This document shows positions 1 to 64,000 of a stretch of 64,000 bases of DNA, one piece after another. The stretch covers positions 1 to 64,000 of the forward strand of contig JAVHLK010000016.1 of NCBI GenBank assembly GCA_031082285.1, in the 5' to 3' direction. Positions within the stretch are counted from its first letter, which is position 1. Every line of letters begins with the position of its first letter. Below the pieces are notes generated by a model. It had not been told where the DNA came from, searched no databases, and worked only from the letters and a program-made list of their open reading frames with translations. Made by a program: the position numbers and the translations under genes. The stretch comes from Desulfomonilaceae bacterium (GTDB taxonomy: Bacteria > Desulfobacterota > Desulfomonilia > Desulfomonilales > Desulfomonilaceae).

Positions 1-57
1 GGACGGACATGTCTCCGTTTCGCGCTGAACCTGTGAAAGCAGAGGGACGGCTGAGTC

Positions 58-1164
58 ATGAAAATCATGCGGACCCCAAGGTCTATGGATCTACTCATCA
101 CGAGTAGGTGCAATCTTCGCTGCACATACTGCAGTCATTTTACCAGCGGAGCGGAGGTGGACGAAGACCTGACCACTGAAGAATGGTTGAAGTTTTTCCG
201 AGAACTGAATCGAGCCATGGTTCTGGAAGTTTGCCTTCAGGGAGGCGAACCGCTTATGCGACCCGACTTCAAGGACCTGATCGACGGCATCGTTCGGAAT
301 GGAATGAGATTCTCGATTCTTTCCAACGGTACCTTGATCACAGATGAGATTGCAAAGTTCCTTGCGTCCACACGCAGATGCAATTATGTGCAGATCTCCA
401 TCGACGGGTCGGTCGCGGAAACCCATGACATCTGCAGAGGTACCGGGAATTTCGATCGGGCCGTCAGAGGTCTCAAGCTTCTGCTGAAACATGACGTGCC
501 GGCCGCGGTCCGGGTCACGATTCATCGGGGAAACGTGACGGACTTGGACAATGTGGCTCGACTTCTGTTGGAGGACTTCGGCCTCCCTTCATTCGGTACC
601 AACTCAGCCTCCCACCTGGGACTGTGCAGAAAGAACGCGGACCAGGTCCAGTTGACGGCCGCGGAACGCGTCATGGCAATGAGGTCTCTTCTGGCTCTTG
701 CCGGCAAATACAACGGTCGCATATCGGCGACCGCAGGCCCTCTCGCGGAGGCCAGGGGATGGCGCGAGATGGAGAGAGCGCGCGAGCAAGGACTCGCCGA
801 ACTTCCTGGCCGAGGATTCCTGACCGGGTGCGGGGGACCGTTCGAACACATGGGCGTCCGAGCCGATGGCGTAATCGTACCATGTGTACAAATGCCGGAT
901 ATGGCGCTCGGCCGAATCCTCAAGGACGACCTTACCGAGATCTGGCAGGATCACCCGGAGCTGAACCGGTTTAGAGATCGTAGAGAGATTCCCCTCTCAT
1001 CATTTGAATTCTGCAAGGGATGCCCGTACGTTCCCTATTGCACGGGGAACTGTCCGGCGCTTTCTTACACGATTGTACACGACGCGTGGCATCCGAGCCC
1101 TGATTCATGCTTCAGGTCTTTTCTGCAAGCAGGAGGTGAGCTGCCGCCTGAAAAAGAACTCTGA
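58..1164 (+). CDS. scmE: Radical SAM/SPASM protein, ScmE-like (PqqE family)
   Basis: 368 aa. The radical SAM CxxxCxxC motif is visible at C18, C22 and C25 (RCNLRCTYC), followed by a GGEP-type motif near residue 62. The C-terminal third carries a SPASM-type cysteine set (CGGP near residue 258, then CKGCPYVPYC and further Cys to about 350) that would hold two auxiliary 4Fe-4S clusters. Enzymes of this kind modify ribosomal peptides (PqqE, AlbA) or tetrapyrroles (AhbC/D, NirJ). The RTPRSMD N-terminus and the tandem pairing with the next gene match my memory of ScmE of the SynChlorMet cassette, whose precursor peptide is unknown; this name is recall, not a search result. ATG 58 follows an AGAGGGACGG ribosome-binding region; an ATG nine bases on is possible. 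The start of the operon is outside the window. Confidence 0.75.
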   Translation: MKIMRTPRSMDLLITSRCNLRCTYCSHFTSGAEVDEDLTTEEWLKFFRELNRAMVLEVCLQGGEPLMRPDFKDLIDGIVRNGMRFSILSNGTLITDEIAKFLASTRRCNYVQISIDGSVAETHDICRGTGNFDRAVRGLKLLLKHDVPAAVRVTIHRGNVTDLDNVARLLLEDFGLPSFGTNSASHLGLCRKNADQVQLTAAERVMAMRSLLALAGKYNGRISATAGPLAEARGWREMERAREQGLAELPGRGFLTGCGGPFEHMGVRADGVIVPCVQMPDMALGRILKDDLTEIWQDHPELNRFRDRREIPLSSFEFCKGCPYVPYCTGNCPALSYTIVHDAWHPSPDSCFRSFLQAGGELPPEKEL

Positions 1165-1189
1165 ATCTCGCCGCACGGAGGAAACCGCC

Positions 1190-2323
1190 ATGAGTAAAGC
1201 CGAACAGAGTGCAAAACGTGAGTATCCATTGGGCACGCTCTATTTTTACCTGACCAAGGGCTGCAACCTGAGATGTCGACACTGCTGGATCACCCCCAAG
1301 TTTCAGGGTGAAGAAGAGACTCATCCATCCCTGCCGCCCGAGTTATTCGGATCCATCATAGAGGAGGCGAAACCTCTGGGACTCTCGTCGGTGAAATTGA
1401 CGGGAGGGGAGCCGCTCATTCATCCGCAGATCACGGAATTGCTGGATTACACAAGGACGGAAAAGATCCCTCTGGTAATGGAGACCAACGGAACGGCCTG
1501 CACGGCCGAAATTGCCCGGTCCATAGCGTCGTGCGAGCGTCCTTTTGTGTCGGTGAGTCTGGACTCCACCGACGCGGCGACCCACGAATGGGTCCGGGGG
1601 GTGAAAGGCTGTTTCGACGCGGCCTTGTCCGGGATCAAGAACCTCGTGGATGCCAAGTTACACCCTCAGATCATCATGACCGTGATGCGCCGAAATGTGA
1701 GTCAGGTGACTCCCATGGTTCGCCTTGCCGAATCCCTCGGCGCGGAGTCGGTGAAATTCAATGTCCTTCAGCCCACGGCGCGAGGAGAGCACCTGCATGA
1801 GACTCAGGAATCGCTCACGATAGAAGAACTGATTGAATTGGGCCGGTGGGTGGACACCGAGTTGAGCAAAACCACTAAGATGCGACTCATATTTGACTAT
1901 CCCATGGCCTTCCGTCCACTCGGGAAGATCTATAGTTCTAGAGCGGACGGTTGCGGAACGTGCGGCGTGCTGGGCATCCTTGGTGTTCTGGGCGACGGAA
2001 CCTACGCGTTGTGCGGTATCGGAGAAACGGTGCCGGAAATGGTGTTCGGTCGCGCGGGGATCGATCGGTTGGAGGACGTCTGGAAGCACAATCCCGTGTT
2101 GCAGGAGATTCGTGAAGGGATGCCGAAGGCATTCAAAGGGATCTGTGCGCGATGCCTCATGAGGCCCCGATGCCTGGGGAGCTGTCTCGCCCAGAATTAC
2201 TATTCCAATCATGACCTTTGGGCCCCGTTCTGGTTTTGCAAAGAAGCTTACGGCAAAGGCCTTTTCCCCGCCACTCGGCTGGCAGGTGAAGGACCGGATG
2301 ACAAGTCCGTCGTTGCGGCATGA
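1190..2323 (+). CDS. scmF: Radical SAM/SPASM protein, ScmF-like (PqqE family)
   Basis: 377 aa. CxxxCxxC is at C25, C29 and C32 (KGCNLRCRHC), GGEP follows near residue 70, and a Cys-rich SPASM tail runs from about residue 260 to 360 (CGTCG, CARCLMRPRC, CLAQNY). ATG 1190 is preceded by CACGGAGGAAACCGCC, a strong Shine-Dalgarno, so the longer frame opening at TTG 1004 inside the previous gene is rejected. The 25-base gap to the preceding radical SAM gene points to one transcript. The pair of dissimilar PqqE-like enzymes is the hallmark I remember for SynChlorMet ScmE/ScmF; a PqqD-like protein, a precursor peptide and other Scm proteins would be expected to the left. Substrate unknown. The next gene is convergent. 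Confidence 0.75.
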   Translation: MSKAEQSAKREYPLGTLYFYLTKGCNLRCRHCWITPKFQGEEETHPSLPPELFGSIIEEAKPLGLSSVKLTGGEPLIHPQITELLDYTRTEKIPLVMETNGTACTAEIARSIASCERPFVSVSLDSTDAATHEWVRGVKGCFDAALSGIKNLVDAKLHPQIIMTVMRRNVSQVTPMVRLAESLGAESVKFNVLQPTARGEHLHETQESLTIEELIELGRWVDTELSKTTKMRLIFDYPMAFRPLGKIYSSRADGCGTCGVLGILGVLGDGTYALCGIGETVPEMVFGRAGIDRLEDVWKHNPVLQEIREGMPKAFKGICARCLMRPRCLGSCLAQNYYSNHDLWAPFWFCKEAYGKGLFPATRLAGEGPDDKSVVAA

Positions 2324-2397
2324 GAGGCACGACAGGTGGGCAGCTGTTCCGCCCGTTGCTCGGTGAATTCTTGAAGGGCATACCCATTCTCAGAGCC

Positions 2398-3483
2398 TTA
2401 CCCGATGCGGGCCCTCTTCGCAGCATCAAGGAAGACTTGTTCGGTCATCCGTGCCATCGTCTCAATGGAGAATTCGGCGGCCGCCTTTTCTCGCGCCCGC
2501 GAGCCCATTGCCCGGCACTTTTCATCATCGGACAAGACCTTGATCATGGCTTCAGCAAGCGCCTCGGCATTCTGCGGTTCAACCATGAAGCCTGTTTCGT
2601 AATCTCTGACCAGTTCCGGCACTCCATCGACCCGAGTGGATACGATGGGGAGGCCGCAGGCCATCGCTTCGATTACCACATTGGGCGACCCTTCGAACAC
2701 CGAGGGAAGGACAAATGCCCATGACTTCTGAAGGTACCGCCTGATGTCTTTGGTACCGTTCAGTACCTGTACGCGAGATCCCAGGGAATGGGATCGGACG
2801 AACTCATCAATCGCCGGCCGGAGGTCGCCATTCCCCACCATGACCAACCTGGCCTGAGGCAGATCGTCCACGACCAGCCTGAAGGCCTTCAAGAGGGTGA
2901 GCGGATCCTTCTGTTCAACCAGACGACCGACATAGATCAGCGACGGGTGAGTCGACCGCTGTGGAAGATCCGGGGTAAAGTAGTCCGTATCGACCCCGTT
3001 GGGAATCACGTCAATCCGATTCCGATCGACCGCGAAATCCTTCGCCAGGAGATCCCGAAGGGATTCCGCGTTGACCACCATGCGGTCGCACAATCGCCAG
3101 AGCCACCTGTCGTACTGACCGGCAACCCTGTTGCGAAGACTCGCGATAACCACGGGAACGCGGGTCAGGGTTCCGAAGATCCTTCCCCATATGTTGGGAA
3201 CCACCGTCAGCGTGTAGAGGATCTGAGGTCGTGAAGAAACGAGATGCAACAGCAAGCGGTAGACGGCCGTCGGGCCGGGATAGGGTCCCTCGGTGAACCG
3301 CACGATCTTGGTGCCGGTCGCTTCCGCAAGGGGAACCATGTCGTCACCGCCTCGGAGAACCCACAACTCGGGGTCGAAGCGGGTTCGGTCCAAATGCTTC
3401 AGGAGATTAATCGCGTATCTCTGCGTACCGCCGAATTCCAAATCTTGCAGCAGCAGTGCCAAACGAATTCGCGTACTGGTCAT
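2398..3483 (-). CDS. Glycosyltransferase family 4
   Basis: 361 aa GT-B fold enzyme that should transfer a sugar from a nucleotide-sugar donor to a glycan or lipid acceptor at the cytoplasmic membrane. Seen: N-terminal acceptor domain opening with a GGTQRYAINL segment, the NGVDTDYF motif in mid-protein, YVGRLVEQKD at the start of the donor domain, and the EGSPNVVIE acidic pair (E-x7-E) typical of GT4, then GVPELV. I chose ATG 3483 because the family N-terminus begins there; 77 extra codons of open frame upstream look non-coding. It is isolated: convergent with the radical SAM pair and separated from the sigma54 regulator behind it by 336 bases. Role could be polysaccharide or LPS decoration; the specific sugar cannot be read from the sequence. 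Confidence 0.85.
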   Translation of the reverse strand: MTSTRIRLALLLQDLEFGGTQRYAINLLKHLDRTRFDPELWVLRGGDDMVPLAEATGTKIVRFTEGPYPGPTAVYRLLLHLVSSRPQILYTLTVVPNIWGRIFGTLTRVPVVIASLRNRVAGQYDRWLWRLCDRMVVNAESLRDLLAKDFAVDRNRIDVIPNGVDTDYFTPDLPQRSTHPSLIYVGRLVEQKDPLTLLKAFRLVVDDLPQARLVMVGNGDLRPAIDEFVRSHSLGSRVQVLNGTKDIRRYLQKSWAFVLPSVFEGSPNVVIEAMACGLPIVSTRVDGVPELVRDYETGFMVEPQNAEALAEAMIKVLSDDEKCRAMGSRAREKAAAEFSIETMARMTEQVFLDAAKRARIG

Positions 3484-3819
3484 TGTATTGTTCCGGCCAC
3501 AGGAAACGACTGCAACCCAATCGGATTCCGGGCATGTCCCGATCCGTTTCCACACGGATTCCGTGCAGCGAATAGAGGTACCATACCGTGCCGGGGAAAT
3601 CAACGGGAGCTTGGACGGCATCCATAGGCTCACGCGGAGCGGCCTCTCTTTCTCGGAAATATTGGCGGGTCCCCGCGCGGAACACGGGACGAAGAAATCG
3701 CGGCACGCGGACAACGAGATTGCCGTGTCGTTACTGCCGGGCCGTCACACGTACACGGCCGATCCCCCCATGGGATGGTGTGAATACCTACCCTACTCAA
3801 GACACTTTCACGGCATTGG
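3484..3819. other. Intergenic gap, nothing recognised
   Basis: This 336-base gap lies between the end of the sigma54 activator and the start of the glycosyltransferase, both read leftwards. The open frame that continues upstream of the glycosyltransferase ATG has no family similarity that I recognise. No clear hairpin with a T-run was found. Confidence 0.4.
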
Positions 3820-6159
3820 TTATTCCTCAAGAGGGTCATTGCCGTCCCGACGCTCGACCGGCCCGGCGGCCTCAATCTGACGCCTGAGGATGTGGCGAGT
3901 AATGCCCAGGAGGCGTGCAGTTTCGGTTTTCTTGCCGCCGGTGCGTGCCAGGGCCTCTTGAATTACCGCCCGTTTGAGACTCTTCACAAGTTCCGTAAAC
4001 GGCAACTCGGGCGGGAAACCCGTCTGCCACGACCAGGCAGGCGCTTTATCGGGACTCTCCGAGAGGGAGTCGAAATGCAAGGGTCCCGTCCCGGAGACGA
4101 TCAACACCCGCTCGAGCACGTTCCGAAGTTCGCGCACGTTTCCGGGCCACGAGTACTGAGCAAGCCGAACCATATTCGACGGATCGATCTCCGGACACTC
4201 GGTTAATTGCAGCTCGAACGCGATTCTCGTGAGGATTTCGTTCACCAGGATGGGAATGTCTTCCAGCCTCTCCCGAAGTGGAGGAACTCGGATGCGCAGG
4301 ACGTTCAACCGATAGAACAGGTCCACTCGGAATCGGCCTTTCGCGACCTCTTTCTCCAGATCGCGGTTGGTTGCGGCCAGAAGTCGAGCGTTGACGGTAG
4401 TACACTTCTCTCCGCCCACTCGTGTGAATGTCTTGGTGTCCATGAATGAGAGAAGTTTGGCCTGCATACCCGGCGAGAGCTCTCCGATCTCATTCAGTAG
4501 GAGCGTGCCGCCCTCGGCCAGCTCGAGCAATCCCCTCTTGGCACGGTTTGCTCCGGTAAAAGCGCCGGCCTCATGGCCGAACAACTCGGATTCAGCCAAG
4601 TCAGGCGGCAATGCCGCGCAGTTGATGGCATAGAACGGACCGCTGCCTCTCTTGGATCGTTCGTGAATATAGCGAGCCAGAAAGTCTTTGCCGCTTCCGC
4701 TTTCGCCGGTAATCAGTGTCGTAGTGTCGCTTTGAGCAGCAGACAATGCTTGGTCCAGGGCTTTCTTCATAGCCGGCGCGGGATAGTCGGGCTCGTCCGA
4801 ACGGGGTGCCGCCTGGGTCTCTCTTCGTTCCGTGATGTTGCGCGAAATACCGCAAATCCCAATGATGGTGCCGCATGCGTCCTGCATCGGAGCTCTGACG
4901 TCCAAGAACGTGGTGGGAGATCCCTTGACGAGCCTTGTGTGTTCTTCTTCTATAAACTCCCCTTTCAGCACTCTCTCGTCAACGGCCTTGAGGTGTTCCC
5001 CGGCTGCTGGACCAAACAGATCGAAGTCCGTCTTGCCGATGATTGCGGAGGACGGAATCGACAAGAGTTGTTCCGTCGCGGGATTCACAAGCGTGTAATG
5101 CAAGGATGCATTCTTTATGAAGACGCAATCGATTGCCGTGTCGAAGATGGCTCGGAAGCGTTGTTCACTGATGGTCAGCGCTTCCTGGGCACGCGTTCTC
5201 TCCGTGACCTCGCGACGGAGCTGCTCGTTGGATTCCGCCAGTTCAGCCGTACGTTCCGCAACCCGTTTCTCCAAATTTTGCTTGGCTTTTTCAAGGGCTT
5301 CTTGAGTCCGTTTGAGATCCGTAATATCCAGACCTACCCCTCGGAGACCTACGATCCGACGATCTCGGACGATCGGTGTGGCATACAGCATCACAGGCAG
5401 CGTTGAACCGTCTTTCCTGAGCGAAGTGTATTCATTGCCTGCAAGAGATTCCCCTGCAAAGACTTTGTCGATATCTCGTGAAAATCGGGCTCGATGTTCG
5501 GGAATCACGCCGTACAGGGGGGTTCCTTCGTCGGCAATCTCCTCAACTCGGTACCCGATCGTCTCCAGGCCGCATCTATTCACAAAAGTGAACTTCTTTC
5601 TCAAATCAATCTCGAACACTATCCCTGGAAGAAGTTCGGCAAGGTGACGGTACTTTTCTTCACTCTCCTTGAGGGCCTGCTGTGCTCGTATTCGTTCGCT
5701 CACGTCTCTGAACGTAACTAATAGTGCTTCGCCGCTCTCCCATGGGATCAGCGTGGCCGTGAGCTCGGCCGGAAAGAGCGAACCGTCGGACCGCACAAGA
5801 TGTTGCCCCTCTAATACCGAATCGTACACGGTTATTCGGTCCAGGAATTCCTCTCGAGGCGTCTCGGGTTCAGGCGGATAGAGAACTGAGTAATGCTCCC
5901 CCACCAGGTCTTCCTTATTGTACTTCAAGACCCGTTCGACCGCTTTGTTGGCCATTATGATGACGCCCGACTCCACGTGAAGGATTAATTGAATGTCGGG
6001 CGAGCCGAGAAAAATCGTTGAGAAGGCGTCGTCCGCACCGGATCGCCCGGCCGCCCGAAGCCCGTCTCTCGCCACTTGCGCTTCCAGCTCCGCCACTCTT
6101 CTTCGCAGTCGAGATAATTCTCGCCTTTCCGCCTGATGATCTTGTTCGCGCTCGTTCAT
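3820..6159 (-). CDS. Triple-PAS sigma54-dependent activator
   Basis: 779 aa. Order: short coiled coil (about 1-40), three PAS domains (roughly 45-160, 175-285, 345-465) with a coiled coil before the third, a sigma54 AAA+ domain (about 480-705) and a Fis-type helix-turn-helix (about 735-765). Walker A is GESGSGKD, the sigma54-contacting GAFTGA loop is intact, and Walker B reads LLLNEIGEL with Asn where Asp is usual. The arginine-rich PPLRER and WPGNVREL motifs are present. It should sense a signal through PAS and open sigma54 promoters. ATG 6159 is preceded by AAAGGG; a GTG at 6219 in frame lacks a ribosome site. The two paralogues at 9.2 and 59 kb share the last PAS, the AAA+ domain and the same Walker changes. 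No cognate kinase domain is fused. Confidence 0.85.
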   Translation of the reverse strand: MNEREQDHQAERRELSRLRRRVAELEAQVARDGLRAAGRSGADDAFSTIFLGSPDIQLILHVESGVIIMANKAVERVLKYNKEDLVGEHYSVLYPPEPETPREEFLDRITVYDSVLEGQHLVRSDGSLFPAELTATLIPWESGEALLVTFRDVSERIRAQQALKESEEKYRHLAELLPGIVFEIDLRKKFTFVNRCGLETIGYRVEEIADEGTPLYGVIPEHRARFSRDIDKVFAGESLAGNEYTSLRKDGSTLPVMLYATPIVRDRRIVGLRGVGLDITDLKRTQEALEKAKQNLEKRVAERTAELAESNEQLRREVTERTRAQEALTISEQRFRAIFDTAIDCVFIKNASLHYTLVNPATEQLLSIPSSAIIGKTDFDLFGPAAGEHLKAVDERVLKGEFIEEEHTRLVKGSPTTFLDVRAPMQDACGTIIGICGISRNITERRETQAAPRSDEPDYPAPAMKKALDQALSAAQSDTTTLITGESGSGKDFLARYIHERSKRGSGPFYAINCAALPPDLAESELFGHEAGAFTGANRAKRGLLELAEGGTLLLNEIGELSPGMQAKLLSFMDTKTFTRVGGEKCTTVNARLLAATNRDLEKEVAKGRFRVDLFYRLNVLRIRVPPLRERLEDIPILVNEILTRIAFELQLTECPEIDPSNMVRLAQYSWPGNVRELRNVLERVLIVSGTGPLHFDSLSESPDKAPAWSWQTGFPPELPFTELVKSLKRAVIQEALARTGGKKTETARLLGITRHILRRQIEAAGPVERRDGNDPLEE

Positions 6160-6226
6160 GAGATATTGCCCTTTGATCCTCGGTACAAGCGATCTCTCCG
6201 AATCCACTTCCAATTTCACGGTACAG

Positions 6227-6256
6227 ATGATAATTGGGGCACCGCTCGTACGTCAA
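6227..6256 (-). promoter_or_regulatory. Candidate sigma70 promoter for the triple-PAS activator
   Basis: On the minus strand TTGACG (6251-6256) and TATCAT (6227-6232) are separated by 18 bases. Transcription would begin near 6220, giving a leader of about 60 bases to ATG 6159. Read by eye only. Confidence 0.45.
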
Positions 6257-6892
6257 TGGTGTCTAAGTGCTCCGTTTCATAAGTACGGTCGCATTTACAT
6301 GCACCGTCTCCCCGGCGCAGGCCTATCCTGCGTTCCGCGGGACGGAGTCTCAAACCGCTCTCGTGGGAATCCCGCGTTCTGCGCGGGATGCCCGTCATCT
6401 TCTGTGCCTCTGTGCCGGTGTCCGCTCCGAGAGCGCCCCGCATCCCGCGCAGAACACGGAACGTGATGCGACCGAGCTTCTGCGGAAATACGTGACCGTA
6501 TTCAGGAAATCCTATACCATGGTATTGGAAGGGTCCACTGGGGAGAAATCTGGAAATTTTGCTCCGTCTCATGCTACAGTTAAATTGGTTCTCGGTACCT
6601 GCAGCGAAGAGCCTGCAACCTGCACCGGTTGCGCGGGCATGCTGCCTGTGAAGGCAGCAGTGACGGAAGGGTTTGATGGTAACATCGTGACGGTCAACAT
6701 CATGAGCGGCCGGAAGAATCCGAGCCTGTCCGAACAGTCGGCCCAACCGGGACCACCAGATGGGCTTTGTTTCGACGGCAGTGGCTGGGCACGTTTTCAC
6801 CACGTCCGTCCGGTGTCGCCCGGATGCAAAGGCTCGACTTCCGGATCTCGTTGGGCCGTAAATGAATACCGTCCGAGCACGGAAGGTGACTG
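6257..6892. other. Divergent intergenic region with repeats, no gene supported
   Basis: About 640 bases between the divergent sigma54 activator and the GAF/PAS kinase. Open frames exist on both strands (up to 260 codons), but they run across the inverted repeats, lack good ribosome sites and resemble no family. The left half is the repeat mosaic; the right half should carry the promoter of the kinase operon, which I could not place. Confidence 0.45.
6284..6455. repeat. Mosaic of intergenic repeat modules, copy 1
   Basis: Contains TACGGTCGCATTTACA (6284-6299), identical to 61384-61399; GTCTCCCCGGCGC (6306-6318), found inverted at 61401-61413; a 22-base block from 6347 that recurs at 61662 with one mismatch; and TCCCGCGTTCTGCGCGGGA (6370-6388), itself a hairpin, which recurs at 34211 with one mismatch. 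Bases 6376-6390 and 6441-6455 form a perfect 15-bp inverted repeat. Confidence 0.75.
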
Positions 6893-8890
6893 TTGAAGGA
6901 CACTCCTTCGGCACATGAAAGACTCCGGAACCTCGCCCAGGACCTGAGTTCGGCTCGCAGCACTCGGGAAGTCCTGGAGCTGTCCTTTGACGCAGCAATG
7001 GAGATCTTGAGAGCGGATTGCGGCTGGGTCTGCTTGGCTTCGGACGAGACCGGTTCCTGGGAGTTGACGTGCCGGCGAGGCCTGTGGAGGAAATACCCTG
7101 AAGAAGTGCTGCGTGGGACGATCAAACACCTGCAAAGGGAATTCGCGCGAAACCCCGACCCGGTCCATGTCCTCAGCGGACGCAAGAGCCCGATACTCAA
7201 TGATGTCATGAGAAGAGCCGGGGCGGCAAGTTGGGGAGCCGTTCCACTCAAAAGAGACGGCCTCACTATCGGTTGCATGGTCGTGTCGTCGGGATCGAAG
7301 AATACTATCTCTCCATCTCGCAAGCAGGCGCTGGAAGTCATTGCCTGGCAAACCGGCTGTGCGCTTGCCCGCGTCAGGGCCGAGGAACAATTGGGAGGGA
7401 GCGATAGGGAAGTCCCAGGGGAACCGGATGGTCAGGGTGAATTGGTGTGCAGGTACTTGCCCGATGGAACCCTCATCTTTGTGAACGATGCGTACTGCCG
7501 TTTTTTTGGGAGGATGCGGGAAGATCTTGTCGGCTCGAGCTTTTTTCGCGGCCTGGATGAACGGGATCGTGAACTGGTGACACATCGCATTGATCAGCTC
7601 GTTCCGGAAAACCCGGAGGATGTTCTTGAGGTGCAGGTACCCTCCCCTTCCGGAGACCTCAGATGGGTCAGGTGGACCCGACGGGCGATTTTTGACGGTG
7701 ACGGCAGGGTGATCGAGTTTCGATCGACGGGCAGCGACATCACGGAGCGAGTGACCATACTCAGGGCCTTGGAGGAGAGCGAAAGGCGCTATCGTACACT
7801 GGTGGAGACGGCGAGAGACGTTATTTTCACGCTGGATATGGATTTCAGGTTTACGTATGTCAGTCCGGCGGTCACGTCCGTACTGGGATATCGTGTGCAG
7901 GAATTGGATTCGACGAATGTTCCGGATACGTTGACCGAGTCGTCTCGTAAGCGATTCCTGCAGGCATACGGGGATTTGCGTGCGGCGGAGCACGCAAGTC
8001 CGGGACGATCTTTTTCGAGGACGGAACAGATCGAACAGTACCACAAGGATGGGCGGGGCGTATGGACCGAAGCGACAATAACTTTTCTACGTGATGGAGA
8101 AGACAAGCCGAACGGAATCTTGATGATTTCTCGAGATATCACCCACCGAAGACACGTCGAACAGATGAAGAGCGATTTTGTCACGACCGCGGCACACGAA
8201 TTGCGAACTCCTCTCACTTCCATTCTCGGTTTTTCGGAGTTGCTGTTGTTCAAGAACGACGTAACCCCTCCGGAGAGTTCCAGGTACCTGGAGTACATTC
8301 GGAAAAATGCTGAGAGAATGGCCGATATCATCGGCGATCTTCTGGACATATCAAGAATAGAAAGTGGAGAAGGCGTGCCGACGACACCCCAAGTAGTGGA
8401 TCTTCTTGAAACGATTGAGCAAATGGCTGAGTTCTACAGGCAGTCGTCCTCGCTGCACCGAATTGAGGCGACTCTGCCGGCGGGTCCCATTGAGGTGCGT
8501 GCAGACAACGACAAGATAACAAAGTTGTTTCGGAACCTTTTTGACAATGCATTGAGATATTCCCCTGCGGGGGGGCTGATCAGTTTGACCTGTGAGTCTT
8601 TTCCCGAGCATTATTTGTTCTCTATTCAGGATGAAGGCATAGGAATGGATCCTGGACAGGCCAAGAGAGTGTTCGACCCGTTCTATCGTGTCGATGCCTC
8701 CGACACGGCGGTTTCCGGCACCGGACTCGGACTGACCGCAGCCCGAAACGTCGTAGAGGCCCTGGGCGGACGGATTTGGATGAATAGCGAGAAGGGCCGA
8801 GGCACCATGGTGGAGTTCACGCTGCCGATGCGACAACCAACGGATTGTGAGGAAGGAAGCGACCATGAAGAAGATCCTCGTTGTGGATGA
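6893..8890 (+). CDS. Sensor histidine kinase, GAF-PAS-PAS-HisKA-HATPase
   Basis: 665 aa soluble kinase. A GAF-like domain covers about 15-165, two PAS domains about 175-285 and 300-415, then HisKA with the phospho-accepting H435 in AAHELRTPLTS, and a HATPase domain with N-box (LFDNALRYSP), G1 (DEGIGMD), F-box (FDPFYRVD) and G2 (GTGLGL). It should autophosphorylate in response to a cytosolic signal and pass phosphate to the receiver encoded directly downstream. The start is TTG 6893, supported by GGAAGG six bases upstream; no better ATG is near. The last 26 bases overlap the receiver gene, which implies translational coupling. No transmembrane segment is visible, so the ligand is probably internal (redox or small molecule). 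Confidence 0.9.
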   Translation: MKDTPSAHERLRNLAQDLSSARSTREVLELSFDAAMEILRADCGWVCLASDETGSWELTCRRGLWRKYPEEVLRGTIKHLQREFARNPDPVHVLSGRKSPILNDVMRRAGAASWGAVPLKRDGLTIGCMVVSSGSKNTISPSRKQALEVIAWQTGCALARVRAEEQLGGSDREVPGEPDGQGELVCRYLPDGTLIFVNDAYCRFFGRMREDLVGSSFFRGLDERDRELVTHRIDQLVPENPEDVLEVQVPSPSGDLRWVRWTRRAIFDGDGRVIEFRSTGSDITERVTILRALEESERRYRTLVETARDVIFTLDMDFRFTYVSPAVTSVLGYRVQELDSTNVPDTLTESSRKRFLQAYGDLRAAEHASPGRSFSRTEQIEQYHKDGRGVWTEATITFLRDGEDKPNGILMISRDITHRRHVEQMKSDFVTTAAHELRTPLTSILGFSELLLFKNDVTPPESSRYLEYIRKNAERMADIIGDLLDISRIESGEGVPTTPQVVDLLETIEQMAEFYRQSSSLHRIEATLPAGPIEVRADNDKITKLFRNLFDNALRYSPAGGLISLTCESFPEHYLFSIQDEGIGMDPGQAKRVFDPFYRVDASDTAVSGTGLGLTAARNVVEALGGRIWMNSEKGRGTMVEFTLPMRQPTDCEEGSDHEEDPRCG

Positions 8891-9230
8891 TATGAGCGAG
8901 CTGAGAGAACTTGTGGCCAAGACCCTTGCCAGAGACGATTGCAGAGTCCTTGAAGCCGAGAGCGGCGAACAGGCCCTTCGTCTTGCACGCGATGAGAAGC
9001 CGGATTTGATCATGATGGACATCATGATGCCGGGAACCATTGACGGACTTGAAGCGACCAGAATCTTGAGGAACGATCCGCTGACCAAGGGATGTAAGAT
9101 AATCATGCTCACGGCCAAGGGGCAGGCCGCAGACATCACCAAAGGCATTGACGCGGGTGCCGACGACTATTTCGTGAAACCGTTCAGTCCGCTGGAACTG
9201 ATGAGAAAAGTGGACGAGATTCTGGGGTGA
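8865..9230 (+). CDS. Single-domain response regulator (CheY-like receiver)
   Basis: 121 aa, a receiver domain and nothing else. The acidic pair is near the start (VVDDMSE), the phospho-accepting Asp is in LIMMDIMMPG, the Thr/Ser switch is in IIMLTAKG and the conserved Lys in FVKPFS. ATG 8865 follows GGAAGG by eight bases; a GTG 18 bases earlier is less likely. The gene overlaps the kinase by 26 bases and ends three bases before the sigma54 activator, so the three are one operon. A stand-alone receiver lacks an output, so it probably relays phosphate or acts by protein contact, perhaps on the following activator. Confidence 0.9.
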   Translation: MKKILVVDDMSELRELVAKTLARDDCRVLEAESGEQALRLARDEKPDLIMMDIMMPGTIDGLEATRILRNDPLTKGCKIIMLTAKGQAADITKGIDAGADDYFVKPFSPLELMRKVDEILG

Positions 9231-9233
9231 TGC

Positions 9234-10769
9234 ATGTCTACTGGACGAGACTCTACGTCTGCCACGGACGCAGGTCATGAACCCATGACCGGCGAGGAAG
9301 TGTCGGCCTACAGACAAGCGTTGAAGTACGCGGAAGATATGTCCAAGCTCTTTGGCGAGGAAAAGGCCAAGCGCAAGGAGCTTGAGGAGGCCAACCAGCG
9401 CCTTCTTGCGGAGATAGCGGAGCGAAAGAGAGCGGAAACGGAGTTGAGGAGGAGCGAGGAACGTCTGAAAGCAATTTTTGAAACCGCTCAGGACTGCGTC
9501 TACATGAAGGACCGCGACATCAGATACACCCACGTAAATCCCGCGATGGCCAACCTGCTGCAGATGCCGGTCTCGGAGATTCTCGGGAAGACCGACGAGA
9601 GTCTGTACGGGCTGGATGCCGCGCGGCATCTCAGACATTCGGACCTCCGGGTGCTTCAAGGGGAGACCATTGAGGAAGAGCATACGAGGCTGATACGCGG
9701 AGCCCCTACGACGTTTCTGGAGACCAAGGCGCCGTTGCACGACCAATCGGGCGACATTGTAGGGATCTGCGGAATGGCCCGGAACATTACCGACCGAGCG
9801 AGGCGGAAACTTCCCACTGATGAGCCGCCCATGGAGTATCCTTCCCGACCCATGAAGGAAACCTTGACCAAGGCCAAGCTGGTGGCGTTACAGGACAGTA
9901 TCGTTCTGCTTCTGGGTGAGAGTGGAAGCGGCAAGGATTTCATGGCCCGCTATATCCACGACAATTCACCGCGCTCAAGTGGTCCGTTCTTCACGGTCAA
10001 TTGCGCGTCCGTAGCCCCCGAGTTGGCGGAATCGGAACTGTTCGGCCATGAACAGGGGGCGTTCACCGGGGCACGTGCCCGCAAGCGAGGCCTGTTGGAG
10101 CTGGCTGAGGGCGGCACGTTGTTTCTCAACGAAATCGGCGAGCTTTCACCTCGTCTACAAGCCAAACTTCTCACCTTTCTCGATACCAGATCGTTCGCGC
10201 GCGTGGGCGCGGAAAGGAATATTACCGTAAATGCCCGACTCATTGTGGCAACCAACAGGGATCTGGAGAAAGAGGTTTCGGAAGGACGATTTCGCAGTGA
10301 CCTGTTCCATCGGATCAACGTTCTGTCGATCAGAGTTCCCGCGTTGCGCGAACGGACCGTAGATATCCCTGTACTGGTGGGGCAAATCACACGTCAACTG
10401 GAAAAGGACCTGCAGCTTGTAAGCAAGCCCGTGTTCGATGAAGAGGTCATGGAACGACTCAAGACGTACCATTGGCCGGGAAACGTCAGGGAACTGAGGA
10501 ACATGCTCGAACGCGCTCTCATCCTGAGCGGCGGCGGCAGGATACCCGTGGCGTCCCTTGGGCTGGACCAGGCCAGGACTGAATGGTCCTATTTCACCGA
10601 CTTCCCTCACGGCAGATCCCTCAACGACGTAACCCGCGACTTGAAACGGGCTCTGGTGTCCGAAGCGCTGCGCCGTTGCGGCGGCAGCCCCACGCGTGCG
10701 GCCGATCTGCTGGGTATTTCCCGAAACTCCCTCAATCACTACATGAAGAGCCTCGGTGTGAGGGAGTGA
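9234..10769 (+). CDS. PAS-sigma54-dependent activator
   Basis: 511 aa. An N-terminal coiled coil (about 20-75) begins with a KYAEDMSKLFGEEK stretch also seen in the kinase at 11.3 kb; a PAS domain follows (about 75-195), then a sigma54 AAA+ domain (about 205-440) and Fis-type HTH (about 470-510). Walker A is GESGSGKD, GAFTGA is intact, Walker B is LFLNEIGEL with Asn for Asp. The PAS shares TAQDCVYMKDRD with the PAS of the activator at 59 kb. ATG 9234 is only three bases past the receiver stop, so expression is coupled. There is no receiver domain; the PAS or the separate receiver protein must control it. Target promoters were not found in the window. Confidence 0.87.
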   Translation: MSTGRDSTSATDAGHEPMTGEEVSAYRQALKYAEDMSKLFGEEKAKRKELEEANQRLLAEIAERKRAETELRRSEERLKAIFETAQDCVYMKDRDIRYTHVNPAMANLLQMPVSEILGKTDESLYGLDAARHLRHSDLRVLQGETIEEEHTRLIRGAPTTFLETKAPLHDQSGDIVGICGMARNITDRARRKLPTDEPPMEYPSRPMKETLTKAKLVALQDSIVLLLGESGSGKDFMARYIHDNSPRSSGPFFTVNCASVAPELAESELFGHEQGAFTGARARKRGLLELAEGGTLFLNEIGELSPRLQAKLLTFLDTRSFARVGAERNITVNARLIVATNRDLEKEVSEGRFRSDLFHRINVLSIRVPALRERTVDIPVLVGQITRQLEKDLQLVSKPVFDEEVMERLKTYHWPGNVRELRNMLERALILSGGGRIPVASLGLDQARTEWSYFTDFPHGRSLNDVTRDLKRALVSEALRRCGGSPTRAADLLGISRNSLNHYMKSLGVRE

Positions 10770-11297
10770 TCTCCAATCGGGCGAACCGCCTTGACCGATA
10801 AGTCGCAACCGGGGGGAAAATTCGCCCGAGATCCGGGTCAAAGTCACCCCTCGGAAAAAGGATTTTCTGATAAAGACTGGGGAGAGTCCGGAGGACGGGC
10901 GGTCAGCCGCGGGAGCCTGGGAACGAGAAGGAAGGGGGTTTTCCGGCAAATTCCGCGTTCTCCCGGTATGGTACAAATAAGAAACAGACCGTTGTTACGC
11001 CATGCGGATCTGTTCAAAAAACCAACAACAGTTCCAGTCTTCGTCTTGGTCCCGATCCCCAGCACCGCACACAACCATCCGTAATCGCCTCTAAATTTCT
11101 GGTTAGTTGGTTTTTTGTACGAAACCTGCCTTCTCGTGAGGAACGTACGGACCATCACACATTCCGCCTCCGTGTCAACCCATTGATTTTACCTGTGAAA
11201 CCGTCTTCGTGGCCGTTCTCGGTTCGCCGGCACGGCCGTTGCATATCTGAAGAAAAAACCCATCGTGTCCCGCGCGGACACGACACGGAGATCGGCC
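10770..11297. other. Intergenic region with two inverted repeats
   Basis: 528 bases between two co-directional signalling operons. A 9-bp inverted repeat (10777-10785 with 10821-10829, TCGGGCGAA) follows the stop of the activator and may end transcription although no T-run follows. A perfect 12-bp inverted repeat CAAAAAACCAAC (11015-11026) / GTTGGTTTTTTG (11106-11117) encloses 79 bases. No convincing gene was found. Confidence 0.5.
11015..11117. repeat. 12-bp inverted repeat enclosing 79 bases
   Basis: CAAAAAACCAAC at 11015-11026 is the exact reverse complement of 11106-11117. It lies in the leader region of the seven-gene signalling run. It could be a long stem in the leader RNA, a protein-binding pair, or chance. 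Confidence 0.6.
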
Positions 11298-12317
11298 ATG
11301 AAGTGCTCGGAGCTCATGTGGGGCGATGACGAGAAAATGCAGGGGACATGCCTTATCGCTGAACGCGAAGCCGAATACGCGGGATACGACTGCCGGCATC
11401 GTGAAACGGACGAAGACACGGGCCGGCGTATGGACCGATTGCAGCTCGTCAAGTACGCCGAAGACTTGGCAAGGATATATCAAGAAGAAAAGACCAGGCG
11501 ACGAGTTCTTGAAAGAGTGAACGAAGAACTCAGCCGCGAGGTCGGGGCCAGACGCGAAGCTGAAGAAGCGGTTCGCCGTGCTCGGGAGAGTCTTGAGCAA
11601 GAGGTCCGGGAACGCACCGAAGAGCTCCGGAGAGCAAACGAGCTTCTTGAAAGAGAGATAGTCCATCGCAAACTAGGTGAAGTGCGCATCAGGAAACAAC
11701 TGGAAGAAAAAGACGTATTGCTGAGCGAAATCCACCATCGTGTCAAGAACAATTTGCAGATGATATGCAGCCTCTTGGCGCTTCAAAGCTCCACCGTCAA
11801 GGATCGGACGATGTTGGAGGCCTTGAATGACTGTGCATGTCGGGTTCGATCCATGGCCTTGATTCATGAACAACTCTACCGGTCGAACGATCTGGCAAGA
11901 ATTGACATGGGACGATACGTGGAAGCGCTCGTAAAGGCCTTGACCCAAGCTTGTGGTGATGAAGGGGCAACCCTGTCCGTACGAACCGATGTTGACGACG
12001 CACATCTCTCGGTGGACTCGGCTCTTCCGTGCGGACTGATCATCAATGAGCTGGTGGTCAATTGTATCAAACACGCCTTCTTGAAAGGCGAGCCCGGTGA
12101 GATACGGGTCGCCTTCAAGAGCAGGTCGGTCGGAGGACATATGCTTCAGGTACGGGACAACGGCAAGGGGATGCCGCTCGATCTGGATTGGGGCGCGGCA
12201 TCGTCCCTTGGCCTGAAGCTGGTGAAACGACTTGCCGAACACCAGCTCGGTGGACACATTGACGTGCTGACCACGAACGGCACGACGGTGACCATTGAAC
12301 TGCCGGACCTGACATGA
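11298..12317 (+). CDS. Histidine kinase of the HisKA_2 / HWE-like type
   Basis: 339 aa. The first half is a long coiled coil (about 40-150) that starts with KYAEDLARIYQEEK, close to the one in the sigma54 activator just upstream. The H-box EIHHRVKNNLQMICSLL is the signature of HisKA_2 kinases, followed by a HATPase domain with NELVVNCIKHA (N-box) and RDNGKGMP (G1). These kinases commonly feed general-stress or receiver-output pathways; the receiver-PAS protein 16 bases downstream is the obvious partner. ATG 11298 is preceded by GGAG at seven bases; the GTG at 11265 has no ribosome site. No sensor domain other than the coiled coil is seen, so the input may come through a protein partner. Confidence 0.85.
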   Translation: MKCSELMWGDDEKMQGTCLIAEREAEYAGYDCRHRETDEDTGRRMDRLQLVKYAEDLARIYQEEKTRRRVLERVNEELSREVGARREAEEAVRRARESLEQEVRERTEELRRANELLEREIVHRKLGEVRIRKQLEEKDVLLSEIHHRVKNNLQMICSLLALQSSTVKDRTMLEALNDCACRVRSMALIHEQLYRSNDLARIDMGRYVEALVKALTQACGDEGATLSVRTDVDDAHLSVDSALPCGLIINELVVNCIKHAFLKGEPGEIRVAFKSRSVGGHMLQVRDNGKGMPLDLDWGAASSLGLKLVKRLAEHQLGGHIDVLTTNGTTVTIELPDLT

Positions 12318-12333
12318 GTGAGAGGAGATCGAG

Positions 12334-13407
12334 ATGCCCGCAGCGCGCATACTTGTGGTTGAAGACGAGGCGATCGTAGCCATGGAAATCGAGGAGAGGT
12401 TGACGAAACTCGGCTACATAGTAGTCGGCACCTTTTCTCGAGGAGAGGATGCCGTGGAACAGGTGAAGGCAATGGATCCGGACCTGGTCCTCATGGACAT
12501 CAAGCTTGCCGGTGAAATGGACGGAGTGCAAGCCGCGTCAATCATTCGTCAGAAGTATGACATACCGGTCGTGTACCTGACGGCCCATTCGGACGAGACC
12601 ACATTGACCAAAGCCCTGGGCTCGATTCCGCTCGGCTATGTGGTCAAGCCGTTTTCGGAAGTGGAACTCCATGCAACGATTGAGGTGTCCCTCAAGAAAC
12701 ATCAGGCAGACATGCAGTCCAGGGACATGGCACAGTCCTTCGGAAGGGCTACCGGGATCATCGGCGGGGCCCTCATCCTCACCGACGGACAAGGCACTAT
12801 CCGCCACCTCAATTCCCTTGCAGAAGTCATGACCGGCTGGAGCAATACCGAAGCCGTGGGAAAACCCGTAACCGAAGTCCTCGTTCTCAACCGTCGAGAT
12901 TCGGAAGAGACGACTGACGAGCGTTGTGTGCCCAGGGCGGAAGATGAGTTTGTTGTTCCGGCCGCGGATTGTGTTCTCATCAGTCGGGAGGGGTCTGAAA
13001 CGGCCATTGAAATCGCCGTCTTGCCCATGGGTGATTCGGATGGGCTTCCACGTCGGGTAATCTTCTCTTTTCAAGAGAACACCGAGCGCGCGTCGGGCTC
13101 CCGCGATTGGGTCAGCGCGACCGCCAACCTGCTGATCAATGCCGAGCTCTCTCGGTCCGAAGGTGACGCACGACAGGCCGTCTCGTTTTACGAACGGGCA
13201 CTCGCCGTCCTGGAGACGCATGTGGAGCGTGACAGCCCGAGGGTGCGACTGGTGCTGGAGGACCTCGCCAATGCGTACCGCCAGGCGGGAAGGGATGAAG
13301 ACGCCCAAATGTTCTCGATTCGGTCGGCCAGGATTCGTTCAAACGGGGACTCGAGAAGTTCACTGTTCGACAACGGGCCGGCCGGGTACGGATCGGCCCG
13401 AGCCTGA
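12334..13407 (+). CDS. Receiver-PAS protein with TPR-like tail
   Basis: 357 aa. Residues 1-125 are a receiver domain (VVEDEAIVA, phospho-accepting Asp in LVLMDIKLAG, Lys in VVKPFS) of the kind found next to HisKA_2 kinases. Residues about 140-255 look like a PAS domain (GGALILTDGQGTIRHLN). Residues about 265-340 contain two helical repeats (SEGDARQAVSFYERALAVLE and a following pair) that read as tetratricopeptide-like. There is no DNA-binding or enzymatic output. ATG 12334 follows GAGAGGAGAT. Likely phosphorylated by the kinase encoded 16 bases upstream and acting by protein-protein contact. Confidence 0.8.
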   Translation: MPAARILVVEDEAIVAMEIEERLTKLGYIVVGTFSRGEDAVEQVKAMDPDLVLMDIKLAGEMDGVQAASIIRQKYDIPVVYLTAHSDETTLTKALGSIPLGYVVKPFSEVELHATIEVSLKKHQADMQSRDMAQSFGRATGIIGGALILTDGQGTIRHLNSLAEVMTGWSNTEAVGKPVTEVLVLNRRDSEETTDERCVPRAEDEFVVPAADCVLISREGSETAIEIAVLPMGDSDGLPRRVIFSFQENTERASGSRDWVSATANLLINAELSRSEGDARQAVSFYERALAVLETHVERDSPRVRLVLEDLANAYRQAGRDEDAQMFSIRSARIRSNGDSRSSLFDNGPAGYGSARA

Positions 13408-13432
13408 CTTACTCAGCGAAAGGAAACCCGAT

Positions 13433-14467
13433 ATGATCGGCGACGCTGCCCATGAAGGATCCCAGGTCCGCGAAATGCCGGCGGACCCATGTCCGTTACC
13501 GCAGCCACGTGCTTCACATCGAACCGCGGGCCTCAACGGCTTGCTCCCCGCTCACGTCTGTTCTACGGGGAGTTTCGACCTGAGAAGCATCGATTTGACC
13601 GCACTCGGCACGGTTCTTGATTCCATTCCGCTTCCCGTGCTGGTGGTGGATCAATGGCATCACGTGGTCTTCACGAATCAGGCATGTAAGAGCCCAGGCG
13701 ACGACGGCTCACCGGTGGGGCTGCCCTTTGAATCGCTCTTTCCCATTCCGAGCGATGCGCAACGAGCTCATGAGCTCACTGAAAAGGCGGTCCTCGTATT
13801 GGAGAATGCCTTTGAATCGCGCACGCCCTTTACGGCTGAAGCGATTCTGCAGATCGGCACACGTCGGAGGTGGTATCGTCTGCATCTGCGCTCGGTCCGC
13901 GTCGACTCTGAGAGACACGTGCTGGTGGTGATGCAGGACCTGACCTCGGAGAGGGCCCATCAGAGGATAAGCCTGCGTGAGGAAAACCGTCTCCGAAATC
14001 AGTACGCCGAGCTGAAATTGGGATACGCGGATCTCCTCGAGAAGTTCCGGACCGCCGAGCACAGGCTGTCCCGGGAGATCCGTCTTCGCACACGTGCTCA
14101 AATCCAAGCTCAAGAGCACAGTGAGAAGCTCCTGGAAATACTCAGGCATGCACCCATGGCCCTGGGCATAACCGCGGAGGACGGGTCGGTCGTGTATGCG
14201 AATGCTCGGTTCAAGGAACTGTTCCCCGATGGGGCCGGTAATTTCCTGAAAAAACGGCTGGATGGGACCCAATCCAGAGCAAATGCGGATCGTGGTTCCG
14301 GCGACAATTTCGCGGGGATTGAGGCTCTGGAGACACACATCGACGACGTGTCGCAGACGAGTTTCTTCGCGGTGCCTGAAGAGGGCGGTGAAGCCCGTGA
14401 AGTGCACGTCACGACGACAAGACTATCCAGCGGAGAACATCTTGTCATGTGTGCGTACGGCAAATGA
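13433..14467 (+). CDS. PAS-domain protein without output domain
   Basis: 344 aa. After a 50-residue leader of low conservation, one PAS domain spans about 60-175 (LDSIPLPVLVVDQWHHVVFTN), a long coiled coil about 175-230, and a second PAS-like domain about 230-342 (LRHAPMALGITAEDGSVVYANA). No kinase, receiver or DNA-binding domain follows. ATG 13433 has AAAGGA eight bases upstream; the longer open frame from 13139 overlaps the previous gene and is not supported. It sits 25 bases after the receiver-PAS gene and 15 before the HD-GYP gene, so it is probably a sensor subunit or scaffold of this operon. Confidence 0.8.
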   Translation: MIGDAAHEGSQVREMPADPCPLPQPRASHRTAGLNGLLPAHVCSTGSFDLRSIDLTALGTVLDSIPLPVLVVDQWHHVVFTNQACKSPGDDGSPVGLPFESLFPIPSDAQRAHELTEKAVLVLENAFESRTPFTAEAILQIGTRRRWYRLHLRSVRVDSERHVLVVMQDLTSERAHQRISLREENRLRNQYAELKLGYADLLEKFRTAEHRLSREIRLRTRAQIQAQEHSEKLLEILRHAPMALGITAEDGSVVYANARFKELFPDGAGNFLKKRLDGTQSRANADRGSGDNFAGIEALETHIDDVSQTSFFAVPEEGGEAREVHVTTTRLSSGEHLVMCAYGK

Positions 14468-14482
14468 AACGAGGAATGTGAT

Positions 14483-15601
14483 ATGGCTTCCCAAGACGCC
14501 GCCAATATTCTTGTGGTGGACGATGAACCGTATGTTGCCGACTTAATTCAGCGAATTCTCACCGCTGAAGGGTACTCGTGCACAAAGGCGCTGAGCGGAG
14601 AAGCAGCCGTGCAGGTCCTTGAAGACGGCAACAAGTTCCATCTCGTCGTCACGGACATCATGATGCCGGGAATGTCGGGCTTGGACTTGCTCGAGTATGT
14701 CAAGGCATCCTTCCCGGCCACTGCCGTGCTGATGGTCAGCGGTGTGGACGATCGGAGGACCGCGGTCAACGCTCTGGAACGAGGTGCGTACGGCTACCTT
14801 CTTAAGCCCTTTGAACGAAATGAAATTGTCATCAATATTGCCGGCGCGCTGGAGCGCCGTCGCCTCACTTTGCTGAGCAAACAACATGAAGAAGCTTTGG
14901 AGGCCAAGGTTCGACAAAGGACTCTGGAGGTCCGCCAGAGAGAGTCGGAAATCGTTCTGCGGCTCATCTCGGCCTCTGAACACCGCGACGACGAGACCGG
15001 CTGCCACGTCAGGCGAGTCGGCCTGTATGCCGCGGAATTGGCTGCCGCGCTCGGATGGGTCGACGCGCGGGTGGACGACATCCGCCTCGCGGCTCCCATG
15101 CACGACATCGGCAAGATCGGAATTCCGGACAGAATACTGCTCAAACCGGGAAAACTTACCCCCGCGGAATTTGAAACCATGAAGCAGCACACGATTATCG
15201 GAGCCAAGATCCTTGACGGCACCGACATCCCACTGCTCGAAATGGCAAAAGAAATCGCGCTGGGTCACCACGAGAAATGGGACGGCTCGGGATATCCCTA
15301 CGGGCTGATCGGAAATCAAGTGCCGGAGAGTGCATTGATCGTCGGAATGGCGGATTTCTACGATGCGCTCGTTCATGACAGGGTCTACAGGCCGGCGATG
15401 CCCGAAGAAAAGGCACTCTCCATCATCACGGCGTGCGGCAGGGATCACTTCGGGAAGGATATTTTCAATTGTTTCATGTCGACTCTTCCCAATCTGAGAC
15501 TCATCCGTCAACAGGAATATACTTCTTGCGAAGATCCAACGCCTCACCGACTTATCGGAGGGCATAGTGCCTTAAGCGTTGAGGGACGCCGCGCATCATG
15601 A
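14483..15601 (+). CDS. Response regulator with HD-GYP c-di-GMP phosphodiesterase
   Basis: 372 aa. Receiver at 1-125 (VVDDEPYVA, Asp in [13 protein letters not shown], Lys in LLKPFE), a coiled coil linker, then an HD-GYP domain at about 160-340. The diagnostic motifs are all present: [36 protein letters not shown] and ADFYDAL, so the enzyme should hydrolyse c-di-GMP when the receiver permits. It belongs to the family of RpfG-like regulators. ATG 14483 is close behind the PAS protein. The stop overlaps a possible ATG of the hybrid kinase, but that gene probably starts at 15637. The diguanylate cyclase two genes on gives the operon both arms of c-di-GMP turnover. Confidence 0.92.
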
Positions 15602-15636
15602 ACGCGCAGGGATCTCGGGGCTCCGGGAGGATCACC

Positions 15637-18600
15637 ATGAAGACTGAAGTGAGGTCATCAAACAGGTTTTCCAGGATCAGGCCCTATCTCACCGTGGCAG
15701 TTGCGGCTTGGACCGGCGTGGTGTGCGCACTGTTCGCGTTTTCCGTCATAGGAACCCGTCAGATGACCCGGGACATGGCCGGAGAGCCCCATCTGAGGCT
15801 CATGGAGCCTCTCAAGACCGAAAAAGCATGCCTTAACTGTCATGCATCTCAAGGGCACAAGGCGGGGGAGGTCCGCGGGGGCGTCAGTATCGACGTGCCG
15901 GTCAAGAGTCTGGAAGTGGCTCGGTCCGGCAAGATCTCTCGCGAGCTACTGTCGTACCTGGGGCTTTGGGCGATTGGTATCGTGGGCATCTTCTGGGGCG
16001 TACACCGACTCGACACCCGTACCAAGCCGTTGGATCGCACAGCAGAAGCACTTGAGAACTCACGCAATGATTTGGAAGAACCGGTCGGCGAACGCACGGA
16101 GTCCCTCTCGGGGGTGAACGAGCAACTTCGTGAACAGATCGAGCGCAGATGCGATGTGGAGAAAGAACTCAGAATCAAAGAAGAGCTCTATCGTGCCATC
16201 TTCAACAATGCTGCTGTGGGCATCGATCTGGTGGATGACACCGGACGCATCATGGAGGTCAATTCAACCTTCGCGTCCATGTTGGGCTATCAGCCGGAAG
16301 AACTTCATCACCGTCGCGTGGAAGAGATCACATTCCAGGACGATGTTCCACCCACACGGGAAAATATACAGGCCCTGGTGGAAGGCAGGGTTTCCTCATA
16401 TCGAATGGAAAAGCGGTACAGGAAGAAGGACGGCTCGATTTGCCGGGTAGACCTCTCAGTCGCGTCAATCGCCAACGATGAGGGGATTCGTCAGGGAATC
16501 ATCGGGGTCATTGTTGATATCACCGACCGAAAACGTGCGGAAGAACAATTGTCGGAGAGCGAACGCAGGTACCGCACTCTTTTTGAGCAGTCCAAGGACG
16601 CGATTGTCATTACCGATGCGAAGGGTGTCATCCTCGACTTCAACAGGGCCTTCATCGACTTGTTGGGCTATTCCGACGCAGCGGATCTGTCCGGACGTAG
16701 GATTACCGATCTGTTCGCGGTTTCCGAGGACCGACAACGATTTTCGGTCGGCATCAGGGAAGACGGCTACGTGAAGGATTTTGAACTCGGGTTCCGGAGA
16801 AAGGACGGGACGGAAGTCGTCACCGAGTGCACGGTGACCCGCCACATGAGGTCCGACGGGACAGTGGAAGGATACCAGGGTATCATCCGCGATACGACCG
16901 ATCAGAAAATAGCTCAACAAGAAATCGTGAGATCCTTGGAATTCCAACGCGATCTGCTGGATACCGCGGCAACGGCCATCTGTACGGTGGACTCCCGTCG
17001 CGTCGTCACCGACGTGAATCAGGAGTTCTCCCGGGTAACCGGATATGAAAGAGCCGCGGTGGTTGGAAAACCTTGTACGTTTTTCTGTGAAGGATCCTGT
17101 GAGGGCAATTGTGGCCTGTTTGAAAACGATCGAGAGGATCGGATCTTCCGCCGGCGGTGCAAGATTCGAACCGCGAGCGGCGGTCTGTTGACCGTCCTGA
17201 AAAACTCGTCTCTGGTGAGGGACGAGACCGGAGGCATAACCGCTGGTATAGAATCCTTTGTCGACGTCACCGAACTCACGAAAGCAACCAAGATTGCGGA
17301 GGCTGAAGCCGACAAGCTTCGCTCCATGATTGAAGGCATGCAGGAAGGAGTCGTCGTCATTGACGGAAACGAAATCGTCACCGAGGTCAACCCGTGGTTC
17401 CTGGAAAAGACAGGAGCGACCCGCGAGGCAATCGTTGGCCGAAGTCTGTGGGACTTCCATTCGGAAGCCGTGGCGAAGCGGATCCGTTCCATATTGGACC
17501 AATACAAATCGGGTAAGACCAAAGCGGCATGGGAGGTCCATCGGGAAATCTTGGGCATGCACGCGTGTGTCCGCGTTCAACCGATCATAGCATCCGACGA
17601 ATACAAAGGAGTGATCCTTAACGTGATTGATGTTTCCGAGCAAGTACGAGCTCGGATGGCAGCCGAAGAGGCCAGTCGTGCAAAGAGTGAGTTCTTGGCC
17701 AACATGAGCCATGAGATTCGTACGCCCATGAACGGCATAATCGGTATGACGGAACTCACCCTGAACACGCATCTGACGGACGAGCAACGAGACTATCTGG
17801 AGGGAGTGCAGGTTTCGGCACACTCACTACTGTCTCTCATAAACGACATTCTCGATTTCTCGAAAATGGAGGCGGGCAAGTTCGACCTTATCAGCACCTC
17901 ATTCAGCTTGCGGGATTGTATCGGAAACACCATGACGACCATGGCGGTACAGGCCCATGCGAAAGGACTGGAACTGGCGTACTTGATCGGTCCCGAGATA
18001 CCGAACGCACTCGAGGGAGACCCAGGACGCCTCCGGCAGGTCCTCGTCAATTTGGTCGGCAATGCGATAAAATTCACCGCAAGCGGAGAGGTCGTCGTTC
18101 GAGCGGAATTGGATTGGGATGACAACGAGACGGTATGCATACGATTCAATGTTTCCGACACGGGCATTGGAATCCCTTCCGACAAATTGAAACAGATCTT
18201 CAATGCCTTTGAGCAGGTGGATGGGTCCGTTACGCGGGAGTATGGCGGAACCGGCCTCGGCTTGGCCATTTCATCTCAACTGGTCAATATGATGGGCGGA
18301 GACATACGGGTCGAGAGTGAGTTAGGCCATGGAAGCACGTTCTCGTTCAGGGTCCAACTCAAGCTTTCGAGGGAACTCGCCAAACCCGGAGAATATCAAG
18401 ATGCACGGATCCTGAACGGCCTGTCCGCTCTCATCGTGGACGACAACGCGACCAACAGACAAATTCTCCGGGAGACGCTTTCCGGCTGGGGCATGGTGCC
18501 GACTTCGGTGAGTTCCGGGGCACGGGCACTGGATGCCATCAAGGCCGCAGCGGACCGAGGACGGCCTTTTGATGTGGCCCTTGTAGATCTCATGATGCCC

Positions 18601-19632
18601 GAGATGGACGGCTTCCAGCTCGTGGAAAGGTTGGCCGAGAGACCGGAGGCAAGCCGGTTCAAGGTGATCATGCTTACCTCCGGAGGCAGCAGGGGAGACG
18701 GTGCGCGGTGCCGCGAGTTGGGCATTGCGGCATACCTGCTCAAGCCCGTGAAGCAGTCGGAACTTCTTGAAGCCATTGTCGACACCGTTCAGGGTACGGG
18801 TGCCGACCGAGAAGGCAGACGGTTGATCACGCGCCACACCATTCGAGAAAGCCGGCAAAGTCTGCGCATACTACTCGCGGAAGATAACCGGGTGAACCGG
18901 AAGTTGGTGGTGAGAATGCTCGAAAAGATGGGTCACTCCCTGTCCGTCTGCTCCGACGGAAAGAGAGCGGTTGCGGCAGTGGAAATGGAAGCGTTCGATC
19001 TGGTCTTGATGGACGTTCAAATGCCCGTTATGGACGGAATGCAGGCCACGCGCCTGATTCGGAAACGCGAGGCGGGTACGGGACGGCACGTCCCAATCAT
19101 AGCGCTGACCGCACATGCCATGAAAGGGGACAAAGAAAGGTGTCTGGAAGCGGGAATGGACGACTACATATCGAAACCTGTGGACCCGGCTGTTCTCTTT
19201 GACAAGGTCGAAAAGATAGATGTCTTCTCGCAAAGGAACAACGGTGTGCCGATCTCCGCCGGCCATACTGAGAAGGGTCCCGGACTTTCCCAATTGCTGG
19301 ATACGGTAGACGGGGACCGGGAGCTTCTGCGGGAGATTCTCGAGATGTTTCGGGACGACGCCCCTCGGCTTGTGCGCGAGATCGGAGATGCCATCGAGAA
19401 TGGAGACCGTGAGGCCGTTCGAAAAGCTGCTCACACGTTAAAGGGAGCCGTGTCGGTCTTTTCCACGGGAGGAGCGTTTGACGCCGCGCAGCGTTTGGAG
19501 ACTCAGGGGGGCTCAGGGAACGTCACGGAGATGCCCGAGATTCTGAAGGAACTGGAAGCGGAACTATCGCTCCTGTTGAAGAATCTCGCCGGTGTTGCAA
19601 AGGAACTGGACCATGAGAATCATGATTGCTGA
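15637..19632 (+). CDS. Hybrid histidine kinase with c-haem motif, 4 PAS, 2 receivers and HPt
   Basis: 1331 aa. TM1 about 16-38, a short periplasmic domain with CLNCH at 65-69 (a c-type haem site, DUF3365/Tll0287-like), TM2 about 105-122, coiled coil, four PAS domains (about 190-305, 315-435, 445-560, 575-685), HisKA with H692 in [11 protein letters not shown], HATPase (about 805-925; DTGIGIP, GTGLGL), two receivers (about 945-1060 and 1080-1195) and a C-terminal HPt (AAHTLKGAV). The third PAS has four cysteines spaced C-x3-C-x3-C-x3-C (C480, C484, C488, C492), a possible metal or Fe-S site. ATG 15637 follows GGGAGG by six bases; ATG 15598 is the alternative. Its last 20 bases overlap the cyclase gene. 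Probably a redox or gas sensor driving a phosphorelay. Confidence 0.88.
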
Positions 19633-20608
19633 AGACCATCCCGTAACGCGGCGGCTGCTCCAGGCACAGTTGACTAAATGGGGTTATGAGGTGGTGTCGT
19701 GCTCCGACGGTACGGAAGCCTGGAAGGTCATGAGCGGTGAAGACGCCCCCAGGATAGCCATTCTGGATTGGATGATGCCGGAAATGACCGGACCGGTGCT
19801 CTGCAAGAGAATCCGTGAATCCGAACCGGATCAGCGGTACGCGTACATAATCCTGCTGACGGCCAAGGACAGTCGAGAAGACATCTTAGCGGGCCTTGAG
19901 GCGGGTGCGGACGACTATGTGGTGAAACCCTTCGACTCGAGTGAATTGAAGGTCCGCGTTCGTGCCGGCGCGAGGATCGTGGAATTGCACGAAAGATTAA
20001 CCGAGGCGTTGAGAGCTTCCGAGTACCAGGCCACTCACGACGCGCTGACGAGGTTATGGAACAGGGAGGCTGTTCTTCGGTTTCTCGAGAAGGAGTTGAC
20101 TCGGGCCGAAAGGGAGAAAACCACGGTGGGAGTAATCATCGGAGACATCGATCGGTTCAAGTCCATCAATGACCAATACGGCCATCTTGCCGGCGACTCG
20201 GTGCTGAGACATGTTGCGGATAAGCTGGCTTCGTCGGTCCGCGGGTACGATTCGGTCGCGCGATACGGCGGCGAAGAATTCATCGTCGTGCTGCCCAACA
20301 GCAATGCCAAGGCCGCATTCAGAGTGGCTGAAAGAGCGCGGTCCGAGATCGCGGCACATCCTGCACGAACGCGCGAAGGAACTTTTCACGTGACCATGAG
20401 TTTTGGGGTTGCCGTTTCCCAACCGTATATTCCCACGGATGTGGACTCCATTATCAGGGCTGCGGATAAGGCCCTGTACAGAGCCAAGAACGAAGGTCGC
20501 AACCGGGTCGTACTAGCGGAGGAGGAATCCCAATGGAAGCCAAGCGAAGAGTCAAGGCCCGAGAAATCGTCTGCGACATCAGATCGGGGATCTCAAATGG
20601 TGGCCTGA
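19613..20608 (+). CDS. Response regulator with GGDEF diguanylate cyclase
   Basis: 331 aa. Receiver at 1-125 (IAEDHPVT, Asp in [12 protein letters not shown], Lys in VVKPFD) and GGDEF domain at about 150-305. The active-site motif is YGGEEF, the substrate [14 protein letters not shown] segment is intact, and an inhibitory RxxD site (RGYD) sits five residues before GGEEF. It should make c-di-GMP from GTP under phosphorylation and product-inhibition control, like WspR/PleD. ATG 19613 has AAGGA eight bases upstream and overlaps the hybrid kinase by 20 bases. The C-terminal 35 residues are polar and overlap the next small gene by 76 bases. The HPt of the hybrid kinase is the likely phosphate donor. 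Confidence 0.92.
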
Positions 20609-20739
20609 CGGAGAAGTACGGGCTTTCGGGCAAGGGATTGCGCAGCCTCTTCGACCAACTCCTGAGTGCCGGCAACGTTACCCGGTCGGCAGTGGAGCCT
20701 CCTCCCCACCGCTTCGGAGTTTCCCCTCCATCGGGGTAA
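20533..20739 (+). CDS. Small conserved protein with KYGLSxKGLxSLF motif
   Basis: 68 aa. The start is beyond doubt: GGAGGAGGAATCCC directly precedes ATG 20533, although it lies 76 bases inside the cyclase gene. Residues 8-48 read DIRSG...[23 protein letters not shown], a compact helical motif that I remember from small proteins and C-terminal tails of regulators in Geobacter and other deltaproteobacteria, with no assigned function. It resembles the two recognition helices of a helix-turn-helix. The last 20 residues are proline-rich. Its overlap with the diguanylate cyclase suggests a co-made partner. DNA binding is possible but not shown. Confidence 0.75.
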   Translation: MEAKRRVKAREIVCDIRSGISNGGLTEKYGLSGKGLRSLFDQLLSAGNVTRSAVEPPPHRFGVSPPSG

Positions 20740-20826
20740 ATCCTCGCAACACGATCCCGAATTGCATTGACTGATTTGTTCGCCGCCGGTTACACTTGAC
20801 ACACATTCAGTGAGGGAGGGCTCGAC

Positions 20827-21204
20827 ATGTTCGGCAGAGTGTTCGCGTGTTTTCTCGTAGGGCTCGTTGTTGCGGCATCGATAATCCCGGGGCCCACTCA
20901 TGTCCCGGCTGCGGATACGCAGTGCGTCATCGTCAAGGATTACGTGGAGACCGTGAAGAATCTCTGTATCTACCGATTCGGCGAAGACAGAGAAAAGGCG
21001 CTGTTGGAGGCAAGGACGAAGTTCCTCAAGGAATTGCGGCAAGCGAATCCGGAAGTCTCACCCGAACTCGAGGACTTGATCGGCCAGTATGTCACGTCGT
21101 GCGCGCTCGGTTACGACAGAATGCGCAAGAAAGGCGACGCGAGTCTCGTGAAAAAGTCCCAGGACCTCCATGACAGAATCAAGGCGCTGTGTCCCTGGGA
21201 CTGA
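20827..21204 (+). CDS. Small secreted protein of unknown function
   Basis: 125 aa. A clear signal peptide (hydrophobic core about 5-20, likely cleavage after VPAAD near residue 30) precedes a mainly helical mature domain with four cysteines (about 33, 47, 92 and 122), which could form disulfides in the periplasm. GAGGGAGG lies about eight bases before ATG 20827. I do not recognise the family. It is separated by 87 bases from the signalling operon, and its 3' end overlaps the convergent NFACT gene by 26 bases. Confidence 0.75.
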   Translation: MFGRVFACFLVGLVVAASIIPGPTHVPAADTQCVIVKDYVETVKNLCIYRFGEDREKALLEARTKFLKELRQANPEVSPELEDLIGQYVTSCALGYDRMRKKGDASLVKKSQDLHDRIKALCPWD

Positions 21205-22735
21205 GGCCTTCGGCTGCGACCGCGCCGTCGGACACGATCGTCATGTAGCTCGCCACGATCACTTGACCCGGAAGTGCTCCTTTCGGGCGCCGAAGGTCCG
21301 CGGCATCCGCCACCATAACTTCGACTTTTCCTCCTCCTCGGGCCTTCGAATGATCCACCGCCAGCCCCGCGGCGTATTCCATGTCTTCTGCGGAAGCCGG
21401 TTCTTTGCTTCTCTCCGGGAGCAGGACATGCGATCCGGGCATGCCCTTGACATGAAACCACAGGTCGCCCTTTCGGGCCTTCCTTCGAAGCAGGAAGTCG
21501 TTTCCCTGAGCGCTTTTTCCCACGATCACCAGGCGACCCGACGGCGTACGGAACTCTCGGACGAACTTGGACTCTGATTTAGGTTCTCGTTCCGTCTTAG
21601 AAGAAATCGACGGCTTCGGTCCGCGTCCCAGGCCGCGAACCATCCGCGCGGTATCTTCAAGTTGATCCGTGTCCTGAGATGTCTCAACGAAGAAGAGGAT
21701 TTCCTCGAGCGCCCTCTTCTCTTCGATCGTCTCCTCGAGACGCCGTGCTGTAACCTCCCTGCCCCGCTTGCCTTTCGCGGCCTTGCGGAATATGCGCTCC
21801 ATGTTTGCAATAGGACCGAGCGTCGGGTCAAGTCGGATCGTCCTCGGCTCGTTCGTATACCAGTCCCGGACCGTCAGCGATTCCATGCCCTTCCTTGTCG
21901 ATTGCAGGTTCGCCTTGAGCAGTTCTCCCTCCTCTCCCCGGCTCTCGAAGCCTTCGAGACGTTTCGCGTCCGCTTCTATTTTGGAAAGGCGTCGCGTGAG
22001 GCCGGCGATTCTTGCCTTCAAGGGCATGGCGACCTGACGCCTCAGGGCGTCCAGCATGGCCGCCCGGAGCCTGGAGCCATAGTAACAATCCGCAGCCTCG
22101 TTGATCGTGCCAAAGATCTCGTCCTTCGAATCTACCGCATCGAGAACAAGACGCGGTCTTCCCCCCGGTTCAACACGGATGCCGGGACTTACCCGGCCTC
22201 CCGGTCCTTCGTGGGCAACGGGCCTTTTGCGACGGGTGCTCTTTGGCGGAGGGACATACGGGGCTCCCGGGACGACGATCCGAGTCCCCGTCTCTTTCTC
22301 GGGTATTCTATGGAGACATTCCATGATTCGATTCGATGAACGATCGACCAGAATGATGTTGGAGTCCCTGCCCAGAAGTTCCAAGATAAGATCCATTTCA
22401 CGCCTGTTCGAAACGCCTCCACGTACCGCGCGAATATGCACGACTCTGTCATCGGGCGCAGCATTCACTCCCTCGATTCGTGCACCCTGAAAATGGGCCC
22501 TCAGATACGCGCACAGCCTGGGAGGTCTCGGGGGATTGGGAATCCGGAGGCTCGTCAGATGAATCCTTCCGACTTGATGGTCTGCGCTCAATACCAGATT
22601 GCCGCCTCCCCCTCCGTGGAGCCGGATTCTGAGCACAATTTCACGGGGAAGCGGTTGATGGATCTTGTTGATGAATCCATCGGTAAGTAGCTCGTTCAGT
22701 TCTCGAGCCGCGTGCTGTAGAACTTCAAAATCCAT
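21179..22735 (-). CDS. rqcH: NFACT-family protein, RqcH/Rqc2-like
   Basis: 518 aa. The N-terminal NFACT-N domain begins with the family pattern FINKIHQPLPREIVLRI and contains the Asp-Arg pair (D96-R97) that in Bacillus RqcH is needed for tRNA-directed Ala tailing; a helical middle (about 220-370) follows, and the C-terminus has the NFACT-R domain (GNDFLLRRKARKGDLWFHVK, then MPGSHVLL). RqcH binds stalled 50S-peptidyl-tRNA and adds C-terminal Ala tails for degradation. The family is best known from Firmicutes, archaea and eukaryotes. At 518 aa it is slightly shorter than Bacillus RqcH (about 570). ATG 22735 has only a weak GGAACC site. Convergent, overlapping the secreted protein gene by 26 bases. 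Confidence 0.88.
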   Translation of the reverse strand: MDFEVLQHAARELNELLTDGFINKIHQPLPREIVLRIRLHGGGGGNLVLSADHQVGRIHLTSLRIPNPPRPPRLCAYLRAHFQGARIEGVNAAPDDRVVHIRAVRGGVSNRREMDLILELLGRDSNIILVDRSSNRIMECLHRIPEKETGTRIVVPGAPYVPPPKSTRRKRPVAHEGPGGRVSPGIRVEPGGRPRLVLDAVDSKDEIFGTINEAADCYYGSRLRAAMLDALRRQVAMPLKARIAGLTRRLSKIEADAKRLEGFESRGEEGELLKANLQSTRKGMESLTVRDWYTNEPRTIRLDPTLGPIANMERIFRKAAKGKRGREVTARRLEETIEEKRALEEILFFVETSQDTDQLEDTARMVRGLGRGPKPSISSKTEREPKSESKFVREFRTPSGRLVIVGKSAQGNDFLLRRKARKGDLWFHVKGMPGSHVLLPERSKEPASAEDMEYAAGLAVDHSKARGGGKVEVMVADAADLRRPKGALPGQVIVASYMTIVSDGAVAAEGLSPRDTAP

Positions 22736-22846
22736 GGTTCCAGACCATGTGGACCTCGGTAAGATTGCTCCCGACCGCGGCGACGAACAGTACCATTCCG
22801 AGCCGCTGACCGTCAGTCGCGAAGACGGCGCACTTGCGACGGGCCC

Positions 22847-23992
22847 TCAACGGCTGATGGCGGAGATGCATCTTCCCAGGAACGGCTGGACAATGCGAAT
22901 CGCTTCGTTGGAACACAGCTCATGGCAACAGAAGCAGGAAATGCATTTGCCTCTGTCGACAACCATGACTCCTTTCCTTTCGCTTATTGCCTGCGGGGGA
23001 CAGTGTTTCATACAGATTCCGCAGTTCTTACATGAAGATGCGTCGATGTCCGGCTTGGTTATAAGGTGGTTCTCCAAGAACTTTCTGATCGGATTCCGGG
23101 AGGAAAGATTCCAGGCCATGGTCATGGACTTGGGGGCTTTGAAATCCGTAAGTGGAAAGCCGTTCAGTTCGTCTCCCACGCGCTCGATCATCCCGCGTTC
23201 CGCAGTTCCGAGCCCGAGGTTTTGTGCTATGACGCAGGTTCGCAGGGATTCGAGAGGAAAGCCGACGAGACGACAGACCTCTGCATCGAGAGCCACCGCG
23301 TCGGATGATGCGGCGATGACGCCGACCCTGCGGGGAACTCCTGCATTGGGTCCGTTCCCCTCCATTCCCAGGATGCCGTCCACAATAGATATCCCCGGGC
23401 GGATCTTCTCGTAAATTTGGACCAGTACCGTGGCAAAACTGTCGAAGTCCTTTCCGGCCCGCAGATGCCAGCCGGCCTTGTCCGAGCCGACTATCGCGCC
23501 GAAGAGGTTCTTGACCGCCAGCGTGAGGACCATTTGACAATGTGTCTTCAGCTTCGGGAGATTGACGACCAGGTCAAAGTCAAAGATCTCTTTGGCCAGA
23601 TCCAGGCGCCGAAAGAGTCGTCGATCGGGGAATTCCACGGTTGTCTTCTCCGAGAACGGCACCATCCGGATGTTCAGTTTCTTCATGAACGGGTCGTAAC
23701 CCGACTTTGAGGCAACACGGGCAAGTTTGCCCAAAGGAGGACTGTCCCCGAGGAAAAGTTCGGCTCCACAGTCCTTGGCCATGCAGCCGACCGCTTCCAC
23801 GAATGCAGGGTGTGTCACCACCGCCTCTTCGGGGCCGGCTGATTTCAATAGATTCGGTTTGAGCAGGACCCTGTCCCCCCGTTTGACAAAGGAACCCAAG
23901 CCCCCCAGATCGTCCGTTACCGCGTGCAGAACCGCGGTTACGCGAGCCGGGTCGTAATCTCCACATTTTCTGATGGACACGGTAGATTTCAT
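22847..23992 (-). CDS. DUF362 iron-sulfur protein with two 4Fe-4S clusters
   Basis: 381 aa. Residues about 1-290 form a DUF362 domain (VLLKPNLL near residue 45, GDSPPLGK, NLPKLKTHCQMVLTLAVKNLFG, then IVDGILGMEGNGP). The C-terminus holds two ferredoxin motifs, CKNCGICMKHCPP and CISCFCCHELCSNEA, that should bind two 4Fe-4S clusters. Such proteins are widespread in anaerobes and act in electron transfer with unknown partners. ATG 23992 was preferred over upstream codons because the family N-terminus starts there and AAAAAGG lies just upstream. It sits 111 bases ahead of the NFACT gene on the same strand. Confidence 0.85.
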   Translation of the reverse strand: MKSTVSIRKCGDYDPARVTAVLHAVTDDLGGLGSFVKRGDRVLLKPNLLKSAGPEEAVVTHPAFVEAVGCMAKDCGAELFLGDSPPLGKLARVASKSGYDPFMKKLNIRMVPFSEKTTVEFPDRRLFRRLDLAKEIFDFDLVVNLPKLKTHCQMVLTLAVKNLFGAIVGSDKAGWHLRAGKDFDSFATVLVQIYEKIRPGISIVDGILGMEGNGPNAGVPRRVGVIAASSDAVALDAEVCRLVGFPLESLRTCVIAQNLGLGTAERGMIERVGDELNGFPLTDFKAPKSMTMAWNLSSRNPIRKFLENHLITKPDIDASSCKNCGICMKHCPPQAISERKGVMVVDRGKCISCFCCHELCSNEAIRIVQPFLGRCISAISR

Positions 23993-24226
23993 GGCCTTTT
24001 TTCTAGCACGACTCGCTCGCACGGTAAAGGCCGGCATGACTGAAATGGAATATCGACACCTCACCGTTCCGGGGGTCTCCGAAATCCGGTTGAATGATCA
24101 CGAAAAGCGGCTTACAGTGACCGGACCGATCGGCCCGATGACGCCGACCGGACGTACACGAGTCAGGATGGCCGGAGACTCACGCATAGGGTGTCTCCGG
24201 ATCGGTCCGCGCGGGAGAGGACGATC

Positions 24227-24910
24227 ATGGAGTTACATCGGAAATATCCAGTATTGGGCGGAACCGTCACCAGGAAGTACCTCGCGGTGCTCGCCGTCCT
24301 GTTGGGGCTTCTCATCTTTCATCCGCTGCTCCCCGGCTCTGTTGCCCATGCCGTCCTGTTGGGTGCCATTATCGTATCGGCATGGCTCGTGAAGGACCAA
24401 AGCCCCCATTCCATGGGAACGATACTGGTGTTGGCCGTTCCGGCAGTGATTCTCATCGCATTGGACTTGTGGCGTCCCGCGTACCTCCTTTCGTTTGCGC
24501 GGGAACCGTTGGGGTTGGCAATGACTTTATTCAGCCTTGCACTTCTGGTCTTCTGCGGAGTGTTCATTCTCAAGGCGCTCATTGCAAGTTCCGAGGTCTC
24601 CAGCGCCGAGATCCTCGGAACCGTCAATTTCTTCATCATACTCGGCTTCATTTGGGCGTTCGTATTTAGCACTCTGAATATGTTCCAGCCCGACTCGTTC
24701 AATGTTGAGAGTACCGGTCGGCGTTTTGAATCCACACTCCTGTACTTCAGCTTTGTTACGCTGACGACCCTGGGTTACGGCGACATCGTACCTCTGAGTC
24801 ATACGGCACAGATGCTCACCGTAATTGAGGCCATGGTCGGTCAGTTCTATGTCGCGGTGGTCGTGGCCTATCTGGTGAGTCGGTACATCAAGACGCGCCG
24901 GGTCGATTGA
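24227..24910 (+). CDS. Ion channel protein with K+-type selectivity filter
   Basis: 227 aa membrane protein. Several hydrophobic stretches occur in the first 150 residues (about 20-40, 45-62, 68-85, 98-120, 130-155), then a pore loop with TTLGYGDI near residue 185, the K+ channel selectivity filter, and a last TM helix (about 195-220). This resembles two-pore-helix (Ion_trans_2) channels with extra N-terminal helices. No RCK/TrkA_N regulatory domain is fused. ATG 24227 is preceded by GGGAGAGGAC; a GTG at 24191 is less likely. Monocistronic between divergent neighbours. Confidence 0.85.
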   Translation: MELHRKYPVLGGTVTRKYLAVLAVLLGLLIFHPLLPGSVAHAVLLGAIIVSAWLVKDQSPHSMGTILVLAVPAVILIALDLWRPAYLLSFAREPLGLAMTLFSLALLVFCGVFILKALIASSEVSSAEILGTVNFFIILGFIWAFVFSTLNMFQPDSFNVESTGRRFESTLLYFSFVTLTTLGYGDIVPLSHTAQMLTVIEAMVGQFYVAVVVAYLVSRYIKTRRVD

Positions 24911-25015
24911 GGCGGACGACCCGACGTGACGGCGGGACCCGTGAAATGGTAAGGACCGAAAGGGAAGCCGGTGATGCCTTGACGGGTTCAAAACGCGGAA
25001 CGGGATCGCCCGTCA

Positions 25016-28000
25016 TCAGCGCGGCACCGGTGTGGAACCATGGCCGTGCCCTTTCTCGGACTCTTTTCCCCGGCCCCTCCGCCCTTGCATGAGCACATAG
25101 AGCGCTGGCGTGAAGAAAACACCCAGGATTGTGACTCCCAGCATTCCTGCAAAAACCACTATTCCAACTGAGACCCGACTAACAGCACCGGCTCCGGTTG
25201 CAACGACCAGGGGCAGGACTCCGAAAATAAAGGAAAGGGCCGTCATGAGAATGGGGCGAAACCGAAGCCTCGATGCCTCGATCACGGCTTCGATGGTCCC
25301 CTTTCCCTTTGCTTTCGTGTCTCGGGCAAACTCCACGATGAGAATCGCATTCTTTGCCGACAATCCGACCAGGAGCACAAGACCGACCTGAGTGTACACG
25401 TTATTATCAAGCCCGGCTATCAGGAGGCCCACAGCCGAGCCCAATACGGCCAATGGAACGATCAGGACGACGGCAAGGGGATCGGCCCAGCTCTCGTACA
25501 ATGCAGCCAGAATCAGCACCACCACGAGAATCGCTACGGCAAATACGATGGCTCCCTTCCCCGCGGACTTCTGCTCCTGGTAGGCCATGTTGGTCCACTC
25601 GAACGCCATCCCCGGCGGGAGCATTTTCGCGGCCAACTGTTGCATCGTGCCGAGTGCCTGCCCGGAGCTATATCCTTCCGCTGGTGAGCCCATGACTTTT
25701 GCGGTCGGGAACATGTTGTAACGGTCGACCCGCATCGGTCCCACATCGTAACGCGCGTGAACCATGGTTCCCAACGGAATCATCTTACCTTCTTCGTTTC
25801 TCACATACAGTTGGGAAATGTCCTCGGGAGTCCGCCGAAAGGCACTGTCGGCTTGAACCGTGACTTGCCACGTTCGGCTGAACTTACTGAAGTCATTCAC
25901 GTATGCAGACCCCAGGGAGGTCTGCAGAGTGTCGAACACGCTTTCGAGCGGCACTTTCAACGCGAGCGCTTTTGTACGGTCTATGTCCAGGAACACGTTG
26001 GGATATGTCGCCCGGAACGTAGCGACTACTCCGGAAAGGTCACGCTGTTTGTTGCCGGCCTCGGCCAATTCCATGCCGACTTGTTCCAGGGCGGGAAATC
26101 CCAGATTGACTTTGTCGAGGAGTTGCATCTCGAAGCCTCCTCCCGTCCCTAATCCGATGACCGGGGGAAGCGTAAAGGGAAACACCACGCCCTCGGGAAT
26201 TTGTCGAAATTGTTCCCAGAGCTCCAGCATGATCACGTCCCTGGAACGGCCCTTGGGCAGACGTTCGTCCCACGGCTTCAAAGGCACAAAGAACGTCGCC
26301 AAGTTGGAGCGCGACGAATCGATCATGGAATAGCCCACCAGTGCGCCCCAGCCGGCTACGCCTTCGGTTTGGGTAATGATCTTACCCACCTTCTCTACCG
26401 TTTCGTACGTTCGGTGCAAAGCAGCGCCATCGGGCAGCTGCACGTTGACCAGCACGAGCCCGTCGTCTTCCAGCGGGAGAAAACCCGTGGGAACCTTCTG
26501 AAATGTGACGACCCCCAGGGCGACCAGCCCCGCAAACAAGACCATCATGATGCCGATGCGTCTTACCCCGGCTGAAACGATGCGAGTGTACCAGGTGGTG
26601 GTGCTGTCGAAGACGGTGTTGAACCCCCTGAAAAAGATGTTTTGCGATCCCTGGCGGGGTTTAAGAATCAGTGCGCACAACGCAGGGCTCATGGTAAGTG
26701 CGTTGACCGAACTGAAGAACGTGGATACGGCTATGGTCAGGGAGAACTGACGAAAGAGTTCGCCTGTGATGCCCCCCAGGAATGCCGGGGGAACGAAAAC
26801 GGCCATGAGAACCAACGTGGTGCCGATGACGGCTCCACTGACCTCTTCCATGGATCGAATGGCCGCCTCCTTGGGACTCATGCCGTGCTCGGCCATGTTG
26901 CGCTCAACGTTTTCCACCACCACGATCGCGTCATCCACCACGATGCCGATAGCAAGAATCAGCCCGAATAGTGTCACCATGTTGATGGAGAATCCCAGCA
27001 ACGGCATAACTGCAAAGGTCCCGATGAGCGACACCGGAATGGCTACCAGAGGTACCAAGGTGGCCCGCCAGCTCTGCAGAAAGATGAAAACCACGAGCAC
27101 AACAAGGACAAAGGCCTCGAACAATGTCTTGATGACTTCATGAATCGACGCGTCGATAAAATCCGAGATCTTGTAAATCACGCGGTACTCGAGGCCCTGA
27201 GGAAAAGTCTTCTTGAGCTCATCGAGGTTCCTGAGCAGTTCCTTAGTTACCTCGAGGGCATTGGAACCGGGAGACTGGTACACGATCATCGTCGCCGCCT
27301 GCCGGCCGTCGAAGAGTGACTGAAAATCATAGGCCTTGCCGCCCAGGTCGACCCGCGCCACGTCCTTCACTTTAATTGAACGGGTACCCTCACCGGTCTT
27401 CACAATGACGTCTTCAAACTGCTCGACGTCGGTGAGCCTCCCAAGAGTGTTGACACTCAGCTGATAGACCTGATCCTTAGGAACGGGGGGTTGACCGAGC
27501 TGGCCCGACGCGACCTGGACATTTTGCTGCCGCAAGGCGTTTTTCACATCGTCCACCGTGAGGTTTCTCGCACGCAACTTGGCCGCGTCAAGCCAGATCC
27601 GCATTGAGTAGTCTTTGGTCGGGAAAGTCATGATGTCCCCGACGCCGGAGATTCTTGAGAGTACATCTTTGACGTATATGGTGAGATAATTGGCTATGAA
27701 AAGATCATCGTAGCGACCGTCTGGAGAGTAAAAAGAGACGACGGCCACAAGGGCGCTGGACACCTTCTCGGTGGTCACCCCCTGTCGTTGGACTTCTTCA
27801 GGCAATTGCGACAGGGCGGCTGAAACTCGGTTCTGCGTGAGTACCGTGCTCATGTCAATATTGGTACCCAGCTCAAAGGTCACATTCAGGGTATACGATC
27901 CATCCGCGGAACTCTGACTGGACATGTAGAGCATGTTCTCTACGCCGTTGACATGTTGTTCGATAGGCGCAGCAACCGTTTCGGCAATTACCTGTGGATC

Positions 28001-28159
28001 CGCACCCGGATAGTAGGCCTTTACTTGCGCGACCGGCGGCACAATTTCAGGGTACTGGGCAACCGGCAGAGTGTATAAGGCTACGCCTCCGGCGAATACG
28101 ATGATAATCGAGATAACGGACGCAAAAATGGGCCTCTCAATGAAGAAACGACTGAACAT
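25016..28159 (-). CDS. RND efflux transporter, HAE1/AcrB family
   Basis: 1047 aa, the normal length. Seen: N-terminal FFIERPIFA signature, TM1, a large periplasmic porter domain (about 30-335), a TM bundle including TM4 with the proton-relay Asp pair (GIVVDDAIVVVENVERNM), the second porter domain (about 570-870) and the closing TM bundle. It exports drugs or other amphiphiles by proton antiport, with the adaptor encoded 12 bases upstream. No TolC-like outer-membrane channel gene lies in the window, so the pump must use one from elsewhere. The start MFSRF is supported by the family. Substrate not predictable. Confidence 0.95.
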   Translation of the reverse strand: MFSRFFIERPIFASVISIIIVFAGGVALYTLPVAQYPEIVPPVAQVKAYYPGADPQVIAETVAAPIEQHVNGVENMLYMSSQSSADGSYTLNVTFELGTNIDMSTVLTQNRVSAALSQLPEEVQRQGVTTEKVSSALVAVVSFYSPDGRYDDLFIANYLTIYVKDVLSRISGVGDIMTFPTKDYSMRIWLDAAKLRARNLTVDDVKNALRQQNVQVASGQLGQPPVPKDQVYQLSVNTLGRLTDVEQFEDVIVKTGEGTRSIKVKDVARVDLGGKAYDFQSLFDGRQAATMIVYQSPGSNALEVTKELLRNLDELKKTFPQGLEYRVIYKISDFIDASIHEVIKTLFEAFVLVVLVVFIFLQSWRATLVPLVAIPVSLIGTFAVMPLLGFSINMVTLFGLILAIGIVVDDAIVVVENVERNMAEHGMSPKEAAIRSMEEVSGAVIGTTLVLMAVFVPPAFLGGITGELFRQFSLTIAVSTFFSSVNALTMSPALCALILKPRQGSQNIFFRGFNTVFDSTTTWYTRIVSAGVRRIGIMMVLFAGLVALGVVTFQKVPTGFLPLEDDGLVLVNVQLPDGAALHRTYETVEKVGKIITQTEGVAGWGALVGYSMIDSSRSNLATFFVPLKPWDERLPKGRSRDVIMLELWEQFRQIPEGVVFPFTLPPVIGLGTGGGFEMQLLDKVNLGFPALEQVGMELAEAGNKQRDLSGVVATFRATYPNVFLDIDRTKALALKVPLESVFDTLQTSLGSAYVNDFSKFSRTWQVTVQADSAFRRTPEDISQLYVRNEEGKMIPLGTMVHARYDVGPMRVDRYNMFPTAKVMGSPAEGYSSGQALGTMQQLAAKMLPPGMAFEWTNMAYQEQKSAGKGAIVFAVAILVVVLILAALYESWADPLAVVLIVPLAVLGSAVGLLIAGLDNNVYTQVGLVLLVGLSAKNAILIVEFARDTKAKGKGTIEAVIEASRLRFRPILMTALSFIFGVLPLVVATGAGAVSRVSVGIVVFAGMLGVTILGVFFTPALYVLMQGRRGRGKESEKGHGHGSTPVPR

Positions 28160-28171
28160 GACGAGCCTCGA

Positions 28172-29353
28172 TTACTTGCCGGAAGATTGAGGAATTTCGT
28201 TTGTCTGTTGGGGTGGGGACCCGATCGAGGTCTCCTTTGGAGTGACCTTTGTCCCAGGGATCGCGCGTTGAATGGCGTTGACCACTACCCAGTCATTTTG
28301 TTTGAGTCCTTTCTCGATGACCCGTAACGTTCCTTCGAGCCGGCCGGTTTCAACGAGCCGCTGCTCCACTACCTGGTCCTTGTCCACCACCAGGACATAT
28401 CTGCCTACCTGCGCTATACCGACCGCCAGCTCGGGCACGAGTAATGCCTCCTTCTCTTCGAGAGGCACCCGAACTCGACAGAAGAGGCCTGGAAAGAGCA
28501 ACTTCTTCTCATTGGGGAAAACGGCCCTCACCTTGAGGGTTCCCGTGCTCTCATCCACCCGGGGCTCTCCAAAATCTATCGCCCCTTTGTGAGGGAATCC
28601 GGATTCATCGGCGAGCTGCAGGTACGCCGGGGGCCTGTCCCGTTCCGAGGGTTTCTCCGTTTGGATTCGCGGCCACCGCCTCATGAGCATGAGGAGCTCC
28701 CGCTCACTCATGTCAAAATAGACGTAGACCGAATCGTCGTTGACGATCTCCGTAAGCAACGTCTTCTCCCCAGCTCCGACGAGGTTACCCACATCCACGT
28801 AATTACGGCTGATTGTGCCTGTGGTCGGTGAGGTGACACGCGTGTACGACAGGTTCAATTGAGCCTTTTCCAGATCCGCCTTGGCCATGCCCACTTGGGC
28901 CTGGGCCACCGCTTTCTCCGCGCTCTGTACGTCGTACTGGAGTTGGCTGACCGAACCGGTTGCAAGGAGGTGCTCGGCCCGCCTCAAGTTCGCATCCTTC
29001 AGTTGAAACTCTGCTTCCCGCGCCTTGAGAACCGCCTCATTCTGATCCACTTGGGCTTGATACGGCTTCGGATCTATCACAAACAGGAGTGCCCCCTCTT
29101 CGACCCGAGCGCCGGGCTCGAAATCTACGCTTTCCAACCATCCTTCCACTCTTGCCCGGATCTCTACGAATTCGAGGGCGGCCGTTGTCCCCGGAAACTC
29201 AAGAAACTCCGTCACCTTCTGCTTCAACGGGAGGCTTACAATGACCTCGGGTGGAGGCGGCACAGCCACCTGGGCCTTTTCACTACAACCGAGGATGGTC
29301 ACGGAAGCCAAAGTGACAAAGATCAGCACTGCGGACACTCTCGTGGCGGTCAT
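28172..29353 (-). CDS. RND efflux periplasmic adaptor (MFP) lipoprotein
   Basis: 393 aa. A lipoprotein signal ends in ILGC near residue 23, so the mature protein should be acylated and anchored in the periplasm. It then shows the half-lipoyl and hairpin organisation of AcrA-like adaptors: RARVEGWLESVDFEPGARV and, after a coiled-coil hairpin, LNLSYTRVTSPTTGTIS. ATG 29353 has AGGAGT about seven bases upstream; 67 further codons upstream are rejected because the lipoprotein signal starts here. It is the first gene of a two-gene operon with the RND transporter, driven by a recognisable promoter at 29391-29419. Confidence 0.92.
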   Translation of the reverse strand: MTATRVSAVLIFVTLASVTILGCSEKAQVAVPPPPEVIVSLPLKQKVTEFLEFPGTTAALEFVEIRARVEGWLESVDFEPGARVEEGALLFVIDPKPYQAQVDQNEAVLKAREAEFQLKDANLRRAEHLLATGSVSQLQYDVQSAEKAVAQAQVGMAKADLEKAQLNLSYTRVTSPTTGTISRNYVDVGNLVGAGEKTLLTEIVNDDSVYVYFDMSERELLMLMRRWPRIQTEKPSERDRPPAYLQLADESGFPHKGAIDFGEPRVDESTGTLKVRAVFPNEKKLLFPGLFCRVRVPLEEKEALLVPELAVGIAQVGRYVLVVDKDQVVEQRLVETGRLEGTLRVIEKGLKQNDWVVVNAIQRAIPGTKVTPKETSIGSPPQQTNEIPQSSGK

Positions 29354-29390
29354 GAGCCGGACTCCTGATTTCTGCTGCAATAATGGCCGT

Positions 29391-29419
29391 ACAATATGTT
29401 GCTTCCCCCCCGGAGTCAA
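29391..29419 (-). promoter_or_regulatory. Candidate sigma70 promoter of the RND pump operon
   Basis: On the minus strand TTGACT (29414-29419) and TATTGT (29391-29396) are exactly 17 bases apart; transcription would start near 29384, about 30 bases ahead of ATG 29353. The spacer contains a run of seven G. No operator palindrome was obvious. Confidence 0.55.
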
Positions 29420-29710
29420 TGGAAAACACTTCTGTAGAGCAAGACGAGTGACGCACCAAACAATCAGCCTGGAAGGATCATTGAGACAGGCCGGCGAACA
29501 CTCTGTAGACAGCCCTGTCTCCCTCATGGTACACTGGAGGAGGTTGTTCCCCATAGGTTGATTCGGATCTGGTTAAATGACAAATGGATGCCGCTACGGG
29601 CTTGCGATCCAATGATTGGTGCGGCCTCTGGACAAAAGTGACGGCCAGTGGGTTTATGCTGCGTTTCGAGTGGGGTTATTGACTTCGAACTTTGCGAAAG
29701 GAGGGTCATT
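29420..29710. other. Divergent intergenic region
   Basis: Lies between the RND operon promoter and the lipoprotein gene. Besides the pump promoter at its left end, I found no second clear promoter and no regulator gene. Confidence 0.4.
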
Positions 29711-30571
29711 GTGAACATTTTTGATTCAATCCGGCCGCTGAGACGGATGTTAGGGGTGCCTGGTCAGGTAATTCGCGAAACCACCTGTAAAACCTCCAGG
29801 GGGTCTACGTGGAAACCGGCGTCATTTCGTGCGCTTTCGTGCTGGGCCCTGATCGTGAGTATTTCTTTGCTCATGGTTTCAGGATGCGGCAGGTACAAGG
29901 AGGAGATCGAGAACGCCAAGCAACAAATTGACAAGCTGAACGCCCAGGTAAAGCAATTGACTGAGGAGGCCGCCCGGCTGAATCAGGACAAAAGTCGTCT
30001 AAGTGACCAGGTGAAGACTCTTTCCGAGAAGAATGAGCGAATTCAGCAAGAATTGGAAGACCTCAATAAGACTAAAGCAGCTCTTGCTGCTGAAAACAAA
30101 GAGCTGAAGAAGAAGACCGGCTCGGCGGAGGACGAAATCGCGTCCCTCAAGCGCGAGAAGTCCCGTCTAGCTAAAGAGGTGGATGAACTCAAGAAACGTC
30201 CGGACATACTCGTTCCACCACCGAAGTCACCTGCCCCATCACCGGACGAAACTGGTCCGCCGAGTGCCGAACAGCAGCAGGAACTCACACCGTGCGACCA
30301 GGTGATGGCTTTCATGAAGGCAAGCGAAGCAATCGTTCGAACCCAAAAGGGAGAAGAACGCGTAAAGTCGCTTGAACAATTAAGAGAGCAGTACGCGCCC
30401 AGAATGAAAGGAGCGCCTGAGAAGGCCATAAGAGCCGCGGAAGATTGGGTGAAGGAGGGAACGAAATTCTGGGATGAACCCGATGACGATTCAACGTTCC
30501 GCGCTCTGCGACTTAGGAATACCGTCTTGGAATCCTGCGGAAAGTCACCGGAAGAGGCTGGGCTCAAGTAA
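29711..30571 (+). CDS. Coiled-coil lipoprotein
   Basis: 286 aa. A long N-region precedes a hydrophobic stretch and a lipobox MVSGC near residue 58, so the mature protein should be a lipoprotein. Residues about 62-165 form a regular Lys/Glu/Leu-rich coiled coil (ENAKQQIDKLNAQ and repeats), then a proline-rich linker (about 170-195) and a helical C-terminal domain of about 85 residues with two Cys. The start is GTG 29711, preceded by AAAGGAGGG, a very strong ribosome site; an upstream GTG at 29648 is poorer. The overall plan resembles envelope spacers such as Lpp-like or YbgF-like proteins, but the C-terminal domain is not recognised. Confidence 0.78.
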   Translation: MNIFDSIRPLRRMLGVPGQVIRETTCKTSRGSTWKPASFRALSCWALIVSISLLMVSGCGRYKEEIENAKQQIDKLNAQVKQLTEEAARLNQDKSRLSDQVKTLSEKNERIQQELEDLNKTKAALAAENKELKKKTGSAEDEIASLKREKSRLAKEVDELKKRPDILVPPPKSPAPSPDETGPPSAEQQQELTPCDQVMAFMKASEAIVRTQKGEERVKSLEQLREQYAPRMKGAPEKAIRAAEDWVKEGTKFWDEPDDDSTFRALRLRNTVLESCGKSPEEAGLK

Positions 30572-31577
30572 TAACGACCACACGTGTAAGAAGTCTCTCA
30601 GGGATACTGAGGAGCACCTGCGGAGATTTGTTCTCTTGGATCTATCTGATCCGCACTGAAGGACGTCCAGACACGCAGCGGCCCATGGGCGGCTCACCGA
30701 AGAGCATGACGCACTCAGTCCCGTCGGCTATTGCACTCTCCCGAGACGGGTTGAGTCATCCAATCATTGCATGCGTCCCCCGGCGATCAGATTTGAACCC
30801 GATGCACATAATGAAGGAGATGCGCTGGGTCGGCGTCGGGTTCGACCACACAGCGTGCTCCGGCTTGGCTCAGAGAACCGAACGAAACCTGGCCCGCCTG
30901 CGTCAAGAAATCCCTCGCGAACATTCTGCGGACCTCACTCCCACCGAAAAGGTTCATCTCTTCCTCAACGCCAAGAAATGCGAATCCGGGTCACGCCTGC
31001 ACGATTGAAGCGGCGAGGACTCACATGGTCATTCCTTCCCGATACCTACTTGCACCTCAAAACGAACTGCACTATTCACCACAGCAGTACCATGATCGAC
31101 CCAGCTTTCGCCATATACCGGCGACTGGAAATGGGACATCCTTTTCCCGCCTCAGCAATATCCTCAGGGCTTGTAAGGCTGGTATGGACAACGCGGCGGC
31201 TCCTCCGCCCGACCTTCCTGTGTGGTGAAGATCCGGCACGCCCAGTAGGCAGTTAACAACGCGTAGCGGTCTTTGTCTCTGAGTCTCGACCCACTGAGAA
31301 AGTAGGCGAGAGACCGGGAATCTGGGGAAGGGTCCACCCCCGCAGTTGTTCCATACCATTGTACATCTTCGCGCCGGTATCGTCTCCGCTCGATGGATGG
31401 ATGGGCTTTTCAGAACTCGATCATGATTTTGAAAAGCGCCACATGTCACGATTGTGCTCGAAAAGATCCCTATTCAGCCAGGTTATTTCATTCCGGGTTG
31501 CGCCGAGGGGCCACGGGGCGCCCTCGAATCGTTCCTATCCATCAACTGCCGGCAAAGATCGCATTTTTGGCACTCCC
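30572..31577. other. 1-kb gap with no supported gene
   Basis: Between the coiled-coil lipoprotein and the end of glycogen phosphorylase. Open frames of 60-160 codons occur on both strands but overlap one another, lack ribosome sites and show no recognisable motif. No tRNA cloverleaf signature, no hairpin-T-run terminator and no repeat shared with the other gaps was found. It could hold a decayed gene or an RNA gene. Confidence 0.4.
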
Positions 31578-34094
31578 TCACGTTTCCTCATGATACGGGT
31601 CTTCGAGACTGACCGGCACTGGACTCACCTTCCAGATCTCATCGCAATACTGTCGAATCGTGCGATCGGATGAGAATTTACCCATTCGAGCTACATTCAG
31701 GATCGACGTTTGTGTCCAGGTATCTCGATCCCGGTAGGTTTGGCTGACCAGATCCTGGCAGTCCACATATGATTGATAATCGGCGAACAACAGGTACTCG
31801 TCGTGATAAAGCAAAGAATCAACGAGAGGTTGGAACAGATCAGAATCCCCTGCCGAAAAATGTCCTGACGCAATGAGGTCGATGACATCCTTCAGCTGCT
31901 GATTCCCCTCATAAAAGTCACGTGCTCGATAACCTTTGGACTTTAGATCGAACACCTCCTCGGCAGTAAGCCCGAAGAGAAAGAAATTCTCCGGACCGAC
32001 CTCCTCTCGGATTTCCACGTTCGCACCGTCAAGAGTACCGATCGTGAGTGCTCCATTCATTGAGAACTTCATGTTCCCGGTTCCTGAAGCCTCCTTTCCC
32101 GCTGTGGATATCTGTTCGGAGAGATCTGCAGCAGGGTAGATCAACCGGGAGTTCTTTACGTTGAAGTTCGGGAAAAATACTACCTTCAAGCGATCGCGTA
32201 CGTCCGGATCGTAATTCACTACATTCGCTACCGCGTTGATCAGCCTGATGATCATCTTCGCCATGAAATACCCGGGGGCAGCTTTTCCTCCGAAAATAAA
32301 GGTTCGTGGGACAATATCAATGTCCGGGTTCTCTTTGATGCGGTTGTACAGGGTAAGGATGTGCAGCACGTTGAGGTGTTGTCGCTTGTATTCATGGAAA
32401 CGCTTCACCTGGATATCGAACATCGAGTCCGGGTCCACGACGATGCCCGTACGATGGCGAATCGCGTCGGCCAAATCGGACTTGTTGAGTCTCTTGATGC
32501 GGCTCCAATCGGCCTTGAAATCCTTGTCCTCCGTAAGAGCCTCGAGTTTCCGGAGTTGGTCCAGGTCCGTGATCCAGCCGTCTCCTATCCTTCGGGTGAT
32601 CGACGCTGCCTGCCTGGGGTTACTCAACACCATGAAGCGTCGAGGAGTAACCCCGTTGGTCTTATTGCTGAACTTCTCCGGAAAGAATTCGTAGAAGTCG
32701 CGAAGGACGTGTTGTTTGAGTAGCTCCGTGTGCAGCTCTGCCACGCCATTGATTGCGAAACTGCCCACACACGCGAGGTTTGACATGCGGATGTACTTTT
32801 CCCCAGTTTCGTCGATCAAAGACATTCGAGCCGCGCGGTCTTCATCTCCCGGGTACTGCGCTCGAACCTTTTCCAGAAATCGATGATTGATCTCGAAGAT
32901 GATTTCCACATGTCTCGGGAATAGAGACCGGAACAGGGGTAGGGGCCATTTCTCCAAGGCTTCGGGCAGAAGCGTGTGATTGGTATAGCCGAACGTCTTC
33001 TGCGTGACCTCCCATGCTTCGTCCCATCCGATGCCGTGTTCATCGATGAGGAGGCGCATCAGTTCAGGTACCGCCAGAGCCGGATGCGTGTCATTTAGCT
33101 GGACTGAAAATACTTCGTGGAACTTTGTCGGCGGCAAAGCTCCCATTAAGCATATGCGCAGCATGTCCTGTAATGAGCATGACACAAAAAAATACTGTTG
33201 TTCCAAACGAAGTTGCTTTCCTTGCGCGGGTTCGTCGTTCGGATAAAGCACTTTTGTAATGTTTTCCGAATAGACTTTCTCATCAACAGCACCGTAGTAG
33301 TCCCCCACATTGAATGCCTGAAAGTCGAAAGACTCTGCCGCCTCGGCCTTCCAAAGTCGAAGCGTGTTACAGGTGTTCACCCTGTACCCTAGGACAGGAG
33401 TGTCATAGGCCACTCCTCTCACTACTCGATCCGGAACCCAACGGACCTGAAGGCGCCCATGATCCCCCGTAAAGTACTCCGTGTGACCCCCGAGCTTCAC
33501 GTCGTAGGCAATCTCCGGTCTGTGACTTTCCCAGGGATTTCCCAAATACAACCACTTGTCGGTGGTCTCGATCTGCTCACCGTTCATAATGCTCTGCCGG
33601 AAGATCCCGAACTCATAGCGGATTCCATATCCGATGGCGGGAATCTGGAGAGTGGCGAGGGAATCCAGGAAGCATGCTGCGAGTCGACCGAGACCACCGT
33701 TCCCTAATCCGGGTTCGGGTTCGTGATCCAAGAGGGCATTCCAATCGCCCCCGGATTCCTTGGCTGCATCCCGCACCTCTTCATAGATCCCCAAGTTGAT
33801 CAGATTGTTGGCAAGCTGTGGACCCATAAGGAACTCGGCGGAAAAATAGCCGACGGCGTGAAGGCCGCCTTTCAGGTAGGTTTCGCCGCTTCGAACCCAG
33901 CGATGAAGCAACCGGTCTTTCACCGTATAGGCAAGAGCCATGTAATTGTCGTTCAGGGTGGCTATTCGGGGGATGCGTCCCTGTGTGAATTTCAGGTGCT
34001 CCATGAAACCGCGCTTGAGCGCACCAAGGTCCAATCCCCTACGACTTCCCCACAGATCCTGGGGCTCTTCCTGTTTGCCGCCTCTTTTTCCCAT
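31578..34094 (-). CDS. glgP: Glycogen/starch/alpha-glucan phosphorylase
   Basis: 838 aa, full length. It releases glucose-1-phosphate from alpha-1,4-glucan with orthophosphate and pyridoxal phosphate. Seen: FSAEFLMGPQL and LGNGGLGRLAACFLDS in the N-terminal half, QLNDTHPALAVPELMR, TNGVTPRRF, and the PLP-lysine motif EASGTGNMKFSMNGAL followed by TLDGANVEI. The start is ATG 34094, with GAGGGG six bases upstream; the TTG at 34124 is rejected. It is the last gene of a minus-strand run with aldolase, phosphofructokinase and an AOR-family enzyme, separated from the latter by 244 bases with a repeat. This run suggests conversion of stored glycogen into triose phosphates. Confidence 0.96.
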   Translation of the reverse strand: MGKRGGKQEEPQDLWGSRRGLDLGALKRGFMEHLKFTQGRIPRIATLNDNYMALAYTVKDRLLHRWVRSGETYLKGGLHAVGYFSAEFLMGPQLANNLINLGIYEEVRDAAKESGGDWNALLDHEPEPGLGNGGLGRLAACFLDSLATLQIPAIGYGIRYEFGIFRQSIMNGEQIETTDKWLYLGNPWESHRPEIAYDVKLGGHTEYFTGDHGRLQVRWVPDRVVRGVAYDTPVLGYRVNTCNTLRLWKAEAAESFDFQAFNVGDYYGAVDEKVYSENITKVLYPNDEPAQGKQLRLEQQYFFVSCSLQDMLRICLMGALPPTKFHEVFSVQLNDTHPALAVPELMRLLIDEHGIGWDEAWEVTQKTFGYTNHTLLPEALEKWPLPLFRSLFPRHVEIIFEINHRFLEKVRAQYPGDEDRAARMSLIDETGEKYIRMSNLACVGSFAINGVAELHTELLKQHVLRDFYEFFPEKFSNKTNGVTPRRFMVLSNPRQAASITRRIGDGWITDLDQLRKLEALTEDKDFKADWSRIKRLNKSDLADAIRHRTGIVVDPDSMFDIQVKRFHEYKRQHLNVLHILTLYNRIKENPDIDIVPRTFIFGGKAAPGYFMAKMIIRLINAVANVVNYDPDVRDRLKVVFFPNFNVKNSRLIYPAADLSEQISTAGKEASGTGNMKFSMNGALTIGTLDGANVEIREEVGPENFFLFGLTAEEVFDLKSKGYRARDFYEGNQQLKDVIDLIASGHFSAGDSDLFQPLVDSLLYHDEYLLFADYQSYVDCQDLVSQTYRDRDTWTQTSILNVARMGKFSSDRTIRQYCDEIWKVSPVPVSLEDPYHEET

Positions 34095-34200
34095 CACAAA
34101 CCCCTCAACCGAAATGGAATCCAAACGTGTTCATCTTCGGGAGTCAGTTTCACACCCTTAGTACTGTGTTGCATAAGTTCGGTCACACATTTTTCGCGCT

Positions 34201-34292
34201 GAGATTGCTTTCCCGCATTCTGCGCGGGATTTCACTGCTCGCAAAGTCATCGTCGGCGTTGTCATTGCGAGTGCGAAGCCCACGGCAATCTC
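34201..34292. repeat. GTCATTGCGAG...GCAATCTC type intergenic repeat with shared module
   Basis: Ends are an 8-bp inverted pair GAGATTGC (34201-34208) and GCAATCTC (34285-34292). GTCATTGCGAG is at 34261-34271. This is the sequence style of a palindromic intergenic repeat seen in many unrelated genomes. Inside, TCCCGCATTCTGCGCGGGA (34211-34229) matches 6370-6388 with one mismatch. Just upstream, CATAAGTTCGGTCACACATTT (34172 onward) resembles the TACGGTCGCATTTACA module. Confidence 0.7.
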
Positions 34293-34338
34293 GGAACGTC
34301 AAGAATACACGACCGTGTTTTCGCCATAAAGCACTTGG

Positions 34339-36108
34339 TCAAGAAGTCTCAAGCTGTTGCCCTGTGTCTGACAATTTGCGGACAGCGTTCTGGTAATCGG
34401 TAGCGACCGCGTTCATGAACTCCCTATCGACCCGTCCTTTCCACGTGATGACTTCGCTGAATCTCTTTGGAATCGAGATATTTCCGGGTTTGTACCCCGT
34501 CCGGTACTTGAGCTGCCAACGTTTTGCCTGGACATCTGTTGAGTTGGCCACTAAGGATTCAGCCACAGAGGAGAGTCCCACCGACGAAAGACACTCCTGC
34601 AGACGTTCCTCCGAATAGATATTCCGAGCGAAGAGGCACGACACCATGCAGGTGAGTTGGACCCGTCGCCGCTCTTCTTCGATCAGGAAGGCCACAGCAT
34701 CTTCGGATTTCTTGGAATCCGCTTTCTGGTCATAACTGTATCCGGCATTGTCAAGGTGTGAATGCCGAAAACCGTAGGTTTGGGATACAAAGAAAACCTC
34801 ACCTGTGGCATATCCGGCCATCTCCTGTCCGAGCACACAGGCGAAGTCGCTCCCTCCGTAATGGGCAGCCGCCGCCAGAGTCCCCTGACCCAGGAAATGA
34901 TAGAAGTCGTTCGTGCGCATTCCCAGATGCCTCACGGCCTCGCGATATTTCTCAACGTCCCCGAAGGACAGAGGAACCAACGTCTCTTTGTCAGTGACGA
35001 TATTGCGCTCAAATGCTTCAGTTGCCCAAGCAAGGGCGACACCGGCACTCATGACGTCCAGACCCCGGCGTTCCATTTCCTCGAGAAGCGTGAGCACACC
35101 GCCCGCACTGGTGACGCCAAGCATGGAACCTGCAGCGAAAACGGGTTCATGATCGTAAGAGACCTGTCGATAATGATATTCATTCTGTTCCGCAAACTTC
35201 TCCCGTAGGAGTCCCACGTGGATGCATCCGACCGGGCAGCCCGAACACGCCGTCTTCCGCAGGAGCAACTCCTCGGCAAATCTTTCGCCGGTGATCCCAC
35301 TAACATTTTCATCATGCGTAGCCTGTAGATTTCGCCACGGAACGGCATTGAGTTCATTGAGAGGCAGCATATTCTCAAGAGTCCCCAGATCGTGGTATTT
35401 CTTCATGGCCGGTGTTTGAGTAACTTCCTGGTACACCGTTTTGTACAAATCCCGGTAAGCCTTTCCTTCGGGGAGCGGTACACTGCCATCACCGAGAACA
35501 ATGATACCCTTGAGTCGCTTGGCTCCCATCACTGCTCCGCCTCCGAGTCGACCGAAATGCCGGTACGTATCTACATTAATACTTGCGAATACAACCCCAC
35601 GTTCCCCGGCCGGCCCGATGCGGAGGATACTCCGGTGGCCTGAGTCTTTTCCGGAAAACCTCCTGAGATGTTTTCCCGTCGCCAAGACATCAAGACCCCA
35701 TAAATAATGAACGTCTCGGATTCCGATACTCCGGCTGCCCACGATCAGGCACGACGGCGTTTGAGCTACGCCCTTGATTACCAACGCGTCATATCCGGCG
35801 AAACGCATCGCCAATCCCAGCCTTCCGCCTGCATGACTCTCCCCATATTGCCCGTTGTACGGGGACTTGAAACCCATGACCACTTTACTCATGAGAGGAA
35901 AGTAGGCGGTGAGGGGTCCTATGGCAAAGATCAACGGCTGATCCGAATGATCCGCAGGAGCGTCCATGACGCCGTACGCAGCAAAGAGCCCTGCCGCCAG
36001 TCCGCTTCCCCCAATCAATTCCGACTGACTGCCGAAGAGAACGGGTTCGCTCCTGCCCTCGGTGAGGTTTACGACCAGCACACGAAATGCACCTTCATTG
36101 ATCATCAT
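34339..36108 (-). CDS. Aldehyde:ferredoxin oxidoreductase family tungsten enzyme
   Basis: 589 aa. The N-terminal domain binds the bis-pterin cofactor (VNLTEGRSEPV, GGSGLAAGLFAAYG, PYNGQYGESHAGGRLG, GRLGGGAVMGAKRLKGI). The 4Fe-4S site is CSGCPVGC in mid-protein with a later Cys in the CMVSCLFARN region. The usual DPRG-containing segment is replaced by GYATGEVFFVSQTYGFRHSHLD, so it is a divergent member. AOR enzymes oxidise aldehydes to acids (or the reverse) with ferredoxin. The polyferredoxin overlaps its start by 14 bases and is the probable electron partner. Neighbouring phosphofructokinase and aldolase make glyceraldehyde-3-phosphate a candidate substrate; AorAB, YdhV/YdhY and BamBC pairs are the alternatives. 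ATG 36108 follows AGGAG by six bases. Confidence 0.88.
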   Translation of the reverse strand: MMINEGAFRVLVVNLTEGRSEPVLFGSQSELIGGSGLAAGLFAAYGVMDAPADHSDQPLIFAIGPLTAYFPLMSKVVMGFKSPYNGQYGESHAGGRLGLAMRFAGYDALVIKGVAQTPSCLIVGSRSIGIRDVHYLWGLDVLATGKHLRRFSGKDSGHRSILRIGPAGERGVVFASINVDTYRHFGRLGGGAVMGAKRLKGIIVLGDGSVPLPEGKAYRDLYKTVYQEVTQTPAMKKYHDLGTLENMLPLNELNAVPWRNLQATHDENVSGITGERFAEELLLRKTACSGCPVGCIHVGLLREKFAEQNEYHYRQVSYDHEPVFAAGSMLGVTSAGGVLTLLEEMERRGLDVMSAGVALAWATEAFERNIVTDKETLVPLSFGDVEKYREAVRHLGMRTNDFYHFLGQGTLAAAAHYGGSDFACVLGQEMAGYATGEVFFVSQTYGFRHSHLDNAGYSYDQKADSKKSEDAVAFLIEEERRRVQLTCMVSCLFARNIYSEERLQECLSSVGLSSVAESLVANSTDVQAKRWQLKYRTGYKPGNISIPKRFSEVITWKGRVDREFMNAVATDYQNAVRKLSDTGQQLETS

Positions 36109-36523
36109 ATTCTTCTCCTGTCGCCGATTCCTGCATCTCCAGGCATTCGTGGGGACAAAAAACCGCGCAGCGGCCGCAATGGACGCACACTACGGGGAAG
36201 CCGGTTTCCAAATCCATGTACACCGCATTGACTGGGCAGGCCCGAGAGCATTCGCCGCAACGAATACACGAATCCCGTTTTACCTTCACACCGCCACCCT
36301 TTCGCTGGTGGAATGCGTCTGTAGGGCAAGCTTCTACGCAGGGAGCGGGATCGCAGCCGAGACAGACCTGTGCCTCGAATCCAGTGCTCAAACCGCCCGC
36401 AGAGCGGATTCGAATTCCGCTACGATGCCAGGACAGGCTCCGGTGTAACAGCCTTGCGCATGCGAGGGAGCAAGAATAGCACCCAATGCATCTTTCCATT
36501 TTGGCCGCGCGAAGTATTTTCAT
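36095..36523 (-). CDS. Polyferredoxin, electron-transfer subunit of the AOR-family enzyme
   Basis: 142 aa. At least four cysteine clusters are visible: CIGCYSCSLAC near the start, CLGCDPAPCVEACP, CIRCGECSRACP and CVHCGRCAVFCP, so it should hold three or four 4Fe-4S clusters, in the style of the HycB/DmsB/YdhY family and of AorB. It overlaps the AOR-family gene by 14 bases, which implies a complex of the two. ATG 36523 has no strong ribosome site; ATG 36499 is also possible. It lacks any signal peptide or Tat motif, so it is cytoplasmic. Confidence 0.9.
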   Translation of the reverse strand: MKILRAAKMERCIGCYSCSLACARLLHRSLSWHRSGIRIRSAGGLSTGFEAQVCLGCDPAPCVEACPTDAFHQRKGGGVKVKRDSCIRCGECSRACPVNAVYMDLETGFPVVCVHCGRCAVFCPHECLEMQESATGEEYDDQ

Positions 36524-36575
36524 GATAACCGTGGGTGTACGGCGCAGAGACTACGTTGACGTTTTTCCGAGAGTC

Positions 36576-37865
36576 CTATTCCATGGGATGTGGCTGGCCT
36601 GTGCAGGAGATCACATTACTCCAAAGCCTTCCGTCCGGCTCTATCTTCTTCCGACCGGCAACTGCCAGAGCAATGGGTACGTGTGTGAACTGCCGGTTCC
36701 AGGCACCGACTACCATGTTTGTTCTGCCTGCCATCGCAGCATGAACCGCGTGGTGTCCGAGCATCAAGCAAAATGCAGAGTCGTAAGGGATCGCAGGCAT
36801 GCTCCGAATCGTATAGCTCGGGTCAATGTATTTCAGGTTGAGTTCCGTGCCGGTTTTCTTGAAGTGCCGTACAACGTGGTCCTTGAGATAGAGCCCTACA
36901 TCACTGAACCGTACGTTTCCCGACGCATCCCTCTCGCCCGTAGCCTGAAGGAGATCTTGTCCCGCTCCTTCAGCCACAACGATCACTGCATGTCCGCGAT
37001 GCTTCAGCCGATCTTCCAGTGCACGCAGCAACGCGTCCACGGTAAACTTAACCTCGGGAACCAGGCAGAAGTTGACATGGTTTGTTGCAAGAGACGCGTA
37101 GGCTGCAATAAAACCTGAATCCCTCCCCATCAGCTTCACGAGCCCGACCCCGTTTCTCGCTCCGAGCGCTTCGGTATGAGCAGCGCAGATGGACCCTCTC
37201 GCTTCACTCACAGCAGTGACAAAACCGAAGGACATGTCCACGGAAGATATGTCATTGTCGATGGTCTTGGGCACTCCTATTACAGCTATCTTTAAATTGC
37301 GTCGGCCGATTTCATGTGCAATCGCGCCGGCGCCGTGGAGTGTCCCGTCTCCACCAACAGCGAATAGGACGCCCACATTCATACGTTCGAGGGTGTCGAC
37401 CATTTCCCCTACATCCTGAGGTCCGCGAGAGGAACCCAGAATGGTACCACCTTTTTCCTGAATGTCGGCAACGAGATCGGGGGTCAGTTCAATCGGTTCG
37501 TGTCCGTATTTATACGAGAGTCCTTCATACCCGTACGGAAAACCGAAGACGGTTCGAACTCCGTAATGGTGAAACAGACCGAGCACTATGGAGCGTATCA
37601 CATCGTTAAGCCCTGGACACAAGCCGCCACAGGTCACGATTGCGCATTTGAGTTTCGAGGGATCGAAGAATATCCGCCTCCTCGGGCCCGCCATTTCGAA
37701 TGCAGGTGGCTGCCGACCGGAGCTGAGGTATCCCTGGATGTCTGCCAGAGTGCTATGATACAGGACACGTTCCCCATCATCCACGAACTGGGCGGGTTGC
37801 ATGGGAGTGAGAATACGGCATTCGCCGAGCGTGGGAATCTCGAAATCAGAGGTCGTCAATTCCAT
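36576..37865 (-). CDS. 6-phosphofructokinase (group X type)
   Basis: 429 aa. It should phosphorylate fructose-6-phosphate to the 1,6-bisphosphate. Motifs: CAIVTCGGLCPGLNDVIR, GGDGTLHGA (171-175 core), PKTIDND (199-205), MGRDSGFIAA, VAEGAGQ and DPSYTIRS. The second Gly of GGDGT argues for ATP as donor, whereas the Lys of PKTIDND is also found in pyrophosphate-dependent enzymes; trypanosome and plant ATP-PFKs combine both. Length and the 70-residue N-terminal extension fit this plant/spirochaete-like clade. It lies 52 bases before the polyferredoxin and 66 after the aldolase on the same strand, hence probably co-transcribed. Confidence 0.92.
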   Translation of the reverse strand: MELTTSDFEIPTLGECRILTPMQPAQFVDDGERVLYHSTLADIQGYLSSGRQPPAFEMAGPRRRIFFDPSKLKCAIVTCGGLCPGLNDVIRSIVLGLFHHYGVRTVFGFPYGYEGLSYKYGHEPIELTPDLVADIQEKGGTILGSSRGPQDVGEMVDTLERMNVGVLFAVGGDGTLHGAGAIAHEIGRRNLKIAVIGVPKTIDNDISSVDMSFGFVTAVSEARGSICAAHTEALGARNGVGLVKLMGRDSGFIAAYASLATNHVNFCLVPEVKFTVDALLRALEDRLKHRGHAVIVVAEGAGQDLLQATGERDASGNVRFSDVGLYLKDHVVRHFKKTGTELNLKYIDPSYTIRSMPAIPYDSAFCLMLGHHAVHAAMAGRTNMVVGAWNRQFTHVPIALAVAGRKKIEPDGRLWSNVISCTGQPHPME

Positions 37866-37931
37866 ACTGAGGATGCCCCCTTCAACCCACGAGACTTAAT
37901 GGCCTGCTACAAGTCGTTTACGGTCAGGAAC

Positions 37932-38912
37932 TCACACTCGACCTGCGCTACCAAGGACGTGCTCGTTCTTGTACTTTATCATTCGGATCAGCTCTTCACG
38001 CGCCGGGCCCAGGTATTTGCGCGGATCGAACTCTCCCGGTTTCTCGGCAAACACCTTTCGGATTGTTGCGGTCATGGCAAGCCTGCCGTCGCTATCGATG
38101 TTTATCTTGCAAACCGCCGACTCGGCAGCCCGTCTCAGCTGTTCTTCAGGAATACCGACCGCTTCCTCCATCTTGCCCCCGAACCTGTTGATCATGGCAA
38201 CATATTCAGGCATTACTGACGAGGCACCGTGCAACACTATGGGGAACCCTGGAATTCTACTCTCAATCTCTTCCAAGATGTCAAACCTGAGGGACGGGGG
38301 CTGCTCGCCAGGTTTGAGCTTGAACTTGTATGCACCGTGGGAGGTACCTATGGAGATGGCAAGACTGTCAACGGAAGTCCGCCCCACGAATTCCTCAACC
38401 TCTGAGGGCTTCGTGTAATGAGACACCTCCGAGGACACCTCATCCTCAACTCCTGACAAGACGCCGAGTTCTCCTTCAACCGTGACGTCATGCTCATGGG
38501 CATAATCGACCACCCTTTTCGTGATATTAATGTTCTCCTCGAACGAACGGTGCGACCCATCTATCATCACCGATGAAAAACCCGAATCCATGCACGACCG
38601 ACAGAGTTCAAAGGAGTCTCCATGGTCCAGGTGAAGAGCCGTAGGCACAGAACCGCCGAGATCCTCCATCATCTCCACCGCCCCCTTCACCATACACGCC
38701 AGAAGCCTTGAATTCATGTACCTTAGGGCGCTTCCCGAACACTGCAAGATCACAGGGGACCTTGATTCAGAGCACCCCGTTACGATGGCCTGAAGTTGCT
38801 CCATGTTATTGAAATTGTACGCAGGAACGGCGTACCGGTCCGCCATCGCTTTCATGAACATTCCCTTAGTGTTCACGAGCCCCAACTCGGAGTATTTGAC
38901 GGCATCAGTCAT
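37932..38912 (-). CDS. fba: Fructose-bisphosphate aldolase, class II
   Basis: 326 aa. Zinc-dependent aldolase that cleaves fructose-1,6-bisphosphate into dihydroxyacetone phosphate and glyceraldehyde-3-phosphate. Seen: VPAYNFNNMEQLQAIV at the N-terminus, the LHLDHGDSF zinc motif near residue 95, SSVMIDGSH, VEGELG with the second zinc-binding Glu, SIGTSHGAYKF and VLHGASSV. ATG 38912 has GGGGAG six bases upstream. It is first in the run with phosphofructokinase, the polyferredoxin and the AOR-family enzyme. Confidence 0.95.
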   Translation of the reverse strand: MTDAVKYSELGLVNTKGMFMKAMADRYAVPAYNFNNMEQLQAIVTGCSESRSPVILQCSGSALRYMNSRLLACMVKGAVEMMEDLGGSVPTALHLDHGDSFELCRSCMDSGFSSVMIDGSHRSFEENINITKRVVDYAHEHDVTVEGELGVLSGVEDEVSSEVSHYTKPSEVEEFVGRTSVDSLAISIGTSHGAYKFKLKPGEQPPSLRFDILEEIESRIPGFPIVLHGASSVMPEYVAMINRFGGKMEEAVGIPEEQLRRAAESAVCKINIDSDGRLAMTATIRKVFAEKPGEFDPRKYLGPAREELIRMIKYKNEHVLGSAGRV

Positions 38913-38974
38913 GTTAACTCCCCGTTTTCAGCCCTATGTGTTCAACAAACGCCGTATAGTAAGCCTATTTGTCC

Positions 38975-40384
38975 TTACTTCTGCGCGCTTTCGGTGCTCT
39001 TCGGCTCCTCAAGCCGAATCATCAGCCATTTCTGAGTCTTATCTCTGCCGAAATGCACAAGGGCTTCGGTTTGATCTTGTGTCAAATTGAAAAGGCCGGT
39101 CTCCATAATCACATCCGTATTCTTGCCATCGGCAAAAGTCCATGCGGCCCGCTGGGTCTCTTTGTCGACTTTGCCTCTCACAGGCCGACCAACGTCCGTC
39201 GTGGTGTTGTAATAGGTCCCCGCTATAATGCCGCTCTTGTCGACCGCGAGTTGCAAGAGCGCATTTGAATCGGTGGCCTGTTCTCTTGACATTGCGAAAA
39301 TCCCCAGCGGCAGCCATTCCGGTTCGGATTCCTGAGCTTGAGCCGGCGGAGCGCCGGTTGCGAGCTCATTCGCCTGTTGATAATACTCATCTGCGCTTGC
39401 GACAGGCTTTCCGCTCATGTAGACTTGTTCGTCCTCGTAATAGATACCCTCACCGTAGTCATAGTAAGCTGGCGAGCTCCAGGAACTTCCCGCTATCCAA
39501 CCGCCCAGGGCAGCCCAGGTTGCGGGCCTCCACCAATGGTTGCGTGCGTATTGATACTTGCCGAAGTTTTGCCAATATGCCTGGGCCATTTGGGGATGAT
39601 CTCTCCACCACTGGGGAGTAAACAGGTTGTCATACCGACCTTGAAGATTATCTCGAATGTGGCCTGCATTGGCTCGTGAAGGTAGCTGAGACGGCCGCTC
39701 TCCTATTCCCGGTCTATCTCCCAAACCGGGTCTATCTCCTATTCCCGGTCTGTCCCCAACGCCGGGGCGCACACCGGCGCCCGGTCTTTCGGCCGGAAGT
39801 GTGCCGGCATGAGGACGATCTCCCGCGCCCGGCCGCTCGCCTCTGTCTCCAACACTAGGCCTTTCACCGGCCGGTCTCTCCGATCCCAGCAAGTGTTGCG
39901 CGCCCGCATATCCAAGGGCTCCGGCTGCAGCGCTCACGCCAAGCTTCCCAAGATCGGAGCGCCCTTGTCCACCCTGTTGGGGAATGTTCAGAAATTGCTG
40001 GACCTGAGCCTGGCTTGGTTTCGTTGCACCAGTGCCGGGGCGCTTGCTCTCTGTTCTTGAACCGGACGACGAAGTACGCTTTTGAGTTGCGGAACCGGCC
40101 CGCTGAGTTGCGACTTTGCCCGAACCGGATCGATCCTTCGGCCGCGAGGAAACCTTGCCGGATTGCGTCGGTCTTGAACGCGATACTGAGGAACGCGAGG
40201 GAGAATGGTGACTCATGGAAGGGCTGCGATGAACGGCGCCGCCGTGATACGCAGCGCCTCCCCCCCGGTAGCCTCCTCCAAAGCCGCCGCCTCTACCTCC
40301 CCCTCGTGAAAAACCGTCCTCGACAACCAGAACCAGACAAAATATGAATCCTATAGGTAGAGCCAAAAGAATTAGTCTTTTCAC
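38975..40384 (-). CDS. Secreted low-complexity protein with GDRPGI repeats
   Basis: 469 aa. Signal peptide (core about 3-20), then a Gly/Arg/Ser/His-rich segment (about 25-130), a repeat segment of GDRPGI/L hexapeptides (about 175-235), a Trp/Tyr-rich region (TPQWWRDHPQMAQAYWQNF and following) and a C-terminal domain with EWLPLGIFAMSREQ and a beta-rich end. The plan resembles proteins annotated as mu-protocadherin-like cell-surface proteins in Planctomycetes. The start is GTG 40384 with GGAGGT five bases upstream. It follows the DUF4440-like gene by 11 bases, so the two are one operon. Probably an envelope or extracellular protein; the function is unknown. Confidence 0.75.
   Translation of the reverse strand: MKRLILLALPIGFIFCLVLVVEDGFSRGGGRGGGFGGGYRGGGAAYHGGAVHRSPSMSHHSPSRSSVSRSRPTQSGKVSSRPKDRSGSGKVATQRAGSATQKRTSSSGSRTESKRPGTGATKPSQAQVQQFLNIPQQGGQGRSDLGKLGVSAAAGALGYAGAQHLLGSERPAGERPSVGDRGERPGAGDRPHAGTLPAERPGAGVRPGVGDRPGIGDRPGLGDRPGIGERPSQLPSRANAGHIRDNLQGRYDNLFTPQWWRDHPQMAQAYWQNFGKYQYARNHWWRPATWAALGGWIAGSSWSSPAYYDYGEGIYYEDEQVYMSGKPVASADEYYQQANELATGAPPAQAQESEPEWLPLGIFAMSREQATDSNALLQLAVDKSGIIAGTYYNTTTDVGRPVRGKVDKETQRAAWTFADGKNTDVIMETGLFNLTQDQTEALVHFGRDKTQKWLMIRLEEPKSTESAQK
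39693..39780. repeat. 18-base coding repeat (GDRPGI units)
   Basis: On the minus strand a degenerate 18-base unit encoding Gly-Asp-Arg-Pro-Gly-Ile/Leu is repeated several times within the secreted low-complexity protein. Units at both ends diverge. Likely prone to slippage or recombination. Confidence 0.7.
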
Positions 40385-40395
40385 GAGTACCTCCG

Positions 40396-41316
40396 TTATT
40401 TCGCAGTTCTTGCGTGCGCGTTTTCAGCGGTTTTTCGTACCACGCTAACTTGGTCGATGTCCGGAAGAAGCTCTCCATCAACTTCGCGGCTCACAGACTG
40501 CCAGTTAAATGAATTGGCATCCACATATGTGTAGATGTTGATGGACGATGCTTTCTGACCGGTACCGAGGGTGCTCTTCACCTTCACGGTCCACGTGTTG
40601 CCCGCTCTGGACCATTCACCTTCCCCAAAGCCCGCTTTGTTATCGAATATCCAGGAGCGGATCCTTTTTGCCGTGGGGTCCCAACCAATAACTTGTGTAC
40701 CTTCCAGATCGACGCGATCCCCCACGATCACACGAAACGTACCGTTAATAAAGGCGTAATCCTTACTCCACCGAAAGGTTGTTTCTACTCGAGCGTCGTC
40801 CTCCTGGTCCACCCAATCACCAATGAGCCATTCAAGCTCTCCAAGTTGCGCGATTGTGGTAAGTGGGACGGAGGACTCCTCCTCTTCCACTTTAAGGAGC
40901 TTCCACGCAGCGTCTTCCTTTACAAGCGCAGCCGTGAAAAGAACTTCTTCGTCCTCTTCGCCCGGCCGTTTGAACACGGCGAAGCCTTTGGCTGCCGCTT
41001 CAGCAGCCGAATGCACTTGTACATCGATAAGTGCCGCCCTAACTTGCATGCCCATGTTATCGCCAAGAAACTTTTTCAATACCGGCTGTATTTCTTCCGG
41101 ACCCCGAGCATGGTCTCCGCTCTGGGTCAAGTACGAGCCGTCTTTGCTCCAATGCGAAGCCGCGGCAGAGGCATCCGCACCGTTGTAGGCGTTTACATAG
41201 GACTCAACGGCTTTGCGAATTGCCATTTCATCCTGACTGATGCCACTGTTTTCGGCACTCACTGCTGAAACCAGCAAGATTATGCTGATGATCATACCAA
41301 TTGCGATTCTCACCAT
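40396..41316 (-). CDS. Secreted SnoaL/DUF4440-like protein
   Basis: 306 aa. Signal peptide (hydrophobic 3-18, cleavage near VSAEN). Residues about 28-150 form an NTF2-like domain of the SgcJ/EcaC (DUF4440) kind: AIRKAVESYVNAYNGADASAAASHWSKD gives the typical opening (first 20 residues shown are the helix), with FLGDNMG and AWKLL later. A second, beta-rich domain spans about 165-295 (ELEWLIGDWVDQ, WSKDYAFINGTF). ATG 41316 is preceded by AAGGAGGAG. Operon with the low-complexity protein 11 bases downstream. No enzymatic role can be assigned. Confidence 0.78.
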   Translation of the reverse strand: MVRIAIGMIISIILLVSAVSAENSGISQDEMAIRKAVESYVNAYNGADASAAASHWSKDGSYLTQSGDHARGPEEIQPVLKKFLGDNMGMQVRAALIDVQVHSAAEAAAKGFAVFKRPGEEDEEVLFTAALVKEDAAWKLLKVEEEESSVPLTTIAQLGELEWLIGDWVDQEDDARVETTFRWSKDYAFINGTFRVIVGDRVDLEGTQVIGWDPTAKRIRSWIFDNKAGFGEGEWSRAGNTWTVKVKSTLGTGQKASSINIYTYVDANSFNWQSVSREVDGELLPDIDQVSVVRKTAENAHARTAK

Positions 41317-41492
41317 CACGGCGCTCCTCCTTAGTTTGCAGTCCAGTTTCCTATGACAGACTCGAGTACGCTGAATCATGCGACTCTTTCGACATTCAGA
41401 GGATCTCGGGGGCGGTGGAGATCATCGGAATGCCGTCCGGACCTTCGAGGCCGGTGCAGCGCACGGAACGGCCGGCACAAACGAGTGCGAAT

Positions 41493-42992
41493 TTACGTAT
41501 TGTCCAACGGAAGCCTGATAGTGAACGTGGTTCCTTTTCCGACCTGACTGGTCACCGCGATATCTCCGTTATGGTTCTTTATGATGCCGTAGCTGACCGC
41601 CAGCCCGAGCCCCATTCCCATCCCCTCGGTCGAGTCTTTGGTCGTGAAGAAGGGGTCGAATATCTTGTCCTGTATCTCGTCCGGCATGCCGCAGCCGGTG
41701 TCCTCAAAGCTCACGTCGCACATGTCGTCGTTGCGTTTAACTCTTACGGTGAGCGTCCCGGAGCCGGACATGGCGTCGAGCGCATTGAGGATGACGTTCA
41801 TAAAGACCTGTTCCATGAGGTTCGCGTCGACGACCACATCGGGTACGTCCGGATCGTAATCCCGCACCAGTTCGATACCGAAGAACCGCTGCTGATTGAC
41901 GACGATCTGGAGGGTCTGCTCCACAACAGTCTCGATTCGCCACGGCTTCTTCTGCATGGGCATTTCCCGGGCAAAGTCCAGAATGCCTTGCACAATTCCT
42001 CGAATCCGAGTCGTTTCTCGCACGATGATATCCAGATCCTTGCGTGTTTGCTCATCGTCCTTGAATTTCTTCGCGAGAAGGTGAGCGAAAGTCAGCACCC
42101 CGGTGAGCGGTTGGTTGATCTCGTGGGCAATCCCGGCCGACAGCTTGCCCAATGAAGAAAGCTTCTCCGATCGCAGGAGCTGCTTTTCCAGCTTCTTCTT
42201 TTCCCTCAAGTCCGTGAAAATCCCCACCGAGCCGGCTTCCTTGCCTTCCTCGTACAAGAGGGCCGCTGAGATGTACACGGGTATCTCCTTGCCGCTCTTG
42301 TGAACGACCAGGACTTCTATCTTCTGCAGCGTTCCGGGACCGCCGAAATCGTCGGATCGCAAGTACTTCATAATCTGTTTCGCCACACCCGGAGGATAGA
42401 CCTCGACTATGTTCATCTTGCCGACGACTTCTTGTTTCGTGTACCCTATGAGTTTCTCGGACGCGGAATTCCAGATGATGATCTCTCCGCCCTTGCGGAT
42501 GCACACGATGGCGTCTGGAGAGTTTTCGATGATATTCTCTCGAAACTGGTACGCCCTCTCCAATTCCAGGTTGGCCTCTCGCACCAAGGTTTCAAGATTT
42601 CGTGTGTACTGTTTCAGCTTATGCTTGAGCGCCAGCTTTTCTTCCGCTCGCTTGACCGAAAGAGAGAGCAACTCCTCGCTCACGGGTTTGGTGAGGAAGT
42701 TGGAAGCTTCCTTACGGAGACACTCCACGGCCAGATCCATGTCGCCGTGTCCCGTTACAATGATGATTTCGGCGTCCGCGTTGAGAGCCTTCATGCGGCT
42801 GAGCACTTCAGTGCCTTCCATGCCGGGCATTCTCACGTCCAGCAGGACGATGTCCGGAGATTCCTCCTTGAAAATCTCAAGCGCCGTGAGACCGTCTTCG
42901 GCCATGAGAGTGGAATGCCCGTCCAATTCAAGGTTCATTTGCATCAGATTGCGGATGCTCTCTTCATCATCGACCACGAGGATCTTTGTCAT
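41493..42992 (-). CDS. Receiver-PAS-histidine kinase
   Basis: 499 aa. N-terminal receiver (1-120; VVDDEESIR, Asp in IVLLDVRMPG, Lys in FLTKPVS), coiled coil, PAS (about 150-265), HisKA with the His in GIAHEINQPLTGVLTF, and HATPase (about 385-497; NVILNALDAM, DTGCGMPD, GMGLGLAVSYGI). The order receiver-first is that of kinases that take phosphate from, or are tuned by, a partner kinase. Its start overlaps the stop of the membrane kinase by four bases (ATGA), so the two are coupled. It is the last gene of the minus-strand run that begins with the NuoF/GltD fusion. Confidence 0.9.
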   Translation of the reverse strand: MTKILVVDDEESIRNLMQMNLELDGHSTLMAEDGLTALEIFKEESPDIVLLDVRMPGMEGTEVLSRMKALNADAEIIIVTGHGDMDLAVECLRKEASNFLTKPVSEELLSLSVKRAEEKLALKHKLKQYTRNLETLVREANLELERAYQFRENIIENSPDAIVCIRKGGEIIIWNSASEKLIGYTKQEVVGKMNIVEVYPPGVAKQIMKYLRSDDFGGPGTLQKIEVLVVHKSGKEIPVYISAALLYEEGKEAGSVGIFTDLREKKKLEKQLLRSEKLSSLGKLSAGIAHEINQPLTGVLTFAHLLAKKFKDDEQTRKDLDIIVRETTRIRGIVQGILDFAREMPMQKKPWRIETVVEQTLQIVVNQQRFFGIELVRDYDPDVPDVVVDANLMEQVFMNVILNALDAMSGSGTLTVRVKRNDDMCDVSFEDTGCGMPDEIQDKIFDPFFTTKDSTEGMGMGLGLAVSYGIIKNHNGDIAVTSQVGKGTTFTIRLPLDNT

Positions 42993-44719
42993 GTTTGGTC
43001 TCCATTGCCCAGCGCAGGAAACGTCAATCGGAACGTCGTGCCTTGGGTTTGATCTGCGTCGATTTCGATGGTACCGGTATGCTCTTTTAAGATTCCATAG
43101 CTGATTGAAAGGCCAAGGCCCGTACCTTCACCCGTCTCCTTGGTGGTGAAAAACGGCTCGAATACTCTGGCCTTGAGGGATTCCGGAATGCCCGGACCGG
43201 TATCTGAGACGGTAACGACGACTTTCTCGCCGTCGTACCGGCTCCGAACCGTAACCAGCTTGGCTTTTTCTTCTCCGCTCCCGTTCTTGTGCGACCACTG
43301 ACCCAGGATGGCGTCACGTGAGTTAATGACGAGATTGATGAAAACCTGTTCGAGGCGATTGACGTCACCCAGGATTCGAGGCAGTCTCTCTTCCAGGTCA
43401 AGTTCCCAGTGAATCGAGCGGTTTTCCAATTGAGTTCCGATGAGGTTAAAGACGCTCCGTATGGGGACGTTGACGTCGATCGGCCGCATGGTCTCATCTG
43501 ATCTGCGTCCGAACTGGCGCAGGTGGTTAATGATCCGGGCCGCCCGGTCCACGTTGGAGCAAATCTCGGCACCGACCGTGTGAAGATCTTCGGGAGAGAA
43601 GGTCGTTCCCGTCCTCACCTTCTTCCTCAGATAGTCGCAACCCAGCCTGATTACATTGAGCGGCTGGTTGAGTTCGTGCGCCACCCCGGTTGCCATCTCA
43701 CCCAAGGTGGCCATCTTGGAGGCTTGAATCAGCATGGCATGCTTTTCCAGACGCTCCGTCACGTCCCATACCGCCGCAATGATGGCAGGCCTGTTCCCAT
43801 AGCTGCCCAGACGCGCCAGGAAGTTGACCATCACCAAGGACCCGTCTTTGCGTCTGTGCTGAAGCACCGGCAACGGGGTCACATCGGTGGGGAAAATGTG
43901 CCTGAACGTCGGGTCGGTCCGTATACGGTGGCTGGCCAGTCCCAGTTGGGCAAAGCTCATCTGGAGGAACTCTTCCCGAGTATATTGGTACTCTTCTTCT
44001 GCCCGTGCATTGACGTCGAGAATCTTCATGTCGTCGGAATCAAAAACGAAGATTGGTGACGGATTGTTGTCGAACAGGAAGCGATACTTTTCCTCCGACT
44101 CGAGCAGAAGCTTCTCCGAAGCCCTGAGGTATGAGAGCATTCGGTTGAACGATGATGTAAGTTGCCGGATCTCGTCTCCTCCCGAATAGTCCACCGTTCC
44201 ATTGTCGGAGTCATTGAGCCCGCCGCTGTTTCGAGCCTCGGGATGAGAAGCCAGTCGGGCCCCTGCGTCTCTGCTGATCTGGTCTGCACGTTTCGTGAGT
44301 TCAATCAGAGGAAACGTGATTCTCTTTGAAATCCACTCGATGAAAAGCCAGCTGACGGCAATGACGATGAGACCGGAAAGGAAATGAATGATCTTCAGGT
44401 TTCTGATGACCGTAGAATCGCCCCTGAGTGACGGAAAGACCGCCACCTGAAGGGTGATGCCGATGATGATCACCACTCCTATGACGACCAAGAGGGTACT
44501 GGTCAGTATCCTGTTCTTGAACGATAAGTGGAATTTCCTCTTGGGTCTTAGCTTGCCGGGCAACATGTCCGCGATTCTTTCGAGAATGTCATGTAACTTA
44601 CCCGGCCTGTGGGAAACGATGGGCTCCGTGTTTCCGAACGTGTTTTCCGTTCCTTCCAACCCGATCGTTTCGCCGCCGTCCGTCGGATCTCTGCCGGTGA
44701 GCTCGTTTGCGGAAGTCAT
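42989..44719 (-). CDS. Membrane sensor histidine kinase, HAMP-PAS-HisKA-HATPase
   Basis: 576 aa. A 65-residue cytoplasmic N-terminus, TM1 about 71-94, a very short outside loop of about 13 residues, TM2 about 108-130, HAMP (about 131-215), PAS (about 225-340), HisKA with the His in GVAHELNQPLNVIRLG, and HATPase (about 460-575; DTGPGIPE, GTGLGLSISYGI). With no real periplasmic domain, it should sense at the membrane or through PAS. ATG 44719 follows AGGGA; ATG codons at 44743 and 44758 are weaker. Coupled by a four-base overlap to the receiver-kinase gene. Confidence 0.88.
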   Translation of the reverse strand: MTSANELTGRDPTDGGETIGLEGTENTFGNTEPIVSHRPGKLHDILERIADMLPGKLRPKRKFHLSFKNRILTSTLLVVIGVVIIIGITLQVAVFPSLRGDSTVIRNLKIIHFLSGLIVIAVSWLFIEWISKRITFPLIELTKRADQISRDAGARLASHPEARNSGGLNDSDNGTVDYSGGDEIRQLTSSFNRMLSYLRASEKLLLESEEKYRFLFDNNPSPIFVFDSDDMKILDVNARAEEEYQYTREEFLQMSFAQLGLASHRIRTDPTFRHIFPTDVTPLPVLQHRRKDGSLVMVNFLARLGSYGNRPAIIAAVWDVTERLEKHAMLIQASKMATLGEMATGVAHELNQPLNVIRLGCDYLRKKVRTGTTFSPEDLHTVGAEICSNVDRAARIINHLRQFGRRSDETMRPIDVNVPIRSVFNLIGTQLENRSIHWELDLEERLPRILGDVNRLEQVFINLVINSRDAILGQWSHKNGSGEEKAKLVTVRSRYDGEKVVVTVSDTGPGIPESLKARVFEPFFTTKETGEGTGLGLSISYGILKEHTGTIEIDADQTQGTTFRLTFPALGNGDQT

Positions 44720-44784
44720 GGATCTTCCCTCGTCGAAGCCCATAGCGAACGGTCCCATCGCGGCACGGCCAAAATAACGTGGTA

Positions 44785-45732
44785 TTACATCCAGCCGTCC
44801 CTGTCGAAAAAGTCCCAGAGATCGTCCCTCAAGGCTTCGTATTCGTCCTTCACGTCCTCATAGGATCGAGCATTCTCGATGGCGAGAGCCACCTGTTCGG
44901 CAAATCCATAAAGGAATCGGATTTCTTCTTCCGAGAACCTTCTCGGCTCGGAGGTGTATACCCGCAGCGATCCCGTCACCTTATTTTTCACCAGAAGCGG
45001 CACACTAAGGATTGAAGTGATTCCTTCGCGCATCGCTTCCGCGGGATACTGGACTCGCGAGTCGTTGGATACGTCTTCCACCCACACGTGCTTCCCGTTC
45101 ATAGTGGTCTCTGCAATGCTCTTGGAAGAATCCAAAGGTCCCTTGTCCACGTACTCTCGGCTCAGGCCGCTGAACGCGAACACTCTAAGCTTTTCACGTT
45201 TCTTGTCGAGAAGACTCAAGGTGCTGCCCTTGACTTTCATTACTTTCACGACACCTTCGACAATGAGGTCCAGGACTTCTCTCAAGTTCAAGGTGGAAGA
45301 GACGGCAGTCTTGATCTCGGCAAAGGTGTCTTCACGATAGCGCCTCTCGAAGCGAGCCTTGCGATCGTCCATGACCTTGGTCACCAGTTCAACCAGTTGA
45401 TCCGGGGTGAACGGTTTCCTGATGTAGTCCACGGCACCCAGCTTCATCGCCTTGACTGCGGAATCAACGGTTGAATATGCGGTGAACATAATCATTGACA
45501 GGTCCGGGTCGATTTCCGCCATGGCCTCCATGGCCTGCAGTCCGTCCATTCCCGGCATTTTCAAATCGGTCATAAGAATGTCAAAGCGCCCTTCTTTGAG
45601 CATCTCCACGGCATCGCGACCTTTTCTGCACGTTTTCACCTCGTAGTTCTCCTCTTCGAGGATTCGCGTGACACTGTCCAGAACTATCTGCTCATCATCC
45701 AACACCAAGATCTTCCCACTCTTTTTATCCAT
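44785..45732 (-). CDS. Receiver-GAF protein A
   Basis: 315 aa. Receiver domain (1-120; VLDDEQIVLDSVTRIL, Asp in ILMTDLKMPG, Lys in YIRKPFTP), short linker, then a GAF domain (about 145-295; TLSLLDKKREKLRVFAFSGL). No kinase, enzyme or DNA-binding output follows. ATG 45732 has AGGAG six bases upstream. It is a clear paralogue of the next gene upstream. It may relay phosphate or act as a ligand-gated receiver for the two kinases downstream. Confidence 0.88.
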   Translation of the reverse strand: MDKKSGKILVLDDEQIVLDSVTRILEEENYEVKTCRKGRDAVEMLKEGRFDILMTDLKMPGMDGLQAMEAMAEIDPDLSMIMFTAYSTVDSAVKAMKLGAVDYIRKPFTPDQLVELVTKVMDDRKARFERRYREDTFAEIKTAVSSTLNLREVLDLIVEGVVKVMKVKGSTLSLLDKKREKLRVFAFSGLSREYVDKGPLDSSKSIAETTMNGKHVWVEDVSNDSRVQYPAEAMREGITSILSVPLLVKNKVTGSLRVYTSEPRRFSEEEIRFLYGFAEQVALAIENARSYEDVKDEYEALRDDLWDFFDRDGWM

Positions 45733-45811
45733 GTGCTACTCCTGACGAAGAATGCTCTCCTGCACGATCAAACCGCACTGAACTCCAAGCCGGAATGTGA
45801 TTAATCCCGGC

Positions 45812-46774
45812 TCAAGCCTGCTCTCTCATCTTCCTCTCAACCGTCGACGGAAGACCCCTCTTCAAGCCGGCGATGTCCGAACGGACTCGTTCGTACGCCA
45901 TGGCGTTTTCTAGAGCTTGAGCCCCTTGCTCCGCGAATTTCGACAGCAGGTCCATCTCTTCGTCACTCAGAGATCTCTCCTCGGAACGGTAAATTCTCAG
46001 GGCTCCCAGCACGGTGTCCTCGACCTTAAGCGGCACCGACAAGATGGAGGAAATACCCTCCTTGCGGGCTTCAGCAGGATACTGGAGCTTTGAATCGAAA
46101 TCATCCTTATGGATCACCGACGCGACTCCAATTTCCAGAAGTTCAGGGATGCTCTTTTCACTGTCCAGCAGCCCTTTTTCGAGATACTCATCGCTCAAGC
46201 CGCAGCTTGATGCCGCTTCCATGGTACCTTCCGTTTTCTTGTACAACAAGATGGAGGCGCCTTTTTCCTTCAACAGGCGCACCACGCTGGTACATATGAG
46301 GTTCAAGATCTCTTTCAAGTCCAAGCTCGACGTCAGGGCCTTTTCCGCGTCGGCATAGGTTTTCTCGATTTCCCGGTCGCGTCGCGCTTTGACCGTCTTT
46401 TCCAGCGCCTTCTCGGTAACTTGAACCAGTTCCTCGGGCGTAAAAGGCTTGGGAAGGTAGTCCAGGGCGCCCAATTTCATTGATTCCACCGCAGTGTCGA
46501 CCGTCGCGAAACCGGTGAACATGACCACCCCGCAGTCCGGCTGATCCCGAGCCACGGCTTCGACCGCTTCCATGCCGCTGCGATCCGGCATCATAAGGTC
46601 GGTCAGTACGAGATCGTACGACTCCTTAGCCAGCATGTCGAGAGCCTGGTCTACACGTAACGCCCCATCCACACGGTACCCCTCTTCCTCAAGGATTCTC
46701 CGTACGCTTTCGTGCACGATTTGTTCGTCATCGATGACCAGTATGGTTGCTTTAGGTTTTCCGCCGGCGTTCAT
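45812..46774 (-). CDS. Receiver-GAF protein B
   Basis: 320 aa. Same architecture as its neighbour: receiver (1-125; VIDDEQIVHESVRRIL, Asp in LVLTDLMMPD, Lys in YLPKPFTP) and GAF (about 150-300; ASILLYKKTEGTMEAASSCGL). The two share LDYLxKPFTPEELVQV-like and ISSILSVPLKV segments, so they come from a tandem duplication. ATG 46774 follows AAGGAGGT by five bases; the longer open frame to 46927 is rejected. It stands 107 bases after the NuoG-like gene. Confidence 0.88.
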   Translation of the reverse strand: MNAGGKPKATILVIDDEQIVHESVRRILEEEGYRVDGALRVDQALDMLAKESYDLVLTDLMMPDRSGMEAVEAVARDQPDCGVVMFTGFATVDTAVESMKLGALDYLPKPFTPEELVQVTEKALEKTVKARRDREIEKTYADAEKALTSSLDLKEILNLICTSVVRLLKEKGASILLYKKTEGTMEAASSCGLSDEYLEKGLLDSEKSIPELLEIGVASVIHKDDFDSKLQYPAEARKEGISSILSVPLKVEDTVLGALRIYRSEERSLSDEEMDLLSKFAEQGAQALENAMAYERVRSDIAGLKRGLPSTVERKMREQA

Positions 46775-46881
46775 ACAGACCTCCTTCCGTTCGTATGAGA
46801 GCTTGCAAACAAGAGACTTGATATCACCGGTTGCCGTGAGTGGACGCCGCCCGCGTCGATACCTCACACGGCCTTTCGGAT

Positions 46882-49509
46882 TTATACCCGGTCCACTTCC
46901 CCGTACCGGGTCAGCTTGACCCTGCATACGGTGGTGTTCTCTTCAAAGAGCCGGTACACTCCCAGCTCCGGGAAATTCGCAGGCACGTAGACCATTCCCG
47001 GTGAAACCCTCCCGGAGTACTTGACGGGTGCGACGAACGATCCGACCGGAGAACGAACTTCCACCCTCTCACCGTCTCCGATGTCCAGTGCATCCGCATC
47101 CTGCGGGTTGATTTCGACATACCCCTCCGGGCACAGCCCCAGCAGGTTTCGCGATCGGGTCGAAATGGACCCGAAATGGTACATGGAGCGACCGGCCGTC
47201 ATTTCCAAGGGAAACGCGTCCCGGTTCTTTTCAGGCGCCTCCATCGTGCGTACGGGAGCAAACGAGTAACGACGACCTCTGCGCACCCCCTCCCCCGCCT
47301 CGACAAACGGCCTCACGATTCGTCCGTCTCCTTGAAGAGTTTGAAACTTCAATCCCTTATACATTGGGATGGTCAGGGTCATCTCGCGGAACACGTCGGA
47401 CACGTCGAAAAATCCCATTGAACTTCCCATGGCCGCCGAAACCTGTTCGAGGATGTTCCAGTCCGGCATGGAAGGGCCCAACGGCGGTATGGCCTGATTC
47501 AACCTCTGGATTCGGTGCTCGATATTGGTCATGGTTCCGTCTTTTTCTGCAAAAGATGCCGCGGGAAATACGCAGTGGGCTATCCGGGTAGTCGGACTGG
47601 GAAATATGTCCTGGACCACCAAGAGTTCCGCCTTTTCCAAGGCCGCGGCGAGACGACCCGCATTCGGATAGTCCGTAAGCGGGTCCGCGCCCGCCACATA
47701 CACGGCTCGTACGTCGCCCGTTTCAAGACCCCTGACGATGTCCGGCACCGTTCTCCCCTTGGTGTACGGGAGATCGGTCTTCCACACGCGCTCGAAGGTG
47801 CCTCGGGCCGATGCGGCAACCTGGTAACCCGGAAGATACTCCGGCATTACCCCCATGTCGCAAAGGCCGAGAATGTTTCCCTTCTCGAATATTGGATAGA
47901 TGCCTGCATTATCACGATCCAGATTTCCCGTGAGAAGCGCCAGGTTAACCAGGTTCATGACGCATTGCAGACCGTTTTCTTGTTGAATCACGTCTCCGCC
48001 AAAGATGATCGACGCCCTGGGAGCCTGGGCGAAGATAAGGGCCGCTTCTCGAAGACCCTCTTCAGTCACCCCTGTTCTTCTCAGAATGCCCTTAAGGGAA
48101 ATCTTGTCAAGCAGGTTTTTCATGGGAAGAAAATTTGCAGTATTGTTCCGGACAAACTTACCGTCCCACAAATCCAGGTCCAGAATGATCTTCATCATTC
48201 CCAGGGCCAGCTCGCTTTCCGAGTAGGGCCGGATTCGCAGCCGCATCCTCGCGAACGGGTCAAGGCTTGTCTCTCGAGAATTTGCAACGATGAGGTTGGA
48301 GTCATAGCGTCTGGCGGCAAGCTTGACCTTCCACCCCAGTGCCGGCGTTTCTTCCAACGGATCTATGCCGATGACAAGTACCGCATCGGTGTCCAGGAGG
48401 TCCTCCAGGCTCCCGGTGGTCCCCATATGCCCGGTAGTGAGTTCCATGGCGCGCTGAACTCGCAGATAACTGAAACGCGCTTCGCTGTCGATATTGTTCG
48501 TTCCGATGACTGCTCTGAAGAATTTCTGAAACGCGTAACAATCCTCATTGGTGAGTCGGGGCGAGGCGAGGCCGGCCACGCTGTCCGGACCTGATTCCTT
48601 TACAATTCTCTTAAGATTCTCTGCCACATAGGTAAAACCCACCTCCCAGAAGACCGGTTCCAGCCGCCCGTTCCGCCTCAACAGCGGAGAGTCCAGGCGC
48701 TCCTCGTGATGAACCAGGTCGTAGCCGAATCGACCGCCGGCACAGAGCGTTCCCGAGTTATGGGTGTCGATGTTGCTGGTGATTCGGAAGATCCGCCCAT
48801 CCTTGACGTTGATCTCCATCCGGCAGCCTGCCGAGCAAAGAGGGCAGATTGTCGGCGTCTTGGTCATCTCCCATGAGCGGGCCCACCTCTTCACGGTCTT
48901 GTTCGACATTGCCCCCGTGGGGCATGCCTCAACACATTCGCCACAGAAGTCGCACCAGAGCGTATCTCCCTCCCTCGTGCCGATTCTTGCGTTGTAACCG
49001 ACATCCTTGAGTGCCAGCGCGCTTGCTCCGATCACTTCGTGACAGACCTTCACGCATCGCAGACAGGTGATGCATAAGTTCGGATTGTACTCGATGAGCG
49101 GCCAATGGCCGACTATCGGGTCCGTACGTCTCTCAAGGGGAAGATCCGTACCGTGTATGCCCAGACGGTACGTGAGATTCTGTATCTCGCACTCTCCGGC
49201 TGCCGGACAGATGGGGCAATCCAGAGGATGGTCCATGAGCACAAGCTTCATCACCTCCTCTCGTATTGCACGTACCCGAGGCGTATCCGTGTGCACCCGC
49301 ATCCCCTCGGCCGCGATCGTATTGCATGAGGTCATGGGACGACCGATCCCCTCGATCTCTACCGCACACACTCGGCAAGAGTCGGACGGGCTGGTCTTCG
49401 GATAGTAGCACAGTGTGGGTATCCAGATTCCTGCTTTGCCTGCGGCTTCGAGGATGGTCATTCCCTCATCGGCCGTGACGTCAATGTCGTCGATCGTGAG
49501 CATCGGCAT
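46882..49509 (-). CDS. NuoG-like iron-sulfur molybdopterin-fold protein without FDH active-site residue
   Basis: 875 aa. N-terminal 2Fe-2S ferredoxin domain (CYYPKTSPSDSCRVC), His/Cys3 cluster (HPLDCPICPAAGEC), two ferredoxin motifs (CITCLRCVKVC, CDFCGECVEAC), then a 4Fe-4S/molybdopterin domain beginning CPLCSAGC and ending CAGGRFGYD. In formate dehydrogenases the next part is ARV(U/C)HGP; here ARFSYLRV puts Ser in place of Cys/Sec and Tyr in place of His, so formate oxidation is unlikely. It reads as an NuoG-type electron carrier. The adjacent NuoF/GltD fusion is the probable NAD(P)H-binding partner. The gap between them is 91 bases. Alternatives: a modified FdhA or a hydrogenase/benzoyl-CoA-type subunit. 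Confidence 0.85.
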   Translation of the reverse strand: MPMLTIDDIDVTADEGMTILEAAGKAGIWIPTLCYYPKTSPSDSCRVCAVEIEGIGRPMTSCNTIAAEGMRVHTDTPRVRAIREEVMKLVLMDHPLDCPICPAAGECEIQNLTYRLGIHGTDLPLERRTDPIVGHWPLIEYNPNLCITCLRCVKVCHEVIGASALALKDVGYNARIGTREGDTLWCDFCGECVEACPTGAMSNKTVKRWARSWEMTKTPTICPLCSAGCRMEINVKDGRIFRITSNIDTHNSGTLCAGGRFGYDLVHHEERLDSPLLRRNGRLEPVFWEVGFTYVAENLKRIVKESGPDSVAGLASPRLTNEDCYAFQKFFRAVIGTNNIDSEARFSYLRVQRAMELTTGHMGTTGSLEDLLDTDAVLVIGIDPLEETPALGWKVKLAARRYDSNLIVANSRETSLDPFARMRLRIRPYSESELALGMMKIILDLDLWDGKFVRNNTANFLPMKNLLDKISLKGILRRTGVTEEGLREAALIFAQAPRASIIFGGDVIQQENGLQCVMNLVNLALLTGNLDRDNAGIYPIFEKGNILGLCDMGVMPEYLPGYQVAASARGTFERVWKTDLPYTKGRTVPDIVRGLETGDVRAVYVAGADPLTDYPNAGRLAAALEKAELLVVQDIFPSPTTRIAHCVFPAASFAEKDGTMTNIEHRIQRLNQAIPPLGPSMPDWNILEQVSAAMGSSMGFFDVSDVFREMTLTIPMYKGLKFQTLQGDGRIVRPFVEAGEGVRRGRRYSFAPVRTMEAPEKNRDAFPLEMTAGRSMYHFGSISTRSRNLLGLCPEGYVEINPQDADALDIGDGERVEVRSPVGSFVAPVKYSGRVSPGMVYVPANFPELGVYRLFEENTTVCRVKLTRYGEVDRV

Positions 49510-49600
49510 TTGGCGATCCCTTTCCCGGTAGCTGAGACCGGCCCTGTCGTACCGGCTGCGGTCTTCGTTTATGTATCACCAAATCTGTGAAAAAGAACTC

Positions 49601-51577
49601 CTAGGGAGTTTCCTCGTTGACGGCCGCAAGGACCAGATGAAAGCATCTCAGGCATCGTCCGGCCTCTATGAACGAAGTCTTTTGCGTGAATCCCGAATCC
49701 ACTTCGTGAAAATGCGCAATTCTCTCCCGGGCATCCAGTTTGCTCCGAGGGACTTTGCTTTCAGACCTTCCGGGTACCCGCGCCGTCACGAGCACACCGT
49801 AATCCTTCTCTATATTGGCGATGAGATCGTGCATCCACTGTTCTTCCGAGGGGACGCATTTCCCCTCGGCGATAAACTGGTGGATCATGTGGGCCGCACG
49901 CTTGCCTCCGGCCAGCGCATGAACCACGGTGAGGGGCCCGCTGACGGCATCCCCTGCAGCAAACACCCCAATGCGGGTCGTCATCATGGTTCGAGGGTCA
50001 ACCCTGATGGTCCCGCGGCGGGTCACTTCTATCCCGTCATTCGGCGATAGAAAATCCAGGCTTGACTTCTGGCCGATCGCCGGAATGAGGCAATCCGCGA
50101 ACAGGTCGAACTCCGATCCTTCGACGGGTACGGGCCTCCTTCGCCCTGATGTGTCCGGCTCCCCCAGTTCCATTCGGAGGCACCTGAGACCGGTCATTTT
50201 TCGATCTTGGGAGAGAACCGCTATGGGCTGGGTGAGAAAGTGGAAATTGATTCCTTCCTCCCGCGCATCTTCCACTTCTTCCGGGTCCGCGGGCATTTCC
50301 GCCTCGGTGCGCCTATACACGATGGACACCTGCGACACGCCCATGCGGAGGCAGGTTCTGGCGCAATCAATCGCGGTGTTGCCGCCTCCCACAATGACAA
50401 CGTGGTCCCCAAGGGCGACGGTCTTGCCGAGATTGATGTCTCTCAAGAAATCGATCCCGCCGCCGAAGACTCCCAGGATGCCCTCGTTCTCCCCTTCGAT
50501 GCCGATGGGAAGAGATCGGTGGCTACCGATTCCCAGGAAGACCGCCTTGAATCCCCTTTTGAACAGATCGCCGATCGTGAACTCCTTGCCAAGAACCGCG
50601 CCGCATTCCAGGTTCACACCCAAGTCCCTGATGATGGCGATCTCTCGGTCAAGCACGTCACGGGGCTGTCGATAGGGAGGTATGCCGACCGAAACCATCC
50701 CGCCCGAAATGGGGAGACCCTCCATCAGTGTGACCTCGTGACCCAGTCGATTCAGATAGTACGCCGCGGAAAGCCCCGCAGGACCGGCCCCGATGACCGC
50801 TACCGGAGGCTCCGTGAGTTTCCTTTTCTCGAGAGGAACCGGCAAGCCGTGAATGAGCTCGTAATCCGCGGCTACTCGCTTGAGCGTCTTGATGGGGATT
50901 GCGGCATCTCCAAGGTTCGCAACGCTGCACGCCTTCTCGCATGGCGCCGGGCAAATCCGGCCCGTGATGCCGGGCAACGGCATCTCCTCCCGGATGATTT
51001 CCAGCGATTCGGCGTACCGGAGTTCCTGGAGCATCTCCACATAACCGGGAATGTTGATGTGACAAGGGCATGTGTTCATGCAGGGAGCTGAAATGCTTCC
51101 GAGGTACCGGACACGATCCGGGGGCACTCCGGTCTCGATTGCTTGTACGAAATGTCCGCGATAATGGTGAAGACCGTCTCTGAGAAGTTCCCCCGCGCTC
51201 TGGCACACCGAGCACTTGGCCGCATCGTTCAAGACATCGGCCATTCTGGAAAGCAGATCCAAGTCCGATTCCCGCCCCTCACCTCGGGAGATTCGGTCCA
51301 GCGTCACCAGGATAGTCTTAGATCCCTTGATTCCCGTGATGCACTTGCCGCAGCAGTACTTTGCTTGGATCTGCTTCACGTATTCACGCATCATGGGAAC
51401 GAAATTGAAGTCCTCGGCGAACTGGAGAAATCCTTTGCCGCTCATCACGGCAACGATATTCTCCGGAAAACCTGCCTCAGAAGGGAACAACGAATCCTTC
51501 GGTCGTTCGTGAACTTCGCTTCCGGTCCGACTGTCTGTCAAGGCGTCTCCCCAACGCCCGAAAATAATGGATTTCAT
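49601..51577 (-). CDS. NuoF 4Fe-4S / GltD-type FAD oxidoreductase fusion
   Basis: 658 aa. The first part (about 55-150) has the NuoF C-terminal iron-sulfur motif CGKCITGIKG and CSVCQSAG. Then comes the GltD-type 4Fe-4S domain (CMNTCPCHINIPGYVEML, CPAPCEKAC), FAD-binding GAGPAGLSAAYYL near 265, NAD(P)-binding VIVGGGNTAIDCART near 390, and the second FAD motif AAGDAVSGPLTVVHA. It should move electrons between NAD(P)H and iron-sulfur partners, in the manner of NfnB or SudA. A thioredoxin-like NuoE subunit is absent. ATG 51577 has GGAGGA five bases upstream. The first gene of the minus-strand run, with a promoter candidate at 51605-51634. Confidence 0.88.
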   Translation of the reverse strand: MKSIIFGRWGDALTDSRTGSEVHERPKDSLFPSEAGFPENIVAVMSGKGFLQFAEDFNFVPMMREYVKQIQAKYCCGKCITGIKGSKTILVTLDRISRGEGRESDLDLLSRMADVLNDAAKCSVCQSAGELLRDGLHHYRGHFVQAIETGVPPDRVRYLGSISAPCMNTCPCHINIPGYVEMLQELRYAESLEIIREEMPLPGITGRICPAPCEKACSVANLGDAAIPIKTLKRVAADYELIHGLPVPLEKRKLTEPPVAVIGAGPAGLSAAYYLNRLGHEVTLMEGLPISGGMVSVGIPPYRQPRDVLDREIAIIRDLGVNLECGAVLGKEFTIGDLFKRGFKAVFLGIGSHRSLPIGIEGENEGILGVFGGGIDFLRDINLGKTVALGDHVVIVGGGNTAIDCARTCLRMGVSQVSIVYRRTEAEMPADPEEVEDAREEGINFHFLTQPIAVLSQDRKMTGLRCLRMELGEPDTSGRRRPVPVEGSEFDLFADCLIPAIGQKSSLDFLSPNDGIEVTRRGTIRVDPRTMMTTRIGVFAAGDAVSGPLTVVHALAGGKRAAHMIHQFIAEGKCVPSEEQWMHDLIANIEKDYGVLVTARVPGRSESKVPRSKLDARERIAHFHEVDSGFTQKTSFIEAGRCLRCFHLVLAAVNEETP

Positions 51578-51953
51578 GAGTTCCTCCGATTTGCGAGCGC
51601 CCCATATATAGTTATAGAGGAATGTTCTTTACAATGGAAGAGCGGAATAAACCCCTGAGCCTTTTTTCGGTTAGTTGATAGATATGATAGGAATGGAGAA
51701 ACCATCGGCAATGTCGGTTCGTCCGAGTCGTACCGGTAGTCACTCACTCACCCGGAGACGTCTTCTTCTCGGACCGGCCGGGTGAGGGCCGGCCGCGCAG
51801 AGGACACGGATCCTTCCGATACCCATCGAGACGACTTCTCATCCTCGTTCGCTGCAATCTCGCGGCGGAGGAGCCGTCTTCCCCGCCACGGTGCATGGGA
51901 ATGGAGCGAAAGGCCCATCTTGACTTTGCCCCAAGGGCTTGCTAGCCTTCATC
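51578..51953. other. Divergent intergenic region
   Basis: Apart from the candidate promoter near its left end I see no gene, no strong hairpin and no repeat shared with the other gaps. Short open frames on the plus strand have no ribosome site. Confidence 0.4.
51605..51634 (-). promoter_or_regulatory. Candidate promoter for the NuoF/GltD fusion
   Basis: On the minus strand TTGTAA (51629-51634) and TATATA (51605-51610) are 18 bases apart, with a start near 51598 and a leader of about 20 bases to ATG 51577. Moderate match to sigma70 only. Confidence 0.4.
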
Positions 51954-52370
51954 ATGGCCACAAGATTGGGGTCGGGATTCGGCCGAATCGATACTCCACA
52001 TGAGATGCGTTACATGAACCCTTACGAGCTGTTTCAATCACCGGGTATTTACAAGATGGCCGTTTTATACTTCTCCAAATCGAGGGGATTGGCCATTGTC
52101 GGACGACGTACCACGGGACGCAATGTACAAGTCATCCAGTTGTCGGGCGAGGTGGATCCACGGACGGGAAATTTTGTCGCTCTGGATTACCCGTGCGCCG
52201 CGAGGGACGGGGAACTTCCCGTCGTCTCCGAGGCGGATTTCGAGAATCTTGTCTCATTCATCGCCGCCAAGATCGACGATCAGACCCGCATGAGCGTCAT
52301 CGAACCGGATCTGATGAAGTTCGCGGTTTCTCAAAGCTCGACTTTGGAACCCAACGGGTACATTCATTGA
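51954..52370 (+). CDS. Hypothetical protein
   Basis: 138 aa. A soluble mixed alpha/beta protein with no signal peptide, no cysteine cluster and no family I recognise. Segments that look ordered are GIYKMAVLYFSKSRGLAIVG and a C-terminal helix SEADFENLVSFIAAKI. The start is uncertain: ATG 51954 and ATG 52005 are both in frame and neither has a Shine-Dalgarno. The length of open frame and codon pattern support a real gene; it is monocistronic. Confidence 0.55.
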   Translation: MATRLGSGFGRIDTPHEMRYMNPYELFQSPGIYKMAVLYFSKSRGLAIVGRRTTGRNVQVIQLSGEVDPRTGNFVALDYPCAARDGELPVVSEADFENLVSFIAAKIDDQTRMSVIEPDLMKFAVSQSSTLEPNGYIH

Positions 52371-52493
52371 TCGCGTCGACGGAGCGATCTCAATGCCGTA
52401 TGATCGGCCGGCATTGCCGTGGCCTCCCCTTCGTCCGGGTCACAATGACAAGCGCAAGGGTGTCCGCAACATTTAGTGGCAGACACGAGAGCC

Positions 52494-53165
52494 TCAGTAC
52501 GCGCCGTACACCTTTTGCACTTCCACCCGGGCCTCGGGAGAGAATATTCTTACGTACGCCTCGATACCTTGGAGATGCTGCAGCGCGGCCTGTTCTCCGA
52601 CGCCGGGAACCGCGTAGACCGAGAAACAGACCTTGGTGGTCGAAGAGCGTATTCTTGTCCGGTGGTCGGGGCCATATATGACACTGGAAATAACGCCCTT
52701 CTCGTCCGCAATGAACATGTCGCCCGCCTTGAGTATTTGTTCCTTTCCATTCATCCGCACGTACGTCTCGTCTCCCTTTGACGCGTCCAGTCTCAGCGGC
52801 GGTTCAACCATTCCCAGATCGTGGCCCGCGGTGAGGAGCATGTTCCTGAGTTCCGCCATGAACATTGCTTCGACCAATGCCGCACCCGCGGGAATCGACT
52901 TACCCTTGAAGCATACGGACTGTACCTGTTGCAGTACGTGATAGGTCTTCTTGAACCGCTTGTAATAGGACTGGTAGGCCTTGACCGTGTCTTGCGACTT
53001 CAGTTCCCCGGCATCCTTGAAAAGGGTGCGAAGATCCTCCTCCAGCTGTTTCTTCTCTCGATCGAGACCGGAATGCGCAGCAGGGTTGGAAACCCCGGTC
53101 ATGACGAGGACACCGACGTGGGCTTCCGGATAGAGCTTCTTCCATTCATCTGAAACGATTAACAC
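52494..53165 (-). CDS. B3/B4 tRNA-binding domain protein
   Basis: 223 aa. It resembles the free-standing B3/B4 domain of phenylalanyl-tRNA synthetase beta chain: SDEWKKLYPEAHVGVLVMTGV near the N-terminus (first residues quoted), SYYKRFKKTYHVL in the middle, SIPAGAALVEAMFMAEL and GHDLGMVEPPL. Such proteins are assumed to edit or bind aminoacyl-tRNA, but no activity is known for most. I chose GTG 53165 because GGAGGGAGGG lies seven bases upstream; the longer frame to 53222 has no such site. A rho-independent terminator for the gene behind it lies about 180 bases upstream. Confidence 0.78.
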   Translation of the reverse strand: MLIVSDEWKKLYPEAHVGVLVMTGVSNPAAHSGLDREKKQLEEDLRTLFKDAGELKSQDTVKAYQSYYKRFKKTYHVLQQVQSVCFKGKSIPAGAALVEAMFMAELRNMLLTAGHDLGMVEPPLRLDASKGDETYVRMNGKEQILKAGDMFIADEKGVISSVIYGPDHRTRIRSSTTKVCFSVYAVPGVGEQAALQHLQGIEAYVRIFSPEARVEVQKVYGAY

Positions 53166-53342
53166 GAGCAGTCCCTCCCTCCACGGGCTGTGCCGGACAT
53201 TTGTGCAGTTCCGGATGAGCACTATAGCATATGATTGCCGGCTTGACGCGGAGAAGTGCGACGTGTCCGTCTCGAAACAGGTCTTTCATCTTTCAGGTTT
53301 GCAAGCCCGACATGGCCGCAACCATGGTTTTGCGACAAGACC

Positions 53343-53377
53343 AAAGAAAAAAGCCCGGGAGATGAAAACTCCCGGGC
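53343..53377 (-). terminator. Rho-independent terminator (minus strand)
   Basis: A perfect 9-bp stem GCCCGGGAG/CTCCCGGGC (53353-53361 with 53369-53377) with a 7-base loop is followed on the minus strand by six T (53347-53352). It ends transcription coming from the 90-residue protein gene at 53544-53816. Confidence 0.9.
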
Positions 53378-53401
53378 CGACAGGCATTCATGAGGGTGGG
53401 A

Positions 53402-53428
53402 GGAAGGGAATCACCGTAATTCCCTTCC
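53402..53428. repeat. Second perfect hairpin beside the terminator
   Basis: GGAAGGGAAT (53402-53411) and ATTCCCTTCC (53419-53428) form a 10-bp stem with a 7-base loop. No T-run follows on either strand. It stands 24 bases upstream of the terminator on the minus strand. Confidence 0.85.
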
Positions 53429-53543
53429 ATGGTCTATCTTACCTTTTCCTCCACAGCGGAGACCCGCTCTCGTTCTTTGTTGTCCTAATCGATCGTCGGT
53501 CCGAGTTCTCCTCCATTGGACGGGACGGTCGTGAATGCGGCGA

Positions 53544-53816
53544 TTACGCTTGACCTACCACGTTTGTATTGGGACGAGGACCCCGATTTTCAAGTCGTAT
53601 TTCCTCGATTATCGACGCAATTTCGGAATGAAGAATCTCCAGCTGCCAGTTGAAGTAGATCTCCTCTCCGAAATCCCTCAGCAGCTGTTTCTGTGCATTA
53701 ATATAGTCTTTGGTCGACACGGCGCCGGAAAATACGTGAATGGGATTGATGAGGGTAGCGATCACCTCTTCTTGCCGGTCGTTGTTCTTGTCGAGTTTGT
53801 CGCTGTTCTGGCTCAT
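53544..53816 (-). CDS. Small hypothetical protein
   Basis: 90 aa. A polar, charged N-terminus of about 20 residues precedes a helical part (TKDYINAQKQLLRDFGEEIY and NWQLEILHSEIASIIEEI). No signal peptide or known motif. ATG 53816 has AAAGGAAGG just upstream and suits better than ATG 53840, whose GAAGGG is only one base away. Monocistronic with its own terminator at 53343-53377. Confidence 0.65.
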   Translation of the reverse strand: MSQNSDKLDKNNDRQEEVIATLINPIHVFSGAVSTKDYINAQKQLLRDFGEEIYFNWQLEILHSEIASIIEEIRLENRGPRPNTNVVGQA

Positions 53817-54073
53817 GTTGCCTTCCTTTGTATTTTTCATGCCCTTCAGTTATGCAAGGTGGGTGCCAACTGTTGGACAAACTCCGTTTGAGGCATAATA
53901 TCACACCATTACGCGTTTCGCCGCCAAAAAAATCACCTTAAACATCTGTACGGAATCGGACATATTCTCACCCCCACGCGTGGTAACGGCCAGTCCTCTT
54001 CGCTACATAGCGGACTGTCCACAATCCGACGTATCGGTCGCAATCCGCGCACTCTCCCGACCCAATGGAAAAT

Positions 54074-54102
54074 TTGACGTGTTGCCTTATCTCTTCTATA
54101 AT
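54074..54102 (+). promoter_or_regulatory. Strong sigma70 promoter of tatA
   Basis: TTGACG (54074-54079), 17-base spacer, TATAAT (54097-54102): the -10 box is perfect and the -35 box has one change. Transcription would begin near 54109, leaving a leader of about 60 bases before ATG 54170. Confidence 0.8.
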
Positions 54103-54135
54103 GACTGTGACCGAATCCGAAAAGTTTCAAAAAAA

Positions 54136-54155
54136 TAACCCTCTTCAGAGGGTTA
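54136..54155. promoter_or_regulatory. Leader hairpin in front of tatA
   Basis: TAACCCTCT (54136-54144) pairs with AGAGGGTTA (54147-54155), nine bp with a two-base centre, directly before the ribosome site GGAGGAT. A run of seven A lies on its left side (54129-54135), so on the minus strand it would read as hairpin plus T-run, a terminator for antisense transcripts. Confidence 0.65.
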
Positions 54156-54169
54156 CGGAGGATACCCCA

Positions 54170-54379
54170 ATGATGCCGGGCCCATGGGAACTTATTCTCA
54201 TACTTCTTATCGTGGTCATGATTTTCGGAGCCAAGAGGATTCCCGAAATCATGGGCGGTATAGGAAAAGGAATCAAGACCTTCAAGCGGAGCATGGAGAT
54301 CGAAGACACTCCGGCAGGACCGCCGCCGCCCACTTCCGAACACAAGGAACCTTCCAACGAGAAGATAGAACCCAAGTAG
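54170..54379 (+). CDS. tatA: Sec-independent translocase protein TatA/TatE
   Basis: 69 aa, the usual length. Forms the protein-conducting ring of the twin-arginine translocation system in the inner membrane. Seen: a single N-terminal TM (WELILILLIVVMIFGAKRIPEI), the FGxxKxPE-type hinge in the form FGAKRIPEI, then an amphipathic helix GGIGKGIKTFKRSMEIED and a charged proline-rich tail. ATG 54170 has GGAGGAT seven bases upstream; the longer frame from 54065 would include the promoter and is rejected. tatB and tatC are not adjacent. Confidence 0.92.
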   Translation: MMPGPWELILILLIVVMIFGAKRIPEIMGGIGKGIKTFKRSMEIEDTPAGPPPPTSEHKEPSNEKIEPK

Positions 54380-54773
54380 GCGTACTCGATGAAGTCGGCC
54401 GACTGACTTTCCGCTGCAGCGATCGCCCGCGCGGGCGATACGACGCGACCCGTCATCGGTTGATCGCAGTGACGCGTAGGAGGGAAGACCTTTCTTACTC
54501 CGTACAACACTGAGGAAGCGGATTGACCACTCGGATCGGCCGCTCCCGGCATTCTCGGGCACACAATCACACATCCGGACCGTGTTCACCCCCTACCCCA
54601 TGTTCGGGCAGGCGCAGGCCGTCTTACACGACTGAAGTGGGACCCGCGGCCGTTTTTCCTGCGCTACGGGCGATCGGATCTTCACGAACGTTCAAGGCGC
54701 GTCGGCGGGCTTCCTCAGAGCCGCCGCGGCCAACGTACGGACGTCCCCGAGGCGCCTCCATACGGGAGTTCTC
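54380..54773. other. Intergenic region between tatA and holA
   Basis: 394 bases. Besides the 18-bp palindrome I see no gene and no clear promoter. Open frames on both strands are shadows without ribosome sites. Confidence 0.45.
54422..54439. repeat. Perfect 18-bp palindrome downstream of tatA
   Basis: ATCGCCCGC/GCGGGCGAT, 43 bases after the tatA stop. No T-run follows. It may be a weak terminator, mRNA end structure or protein site. Confidence 0.6.
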
Positions 54774-56162
54774 ATGAAAAAGAGGACCGCCGACGCCTCT
54801 CCGGAGGCCGGCAAGGACGACCTTTGGCTCTTTTACGGCGACGAGTTCCTGGTAAAGGAACAGGTGCGTCACATCGTGGATCGTACGATCTCGGCCGAAC
54901 TGCGCAAGACCAACTTCATCGTGATCGACGGAAACAATCCGGATCTCGGGGATCTCTCGTCGCAGCTGTTCACTCCGTCTCTCTTCGGGGGGGAGCGCGT
55001 GATCCTGGTGGATCAAACACCCGTGTTTATGAGCCGCACCGATCGGAGCAAGCTTGTGGCGAAGGTGACTCAGTCTTGGCGGTCCGGAGCGCGGCGCGCC
55101 GCGTTGAAGGCGCTGTCCCAATTGCTGACTGTAGCGGGGGTTGATCGTTCCGATGTGGAACAGGGGTCGGAATGGTTGAGCGAGGCGGCCGGCGATTCAA
55201 TCTCCAATGACGACAAGGATATTCTGAGAGCCGCTGCTCAGGCACTCATGGAAGAGGGAAAACCAACATCGGTCGGAACCGACGAACACCTGATTGAAGA
55301 GCTTATCTCTTCCTCGTTTCCCGAGGGGACGGTACTGATATTCACCGCTCCTGCAGTGGATCGCCGAAAAAAGGTTGTCAAGGTAATCGAAAAGAGAGGT
55401 CGCGTGGTGGAGTGCGCGGCCCGCGAACAGAAGTACGGCGGAGGCCTGGACCGGTCATTCTTTGACCGCCGCGTCAAAGAGTGGTTCGTCGAAAAGGGCA
55501 AGAAGATCGCTCAAGACGCCCTCGACGAGATGTATGCTCGTTCCGGAAAGGAGATCCGCCGGCTTCACGGAGAGATGGAGAAACTGATCGGCTTCGTGGG
55601 CGAGCGCGAAACCGTAACGTCCAAGGACGTCCGAGACGTGTTTTCAGACTTTCACGAAGCCTCGTTCTTTGATCTTACCAACGCCTTGCGAACTGCCGAC
55701 ATCAGAAAGTGTCTCCCCGCACTCCACGAGAACTTGAAGCTCGTGGACCATCCGCTCCAGACTCTGGGAGCCATAGCCGCCGATGTGCGCAGGCTCCTGG
55801 TCGCCCGAGAACTCTTGTTCACCGTGTTCCGTAAGGAATGGAGGCCCGACATTTCTTTCGACGCGTTTAAACGTCTGGCGCGCGATGCCCGCGACGCACA
55901 CCCGGAAATGGCCCGGAAGGGAAGGTACAAGCTTCTCTCCATGAATGACTACCCCCTCTATCTGGCCTTGAAGGACGCGCAGAAGTTCCCGATGGAGAAG
56001 CTTGTCCGCATCATGGAAGCCGTACTGGACGCCGACGTCATGATGAAGTCGTCCCGACTCGGTCACCAGTCTCCGAGATCCATACTCGAAGACCTTGTTC
56101 TTACCATATGCACTCCCGCGGACGCTCATCCTCGGGGGAAACCGGGGCATCCCCGGGCCTGA
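54774..56162 (+). CDS. holA: DNA polymerase III subunit delta
   Basis: 462 aa. The clamp-loader delta subunit opens the sliding clamp. Seen: WLFYGDEFLVKEQVRHIV at the N-terminus, GERVILVDQTPVF, EGTVLIFTAPAVDRRKK, and the C-terminal collar-domain signals (DFHEASFFDLTNALR, HPLQTLGAIAADVRRLL). E. coli delta is 343 aa; this one has about 65 inserted residues at roughly 100-170, rich in Ala, Ser and acidic residues, plus a longer tail. ATG 54774 follows GGGAG. No other replisome gene is adjacent. Confidence 0.88.
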   Translation: MKKRTADASPEAGKDDLWLFYGDEFLVKEQVRHIVDRTISAELRKTNFIVIDGNNPDLGDLSSQLFTPSLFGGERVILVDQTPVFMSRTDRSKLVAKVTQSWRSGARRAALKALSQLLTVAGVDRSDVEQGSEWLSEAAGDSISNDDKDILRAAAQALMEEGKPTSVGTDEHLIEELISSSFPEGTVLIFTAPAVDRRKKVVKVIEKRGRVVECAAREQKYGGGLDRSFFDRRVKEWFVEKGKKIAQDALDEMYARSGKEIRRLHGEMEKLIGFVGERETVTSKDVRDVFSDFHEASFFDLTNALRTADIRKCLPALHENLKLVDHPLQTLGAIAADVRRLLVARELLFTVFRKEWRPDISFDAFKRLARDARDAHPEMARKGRYKLLSMNDYPLYLALKDAQKFPMEKLVRIMEAVLDADVMMKSSRLGHQSPRSILEDLVLTICTPADAHPRGKPGHPRA

Positions 56163-56287
56163 TTCTCGTCCCGCCTGCTCCTCAATTGCTTCCCGCAAGG
56201 ATTTCAACCTTCCTGAAACATTGACAACGTACGGCACTCAGCTTACTATTCGTAGTCCTTTGTGACTGAATACGTGGAGGAGCAGTC

Positions 56288-56776
56288 ATGGCCACAGACT
56301 TTATATTCTCTTACGGCTCTAATATGAACCGATCGGAACTCCGCTCATGGCTGGAGGGAAGCGGTCACGATTCTTCACTCGTTGTGGAGGCCTCGCCTGC
56401 TACTCTTGAGGGTTATGACTTCGTGTGGAACTATTACTCACATGGGCGGGCGGGCGGAACGGCAAACCTTGAACACAAGGACAATTCCGTCATATGGGGG
56501 ATTCTCCTCGAGATCGACGAATCCCTGCTCAAGGCATTCGATCGAAAGGAGGGCCATCCGTATTTCTATTCCCGCGGGAACAATCGAGTCCAGGTCACCC
56601 GAGTTCGAGACGGAAAAAAGGTTATGGCCTGGCTCTACCTTGCCAACCCCAACAAGGCCGGCGGCCGAGACATGAGACCTACCAGGGATTATAAGAAACT
56701 CGTGCTGAATGCCGCGATATTCTGGGAATTTCCCGAAGAGTACATTGAGAAAATCAAGGCATGGGATTCGCAATAG
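56288..56776 (+). CDS. Gamma-glutamylcyclotransferase-like (AIG2/GGCT) protein
   Basis: 162 aa. FSYGSNM at residues 7-13 is the substrate-binding loop of the GGCT fold, and the Glu in FDRKEGHPYFYSR is the expected catalytic acid. GGCT enzymes release 5-oxoproline from gamma-glutamyl amines; many bacterial members have unknown substrates. The LNAAIFWEFPEEYI end is typical for the family. ATG 56288 follows GTGGAGGAGCAGTC, a strong ribosome site. Single gene between holA and the radical SAM protein. Confidence 0.85.
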   Translation: MATDFIFSYGSNMNRSELRSWLEGSGHDSSLVVEASPATLEGYDFVWNYYSHGRAGGTANLEHKDNSVIWGILLEIDESLLKAFDRKEGHPYFYSRGNNRVQVTRVRDGKKVMAWLYLANPNKAGGRDMRPTRDYKKLVLNAAIFWEFPEEYIEKIKAWDSQ

Positions 56777-56921
56777 GTACGGTTCGCGTGTGCCTACCCA
56801 AGACGCGCTCGCCGTCATCATGTCGGGGCCGTCGCGCACAACCCTCACCCGACACGTTCCTTCATCGTCATGCAGGCGCGGTTCGGGAACCGCGGCGACG
56901 CGTCCCAATTCCGTTTGACCA

Positions 56922-58610
56922 ATGACAAGGCCCGGCGAAACAGGAGCATACGTACGGAACGAGGGCTCGGCGATTGCCGTAGCGCTCGTGTATCCCAATG
57001 CCTATCGCGTCGGTATGGGCAATCTCGGTTTCCAGTACGTGTATCACTACCTCAACAACCATCCGCAATTTAGTGCCGAACGCTTCTTCCGGCCGGACCC
57101 CGCCGTTCAACCGAGCAGACGGGGACACGTTCCGTTGTCCGAGGAATCGTCACGTCCCCTCAACTCCTTTTCCGTCATCGCGTTCAGCATTCCTTTTGAG
57201 AACGACTACCCCGCGGTACCCGGCCTGCTCAACGCATCGGGCATTCCCCCGCTGCAGCGGGACCGAGGAGCTGCTGACCCTCTCGTCATGGCAGGAGGAG
57301 TCTCGGTCTCCCTGAATCCCGAACCTTTGGCTCCGTTTCTCGACCTCGCCTTCATCGGAGAGCTCGACCAACATCGTGAGGTAACCGGTCTGTTTGCGGT
57401 TCTGGCCGACGCGTTGGCCCGGTCACGGTACGCGTTGACGGATAGACGAGGGTTTCTGAGCGCGTTCCGAGACACGACAGGCGTTTATGTTCCTTCCTCG
57501 TATGATTTCACATACGGATCAGACGGGCTGATTCGCGAAATCAAACACCTTCCCGGGTTTCCCGGTCGCGTGAGGGCGGTGAAGCGCGTCTCGACGGACC
57601 TGCCGGTCCCGGTTTCCGTGCTGTTCTCCAAGGAAGCCGAATTCGGCGAGTCGTTGCTTGTGGAGTCGAATCGAGGCTGCGGCAGGGGCTGCAGATTCTG
57701 CGCGGCGGGTTGGATTCACCGCCCGGTTCGCTATCGCGAGTTCAGTGCTTTTAAGCAACAGGCGGATCGGGCGATCGAGACGGGGAGAACCATTGGCCTG
57801 ATCGGGTCCGATCTTGCCGGGCATCCGGAACTCGAAGATATTCTTGAATATATTGTCGATCGGGGAGGACGATTCTCTCTGTCGTCAATCAGACCCGAGG
57901 GACTGTCGGATAAGGTGATACGCCTGTTGGCCCGGACCGGTCAGAAAACGGCTACGCTGGCTCCCGAAGCCGCGTCCCAACGATTGAGAAAAGTGATAGG
58001 AAAGGACCTGCCTTCAGACGCGTTCCACGATCTCGTGGGCAAACTCGTTTCCCAAGGCATTCCAAACATTCGGTTCTATTTCATGGTCGGACTTCCCACC
58101 GAGACGGACGAAGACGTGGAGGCAATCGTTGAGTTCGTATCGACGGCCCGAGACATATTCGTCAAGGCGTCGCGACCCTTGGGCAGAATCGGTCGAATCG
58201 GCGTTCAACTCAACCCCTTCATTCCCAAACCGTGGACCCCGTTTCAATGGGCCGGCATGGCAGAGGCTCAGACGTTGCGCAGGAGAATCCGCCTGGTTCA
58301 AAATGGGCTCAAGCGCAGGCCCAATCTGGTTATCCGTTCCGAATCCGTTCCCCAGGCACTGCTTCAAGGACTGATCTCCCGCGGAGACCGCAGAATTTCC
58401 GCGGCCCTCACAGCTGCCGGCGCACGTGCGAAATCGCGTCCGAGGCTTGTCGGCACTGAATCACTCGACCCTGTTTTTTACCTCCATCGCGAACGAGCGG
58501 GCGACGAGGTCTTCCCCTGGGACGTGGTCGACCACGGAATAGCCAAACAGACTCTCCGTCGGATCTATGTCGCAAGTATTTCCGTTCCCCCGGACTCGTC
58601 ACAAAGATGA
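56922..58610 (+). CDS. Radical SAM protein with B12-binding-like N-terminal domain
   Basis: 562 aa. The N-terminal 170 residues resemble the cobalamin-binding-like fold that precedes radical SAM domains (VALVYPNAYRVGMGNLGFQY, VMAGGVSVSLNPEPLA). The cluster motif CGRGCRFC (C-x3-C-x2-C) lies in SNRGCGRGCRFCAAG near residue 255, then LAPEAASQRLRKVIGKDL and FYFMVGLPTETDEDV, which are typical of YgiQ- and TIGR03960-like proteins. The true cobalamin His is not seen. The C-terminal part ends in a short domain. No clear Shine-Dalgarno precedes ATG 56922. Substrate unknown; it lies 130 bases before a small ferredoxin, a possible electron donor. Confidence 0.83.
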   Translation: MTRPGETGAYVRNEGSAIAVALVYPNAYRVGMGNLGFQYVYHYLNNHPQFSAERFFRPDPAVQPSRRGHVPLSEESSRPLNSFSVIAFSIPFENDYPAVPGLLNASGIPPLQRDRGAADPLVMAGGVSVSLNPEPLAPFLDLAFIGELDQHREVTGLFAVLADALARSRYALTDRRGFLSAFRDTTGVYVPSSYDFTYGSDGLIREIKHLPGFPGRVRAVKRVSTDLPVPVSVLFSKEAEFGESLLVESNRGCGRGCRFCAAGWIHRPVRYREFSAFKQQADRAIETGRTIGLIGSDLAGHPELEDILEYIVDRGGRFSLSSIRPEGLSDKVIRLLARTGQKTATLAPEAASQRLRKVIGKDLPSDAFHDLVGKLVSQGIPNIRFYFMVGLPTETDEDVEAIVEFVSTARDIFVKASRPLGRIGRIGVQLNPFIPKPWTPFQWAGMAEAQTLRRRIRLVQNGLKRRPNLVIRSESVPQALLQGLISRGDRRISAALTAAGARAKSRPRLVGTESLDPVFYLHRERAGDEVFPWDVVDHGIAKQTLRRIYVASISVPPDSSQR

Positions 58611-58742
58611 TCGGTCCGGAGTCCTCCGGGGTTGCGTTTTTCGCGAACGACAGTATCTTAGTATACAGCCGGGTTCTCGATTCCGACCGGCATTCTTATG
58701 TAGTGTAGCCGGACGATTTCACTCGCGGGAAGGTCTCCGAAG

Positions 58743-58928
58743 ATGTTCATGCCCGTCATCAAAGAAGAGGACTGCACGCGTTGCCGTGCATGTGCCAACA
58801 TTTGCCCCAAGGCCGTCTTCGATGCGAAGAACGGAGAGGTAACGGTATGCAGTCCGGCATATTGCACCGGTTGCGAATCGTGCACCGCGGTGTGCCCCAA
58901 GGCCGCGGTCACACTCAAGCAACTGTGA
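58743..58928 (+). CDS. 2[4Fe-4S] ferredoxin
   Basis: 61 aa. Two classical motifs, CTRCRACANICP and CTGCESCTAVCP, should each bind a 4Fe-4S cluster. Small cytoplasmic electron carrier of clostridial type. ATG 58743 follows GGAAGG by nine bases; ATG 58749 is also possible. It ends 34 bases from the convergent sigma54 activator and may supply electrons to the radical SAM enzyme upstream. Confidence 0.93.
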   Translation: MFMPVIKEEDCTRCRACANICPKAVFDAKNGEVTVCSPAYCTGCESCTAVCPKAAVTLKQL

Positions 58929-58962
58929 TGCGCGCCCCGCGACTTCCCGCGCCGACACTCGT

Positions 58963-61131
58963 TCACGAATGTATTCCGAGCGACCTGATATGATGCTTGA
59001 GCGCGTCCCGAGACACGCCGAGTAATTCCGCCGCCTGTTGTCTCCGTCCCCGCGTACGGCGTAAAGCCTCACCGATCAGGCCCGCCTTCACATCTCGAAT
59101 GACCTCGTTGAGAGACCGGCCGGCGTGCAAGGTCACCGCCATGGACCAGCCCGCGGTTTCCTCGATCGTCATGTCCCGATCCCTGCCGGCAAGGTTGCCG
59201 AGTTCGATCCTGTGACCTTCTCCCAGGATTATTGCTCTTTCCAGGACATTCCTCAGTTCCCTGACGTTGCCGGGCCAATGATAGTCGGCAAGGGTTTCCA
59301 TGCAGCCTGTACTTATGGTGGGAGTGAAGGCCATTCCCAGTTTCCTCGCCAGCCCTTCGAGAAGCTGTTCGACGAGGCGAGGCAGGTCTTCGACGCGCTC
59401 CCGGAGAGGCGGGATACGAATGGAAAAGACATTGATGCGGTAATACAAGTCCCGACGGAAACGCCCGCTCATCACTTCGTTCTGCAAATCTCTATTGGTC
59501 GCGGCCACCAGCCGAGCGTTCACCGAAATGCTCTTTTCCCCGCCTACGCGAGTGAACGACCGCGTATCGAGAAATGTCAGGAGCTTGGCTTGGAGAGATA
59601 ATGACAGTTCGCCGATTTCATTGAGCAGAAGCGTGCCGCCTTCCGCCAATTCCAGTAATCCCCGCTTTCTTCCTCGTGCACCCGTGAAGGACCCTGCCTC
59701 GTGTCCGAACAGTTCCGATTCGGAAAGCTCGGGGGACAACGCCGCGCAATTGATGGCAAAGAACGGTCCGCCTGCACGATGAGACACTTCGTGGAGATAT
59801 CGTGCCATATAGTCTTTACCGGAACCGCTCTCTCCCTGAAGGAGAACGGTGGAATCGATCCCGGCAACGCGGTGCAGCCCATCGATCACTTCACGCATGA
59901 GCGGCGAGTCACTGACGTAGGTTCCGCCCCCCGCGTCCTCGTTCCATTGCCTCTGTCGATACACGCTCACATCACGGGCAATTCCGCATATTCCAATGAT
60001 ATTGTGTTCTGAATCTTCCATGGGGACTTTGATACAACTAATCGTTATCCCGCCTTTTCTCAGCATCAAAGAGTGTTCGGACTCGATGACCTGTCCTCCG
60101 AGGACTCGCACGTCGACCTCATGAAGCGTCTTTGACTGCTCATCACCGTACAGATCCGTGTCCGTTCGCCCGACGACCATGGAACCCGGCATGTCTAGAA
60201 GATTAAGCATCGCTGGATTGACATGCGTGTACCTGAGGTCGCGGTCCTTGATGAATATGCAGTCCTGAGCGGTCTCGAAGACGGCTCGAAAGCGCTGCTC
60301 GCTCTCCATCAATGCGGATTCAGCTTTCTTTCGATCCGTGACGTCTTCTACTATCGCTTGCCCCCCCGTGATCGTACCATCACCATTCCGTATGGGGACC
60401 ATATGAATGCAAAGATGCGCACGTTTTCCCCACATTGACGTGTAATCGTATTCCGACACGATGGGCTCACCTGAATTCATGCACCGCTTGATGTCCGCCG
60501 CGATACCTGCCTTTACCAATCGAGAGTCCTGCAGGACATTAATCTGTTGAGTAATCTCTCGGGAGGGGGATCCGAGTATCTCCAAGAGTGCCCCATTCAG
60601 GTCAAGAATCTCTCCGTGCAGGCTACAGGATATGAGCCCGACGGGAGCATTTTCCACCAGCATCCTGTACCGGCTCTCGCTCTGCCGCAAGGCCCGGGTC
60701 CGCGCCTCGACCATGTCCTCCAGCTCTGCCTGCTGCGTTTTCAGCGCATCTCGCGCTTCCTTGATCTTGAGCAGGGAGTCCATCCGGACTTTCAGTTCCA
60801 CCTTGTCAATGGGCTTGGCGATGAAATCGTTGGCACCGGCCTCCACGGCCCGGAGCCGGTCCTCCTTGCTTGTGAGGACCGTGGCCATGATGATGGGTAC
60901 ATCCGCGCACTCCTGGTGCATACGAATCCTTCGCGCAACCTCATAGCCGTCCATTCCGGCCATCATCACGTCCAAGAGCACCAGGTCGATCTCCGGAGCG
61001 AGCTTGCCGAGAGCCGAAGATCCGTCGGCCGCCCGCACCGCTCGGTGCCCCAGGCTCTTCAGGAGAAACTCGAGGAGATCGAGGTTTCGCTCTTCATCAT
61101 CCACGACAAGGATGGATTTTGGACCGTCCAT
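58963..61131 (-). CDS. Receiver-PAS-PAS-sigma54 activator
   Basis: 722 aa. Receiver (1-120; VVDDEERNL, Asp in LVLLDVMMAG, Lys in FIAKPID), coiled coil, two PAS domains (about 150-265 and 275-395), sigma54 AAA+ (about 405-625) and Fis-type HTH (about 675-720). Walker A GESGSGKD, GAFTGA intact, Walker B LLLNEIGEL with Asn for Asp. The second PAS shares TAQDCIFIKDRDLRYTHVNP with the activator at 9.2 kb. ATG 61131 follows a run of six G. Unlike its two paralogues it has its own receiver, so a histidine kinase should control it; none is adjacent. Confidence 0.88.
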   Translation of the reverse strand: MDGPKSILVVDDEERNLDLLEFLLKSLGHRAVRAADGSSALGKLAPEIDLVLLDVMMAGMDGYEVARRIRMHQECADVPIIMATVLTSKEDRLRAVEAGANDFIAKPIDKVELKVRMDSLLKIKEARDALKTQQAELEDMVEARTRALRQSESRYRMLVENAPVGLISCSLHGEILDLNGALLEILGSPSREITQQINVLQDSRLVKAGIAADIKRCMNSGEPIVSEYDYTSMWGKRAHLCIHMVPIRNGDGTITGGQAIVEDVTDRKKAESALMESEQRFRAVFETAQDCIFIKDRDLRYTHVNPAMLNLLDMPGSMVVGRTDTDLYGDEQSKTLHEVDVRVLGGQVIESEHSLMLRKGGITISCIKVPMEDSEHNIIGICGIARDVSVYRQRQWNEDAGGGTYVSDSPLMREVIDGLHRVAGIDSTVLLQGESGSGKDYMARYLHEVSHRAGGPFFAINCAALSPELSESELFGHEAGSFTGARGRKRGLLELAEGGTLLLNEIGELSLSLQAKLLTFLDTRSFTRVGGEKSISVNARLVAATNRDLQNEVMSGRFRRDLYYRINVFSIRIPPLRERVEDLPRLVEQLLEGLARKLGMAFTPTISTGCMETLADYHWPGNVRELRNVLERAIILGEGHRIELGNLAGRDRDMTIEETAGWSMAVTLHAGRSLNEVIRDVKAGLIGEALRRTRGRRQQAAELLGVSRDALKHHIRSLGIHS

Positions 61132-61822
61132 ATACTTACCCCCCGGAGTGGAGAACCTATTTCTTCATTGAACGACTTGACCGCGTATGACTCCCGATTG
61201 CGCACTTCCGGGACCCCATGTCATGCCGCTGTCAAAATATAGAACATGCGCGGGTGTCGGTCAAAAAGAATCCCGGAAAGTCGAAGGCTCACCATGCACC
61301 GGGCGCGCGGCGGCCGTCGGACGGGGTGAACATGAATGGGAAGTCGGCCCCACTGGCGTCCAGTTAGTACGTCATTTCATTACTACGGTCGCATTTACAG
61401 GCGCCGGGGAGACGCCGGGCATCCCGCCTTCCGCGGGACCCTGGTGAATTTTCGCTGTTTACCGGCCCCAGCACCCGTCACGAATCGTGATCGGTGTTGA
61501 TCGGGGATACGATACCGAATTCGTATCCGTATTCCCGAAACCCTGTGCTTAGATCTTCATGGTTTAAATTCGGTAACACATTCTACTCCCGTTACCGAGT
61601 CTGATATACGTAACCAGAGCTTTCCGGGCACGGAGGCCCGGGCTACGAAAGAAAGCGCGGTGTCTCAAACCTCTCTCGTGGGACGGGCCTCCGTGCCCGT
61701 CGGCTTTCGGGGAGAAATCCCGCATCCTGGATCGGAATCCGGGCACGGAGGCCCGGGCTACGAAGACGGCACCGAACCTCGAACGCCATCTGTAGGACTC
61801 CCGCGTTCGGCGTCATTCGCAA
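61132..61822. other. Intergenic region rich in repeats
   Basis: 691 bases between the sigma54 activator and the end of the secreted TPR gene. Carries the second set of repeat modules described separately. No gene with a ribosome site or family resemblance was found on either strand. Confidence 0.5.
61384..61764. repeat. Mosaic of intergenic repeat modules, copy 2, with 27-bp direct repeat
   Basis: Shares TACGGTCGCATTTACA (61384-61399) and GCGCCGGGGAGAC (61401-61413, inverted) with 6284-6318, and the 22-base block at 61662-61683 with 6347-6368. A perfect 27-base direct repeat occupies 61623-61649 and 61738-61764, and its CGGGCACGGAGGCCCG core is present inverted at 61684-61699 between them. 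Confidence 0.75.
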
Positions 61823-62881
61823 TCACTGGAGAATAGCCAATACCGCCTCATAAAGGGGGCCCTTTTTCTCACTGACGGCTCTCTTCAACTTAAGGTCGGC
61901 CAGCGCCTTCAGAGCGGCCGACAACGTGTCGTCGCATGTGGGCATGCAGCTCTTGAGTACGGCTACCGCCTGGGTGTAGGACCGTTCCGCCTTTGGGTAG
62001 TTTCCTTTGGCAAGATACAAATCACCGAGGCGTTTCAAGGTGATGGCCGCCTTGACGTCGCCGGAGCCTCTGAGGGATTCGTAAGCGGCAAGCGCCTTGC
62101 GGTACTGTCGCTCCGCCCTCGCGGGTTTTCCCCAATCGAGGTACGTATCGCCAAGGATTACCCGAGTGTCCGCGCTTCTCGCACTGTTGGCGCCGTCCGC
62201 CGGTTCAAATTTTGCCAGCGCCTTGCGATAGTCCTGCGACGCGTGGGCGTAATCGCCTCGTTCTCGGTTGATCCCGGCAAGATCGCAACAGGTTTGCGCA
62301 ATGTTCTCATCGAGATACGGTCTGTACTTTCTGGTTGTTTCGTACACCTCGAGAGCCCTCCGGTAGAGATCTTCAGCCGGCTCGGGGCGCCCTTCCTTCT
62401 TGTACAAACCTGCCAAGCCGACCAAGGCCGACGCAACGTCGATGTCGTCACCACGGGCCGCTTCCATAGCGCTGATGTAGAGTCCTCTTGCCGTCTCGTC
62501 GTCCGCCTGGCGCCGGGCCAGATCGCCCAACTTGATGAGCGTGTTGATCGTAACGGGATGGTTGGGGCCAAATCGTTTCGTAGCCGCGTCACGAGCTGCG
62601 GAACAGAGAATCCGAGCTTCAGCCGGCTTCCCTTGATCTCTCTTCAGGTCTGCCAGCAACACCATGGATTTTATGGCCCTGCTCTCATAGGGAGCCCCGG
62701 ATGATTGCGCCTTCGTAAGCGCATGACGGCCCACTTGATTTGCAGCGGACCACTTACCTTGCTTGTAGAGCGCGTCCGCAACGGAATAGAGCCCTGCACA
62801 TGAGGTCTCTTGCGCGAAGGGAACCGAGCCCGCATAGATGACCGTACACATCGCCAACATGATTATCGAAACGTTCTTCAT
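61823..62881 (-). CDS. Secreted tetratricopeptide-repeat protein
   Basis: 352 aa. Signal peptide (hydrophobic about 5-22, likely cleavage after FAQ), then at least six TPR-like helical pairs from about residue 30 to 330, for example DLYRRALEVYETTRKYRPYL and LGDTYLDWGKPARAERQYRK. Periplasmic scaffold for protein complexes, partner unknown. The repeats resemble those of eukaryote-like kinesin-light-chain TPRs. ATG 62881 follows GAGGAGATGGAG; the longer frame to 63025 is rejected since the signal peptide begins at 62881. Monocistronic, next to a repeat-rich gap. Confidence 0.85.
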   Translation of the reverse strand: MKNVSIIMLAMCTVIYAGSVPFAQETSCAGLYSVADALYKQGKWSAANQVGRHALTKAQSSGAPYESRAIKSMVLLADLKRDQGKPAEARILCSAARDAATKRFGPNHPVTINTLIKLGDLARRQADDETARGLYISAMEAARGDDIDVASALVGLAGLYKKEGRPEPAEDLYRRALEVYETTRKYRPYLDENIAQTCCDLAGINRERGDYAHASQDYRKALAKFEPADGANSARSADTRVILGDTYLDWGKPARAERQYRKALAAYESLRGSGDVKAAITLKRLGDLYLAKGNYPKAERSYTQAVAVLKSCMPTCDDTLSAALKALADLKLKRAVSEKKGPLYEAVLAILQ

Positions 62882-63758
62882 GACTCCATCTCCTCGATTT
62901 TCTTTGACATCCATTTTTGTTGATCGTCGTTCCATCGTCCGGGACAATGGAGATCCTCCTGCACCGGACGCACGAGTCCCTTCAGGTTCCGGAAGAACCC
63001 GGTTGCCGGGTCGCACGATCCTCACGTGCGACCGTTCCCCCTACACGGACGGAACAAATGGATTACGGGTGATTACAATGCCGAGTCGACACCATCGGAG
63101 GACCCGGCGACGGGCTGATTCCGATTTGCGTCACGGATTCCCGAGCTTGTCCACACACTACCCCGATGCTGACGCCCCTACCGACGTATATAGGAATTCG
63201 CGCGTGACGACGCGGGTGTTGTGCCGGCTGCACGCGCCCCGAGGGCGGTGAGATGTTCCACACGACCCCTTCACCTCTTGCATCGGCGATTACGGACCGC
63301 CTCCAAGACATGAGGCGGCCCGTCCATGCAAGAAGGTTGGAAGTCCGGCAATCGCTCGTCCGCCGGTTCCCGGCATTAAGTTAAGCAATATATGTGCCAA
63401 TGAGATCGGGTGGATTCCGCCGTGAGATTTGAGATTGTTTTTCGGACGGTTAGACGTCCCACCGGAGCCCTTGACCGGAAGATGCTCCGTTTCGTCGCCA
63501 CGAGAAAATGGGCGTAAAACACCCGCTTTGTTCCTACTTGGACAAATTGTGTCATAATTGCGTCAAGTTAATACCGGGTCTATTCCGCCCGATTCTCCGT
63601 AGTGGCGGGTGTTTTTTGCACACGGGGCGCCGGGATACCTAATGTGTAATATTAATAAAGGTGTACAATCTATTGATAGATAGCTCATAATCGTGTACCA
63701 TAGACATTCCGTGTACATGGTCAAGGCCCGATCAGACCCCGACAAGGAGAAGACCCCT
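62882..63758. other. 877-base divergent intergenic region
   Basis: Lies between the secreted TPR gene and the xerC-like gene. It has a tandem 10-base direct repeat AATTGTGTCA/AATTGCGTCA (63545-63554, 63556-63565; 11-base period), three GTGTAC elements (63661, 63693, 63711) and a candidate promoter for xerC. The left 600 bases hold no gene I can support. Confidence 0.5.
63673..63701 (+). promoter_or_regulatory. Candidate promoter of the xerC-like gene
   Basis: TTGATA (63673-63678), 17 bases, TACCAT (63696-63701). The -10 box overlaps the middle GTGTAC element. A moderate match only. Confidence 0.35.
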
Positions 63759-64000
63759 GTGAATTTTCTGGAAGCCGTACAGATGTTCATGCGACATCTG
63801 AAAACAGAGAAGCTTCGGTCCGGTGAGACCGTACGAGCATACCGATCCGATCTCGAGGATTTCCACACGTACCTGCAGCGCTCCGTGGGGTTGGCGAGGG
63901 CCGGTGAAGTGAGTCTGGTGGATGCTTTCCACGTCCGCGGCTTCATTGCCGGCCGCTTCGGAAAGGTGAAGAAAGAGACAATCGGCCGAAAACTGACCGC
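63759..64000 (+). CDS. xerC: Tyrosine recombinase XerC-like, N-terminal part (cut by window edge)
   Basis: 80 codons visible, open to the window end. The translation has the SAM-like core-binding N-terminal domain of XerC/XerD: FLEAVQMFMRHLKTEK, then SGETVRAYRSDLEDFHTYLQ, and VDAFHVRGFIAGRFGKVKKE, ending in IGRKLT. XerC and XerD resolve chromosome dimers at dif; phage integrases share the domain. GTG 63759 has AAGGAG nine bases upstream; ATG 63717 is in frame but has no ribosome site. The catalytic Arg-His-Tyr part lies to the right of the window, so completeness cannot be judged. Confidence 0.75.
   Translation, partial: MNFLEAVQMFMRHLKTEKLRSGETVRAYRSDLEDFHTYLQRSVGLARAGEVSLVDAFHVRGFIAGRFGKVKKETIGRKLT

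Follow-up and report, generated by a model that had tools for sequence, protein, structure and literature searches.

Two tandem genes for dissimilar radical SAM enzymes stand at the left end of the DNA analysed here, and they raise the question of what these enzymes act on and where the other genes of their pathway are located. The window, i.e. the whole stretch that was analysed, comprises bases 1-64000 of contig C77 (68.9 kb) in a 5.6-Mb draft genome, which consists of 314 contigs and has an estimated contamination of 4.2%. Over the whole profile lengths, the first protein matches the NCBIfam model TIGR04250 (ScmE; 590.2 bits) and the second the model TIGR04251 (ScmF; 586.7 bits), the cut-off being 400 bits for each, and the runner-up families in NCBIfam (WgkB, mycofactocin, AhbD, NirJ, PqqE) reach at most 134 bits. 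Judged from their sequences, the genes at window positions 58-2323 are the ScmE/ScmF pair of the SynChlorMet (Scm) RiPP pathway. An earlier note had proposed this identity from the tandem arrangement, the 25-base spacing, and the presence of CxxxCxxC and SPASM cysteines in both proteins; the scores bear it out, and every one of these features is intact (Table 1).

Table 1 Features of the Scm pathway in the window and elsewhere in the same genome; positions without a contig or locus prefix refer to the window
Feature	Position	Strand	Basis
scmE, radical SAM/SPASM peptide maturase, 368 aa	58..1164	+	TIGR04250; predicted fold
ScmE CxxxCxxC (C18, C22, C25), radical SAM cluster	109..132	+	Sequence; invariant in 23/23 relatives
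ScmE SPASM cysteines C258, 276, 319, 322, 328, 332, 351	829..1110	+	PF13186, 43 bits; 23/23 relatives
scmF ribosome-binding-like site GGAGGA	1177..1182	+	Sequence
scmF, second radical SAM/SPASM peptide maturase, 377 aa	1190..2323	+	TIGR04251; predicted fold
ScmF CxxxCxxC (C25, C29, C32)	1262..1285	+	Sequence; invariant in 22/22 relatives
ScmF SPASM-type cysteines C258, 275, 319, 322, 328, 332, 350	1961..2239	+	Conserved in 22/22 relatives
ScmC (TIGR04249)	C253:31404-32261		232.9 bits, cut-off 125 (whole-genome profile search)
ScmD, PqqD-like (TIGR04248)	C254:5460-5705		130.8 bits, cut-off 100 (whole-genome profile search)
S26-type peptidase beside ScmD, 325 bases on	L006:6042-6743 (C254)		
ScmA precursor, 89 aa	C260:9253-9522	-	Own 23-precursor profile, E = 4e-6

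All radical SAM cysteines and all seven SPASM cysteines are invariant among the relatives of both enzymes, and the Pfam SPASM model gives no match on ScmF despite its seven conserved SPASM-type cysteines. The two genes are separated by 25 bases (1165-1189), and scmF starts with the ATG codon at 1190; a longer frame from a TTG codon at 1004 overlaps ScmE and is an unlikely start. The predicted folds are closest to peptide-modifying SPASM enzymes, namely SkfB, anSME, SuiB, CteB, and PqqE for the AlphaFold model of ScmE (pLDDT 91) and SuiB (best), SkfB, anSME, and PqqE for that of ScmF (pLDDT 88). A function in tetrapyrrole (AhbC/AhbD, NirJ) or cofactor synthesis has next to no probability: a superfamily likeness is evident from the scores of the AhbD model on ScmF (134 bits) and of the NirJ model on ScmE (113 bits), but both fall short of the Scm models by about 450 bits and come nowhere near their own cut-offs (500-650), and the genes linked to the pair in relatives are ScmA/ScmD, an exporter, and a peptidase instead. 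Family scores and neighbourhoods of relatives thus already refute this assignment, and the search for a best match among tetrapyrrole enzymes, which the earlier note had named as one test of its proposal, came out negative.

The same note had expected a ribosomal peptide pathway, had taken the pair for the right end of a cassette, and had placed a PqqD-like protein and the precursor upstream. The pathway is borne out, ScmD, ScmC, and an ScmA precursor are present in the genome, and ScmE and ScmF are real members of the Scm system, but the cassette is not intact: the PqqD-like protein and the precursor were found on contigs C254 and C260 between unrelated genes, and ScmC stands on C253 without other Scm genes. 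The Scm genes are scattered over at least four places of the genome, with ScmA on C260, ScmC on C253, ScmD together with an S26 peptidase on C254, and ScmE-ScmF on C77. In the known system, described by TIGR04248-TIGR04252, they form one cassette, whereas here ScmC, ScmD, ScmE, and ScmF all score above their curated cut-offs and are spread over four contigs. The second-best model for ScmD is the lasso-peptide PqqD (29 bits). A weak PqqD match at C144:31547-31735 (31 bits) was considered as an alternative partner and set aside, and TIGR04247, considered as a further Scm model, was discarded because it describes NosD.

Contig C77 itself, and not just the window, stops 57 bases left of ScmE, where the sequence is unassembled. 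The first 150 bases of C77 showed no overlap with the other contigs of the genome, and a second copy of ScmD or ScmA may lie in the unassembled stretch. To the right, ScmF is followed by a glycosyltransferase gene on the opposite strand and then by a PAS/sigma-54 activator, and therefore no further Scm genes are present on that side. The contig edge, which hides the left neighbours, the 314 contigs, and the contamination could suggest that the cassette is in truth compact, its apparent scatter being due to draft assembly or mis-binning or to a second copy that is missing beside C77. We regard this as unlikely, since the contigs that carry ScmA, ScmC, and ScmD are 36-39 kb long and place each of them between unrelated genes, a single copy of each was found above its cut-off in the whole-genome search, ScmD is 66% identical to a ScmD of the same family, ScmE falls into the clade of that family (support 97/93), and the same scatter is found in a relative, G403, whose chromosome is a single contig (see below). 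No repeat or mobile element common to the flanks of the scattered loci was detected, the sole match being a partial one of 23 bases between the scmD-S26 gap and window:10912-10934, and a shared element was rejected as the dispersal mechanism. Downstream of the lone ScmC, a HTH protein resembling the small subunit of phage terminases is encoded (L002:10452-11042), which may be a remnant of a mobile element, and genes for a GHMP kinase and for another radical SAM/SPASM protein lie a few genes away from ScmC (L002:14461-17542).

For comparison, 395 genomes of the phylum were searched, of which 27 contain a ScmF relative at E <= 1e-60 and 14 one above the cut-off. Close relatives of ScmE have as named hosts Desulfatirhabdium, Victivallales, Acidobacteriota, Chlorobium, and Aminicenantes. 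In most relatives the genes are compact, D-E-F being contiguous and ScmC and the S26 peptidase being located just downstream; E and F are paired in nearly all loci, and many loci contain in addition an ABC exporter or a NTP_transf_5 protein (families F2 and F4). In relatives, A, C, D, E, F, the S26 peptidase, the ABC exporter, and NTP_transf_5 are thus neighbours in one cassette. Two natural fusions support a physical partnership of their components, one joining ScmE and ScmF in a single protein of 734 aa (G406, L076:1103-3307) and the other joining the S26 peptidase and ScmC (G368 and an Acidobacteriota MAG; L048:3201-4949 and L055:10882-12510). The P-loop of ScmC and the SM...HR[VI] residues of the S26 peptidase are conserved.

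Within the family of the host, ScmE is present in 5 of 18 genomes and absent from 13. Two of these genomes are compact: in G405, D-E-F-A-C-S26 form one group with the exporter and NTP_transf_5 next to it, and the genome contains in addition a distant A-C pair and a lone A, and in G406 D, the E-F fusion, A, C, and S26 lie together. The arrangement in G403 is different. On its chromosome, a single contig of 6,500,104 bases, ScmE is located at 2.00 Mb and ScmD, adjoining NTP_transf_5, at 5.42 Mb; ScmC occurs twice, at 5.32 and 6.11 Mb, as does ScmA, at 4.42 and 6.11 Mb. The scatter is therefore not just a matter of draft assembly; it is real and probably derived. In G403, no ScmF turned up next to ScmE or around the remaining Scm loci, and E and F may therefore be separable. 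In the ScmE tree, the family forms one clade, in which ScmE of the window pairs with that of the compact G405 (95/84) and the scattered G403 and G404 group with the compact G406 (94/90). Provided that the ancestor was compact, this topology implies that the cassette was apparently dismantled at least twice in one family, the tree support being moderate and G404 being a draft; the ScmF tree was too poorly resolved to place the genome of the window. The fact that ScmD and the S26 peptidase still adjoin in the genome of the window, with 325 bases between them, would fit a loss of E-F-A-C from between. In both G403 and G404, ScmE lacks an adjoining ScmF and has the same gene neighbourhood (L073:9598-10701 and L075:7854-8966). 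The remote ScmA/ScmC genes of G403 and G405 stand beside huge FG-GAP/DUF4347 proteins of 1316 and 2011 aa (L096:8147-13809 and L100:7571-15525), which are 51% identical to each other and are possibly surface proteins linked to the peptide.

The lost clustering, the ScmE genes of G403 and G404 without an adjoining ScmF, and the absence of any ScmE from 13 of the 18 family genomes might also be taken as signs of decay, the scattered genes being relics and ScmE/ScmF no longer acting on ScmA. The odds are clearly against such a reading, in view of the catalytic cysteines, the kinase P-loop, the peptidase residues, and the six-Cys precursor, all of which are intact in the genome of the window, and of the several precursors each in G403 and G405, which suggest expansion rather than decay. 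We infer that the dispersed genes continue to cooperate, although genes separated in this way need not be co-regulated. The findings also indicate that separate loci can arise from a RiPP pathway by dismantling while all its active sites persist.

The small ORFs of the Scm loci of relatives constitute one precursor family. The ScmA of the window's genome (MHRNAKPKYEKPVLIPFDLSPVESQTPHCNPVGSVPSGWQCMDGGTASGKCQAGSAAYGAQCASGSVAAAKCQAGSAPGGRCDAGGAHL) has the leader motif YEKPVL and six Cys residues. The leader motif common to 32 precursors is YxxPxL, Y/WxxP being present in 31, and the core is a tandem repeat C-x-x-G-x-x-A-x(3-4)-C with a period of 10-11. Of 158 intervals between successive Cys residues, 110 measure 10 or 11. 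Among the 189 Cys residues, 169 are followed by Gly at position +3 (shuffle mean 45, maximum 65) and 89 by Ala at position +6 (shuffle mean 27); the shuffles assume independent peptides, though the precursors are related, and outside the motif they are very diverse. Among the reactive side chains in the core, just that of Cys is invariant, and not those of Lys, Trp, or Arg. The precursor had been called unknown before; NCBIfam does have a precursor model, TIGR04252, which misses the ScmA-like precursor found here (10.7 bits, cut-off 35) and gives chance-level matches only in the whole genome of the window. ScmA is recognised just by our own profile, which was built from 23 precursors, and the ScmA proteins beside intact cassettes (G368, G199, G405, Chlorobium) likewise fall below the TIGR04252 cut-off. 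ScmF relatives below the cut-off were observed near CxxG-repeat precursors (L024, L026, L028, L031, L032), and the system is therefore wider than the NCBIfam models. Two different ScmA precursors adjoin in one locus (L047:10579-10782 and 10888-11124), and contig C102 of G404 carries two on opposite strands (L102:1610-2809).

Very probably, ScmE and ScmF crosslink this small cysteine-repeat peptide. The radical SAM domain of ScmE starts near residue 6, leaving the enzyme therefore without a fused N-terminal recognition domain, and the likely carrier of the leader is ScmD. In the working model, the free-standing PqqD-like ScmD would bind the YEKPVL leader and present ScmA to ScmE and ScmF. Acting together, these two enzymes would tie every Cys by a short thioether crosslink to the Gly at i+3, so that small rings follow one another like a ladder along the CxxGxxA repeats. 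Phosphorylation of the peptide would fall to the HprK-like ScmC, and the S26 Ser-His peptidase, judged by its linkage to ScmD, may trim the peptide. Two further steps are suggested by cassettes of relatives, their genes not having been located in the genome of the window: decoration by the NTP_transf_5 nucleotidyltransferase and, from gene linkage, export by the ABC exporter.

The thioether ladder is proposed on geometry and analogy, because the CxxG spacing equals that of the i to i+3 sactionine rings Cys25-Ser28 and Cys31-Gly34 of streptosactin (PMC8172795) and because TrnC/TrnD provide a precedent for two-enzyme complexes of radical SAM enzymes (PMC12093266). The sactipeptide system of streptosactin (GggA/GggB) likewise combines a SPASM radical SAM enzyme with unnested rings from Cys to Gly or Ser at i+3 (PMC8172795), but it has one enzyme and two rings, whereas two enzymes, a separate PqqD-like carrier, and as a rule 2-9 repeats are found here; the StsB model gives 100.8 bits on ScmE, far from its cut-off of 625. 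Thuricin CD, the maturation of which also involves a dissimilar radical SAM pair acting on small precursors (PMC12093266), is a two-component antibiotic, and a ScmE/ScmF complex is suggested by the tandem genes and one fusion.

The nearest solved enzymes comprise both thioether formers (SkfB, CteB) and carbon-carbon bond formers (SuiB, PqqE), as far as predicted folds can tell, and the link may involve a residue other than Gly at +3. What points to a sactipeptide-type S-to-C-alpha thioether is the CxxG geometry and the likeness of the ScmE fold to SkfB and CteB. The same pathway with another chemistry, i.e. a carbon-carbon bond, a beta/gamma-carbon thioether as in ranthipeptides, or split roles with one enzyme bonding Cys to Gly and the other changing the Ala at Cys+6, is taken jointly a possible, though less than likely, alternative. 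The best fold match of ScmF to SuiB, the 125 bits of WgkB on ScmE, the enrichment of Ala at +6, and the persistence of two distinct enzymes in nearly all loci speak for it; against it stand the core with Cys as its one invariant reactive residue and the exact precedent for i to i+3 Cys-Gly geometry in streptosactin (PMC8172795), and a beta/gamma thioether at Gly is ruled out because Gly has no beta carbon. On balance we consider it probable, by a modest degree, that the locus belongs to a Scm RiPP pathway with scattered genes in which ScmE/ScmF make a Cys-Gly(+3) thioether ring ladder on ScmA.

For the later steps, phosphorylated lasso peptides (paeninodin, pseudomycoidin, BsfA) offer the closest parallels, sharing the YxxPxL leader, the PqqD-like RRE, the HprK-like kinase, the nucleotidyltransferase, and the ABC exporter (PMC8498205, PMC10368454). 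There, a HprK-type kinase with a PqqD-like partner phosphorylates the YxxPxL-leader precursor (PMC10368454), and in pseudomycoidin a nucleotidyltransferase puts hexose on the phosphate (PMC8498205); by analogy, ScmC and NTP_transf_5 would fit these roles. The Scm system differs in its core, which consists of Cys repeats and goes together with radical SAM enzymes; neither a lasso cyclase nor a B2 protease was recognised among the genes examined near Scm genes.

A literature search for SynChlorMet, the Scm names, and Desulfomonile RiPPs gave, among 5.4 million papers, none naming the Scm cassette, and to our knowledge no product of it is known. The Scm system is of a known kind with curated family models; what is new is the scatter of its genes, the grammar of the precursors, and the additional parts. 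The cassette gains a defined family of substrates that obey a strict grammar (CxxGxxA, period 10-11), a ring geometry that can be tested, and three further parts, i.e. the S26 peptidase, the ABC exporter, and the nucleotidyltransferase. RiPP mining restricted to the neighbourhood of the enzyme would miss such precursors. More tentatively, this could be a trans-acting dispersed system in which one ScmE/ScmF pair, or a single ScmE, serves several remote precursors, and in which long ladders of tandem i to i+3 Cys-Gly thioether rings would then be phosphorylated or phospho-glycosylated and displayed or exported; if true, this would be a peptide architecture not yet described. In the prochlorosins, a single modifying enzyme (ProcM) also serves many precursors per genome (PMC10783134), but by lanthionine chemistry, whereas in the Scm system the carrier, the kinase, and the enzymes are scattered too. 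In G271, the cassette at L042:7345-9309 encodes ScmC twice, along with two dissimilar Cys-rich peptides, of which one has 14 cysteines in irregular spacing.
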